From: Nitrospirota bacterium
GTDB taxonomy: Bacteria > NPL-UPA2 > JAADIA01
Length of the DNA: 14,153 bases
Direction: 5' to 3'
Assembly: GCA_013151555.1 (NCBI GenBank)
Contig: JAADIA010000089.1
Location: forward strand, 1-14,153
Position 1 is the first letter of the stretch. Each line of letters opens with the position of its first letter. Shown here piece by piece: positions 1 to 14,153 of the stretch. The notes beneath the pieces are model-generated. The model worked only from the letters and a program-made list of their open reading frames with translations. It did no database searches and was not told the origin of the DNA. The position numbers were made by a program, and so were the translations under genes.

Positions 1-490
1 AGGGTCTGGCCATAGGTTTTCCAGCCCCACTCGACCAGCGAACCGTCGGCCTTGAGCGCCAGACTACGATCGCCGCCCGCGGCAATAGCGGTAAAGTCGT
101 TGCCGGCAGGCACGTCGGTCTGGCCATAGTTGTTCCAGCCCCACCCGACCAGCGAACCGTCGGCCTTGAGGACCAGACTATGAAAGTCGCCCGCGGCGAT
201 GGCGGTAAAGTCGTTGCCGGCAGGCACGTTGGTCTGGCCAAAGTCGTTAAAGCCCCACCCGACCAGCGAACCGTCGGTCTTGAGCGCCAGACATAGCTGC
301 CCGCAGCGATGGCTTTAAAGTCAGTGCCGGTAGGCACGGGGCCATAGGCTTTGCCCCACTTGACCAGCGAACCGTCGGCCTTGAGTGCCAGACCATAATA
401 GCCAGCCGTGGCAATGGCTGTAAAGTCGTTGCCGGTAGGCACGTCGGTGACCTGGCCAAAGTTGTTCCAGCCCCACCCGACCAGCGAACC
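1..490 (-). repeat. 114-bp tandem repeat array encoding RCC1-like units
   Basis: The CCAGAC landmark recurs at 59, 173, 287 and 388. The spacings are 114, 114 and 101 bp, the last shortened by a 9-bp in-frame loss plus the 4-bp frameshift deletion. A partial unit adjoins the signal peptide. The copies closest to the left edge are nearly identical over long stretches, which suggests recent duplication and makes the region prone to slippage and to misassembly. Confidence 0.85.
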
Positions 491-574
491 AGCAAAGGCT
501 GGAGACATGGCCAGTCCTAGCACAGCGAGGGTTATTAATGCCAAAACAATCTTACAATAATTGCGTGTTCTCAT
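1..574 (-). CDS. Exported RCC1-like repeat protein, 5' part, frameshifted, runs off left edge
   Basis: The ATG at 574 is preceded by AAGGGG (586-581) at a 6-nt spacing. The product begins with a signal peptide of about 28 residues (basic MRTRNYCK, hydrophobic core, ending SPAFA). Repeats of about 38 residues follow, built around GNDFTAIAAG, HSLxLKADGSLVGWGWN and YGQT. This is the bacterial RCC1/alpha-tubulin-suppressor type of repeat, expected to form a beta-propeller outside the cytoplasm. The exact ligand or role cannot be told. After residue 94 (...AIAAGSY) the reading frame breaks: relative to the other three copies of this segment, 4 bases are missing at about 291-294, and the RCC1 frame resumes in another phase. 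The shifted frame has no stop codon up to the window edge, so translation would continue into unrelated Arg/Thr/Pro-rich sequence. It could be a real mutation, phase variation or an assembly error. The 3' end lies outside the window. Confidence 0.75.
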   Translation of the reverse strand, partial: MRTRNYCKIVLALITLAVLGLAMSPAFAGSLVGWGWNNFGQVTDVPTGNDFTAIATAGYYGLALKADGSLVKWGKAYGPVPTGTDFKAIAAGSYVWRSRPTVRWSGGALTTLARPTCLPATTLPPSPRATFIVWSSRPTVRWSGGAGTTMARPTCLPATTLPLLPRAAIVVWRSRPTVRWSSGAGKPMARP

Positions 575-640
575 AACTTGCCCCTTATTTTGACCTGCAC
601 TTAAGCCCCAGTGGTTAGACAAACCTCTCCTTTAAAGTGC

Positions 641-656
641 AGCAAGATTCATGCCA
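641..656 (-). promoter_or_regulatory. Sigma-54 (-24/-12) promoter of the RCC1-like gene
   Basis: On the minus strand the sequence reads TGGCATG-AATC-TTGCT. This matches the RpoN consensus TGGCAYG-N4-TTGCW at every position, with the invariant GG and GC pairs exactly 12 bases apart. A transcript would start near 630, giving a leader of roughly 55 nt with the AAGGGG ribosome-binding site before the ATG at 574. Sigma-54 promoters need an AAA+ enhancer-binding activator. No activator site is certain; a TTCGT...ACGAA inverted pair lies at 766-770 and 787-791. Confidence 0.7.
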
Positions 657-887
657 AAATCCCCCTCCAACCAAAAAGTTTTTTACTTATTTCCTTCAAG
701 CAATTGTCTCACAAAGGCTTATGATGATAAAAATGTCTTCCCCCGGCGTGGTGTCCCCTCTCTTATTCGTCCAAATGTTTAAATAAACGAACGGCCGTCC
801 CTTAAATGTCGATATTTATCAACATTGCAGACCAGTATAAATTTAATAGGGACAGACACTATTTATTGACAATTTAGTAGGATCGGT

Positions 888-990
888 AAGGTTTAAGGTT
901 TAAAGTTTAAGGTTTAGGTTTAAAGTTGAAGAGATAAAAAGTTTAATAGGGGATGAGGGGGTAGGGGGTAGGGTTTAAGGTTTAAAGTTT
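888..990. repeat. Short-period GGTTTAA/AGTTTAA repeats
   Basis: From 888 to about 930 the sequence repeats AAGGTTTAAGGTTTAAAGTT-like heptamers with small variations, and the same pattern returns at 972-990. It is low-complexity and non-coding, with no gene in any frame. A similar TAAAGTTAAAG motif occurs at about 10449-10460. Origin and function are unknown. Confidence 0.6.
949..973 (+). other. G-quadruplex-forming motif
   Basis: Four G-tracts of 4, 5, 5 and 3 bases are separated by loops of 4, 2 and 2 bases on the plus strand. This fits the usual G3+N1-7 quadruplex rule. It lies between the two blocks of GGTTTAA repeats, outside any gene. The motif is visible in the sequence; a biological effect is not shown. 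Confidence 0.6.
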
Positions 991-998
991 TCGAGCCA

Positions 999-1056
999 GG
1001 GGACAGTCCCGATTCTACGAGCTGGCGCTCCGTAAATCTGGGACAGTCCCCGATTT
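999..1056. repeat. Pair of GGGACAGTCCC palindromes with an intervening hairpin (REP-like)
   Basis: GGGGACAGTCCC at 999-1010 and TGGGACAGTCCCC at 1039-1051 flank a further imperfect inverted repeat (TACGAGC ... GCTCCGTA, 1016-1034). The right copy extends to a 23-bp near-palindrome, AAATC...GATTT (1034-1056). The pair resembles REP/REPIN-type elements mobilised by RAYT transposases. That identity is inferred from architecture; no transposase is in the window. Confidence 0.5.
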
Positions 1057-1075
1057 AAAGGCTAAATAATTAAGA

Positions 1076-1119
1076 GGCAGACTTGATGGGGGGGATTAAA
1101 TCGGGTCTGCCGTTTTTTT
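1076..1119. terminator. Terminator-like hairpin after the GH operon
   Basis: GGCAGAC (1076-1082) pairs with GTCTGCC (1105-1111) and is followed on the plus strand by G and seven T residues. On the minus strand it lies directly downstream of the stop codon of the last GH gene. There it is preceded by an A-run and followed by TCTTAATTATTT, so it could end transcription in both directions. The better U-tract is on the plus strand, where no gene is known. Confidence 0.55.
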
Positions 1120-3325
1120 AGTAATATACTTCGTAGTATTGAACGGTGCTTCCGGAATCTTCGGCTTCGAAATGTATTTTTCCTTTTAGTTGGGTGAATG
1201 GTATTTCTTGATTTTCTTCTTTGTTCCAGAATATTTTGAGGACTTTTTCTGCCGTTCTGCCGGGGGGGAGGGGGAGGACGATGTCGATATCTTTTATGGC
1301 TGTTACTAAGGCTTTTTCTTCGGAATAGGCGGCAAGGGCGGAGTTGCCGGAGAGGCCGAGGCAGGAATAGAATCCTTTTAACTTGCCGGTCTTGTATTTT
1401 CGAAAGAAAATTTGCCGGAAGGGGTCGATGAAGACTTCATGGTGAGGATTGAGGGGTGAGTGAAGGTATACTTTCAGAATGGCGCTGACCCTTTTGTATT
1501 CTTCATCGGAGATGGAGACGGGGTTGCCGCCGTTGGGGATGTCTTTTATCGTTAAGGCGCGATATTTTATTCCGTATAATGAGGGAATGGAATAGATGGC
1601 TTTGTTGAGGGTAAGCCGGTAAAAGTATTCTTTAAATGAACGCCAGTCATCTCCTTCGAGGACGGGGGCGCCGGAGACGTTGGCGGCCCAGGCGCGAATG
1701 TCGTAATGGTAAAGGTTGTCCGAAGTGGCATCGTTGAGCCGGCAGACGTCGGCGATGTCTTTGAACATCGGGTTTGCCGGACCGGCTTCGATGAAGGCGT
1801 CTTTCTTGAACGATTTTGCCGTGTCGTTGATAAATTTCTGGGTTTTATATTGGTAAACTTCTCCGCCTCCCCAGGATTTGTCGAAATAGATGCTCTCTAT
1901 TGTGGGGGCGTTAAAAGGCACGTCGAATTTAAGCCCGTCGGCATTGAGGCAACCGGGGTCGCCGGAGAGCATGAAATGGAGGCGTTCCCGGAAATATTCC
2001 CGGGTGGCGGGGTTGGTAAAGTCCGGGTAGCCGGCTTCCATGCCCAGCCATAAGGTCCGGGTAGATAGGGCGTCGGCGTCTTTTTTCACGAGGAGGTCCT
2101 TTTTTTGAAAAAGTTTCGAACCTTCTTCTACGAGCTGGGGAGCAAACCATAAGAGCACGTGAAATCCTTCCGAGTGGAGCCTGTCAATCAGGGCTCGCAG
2201 GTCCGGATACAAATCCGGGCGGGGGTTCCAGTCACCCATATAGTCGGCCCATCCATAGTCAATGGTAATCGTTCCTAAAGGCAGGTCTTTCTCTTTGATA
2301 ATTCCGATGAGTTCGTTGAGGTAGGTCTCGTTGTTGTATTCAGCGGAAAGACGGACATGAGCTTTAAACTTCCGGTCAATAACTTTTCGGTATTGGAGGT
2401 CCGCCCAGTTGCAATATATGGGTTTGCTCCACCAGTCGAACCAGATTTTCTGTTCTTTAACGAGACCGGCTTCTTCCAGTCTTTCTTTGTATGATTCCAT
2501 TATCCGGTCTTTGCTCTTTTCGAAAAGGAAGGCCAGACGGGGACAGGCGCAGGGGGTCCGGGAGGAAGCTTGCAGGCAGCCGCCGAAGGTATAAGGAAGG
2601 AGGATTTCGTGCCGGCTTATTTCGACTTCTAACCCGTGATTTGCGTTGGGCATTTCTATGGTTCCCATGCCGAACCAATCACCGCCGTTGCGTATGGCGA
2701 TTACATAGCTTGCGATGAGCGGTTTTCCCGGGTAATTTATGTAAAAGTAACTCTGGTCTCTGTCTTTTCCTTCATATCTCTCTTCGCTGAATGCCGATGC
2801 GCCCAGGCCGACCAGGGCGGTGTTGAATTCACTGGTTAAGAGCTGGAGCCCGTCCGGGGACCAATGGAACAATTCTTCAAAGTTGCCTTTGGATTTATGG
2901 ATTTGATTGTTTTCCAGAGTCCCGCCGTAGTAGGCGTCATATAACATTTGCGGGGATGAGTCCCTGCCGGTGACCTGCAAAAAATAGGTAAAATGTTCCG
3001 GGAAGAATTCCATTACGGCTTTTTTCTCCGGCCATATCCCGGTTGAACTTTTCATGATAATTTCTACCAGAATATTTTCTTTCAGCTTTTTATGGGAGAC
3101 CGAGGAGTAGGTGTAGGTGCCTCCTTCGGGGAGGGGGGTGGTCCCGCCGTTGCCCGCCGGCCGGACGGTGCCGTTTATCTTAAAGTTAAGAAATTCCCGG
3201 GTGGTGCCGGTCTTTTTCACCTTTGCTATGAGGTTCGGGCAGTCGATATTTACGGAATACCCGGGGGCAATAATCTCTAAGATGTTGTCGGCGGAGGATA
3301 GTTTGATTTCTTGAGATGGTTTCAT
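1118..3325 (-). CDS. GH36-like clan GH-D glycoside hydrolase (paralogue 3 of the divergent family)
   Basis: This 735-residue protein has no signal peptide and is predicted cytoplasmic. An N-terminal beta-rich domain (about 1-300) is followed by a (beta/alpha)8 barrel (about 300-600) and a C-terminal beta domain containing LKGFYSCLGLSG. Barrel landmarks are WFDWWSKPIYC (295-305), the ITIDYGW strand with D356, FAPQ after LLW, the probable nucleophile D468 in NADGLKFD, and the probable acid/base D532 in CRLND (RxxD, as in GH36); D536 in the following SDN is an alternative. These fit an alpha-galactosidase-like retaining hydrolase; the true substrate is unknown. The ATG at 3325 overlaps the stop of the preceding GH gene by 4 bp (ATGA) and has GGAG at 3337-3334 with an 8-nt spacing, implying translational coupling. 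It is the last gene of the operon, followed by a hairpin. Confidence 0.8.
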   Translation of the reverse strand: MKPSQEIKLSSADNILEIIAPGYSVNIDCPNLIAKVKKTGTTREFLNFKINGTVRPAGNGGTTPLPEGGTYTYSSVSHKKLKENILVEIIMKSSTGIWPEKKAVMEFFPEHFTYFLQVTGRDSSPQMLYDAYYGGTLENNQIHKSKGNFEELFHWSPDGLQLLTSEFNTALVGLGASAFSEERYEGKDRDQSYFYINYPGKPLIASYVIAIRNGGDWFGMGTIEMPNANHGLEVEISRHEILLPYTFGGCLQASSRTPCACPRLAFLFEKSKDRIMESYKERLEEAGLVKEQKIWFDWWSKPIYCNWADLQYRKVIDRKFKAHVRLSAEYNNETYLNELIGIIKEKDLPLGTITIDYGWADYMGDWNPRPDLYPDLRALIDRLHSEGFHVLLWFAPQLVEEGSKLFQKKDLLVKKDADALSTRTLWLGMEAGYPDFTNPATREYFRERLHFMLSGDPGCLNADGLKFDVPFNAPTIESIYFDKSWGGGEVYQYKTQKFINDTAKSFKKDAFIEAGPANPMFKDIADVCRLNDATSDNLYHYDIRAWAANVSGAPVLEGDDWRSFKEYFYRLTLNKAIYSIPSLYGIKYRALTIKDIPNGGNPVSISDEEYKRVSAILKVYLHSPLNPHHEVFIDPFRQIFFRKYKTGKLKGFYSCLGLSGNSALAAYSEEKALVTAIKDIDIVLPLPPGRTAEKVLKIFWNKEENQEIPFTQLKGKIHFEAEDSGSTVQYYEVYY

Positions 3326-5178
3326 GGCGTTTTCTCCAGTTCCACTATGCCTGCACTTGGAATGGGCAGAGAGGTTTTATCTTTCAGGGTTATTTCTCTC
3401 TCGTCTGTGAGGTCAAGGTAGTAATTAAATGTTTTCAGGTTGTATTTTGCTTCTTTGCCGGTCCGGATATATATCTCATCGTATTTTGTGCCGTTCATTA
3501 TGGTGAGGTGTTTTTTCAGTTTGATTTCTATTTCTCTTGATTCGTTAAGAAGGCTGTAGAGGGCTTCCGTTTCGTTTTCTATCTGCCAGGCGAAGAGCTC
3601 GCCGGTCTGGGGTTCGTAAATTCCGGTTTTAAATATCGGGAGATGTCTGGTATAAAATTTCAGCCAGCGTTTGAGTATCCGGCGGTGTCCTTCGGGGAGG
3701 GTTTTAAGGTCAACGGAAAATGTGGGTACGCCGAGGGTAATCATTTTCATGATTAAGATGGCAAGGTCTCTGTCTTCTTCGGCAATTGTCCAGGAGAGAT
3801 AATCGTTGTGCACAATGGGAACGAAGGCTCTCATATAAGCGAGGTTGTAGAAGTTGTTGATGTTATCGTAGGGGGAATCGCCGCCTCTGACCATAGAACC
3901 GTACTGGGCGGACCTCATGTTCCCGTAGTTTACTTTGATTTCCATAAGGGCTGAGGGTCGGTAGGATTTCATATCTTCCCAGAGCTCTTTCATTAACCGC
4001 ATAATCCCCCTGGTGACGGTGGGACAGTCGTGGGCGTGTTCTCCCCGGCAGGGGGTGGCAGAGATGTTGTTATAGAGGTCTGCCTTGATTCCGTCGAATC
4101 CCAGATCGAGTAGTTTCCGGGTGGTCTTCAATATTATGGCTCTGGCTTCCGGAGAGGAGGGACAGAGGTTGTGGAACATGTTCGGTCCTATCCAGAGTCC
4201 TTCGTCTGTTTTCATGAGCAGGTGCTCGACATCTTTTTTAATCTTCGCATCGGGTGAGACGGCTAAGGGAGCTGTCCAGATGATGGGTTCTATGCCTAAC
4301 TCTTTAATCTTTTTCACCAGGCCTTTCATATCCGGGAATTTCCTGGGGTCGGGGTCGTAATCGCCGAGGGAGGACGCGGTTATTTCGCTGTCGCATCCCG
4401 GTCCGAACCAGCCGTCGTCAATCATTAAAGATTTTATCCCCAGTTCTTTACATTGTTCCGCTTGCCGGAGGATAAGGTCAGCGGTTAAGTCATCGGAATT
4501 CCAGGGTACCCATGAACACCAGGTGGGATTAAAGGCATTTTCCCGGATTTCAAATTCGGGTGGATGAAGGTTATAATATTCTTGGCCGTACTCTCTCAGG
4601 GCATGGAACCAGGTTTTGCTGCTTTCCGTTATATAAAGTGATTCCTGTAAGGCGGTGGTTTTCCCCATGCGGAAACCGTTTATCGGCCTCTCGAAATCGA
4701 AGATTAACCGGCCGTCAAAAACCGCCAGGGTATTTTTTGAGGTCCGGCCGGGAGAGGAGATGGTAAAGGAAGTCTCTATGGGTTCTCCGATGATTCCTAC
4801 GGCGAGGTTTACTTCATTAAAATGGTTCAGGAAAGCTACAAAAGGCGTACCATGGTTACCGTTTACCATTACCCGGGACTTTCCCCAGGATAGTAAGGGG
4901 ATAAAGTATCGGTGGTAGTATCTTCCGCAGTCGGGGACGATCAATTTTGAGAAGTTTTTCAGGTTGGCACAAAAACTATATTTCAGGGATTGAATCTCAA
5001 ATTCGGAATTGTCTTCTTTTTGAAGGTTAAGGTCTAAAACGGTTCCGGCTTTTATTTGGAGACGGAAATCCCCGCAGGAATAGTTACCCGTTTTTAGTTC
5101 CAGGTCGGGGAATGTTATTTCAACTCCGTCAATTTCGGCAGTGATGCTGAAGCGTTTCAGGTAATTGCTGTAACTCAT
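3322..5178 (-). CDS. GH36-family alpha-galactosidase-like enzyme
   Basis: This 618-residue protein lacks a signal peptide. An N-terminal beta domain (about 1-210) is followed by a catalytic barrel opening with TWCSWVPWNSDD (219-230). It shows the clan GH-D hallmarks: MIDDGWF (D254/D255), GDYDPDPRKFPD, the nucleophile D367 in FDGIKAD, and the acid/base D434 in the RxxD motif RGGDSPYD. By family knowledge it should release terminal alpha-galactosyl (or related) residues with retention of configuration. The start is well defined, with AGGAGGT at 5191-5185 six bases before the ATG, the best ribosome-binding site of the operon. The gene is 52 bp downstream of the second GH gene and overlaps the fourth by 4 bp. 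It is the most canonical member and clearly different from the other three, which resemble each other more. The specific substrate cannot be assigned. Confidence 0.85.
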   Translation of the reverse strand: MSYSNYLKRFSITAEIDGVEITFPDLELKTGNYSCGDFRLQIKAGTVLDLNLQKEDNSEFEIQSLKYSFCANLKNFSKLIVPDCGRYYHRYFIPLLSWGKSRVMVNGNHGTPFVAFLNHFNEVNLAVGIIGEPIETSFTISSPGRTSKNTLAVFDGRLIFDFERPINGFRMGKTTALQESLYITESSKTWFHALREYGQEYYNLHPPEFEIRENAFNPTWCSWVPWNSDDLTADLILRQAEQCKELGIKSLMIDDGWFGPGCDSEITASSLGDYDPDPRKFPDMKGLVKKIKELGIEPIIWTAPLAVSPDAKIKKDVEHLLMKTDEGLWIGPNMFHNLCPSSPEARAIILKTTRKLLDLGFDGIKADLYNNISATPCRGEHAHDCPTVTRGIMRLMKELWEDMKSYRPSALMEIKVNYGNMRSAQYGSMVRGGDSPYDNINNFYNLAYMRAFVPIVHNDYLSWTIAEEDRDLAILIMKMITLGVPTFSVDLKTLPEGHRRILKRWLKFYTRHLPIFKTGIYEPQTGELFAWQIENETEALYSLLNESREIEIKLKKHLTIMNGTKYDEIYIRTGKEAKYNLKTFNYYLDLTDEREITLKDKTSLPIPSAGIVELEKTP

Positions 5179-5230
5179 GTTTCGACCTCCTGGGTTATAA
5201 GAACCGATCTCTCTTGTTTATGATGAATAT

Positions 5231-7228
5231 TTATGATGAATAATTTATCCGGTAATTTCTGACGTTACCCCGGGAACTTTCCAGTTTAAGTAAAATTTTC
5301 TCTCCGGGAACATAAGCAAAGGGGATGTTCGTTTCTTTGCCGTTTCTCGTTATCTTTACGACGGCAGTGATTTTTTTGCCCGGGGGGATGGCAATAACTG
5401 CTTTTGTGTTGTTTGAGGAACATAACAGCGCTGAGTCGTTTTCATACGCTACCAGCACCTCTGAACCTGAAGAGAGGGTGGCGGAATAGAAGCCTTTCAG
5501 GGGGCCGGACTTGTTTTTCCTGTAAAAAATTTTATCTTCGTTTTCGCAATAGATAAGGTCGTCTATATCCAGCCGGGAATGCCGGTAAACCGAAAAAATG
5601 GAGTTAATGAGGTTAGCTTCTTCCCGGGTCATATCCAGAGGATAACCGGCGGTAAAGGTTTTAGATTTTATCCGGGTTGCGGCTCTGCGGATTACGGCGG
5701 AGAGGGAGGGGACTCCATAGATGCATTTCTCCATTAAGTGGGGGCCGGTATGCGCGGTAAACCCTGAGGATTCGTCAATGTACAAGGGGTTTATGCCTAA
5801 CTCCAGGCCGGTCTGGGCTCTGCGACCGTAATCGTCTACCGATTCGTCATAGAAATGTCTGTTTCCGAGCGATTGAACGTCACAGACATCGCTGAAGAGG
5901 GGATTCAGGGAGGGAAGAATAACCAGGCCGGTTCGTTTTAGCTGCTTGACGGTCTGAAAAATAAATTCCAGGACCTGCTTTTGCATTACTTCTCCCAGTC
6001 CCCAGGAAGGTTGGAAATAAAGGGCGTTCACCGGGGGGAGAGCAGAGGTTTGTTCAAGTTTTATGCCTTCGATGTTCAACTCTTTAAATAAGTAGGACAG
6101 GTTCTTGCTTAGATATGCTCTTGTGCCGGGGTTTGTATAATCAAACCGGGCGTAATCTTTGTTCTGTTCGAAGTAATGGTACGCGAGGATCTCTTTTCCT
6201 GATTCCGTGTGCACGAAATAGTCGGGGTTGTTCTTGTAGACGCGGGAATCTTTATCGGCGAGATAAGGATGAAAAGAGAAAATAATCCGGTATCCTTTGG
6301 CCTGGTATCGTTTCACGGCTTTGAGAAGGTCGGGTTTGATGTTGAAATCGCCTTGTTTTAAGGACCAGCCCATGCCGATGACTATGGTTCTCAGGTTGAA
6401 TTTATTCTTCTCTATGTTTCGTACGGCTTTGCTGAGGAGAGAACCGGTGCATTTTTCCCGGGCTCCATATTCGCAATTTGACTCGCCTTCTTTTTGCATA
6501 AGCTCAAAAACCTGGTCGAAGTAAGTGTCATACCAGGGCTCGTTCCACCAGGCTGCCAGGGGATACTTTTTTTGCCGGAGCCGGACTTTACGTCTGTAGG
6601 CTGAAGCAATGGCTTCCCGGCTTTCGGAGAAGAAGATACCTAACCTGAGCGAGGCGCCGGTGTTCCGGTTGAAAAGGGAATGAAGTTTCAGCGTTTTCTG
6701 AGTAAGTTCTCCGGAAAGAGCATACTCGCTTTCGGGGGGTTCCAGGCAGCCTATACCAAATATTGTGTTTCCGGTATTTACGGCTAACAGATATGGGGGG
6801 ATAACAAACTTTCCTGCATAAGTAGGAAATATCCCTTCTTTGAACGGAGACCGGGAGCCTATACGGAAGTTGATGGGCACATGTTTGGGAACGGCGCAGG
6901 TGTAGGTTACCGGAGTCCAGTTGTAAAATTCCCGGAAGTTGCCGCTGAGCCGGCCGGGAAAGGTGAGCTTGTTCCCGGAGGAGACTATGACTAATTCCAC
7001 GAAACTCTTTTTAAAGTTAAACCGGAGGTGCTGTTTGCCGTTGCGGCATTTTAGTTGGAAGGAGTTATCTTTCTCCCCGAGTTCCAGAGTCACGGAGCGG
7101 TTAAAGGTAATCTCGAAATGCCGGTATTTGCCGGAATAGAAAGTTAACCGTTTCTCCCGGGGATTGATTACGGCATTATAACGGGTCCCTTGATAATGTT
7201 TAAGGTTGTTGTCGGTCTTATTACTCAT
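5231..7228 (-). CDS. GH36-like paralogue with degenerate active site (probable pseudoenzyme)
   Basis: From the ATG at 7228 the protein has 665 residues. The frame is open upstream to an ATG at 7306 (691 residues), but 7228 overlaps the upstream stop as ATGAGTAA, a typical coupling arrangement, and gives an N-terminus like the paralogues. No strong ribosome-binding site is seen at either. It shares with its two paralogues the WW-P-Y segment, PSWGLGEV, DVC, YGVPS and the C-terminal GPLKGFYS. In 691-residue numbering, all three acidic active-site positions differ: IDYGW is VIGMGW (D to G311), GIKLD/GLKFD is GIKLE (nucleophile D to E418), and RLND/RLHD is DVQS (R to D476, acid/base D to S479). 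The frame is intact, so it is not simply decayed. It may be a non-catalytic binding or partner subunit, or an enzyme with an altered mechanism. Confidence 0.75.
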   Translation of the reverse strand: MSNKTDNNLKHYQGTRYNAVINPREKRLTFYSGKYRHFEITFNRSVTLELGEKDNSFQLKCRNGKQHLRFNFKKSFVELVIVSSGNKLTFPGRLSGNFREFYNWTPVTYTCAVPKHVPINFRIGSRSPFKEGIFPTYAGKFVIPPYLLAVNTGNTIFGIGCLEPPESEYALSGELTQKTLKLHSLFNRNTGASLRLGIFFSESREAIASAYRRKVRLRQKKYPLAAWWNEPWYDTYFDQVFELMQKEGESNCEYGAREKCTGSLLSKAVRNIEKNKFNLRTIVIGMGWSLKQGDFNIKPDLLKAVKRYQAKGYRIIFSFHPYLADKDSRVYKNNPDYFVHTESGKEILAYHYFEQNKDYARFDYTNPGTRAYLSKNLSYLFKELNIEGIKLEQTSALPPVNALYFQPSWGLGEVMQKQVLEFIFQTVKQLKRTGLVILPSLNPLFSDVCDVQSLGNRHFYDESVDDYGRRAQTGLELGINPLYIDESSGFTAHTGPHLMEKCIYGVPSLSAVIRRAATRIKSKTFTAGYPLDMTREEANLINSIFSVYRHSRLDIDDLIYCENEDKIFYRKNKSGPLKGFYSATLSSGSEVLVAYENDSALLCSSNNTKAVIAIPPGKKITAVVKITRNGKETNIPFAYVPGEKILLKLESSRGNVRNYRINYSS

Positions 7229-9395
7229 TGTTTTTTCTTTCGAATTCAATTTCATAGTTGATGATGGCCCGGGAACATTTTTTGGCAAAAAAGACAAGGT
7301 CGTCATTTACCCTGGCAAACTTCACTTTTGTTTTTGTTCCGTCTTCTCCAACGGCAAATATTTTTTCTTTTCCGCTTTCGGGAGGCAGGGGCAGGACTAT
7401 ATCCGTATCGGCGAGGGCGGATAACTTTATGAGGCCGTCTCTGTAGGAAGCGACGGCCTGGTTCCCGGATAAGGTGAGGGCGGAATAGAAACCTTTGAGG
7501 GGGCCGGTTTTGTAGGTGCGGGAAAAGATTTTCCTTTCCAGGTCAATAAAAATTTTATGGTTTGGGTTCACCGGGGAATGAAGATAAACGTTGAATAGGG
7601 ACCGGAGCAAGCGGTGGTTTTCTTCACTTATGTATTCTGCTGTCTGGTCCATGTCTCCCCGGTAGTTGAGGGCATAGATTGCCGGAATCCCGTACACTAT
7701 CTTGCGCAGTTGGCCGCGGACCATAAATTTTCGGAAAGAGAACCAGTCGTCGGTGTCCATGTAGGGGGTTCGGCATTTTACGGCGGCAAAGGCCCGTTCG
7801 TCATAGCAGTTATTATCCATACTTGAGGCGTCGTGAAGCCGGTGTTGGTCAAGGGTGGAGTTGAACATGGGGTTTCCTCCGGTAGCATTGACCAGGGCTG
7901 CGGATTCAACTTTTTTTACTTCCCCATAGACAAATTTCATCAGTCTTTTCATAAGCAGTTCGCCCGTCCCGTAGTGGGGATTGCGCACGGGAGTCTTTAC
8001 GGTATAAAGCTGATGGGTGCAGTCAAGCTTGATGCCGTCGGCGTTCAGACATCCCGGTTTATCGGAGAGTATGAATTCCAGGTTCTTTTTAATATGTTTC
8101 CTGACCCCTTCAATAGTTACATCGGAAAAGGTGATGTCGGTCTTGAATCTTTTCCAGATGAACGTCTTGCCGGCAGGAGTTTTGATCATCCAGCCGGGGT
8201 GTTCCCGGAAGAACTTTGAGCGGGTATCTACGTAAAAGGGGTTGTACCAGAGTAATACTTTCAGGCCTTGTTTTTGCAGGTCGTTAATGATTTTCCTGAG
8301 GTCCGGGAATCTAAGGGGGTGAGGATCCCAGTCGCCCATGAAGTGGAACCAACCGTAGTCTATGATCAGTATCCGGTATTTGATTTTAAGTTTTTTCATG
8401 GCCTGGATGCGTTCCATCATAAATTTCTGGGTGCACCAGTTGGGGGTCATCTCGGGTTCCGGTTTTGTCGGGGTTTTCCGTTCGAGGAATTGTTTGAAGA
8501 ACTGGTCGGAGAAAAAGCAGAAAATCGGGCCGCTCCACCAATCTTCCCATTGTTGCTGGGAGGGTTCACCTTTGCCTGTCTCATAGAGGATATCTATATA
8601 TTTTTCGATAACGGTATCTTTATCTTTTGCCGTAAGGAAGGCAATTTCCGGACAGCGGTAAGTTTGTCCCGGAGGGACGGTTATGGAGCCGTTATAGTCG
8701 AAGAGAATCTCTGTTTGAGTCTTGTTGATTATCAGGTGCAGCCCGGCATCTGCCGGGGGAATCTCGAGGGTGCCGATGCCGAACCATTTGCTGCCTGTGC
8801 GGAGTGATACGGCATAGGGGGGGATGAGAACTTTCCCGCCCGGGGTCTGAAAATATTCATCTTTTAATTTTTCTCCGCCCGGGGCCGGGGAGCGGGAAGT
8901 CAGCTTAAAGTCTGCTCTGCCTTTTTCCGGAATATTCGACCGGTACATCCAGGGGTTTAAAGTGTAGGCTTCGTTTATGGAGGTCCGGCTCGGTTCTGCA
9001 AGGCCTTCGTTACCCAGGGCCGTGCCGTAATTGATGTCGGCTATGGTTACTTTCCGGGAACCGGCAGTCACTTTCTGGAAATAAGTAAAATATTCTTCTT
9101 TAAAGCAGAGGACGATTTCTTTGTTTTTCCAAAGAGAGTTCTTGCCGGACATCTTCACGGAAAGCAGGTAACGGTCCTTTTTCCGGTGAAGAGAATGAGA
9201 ATTATACTGCAATGCCGTATCGTAAAGGATGCTGCCTTTGGTTTTTCCCAGGCCCCGGACCGAGCCGTTGAGGTAGAAGTCTATAAGGTTAGTGGTTCCT
9301 TGTTTCAGTTTCACTCTGAGGTTTTTCAGGTCGACTTCGGCAAAATATTTCTTTGCCGTAATGGATATCCCGGTTTTATTTGTTTTCGCTTTCAT
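7221..9395 (-). CDS. GH36-like clan GH-D glycoside hydrolase (first gene of the cassette)
   Basis: The ATG at 9395 gives 724 residues. The frame extends to a GTG at 9461 (746 residues), but those extra codons cross a GC-rich hairpin and are absent from the paralogues, so the ATG is preferred; neither has a clear ribosome-binding site. No signal peptide is seen. In 746-residue numbering the landmarks are WEDWWSGPIFC (305-315), LIIDYGW with D368, GDWDPHPLRFPD, LLWYNPF, the probable nucleophile D480 in NADGIKLD, and the probable acid/base D544 in HRLHD. The C-terminal beta domain carries GPLKGFYSALTLSG and DIVLPLPP. It is a close structural match to the last gene of the operon and, apart from the catalytic residues, to the second. 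A retaining alpha-galactosidase-like activity is expected from GH36 membership; the substrate is unknown. Its stop overlaps the next start by 8 bp. Confidence 0.8.
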   Translation of the reverse strand: MKAKTNKTGISITAKKYFAEVDLKNLRVKLKQGTTNLIDFYLNGSVRGLGKTKGSILYDTALQYNSHSLHRKKDRYLLSVKMSGKNSLWKNKEIVLCFKEEYFTYFQKVTAGSRKVTIADINYGTALGNEGLAEPSRTSINEAYTLNPWMYRSNIPEKGRADFKLTSRSPAPGGEKLKDEYFQTPGGKVLIPPYAVSLRTGSKWFGIGTLEIPPADAGLHLIINKTQTEILFDYNGSITVPPGQTYRCPEIAFLTAKDKDTVIEKYIDILYETGKGEPSQQQWEDWWSGPIFCFFSDQFFKQFLERKTPTKPEPEMTPNWCTQKFMMERIQAMKKLKIKYRILIIDYGWFHFMGDWDPHPLRFPDLRKIINDLQKQGLKVLLWYNPFYVDTRSKFFREHPGWMIKTPAGKTFIWKRFKTDITFSDVTIEGVRKHIKKNLEFILSDKPGCLNADGIKLDCTHQLYTVKTPVRNPHYGTGELLMKRLMKFVYGEVKKVESAALVNATGGNPMFNSTLDQHRLHDASSMDNNCYDERAFAAVKCRTPYMDTDDWFSFRKFMVRGQLRKIVYGIPAIYALNYRGDMDQTAEYISEENHRLLRSLFNVYLHSPVNPNHKIFIDLERKIFSRTYKTGPLKGFYSALTLSGNQAVASYRDGLIKLSALADTDIVLPLPPESGKEKIFAVGEDGTKTKVKFARVNDDLVFFAKKCSRAIINYEIEFERKNNE

Positions 9396-9424
9396 AGCCG
9401 CACACTTTTTGTTGTTTTTTGGTT

Positions 9425-9471
9425 TGCCCCGGTAATATCCGCCCGGGGAATCCGGGGGCACCGTTTTTTTT
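9425..9471 (+). terminator. GC-rich hairpin plus T-tract, antisense to the GH operon leader
   Basis: TGCCCCGG (9425-9432) pairs with CCGGGGGCA (9452-9460, one bulge), and CCG followed by eight T residues (9464-9471) comes after it on the plus strand. This is the form of an intrinsic terminator, but no plus-strand gene lies upstream. On the minus strand the same hairpin would sit in the GH operon leader without a U-tract. An alternative right arm, CCGGGG at 9443-9448, competes for pairing. It may block antisense transcription out of the operon. Confidence 0.45.
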
Positions 9472-9533
9472 AACTGAGCCGGTAGCTGCGAGGAGGATTA
9501 GGGCCTGACTGTATCCCGCATAGACGATATATA

Positions 9534-9563
9534 GTTATATCAGAATATCGCTGCCTAAGTCAA
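9534..9563 (-). promoter_or_regulatory. Sigma-70-type promoter of the GH operon
   Basis: On the minus strand, TTGACT (9563-9558) is separated by 18 bp from TATAAC (9539-9534); each hexamer matches the consensus at five of six positions. Transcription would start near 9527, leaving a leader of about 130 nt before the ATG at 9395, with the GC-rich hairpin inside it. It is the only good promoter found between the pseudopilin gene and the GH genes. Confidence 0.55.
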
Positions 9564-9659
9564 ATTTTTCCCCCTTGCCGGCACAATCGCGGGTAAAGCA
9601 GATGGTACCGTTTCCCGGAGGGGGGGAGCTTAGAGAAACTCAAGTTTTGTTGACTTTAA

Positions 9660-10334
9660 TTAATCTCCTTCCGGGTTCCATAAGAAGGGGCCGGGGACGA
9701 TCCATCCATAGTCTTTGCCGGGGATGGTTTCTTCTTTGTGCCATTGCACATGCCCGTCAGCTAAAAGGAAGTTAGTCCCTCCCAGGTGACGGCTGGCGAT
9801 AGTTCCGTAGATTCCTTTAATTGTTGACAGGGGTGAATTGCCGGCATAAGCGACTCCATCGTAGAGGAGGATAGTCCGGGAAGGGGAGACGAGGGAGTCT
9901 AACCTTCGGAAAGGGGGAGAGCCCTGGTAATCTTCCAGGCGGCTATTGAATTTGTAGGTGTAATAGGTCGGTGAAGGGAGCGAGCGAGCGGGTTTATAAG
10001 CAGGACATTGTTTGACATTGCTGCGGTTGGCGTTGTCCAGATAAGAGGTAATGGCCTCGAACCAGGAGGGATGGTCGGAGCCGGCAGGGTATTTTCCGTC
10101 TTCATGGGGCAAGAAATTATCAAAATCCTGGGCATACATCTGGAAGGCAAGACCAAGCTGACGGAGGTTATTGGTGCAGGCGGCTCTCTGGCCGGCTGAG
10201 CGGGCGGTGGAGATGGCTGGGAGGAGCAGGGCAACCAGAATTGCCAGGATAGCGATGGTGACGATAAGCTCGATGAGGGTGAAACTATCCTTATTCTGTT
10301 TTTTAGCAGTGTTGGTTGTAGGGAAGGCAAACAT
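9660..10334 (-). CDS. Type II secretion/type IV pilus-like pseudopilin with H-X9-DG domain
   Basis: This 224-residue protein has a prepilin N-terminus: a short basic leader, then [17 protein letters not shown] (17-33), the hydrophobic helix with E22 at the +5 position. [10 protein letters not shown] (52-61) follows, typical of the DUF1559/SBP_bac_10-like pseudopilins of PVC bacteria. The C-terminal motif is H183-X9-D193-G194 ([13 protein letters not shown]). Such proteins are inserted in the inner membrane, trimmed by prepilin peptidase and assembled into pilus-like structures; the function of the large H-X9-DG families is not established. The residue before the cleavage site is Ser17 rather than the usual Gly. 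The ATG follows an in-frame TAA directly, which fixes the start; the nearest GGAG is rather far upstream. The GH operon begins 265 bp downstream on the same strand. Confidence 0.85.
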
Positions 10335-10381
10335 TTATCGGTAATTGTCTCCGGTTGAGGAGGATATAACTGGTAAAGCTA

Positions 10382-10409
10382 ATTATACCATTAGTTTCTG
10401 AGCGGTCAA
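10382..10409 (-). promoter_or_regulatory. Sigma-70 promoter of the pseudopilin gene
   Basis: On the minus strand, TTGACC (10409-10404) lies 16 bp upstream of a perfect TATAAT (10387-10382), preceded by TGG, an extended -10. The predicted start near 10375 leaves a leader of about 40 nt before the ATG at 10334. It is the strongest sigma-70-like promoter in the window. Confidence 0.7.
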
Positions 10410-10513
10410 GAAGAAATTTGCAGTTTTTAAGGTTGCCGGTTAAAAGTCTAAAGTTAAAGAGGTTATAGACAGGTTTGAGGATTCCTGTTGTTTTTTTCCC
10501 TGGCGTTTTTATT

Positions 10514-10542
10514 TTGCAGGTTCAGGGGAAGTATGGTATGAT
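10514..10542 (+). promoter_or_regulatory. Extended -10 promoter of the surA-like gene
   Basis: TATGAT at 10537-10542 is preceded by TGG, making an extended -10 element, with a weak -35 (TTGCAG, 10514-10519) at a 17-bp spacing. The transcript would start near 10549 and run through an A-rich leader to the ATG at 10626. It lies back to back with the pseudopilin promoter in a 291-bp divergent gap. Confidence 0.5.
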
Positions 10543-10625
10543 AGGGTTAAAGTTAGCCCGCTTTGTTTGCTGGGAAGTGAACGGTCCGGGGTAAAAGATA
10601 AAAAAGATAAAAAAGAGGTAAGCTG

Positions 10626-11561
10626 ATGGCAAAAAGGTATCTTCTGGTCTTTATTTCTTTTCTGATTTTCCTTTCTCCGGTTCAGGCGAAGATAGTAGAT
10701 AAAATTGTGGCGATAGTTGATGGAGATGTCATTACCCTGAGCGAATTGGAGGAGTTCATGGGTCCCGGGCGAACTCAGATGGAAGGAGTAGATGTAAAGA
10801 TAGGGAGCAAAGATGCCCGCCAGCGGGCTTTAGAGCAATTAATCGAGAGAAAGGTGCTTATCCATGAGGCTAAGGATAAAGATATAGAAATAAGAGAGGA
10901 GAGAATAGACCGGCGGATTAAGGAAATCAAGGGAAGGTTCGCTTCTGAGGATGAATTCCGTCAGGCCCTTCAGGATGAAGGGCTTACGGAAGCAAAATTG
11001 AGGAAGAGAATCGAGGAAAACCTTATGGTGGCGGTGCTTATTGATAGAGAAATTAAATCTAAAATCCGGGTAGGGGAAGAGGAGGTCCGGAAGTTTTATG
11101 AGGAAAACAAGGAGAAGTTTAAAGAGCCGGGGGAGGTTGAGATAAGCCAGATCTTCCTTGAGGTAAATAAAGAAGAAGGCTGGGGAGAGAGTGAGAGGAA
11201 AGGCAAGGATTTGCTGAAACAGTTGAAAGAGGGAGCGGACTTTTCCCTTTTAGCTAAGGAATATTCCCGGGGCCTCAATGCTGCCAAAGGAGGAAAGTTA
11301 GGATTTCTTACCCTGGGAGAACTGAGTCCGGAGTTTGAGAAAGCTGTCTCCGGGTTAAAGGTAGGAGAGGTTAGCGATTTGATCAGGATGGGGGATGGAT
11401 TCCATATTATCAAGTTAGAAGGGCGGAAAGCTGCCCGGCAGATGGAGCTGGCGGAGGTAAAGGATAGAATTGAGGCTATTATTTTTGCGGATAAGGCGGA
11501 AAAGAAATATCGGGAATGGATAGAGAAGCTTAAGAAGAAGGCCTATATAGATATTAGGTAA
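10626..11561 (+). CDS. surA: SurA-like periplasmic chaperone/peptidyl-prolyl isomerase
   Basis: This 311-residue protein has a signal peptide at 1-21 (MAKRY, a hydrophobic stretch, ending SPVQA). A SurA-type N-terminal chaperone domain follows (IVDKIVAIVDGDVITLSELEE at 23-43, then long charged helices). One parvulin domain lies at about 170-267, recognised by EISQIFLEV, ADFSLLAKEYS, GGKLGF (222-227), LSPEFEKAV and DGFHIIKLEGR. A C-terminal helix completes the chaperone module. It should help outer-membrane proteins fold in the periplasm, implying a diderm cell. E. coli SurA is longer and has two parvulin domains; this one has one, so PpiC/PrsA-like naming is also possible. AGAGG at 10614-10618 supports the ATG at 10626. 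ksgA follows after 105 bp, an order recalling surA-pdxA-ksgA. Confidence 0.88.
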   Translation: MAKRYLLVFISFLIFLSPVQAKIVDKIVAIVDGDVITLSELEEFMGPGRTQMEGVDVKIGSKDARQRALEQLIERKVLIHEAKDKDIEIREERIDRRIKEIKGRFASEDEFRQALQDEGLTEAKLRKRIEENLMVAVLIDREIKSKIRVGEEEVRKFYEENKEKFKEPGEVEISQIFLEVNKEEGWGESERKGKDLLKQLKEGADFSLLAKEYSRGLNAAKGGKLGFLTLGELSPEFEKAVSGLKVGEVSDLIRMGDGFHIIKLEGRKAARQMELAEVKDRIEAIIFADKAEKKYREWIEKLKKKAYIDIR

Positions 11562-11666
11562 ACTCTCACGAGAACTCTGAAAAGTCCGGAACCGGGTGGG
11601 AACGCTGACCGCGGGGCGTTTGGTTAACTTTTTTCGGGGTCTTTTTTTAAAGATAGATGGCGAAAG

Positions 11667-12584
11667 TTGGAAAAGCAAATCAGAAGTCTTTTAAGGAAAC
11701 ATGGAATCCGGTTAAGGAAGAGGTGGGGACAGAATTTCTTAAAGGATAAGGAGGTTCTGGAAAAGATAATCCAGGGGGCGGAGTTAAGTAAAAACGATCT
11801 GGTATTGGAGATTGGAGCGGGAACGGGTGTCTTAACGGAGAAGTTGGCGGAATCGGCTTTCAAGGTAATAGCGGTAGAATGGGATAAAAAACTCTGCGGT
11901 ATTCTAAGGGAGCGATTGGCGTCTTTTGATAATGTGGTTATCGTTCAAGATGACATCTTAAAGGTTGACCTGAGAGAAACTCTTCCGGTTTTTAACTGTC
12001 GGCCTCCGGATTCTTGCTCTATCAGGGTGGTTGGAAACCTTCCTTATTACATAACTACCCCTATTGTTTTTCATCTACTGAAGCAAAAGTCGTTGTTTAA
12101 TCTTTTTGTGATTATGGTACAGAGGGAAGTGGCGGAGAGGATGGCGGCGGTTCCGGGAAGTAAGGATTACGGGGTTTTGACTTTGGCTTGCCGGTATCAT
12201 GCGGAAGTGGAGATAATTGCTCAAGTAGGGAGAGAATCTTTCTTTCCTTCCCCCGGAGTTGATTCTGCTTTGGTAAGGATGAAGGTATTAAAGGAGCCGC
12301 GGGTAAAGGTTGAAGATGAGAAGGCTCTCTTTTCTTTAATTAAATCTTCTTTTGGACAGAGGCGGAAGACTCTGGAGAACGCTCTTCTTTCCGGTCGTTA
12401 TCTTGGTTTGAAGAGGGAGGAACTGCGGCGAACTCTGGAAGAGGCGGGAATTGAAGGAAGACGGCGGGGGGAGACGTTAAGTTTGGAGGAGTTTGCGAGA
12501 TTGAGTAATGTCTTGAACTATTTAAGAAATAAGGCACAAAGTGACAAAGGCACACAGGCACAAAGTGAAAATCGAAAGGAATAA
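11667..12584 (+). CDS. ksgA: 16S rRNA (adenine1518/1519-N6)-dimethyltransferase
   Basis: This 305-residue protein transfers four methyl groups from S-adenosylmethionine to two adjacent adenines in helix 45 of 16S rRNA during 30S maturation. Visible motifs, in order: GQNFL (21-25), the SAM-binding EIGAGTG (48-54), E71 at the end of strand beta-2, DDIL (95-98), the catalytic GNLPYYI (123-129), FFPSPGVDSA (192-201) and QRRKTL (231-236). The start is a TTG at 11667, chosen because it gives the usual lead-in to KRWGQNFL; the nearby ATG at 11657 is in another frame. The last 17 or so residues (AQSDKGTQAQSENRKE) are not typical of the family and are encoded by an intergenic-type tandem repeat, which appears to have replaced the original stop. 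Confidence 0.95.
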   Translation: MEKQIRSLLRKHGIRLRKRWGQNFLKDKEVLEKIIQGAELSKNDLVLEIGAGTGVLTEKLAESAFKVIAVEWDKKLCGILRERLASFDNVVIVQDDILKVDLRETLPVFNCRPPDSCSIRVVGNLPYYITTPIVFHLLKQKSLFNLFVIMVQREVAERMAAVPGSKDYGVLTLACRYHAEVEIIAQVGRESFFPSPGVDSALVRMKVLKEPRVKVEDEKALFSLIKSSFGQRRKTLENALLSGRYLGLKREELRRTLEEAGIEGRRRGETLSLEEFARLSNVLNYLRNKAQSDKGTQAQSENRKE

Positions 12585-12606
12585 AATAAGCTCAGTACCT
12601 TTGTGC
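12533..12606. repeat. GGCACAAAGTGA repeats overlapping the ksgA 3' end
   Basis: GGCACAAAGTGA occurs at 12533-12544 and 12558-12569 with a CAAAGGCACACA-like unit between them. CCTTTGTGC at 12598-12606 is an inverted partial copy of the same core. The first copies lie inside the ksgA reading frame, the inverted one in the gap to gatC. It looks like a short mobile or expanding intergenic repeat. A separate perfect hairpin, CATGCC-GAA-GGCATG, lies at 12618-12632. Confidence 0.6.
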
Positions 12607-12659
12607 TTATTATGTCCATGCCGAAGGCATGCTAATCGGCTTTCAGCGGGGGAATGAAG

Positions 12660-12947
12660 ATGAAGATCAGTAAGGATGATGTGAAGCAGGTGGCCAGGTT
12701 GGCGCGTCTGCGTTTGACGGAGGAGGAGAAAGAGAAGTTTGGAAAGCAGCTCAATCAGATTCTTGCCTATGTGGAGAAGTTGAATGAGCTGAATATAGAA
12801 AATGTGGAACCAACTTCGCATGTAGTTCCTCTGACCAATGTCTTGCGGAAAGATGAGGTGAAACCTTCTCTGTCGGAGGAGGAAGCTTTAGCTAATGCTC
12901 CGGAGAGGAAGGGGAAGTATTTTAAGGTGCCTAAGATTATAGAATAG
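12660..12947 (+). CDS. gatC: Asp-tRNA(Asn)/Glu-tRNA(Gln) amidotransferase subunit C
   Basis: This small subunit (95 residues) of the GatCAB complex bridges GatA and GatB in the transamidation of misacylated Glu-tRNA(Gln) or Asp-tRNA(Asn). The typical GatC pattern is visible: MKISKDDVKQVARLARLRL at the start, then a helical segment with LNQILAYVEKLNEL, VEPTSHV and the late KYFKVPKIIE. An ATG at 12654 is also in frame (97 residues), but the GGGGGA at 12648-12653 abuts it, whereas the ATG at 12660 has a normal 7-nt spacing. No gatA or gatB follows; the next gene is purL, so the other subunits must be encoded elsewhere. Confidence 0.92.
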   Translation: MKISKDDVKQVARLARLRLTEEEKEKFGKQLNQILAYVEKLNELNIENVEPTSHVVPLTNVLRKDEVKPSLSEEEALANAPERKGKYFKVPKIIE

Positions 12948-12994
12948 GGCTTTGTCTGCTTAAAAGCTATCTTGATTCCGGCGATAAAGAATTG

Positions 12995-13131
12995 AATTCG
13001 AAATACGAAGCACGAAATACGAAACAATATCGAATGACCAAAATACAAATGACCGAAATACGAAGTTTTGAGAATTTGAACATCAGGATTTTGAATTTGT
13101 TTCGGATTTCGATATGCGGATTTAGGATTTA
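12995..13131. repeat. Long imperfect palindrome (MITE-like intergenic element)
   Basis: The left arm, about 13001-13035 (AAATACGAAGCACGAAATAC and on to CGAAACAAT), is matched in inverted orientation by the right arm, about 13091-13126 (TTGAATTTGTTTCGGATTTC and on to ATGCGGATTT). The spacer is AT-rich and contains near-direct copies of ATGACC-AAATAC (13034-13060). It fills most of the gatC-purL gap and has no coding capacity. Similar CGAAA-rich palindromes are, from memory, common between genes of uncultured bacteria, but no copy count is possible here. Confidence 0.6.
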
Positions 13132-13204
13132 TGAAAACGTTACTTATTTAATATAGCAGTATAGAATGCCATTGTCTGCTATCGCGGCAATATGGAGAAG
13201 AATA

Positions 13205-14153
13205 ATGGCGGTTAGGATTGAAGTGGGGTTTAAGGAAGGGGTCCGGGATGTTGCCGGGGAGGCTTTGAAGAGGAGAATCCTCGAGGATTTGGGGATAGAA
13301 GTCGATTCGGTAAGGATTGTTAATGGTTATACTATAGATAAAGAACTTTCTCCTGCTCAGGTGGAAGCTGTGCGGGGGGAGATATTCACCGACCCGATAA
13401 TTCAAGAATCTTCAACGGCTCCTTTGGCGGCTGCTTTCGATTGGATAGTGGAAGTAGGGTACTGGCCGGGGGTTACGGATAATACCGGGAGGACGTCTCT
13501 GGAGGCTATTGAGGATTTGCTGAAGATAAAGTTTGAGGCGGGAGAAGAGGTCTATGCTTCCCGGCAGTATCTCCTGAAGGGAAAAGTAAAGCGTGAGGAA
13601 GTTGAAGCTATTGCCCGGGGAATGTTGGCTAACGAAATCATCGAGAGATGGGAGATGAAGAGCTATAGCCAGTGGGATAAAGAGACCGGGATGGGGACCT
13701 ATATCCCTAAAGTAAAGTTGAATCATCAGCCGAAGGTGGAGGAGGTTGACTTAAATGTCTCTGATGAGGAATTGGCACGGATGGGGAGGGAAGGTGTCTT
13801 AGGGAAAGGTGAGAAGGAACGGAGGGGCCCCCTGGCTTTAAATTTAGAAGAAATGAAGACTATCAGAGATTATTTTAACCGGCCGGAGGTTATCGAGGAG
13901 AGGGAAAAGACCGGGTTGGGAAAGAACCCTACCGATGTGGAGTTGGAGTCTATTGCTCAGACCCAGTCTGAGCATTGTAAACATAAAATTTTCAATGGCT
14001 TGCTGGAGTACCGGGAAGAGGGACAGGAAGAGGTAATCGATTCTTTGTTTAAGACTTATATCAAGAGGGCCACGGATGAAATCCGCAAGAATTTGGGGAA
14101 GGAAGACTGGTGTGTTTCCGTCTTCGGGGATAATTCCGGGGTGGTGAAGTTAA
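13205..14153 (+). CDS. purL: Phosphoribosylformylglycinamidine synthase, PurS-PurL fusion, 5' part
   Basis: At least 316 codons are present and the gene runs off the right edge. It catalyses the ATP- and glutamine-dependent conversion of FGAR to FGAM in purine synthesis. GGAG at 13194-13197 lies 7 nt before the ATG. The N-terminal 150 or so residues hold two PurS-like halves, one starting RIEVGFKEGVRDVAGEAL and a second starting VEVGYWPGVTDNTGRTSLEA, so the PurS dimer seems built into the chain. The PurL part follows with a linker region (SDEELARMGREGVLG), NPTDVELESIAQTQSEHC, whose SEHC is a PurL hallmark, and FGDNSGVVKL. A glutamine amidotransferase (PurQ) partner is not visible in the window. 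Confidence 0.92.
   Translation, partial: MAVRIEVGFKEGVRDVAGEALKRRILEDLGIEVDSVRIVNGYTIDKELSPAQVEAVRGEIFTDPIIQESSTAPLAAAFDWIVEVGYWPGVTDNTGRTSLEAIEDLLKIKFEAGEEVYASRQYLLKGKVKREEVEAIARGMLANEIIERWEMKSYSQWDKETGMGTYIPKVKLNHQPKVEEVDLNVSDEELARMGREGVLGKGEKERRGPLALNLEEMKTIRDYFNRPEVIEEREKTGLGKNPTDVELESIAQTQSEHCKHKIFNGLLEYREEGQEEVIDSLFKTYIKRATDEIRKNLGKEDWCVSVFGDNSGVVKL

Follow-up and report, generated by a model that had tools for sequence, protein, structure and literature searches.

The second of four adjacent glycosidase-fold genes in a Nitrospirota genome encodes a protein, P0001, that has lost the canonical retaining machinery within an otherwise intact GH-D fold. This had been proposed in a first-pass annotation of the DNA and is borne out here by losses at conserved alignment columns, an AlphaFold model and structural matches. 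We regard it as a genuine and well-supported case of active-site loss in a paralogue that looks maintained, and P0001 probably binds or regulates instead of cutting.

The window, by which we mean the whole stretch of 14,153 nucleotides analysed, carries the genes on its minus strand between positions 1118 and 9395, in the order gene 1, 2, 3, 4 (Table 1). The overlap is 8 bases between genes 1 and 2 and 4 bases between genes 3 and 4, and an AGGAGG stands ahead of the gene 3 start; the four are apparently co-transcribed as one operon. The frame of gene 2 is intact, as first annotated, and it has three glycosidase-fold neighbours and not the two paralogues originally counted, the additional one being the more distant gene 3, whose acids are intact and whose motifs fall at matching places in a profile alignment. 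Searching the whole genome for Melibiase gave matches only at the four places of genes 1–4. Mis-binning of the contig was considered, but the genome's only strong ksgA match sits on it, and the contig therefore appears to belong in the genome. Downstream of the operon, window positions 885–990 hold three short direct repeats of the type GGTTTAAGGTTTAAAGTTT, with two GGGACTGTCCC motifs nearby. On the plus strand, a frame at 12658–12948 between ksgA and purL looks gatC-like (ISKDDVKQVARLARL...), judged from its translation by eye.

Table 1 Genes, active-site positions of P0001 and divergent relatives. Unless another locus is named, positions are those of the window.
Feature	Position	Strand	Description
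Gene 1 (P0002)	7221–9395	-	Catalytic positions all kept (IDYGW, GIKLD, RLHD); model pLDDT 89.8
Gene 2 (P0001)	5231–7228	-	Degenerate GH-D glycosidase paralogue; 665 aa (665 codons), open frame, PF01055 match, AlphaFold GH-D fold
Gene 3 (P0003)	3322–5178	-	More distant GH36-like (Melibiase) paralogue; acids kept (IDDGW, GIKAD, RGGD)
Gene 4 (P0004)	1118–3325	-	Catalytic positions all kept (IDYGW, GLKFD, RLND)
D234 (GAC)	6527–6529	-	New acid, for conserved Cys at strand 1 end
G285 (GGC)	6374–6376	-	For conserved Asp at barrel strand 2 end (ID..W); strand 281–284 in model
S318 (TCT)	6275–6277	-	For conserved Trp at strand 3 end (LLW to FSF)
K390	6059–6061	-	Conserved Lys of GxKxD, still present
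E392 (GAA)	6053–6055	-	For nucleophile Asp at strand 4 end (GxKxD); strand 388–391 in model
S453 (TCG)	5870–5872	-	For conserved Arg of RLND
N456 (AAC)	5861–5863	-	For acid/base Asp after strand 6 (RLND); strand 451–453 in model
Y483 (TAC)	5780–5782	-	For first Asp of strand-7 DxD; D485 kept
L056 (Planctomycetota)	L069:5958–8036 (G638:C181)		No other family member found in its genome
L009 (Planctomycetota)	L009:6566–8542		Strand-2 and strand-4 acids kept; RLCH at acid/base; GAGG for DxD

Both a MAFFT alignment and independent BLASTP comparisons showed that P0001 reads IGMGW where its paralogues have IDYGW, GIKLE where they have GIKLD or GLKFD, and SLGN where they have RLHD or RLND. The first-pass annotation was right about the first two of these changes, the strand-2 Asp to Gly and the nucleophile Asp to Glu. 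It had read the third as RxxD to DVQS, a register off by three, the last residue of DVQS being the first of the motif; both methods place S453-L-G-N456 there, and the acid/base Asp has thus become Asn and not Ser. Enzymes of this superfamily carry their nucleophile where strand 4 ends and their proton donor where strand 6 ends (PMC1249566). Active retaining GH31 and GH36 enzymes have Asp at both places, P0001 has E392 and N456, and we infer that it no longer carries out hydrolysis by the canonical mechanism. The substitutions C234D, W318S, D387E and D483Y also alter positions that 85% or more of the relatives conserve, indicating that the pocket has been remodelled beyond the three acids. In the AlphaFold model the changes gather where barrel strands 1, 2, 3, 4, 6 and 7 have their C-terminal ends, the region that holds the active site in this superfamily. 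W288 is kept alongside K390, and the acids left at barrel strand ends, in or near the pocket, are E392, D485/E486 and D234. A sequencing error was also considered and was rejected, as eight separate codons differ at conserved positions.

The losses stand out against a family set of 44 proteins, drawn from named genomes and from whole-genome searches across several phyla. D285, D392, R453 and D456 are all kept in 41 of the 43 relatives, and P0001 has none of the four. Among columns conserved at 85% or more, P0001 loses 14 of 35; P0002 and P0004 lose 5 of 34 each. One exception among the relatives, L056, has E, H, Y and E at the four positions (motifs LEQGY, FLAIH and YINE) and has lost GxK as well, a degeneration unlike that of P0001; the table also lists the partly changed L009. 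Relatives adjoin sugar-use genes: an alpha-L-rhamnosidase gene in Cohnella, a GH43 gene in a further Paenibacillaceae genome and, next to L056, solute-binding protein, BNR, URO-D and xylose-isomerase-like genes.

Consistent with an intact fold, the AlphaFold model of P0001, built from a 29-sequence alignment, has a pLDDT of 85.1 and a pTM of 0.90 and contains the N-terminal beta domain, (beta/alpha)8 barrel and C-terminal beta domain of the GH-D fold. The earlier view that the structure had been conserved around the altered acids thus holds for the fold as a whole, but the changes exceed those three acids, taking in C234D, W318S, D387E, R453S and D483Y as well. The model matches MYORG (GH31) with a Z-score of 25.8 and TmGalA (GH36) with 25.2. 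The P0002 model has the same structural neighbours, and VIA-align left GH31 and GH36 near-tied and not separated for both models. More broadly, the whole predicted fold resembles GH31 and GH36 structures (YicI, MYORG, TmGalA, TtGalA and the GH31 alpha-galactosidase 8j53) at Z-scores of about 22–26, with the D-x-x-W, GxKxD and RxxD positions alignable. P0001 differs from these enzymes in having no nucleophile, acid/base or strand-2 Asp, and identity in the structural alignments is about 10%. Against Pfam, P0001 scored 34.6 bits with the GH31 profile PF01055, above its cut-off of 23.5, and 18.5 bits with Melibiase (PF02065, GH36), below its cut-off of 27; the alignment members are themselves mixed, 18 of 29 matching PF01055 and 8 of 29 PF02065. 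The initial GH36 label is therefore too narrow, and we describe P0001 as a GH31/GH36-like member of clan GH-D.

Residue losses set against the 44-member family, the intact frame, the tight gene packing and the predicted intact fold are what the data show, and on them we read gene 2 as encoding a pseudo-glycosidase. We propose that gene 2 arose with genes 1 and 4 by gene triplication in this lineage, and that its product would have lost the retaining double-displacement machinery while staying folded and being made from the same operon. We infer, less firmly than the loss of canonical hydrolysis, that P0001 is a non-catalytic subunit for binding or regulation, which would most likely associate with the co-translated enzymes of genes 1 and 4; its remodelled pocket may bind a sugar, or nothing. 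Such a partnership is the most likely role for P0001, at about an even chance.

P0001 might instead still be an enzyme with a rebuilt active site, using E392 together with D485/E486 or D234, with an inverting or some other non-canonical mechanism or with a different substrate. Acids do remain at the ends of strands 1, 4 and 7, K390 and W288 are kept, and there are precedents: inverting GH97 enzymes have Gly for the strand-4 Asp and use Glu elsewhere (PMC2670981), and some GH32 enzymes with Glu in place of the Asp nucleophile are reported to be active (PMC1249566). However, P0001 lacks both the Arg and the Asp of RLND, along with the strand-2 Asp, the strand-3 Trp and the first Asp of DxD, and the acid/base loop is poorly modelled, with residues 458–460 scoring below 50. 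The strand-5 end of P0001 (GLVILPSLNPLFS), where GH97 puts its base, is without an acid, which weakens a GH97-like route. We therefore think continued catalysis unlikely, and the same doubt applies to the wider proposal that P0001 reacts through the rebuilt pocket (E392, D485/E486, D234) by a mechanism unseen elsewhere in clan GH-D, or that it and its paralogues make up an obligate hetero-oligomeric glycosidase.

It is comparably doubtful that P0001 is a free-standing cytoplasmic sensor or sugar-binding protein that makes no contact with its paralogues. In favour of it, the barrel is kept with its catalytic acids gone, and K390 and W288 are retained. In addition, the degenerate L056 is the sole member found in its genome, with no active paralogue found there, which argues against pairing with such a paralogue as a general rule. 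However, the substrate-binding residues D285, W318, R453 and D483 were lost when the acids were, which speaks against the ancestral ligand having simply been retained, and Pfam found no regulatory domain in P0001.

A 12-row tree joined P0001, P0002 and P0004 at 92/92, and the C-terminal domain of P0001 is 29–35% identical to the operon paralogues and 20–23% to outside relatives; judged from such sequence comparisons, an in-lineage triplication of genes 1, 2 and 4 is consistent with the data, though not decisively so. A larger tree left the order of the three unsettled, with a terminal branch of 2.09 for P0001 and 0.9–1.0 for its paralogues, and support in single-domain trees was too weak to place P0001. 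No orthologue of P0001 was found in 60 relatives, 8 of them from the same phylum, nor by single-protein searches of genome contigs or in plasmids, and the paralogues are saturated for dN/dS. When neutral drift was simulated from gene 4, the sequences had gained on average 19 stops, and never fewer than 13, by 50% identity; P0001, at about 27% identity, has no stop or frameshift, which points to selection during most of its evolution. Synonymous codon usage in gene 2 correlates with that of genes 1, 3 and 4 at r = 0.85–0.89. The correlation is only 0.24–0.48 with the opposite-strand genes surA, ksgA and purL (10626–14152), a contrast that strand bias or a horizontal origin could explain.

The suggestion that selection keeps gene 2 thus stands over the long term and indirectly, through the absence of stops, the neighbour-like codon usage and a frame kept unbroken down to about 27% identity. 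P0001 accordingly shows the features of a pseudoenzyme, its catalytic residues lost from an intact, folded and, on this indirect evidence, maintained protein. Plain decay of gene 2 is unlikely, and its recent form, in which selection has relaxed and stops have yet to accumulate, is the least probable of the alternatives: the terminal branch about twice as long as the paralogues' (expected also under relaxed constraint), the many conserved columns lost and the want of an orthologue showing conservation would fit it, but not the divergence reached with an unbroken frame, the codon usage or a structure predicted at pLDDT 85.

There are precedents for an enzyme that has been retired from catalysis and given another role. 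In GH97, nucleophile and mechanism have been swapped within the related alpha-galactosidase superfamily, and six outliers lacking both motif sets were suggested to be inactive (PMC2670981). P0001 resembles GH97 in belonging to a related superfamily and in having its strand-4 nucleophile lost or replaced; inverting GH97 members differ in using a strand-5 Glu and calcium-binding Glu residues. Dead paralogues activate a partner in the trypanosomatid AdoMetDC prozyme (PMC5201418) and in deoxyhypusine synthase (PMC3663545), which like P0001 involve a degenerate paralogue kept beside an active one, although these systems are eukaryotic with unrelated folds and the partnership shown there is only proposed here. 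Inactive glycosidase-fold proteins in GH18 and GH13, as cited in PMC2670981, likewise show the fold surviving catalytic loss, in other families and clans and with other described activities. We found no described bacterial GH-D pseudo-glycosidase in a limited literature library, which is weak evidence on this point.

With four adjacent GH-fold proteins, one of which has had its catalytic site replaced, this locus is a clean test case, in a GH31/GH36-like family with at least one other member that lost its site independently. The small operon bears on whether an inactive copy adjusts the activity of its active sisters, senses on their behalf or joins them in a complex, or on whether the GH-D fold supports a further mechanism, as in GH97.
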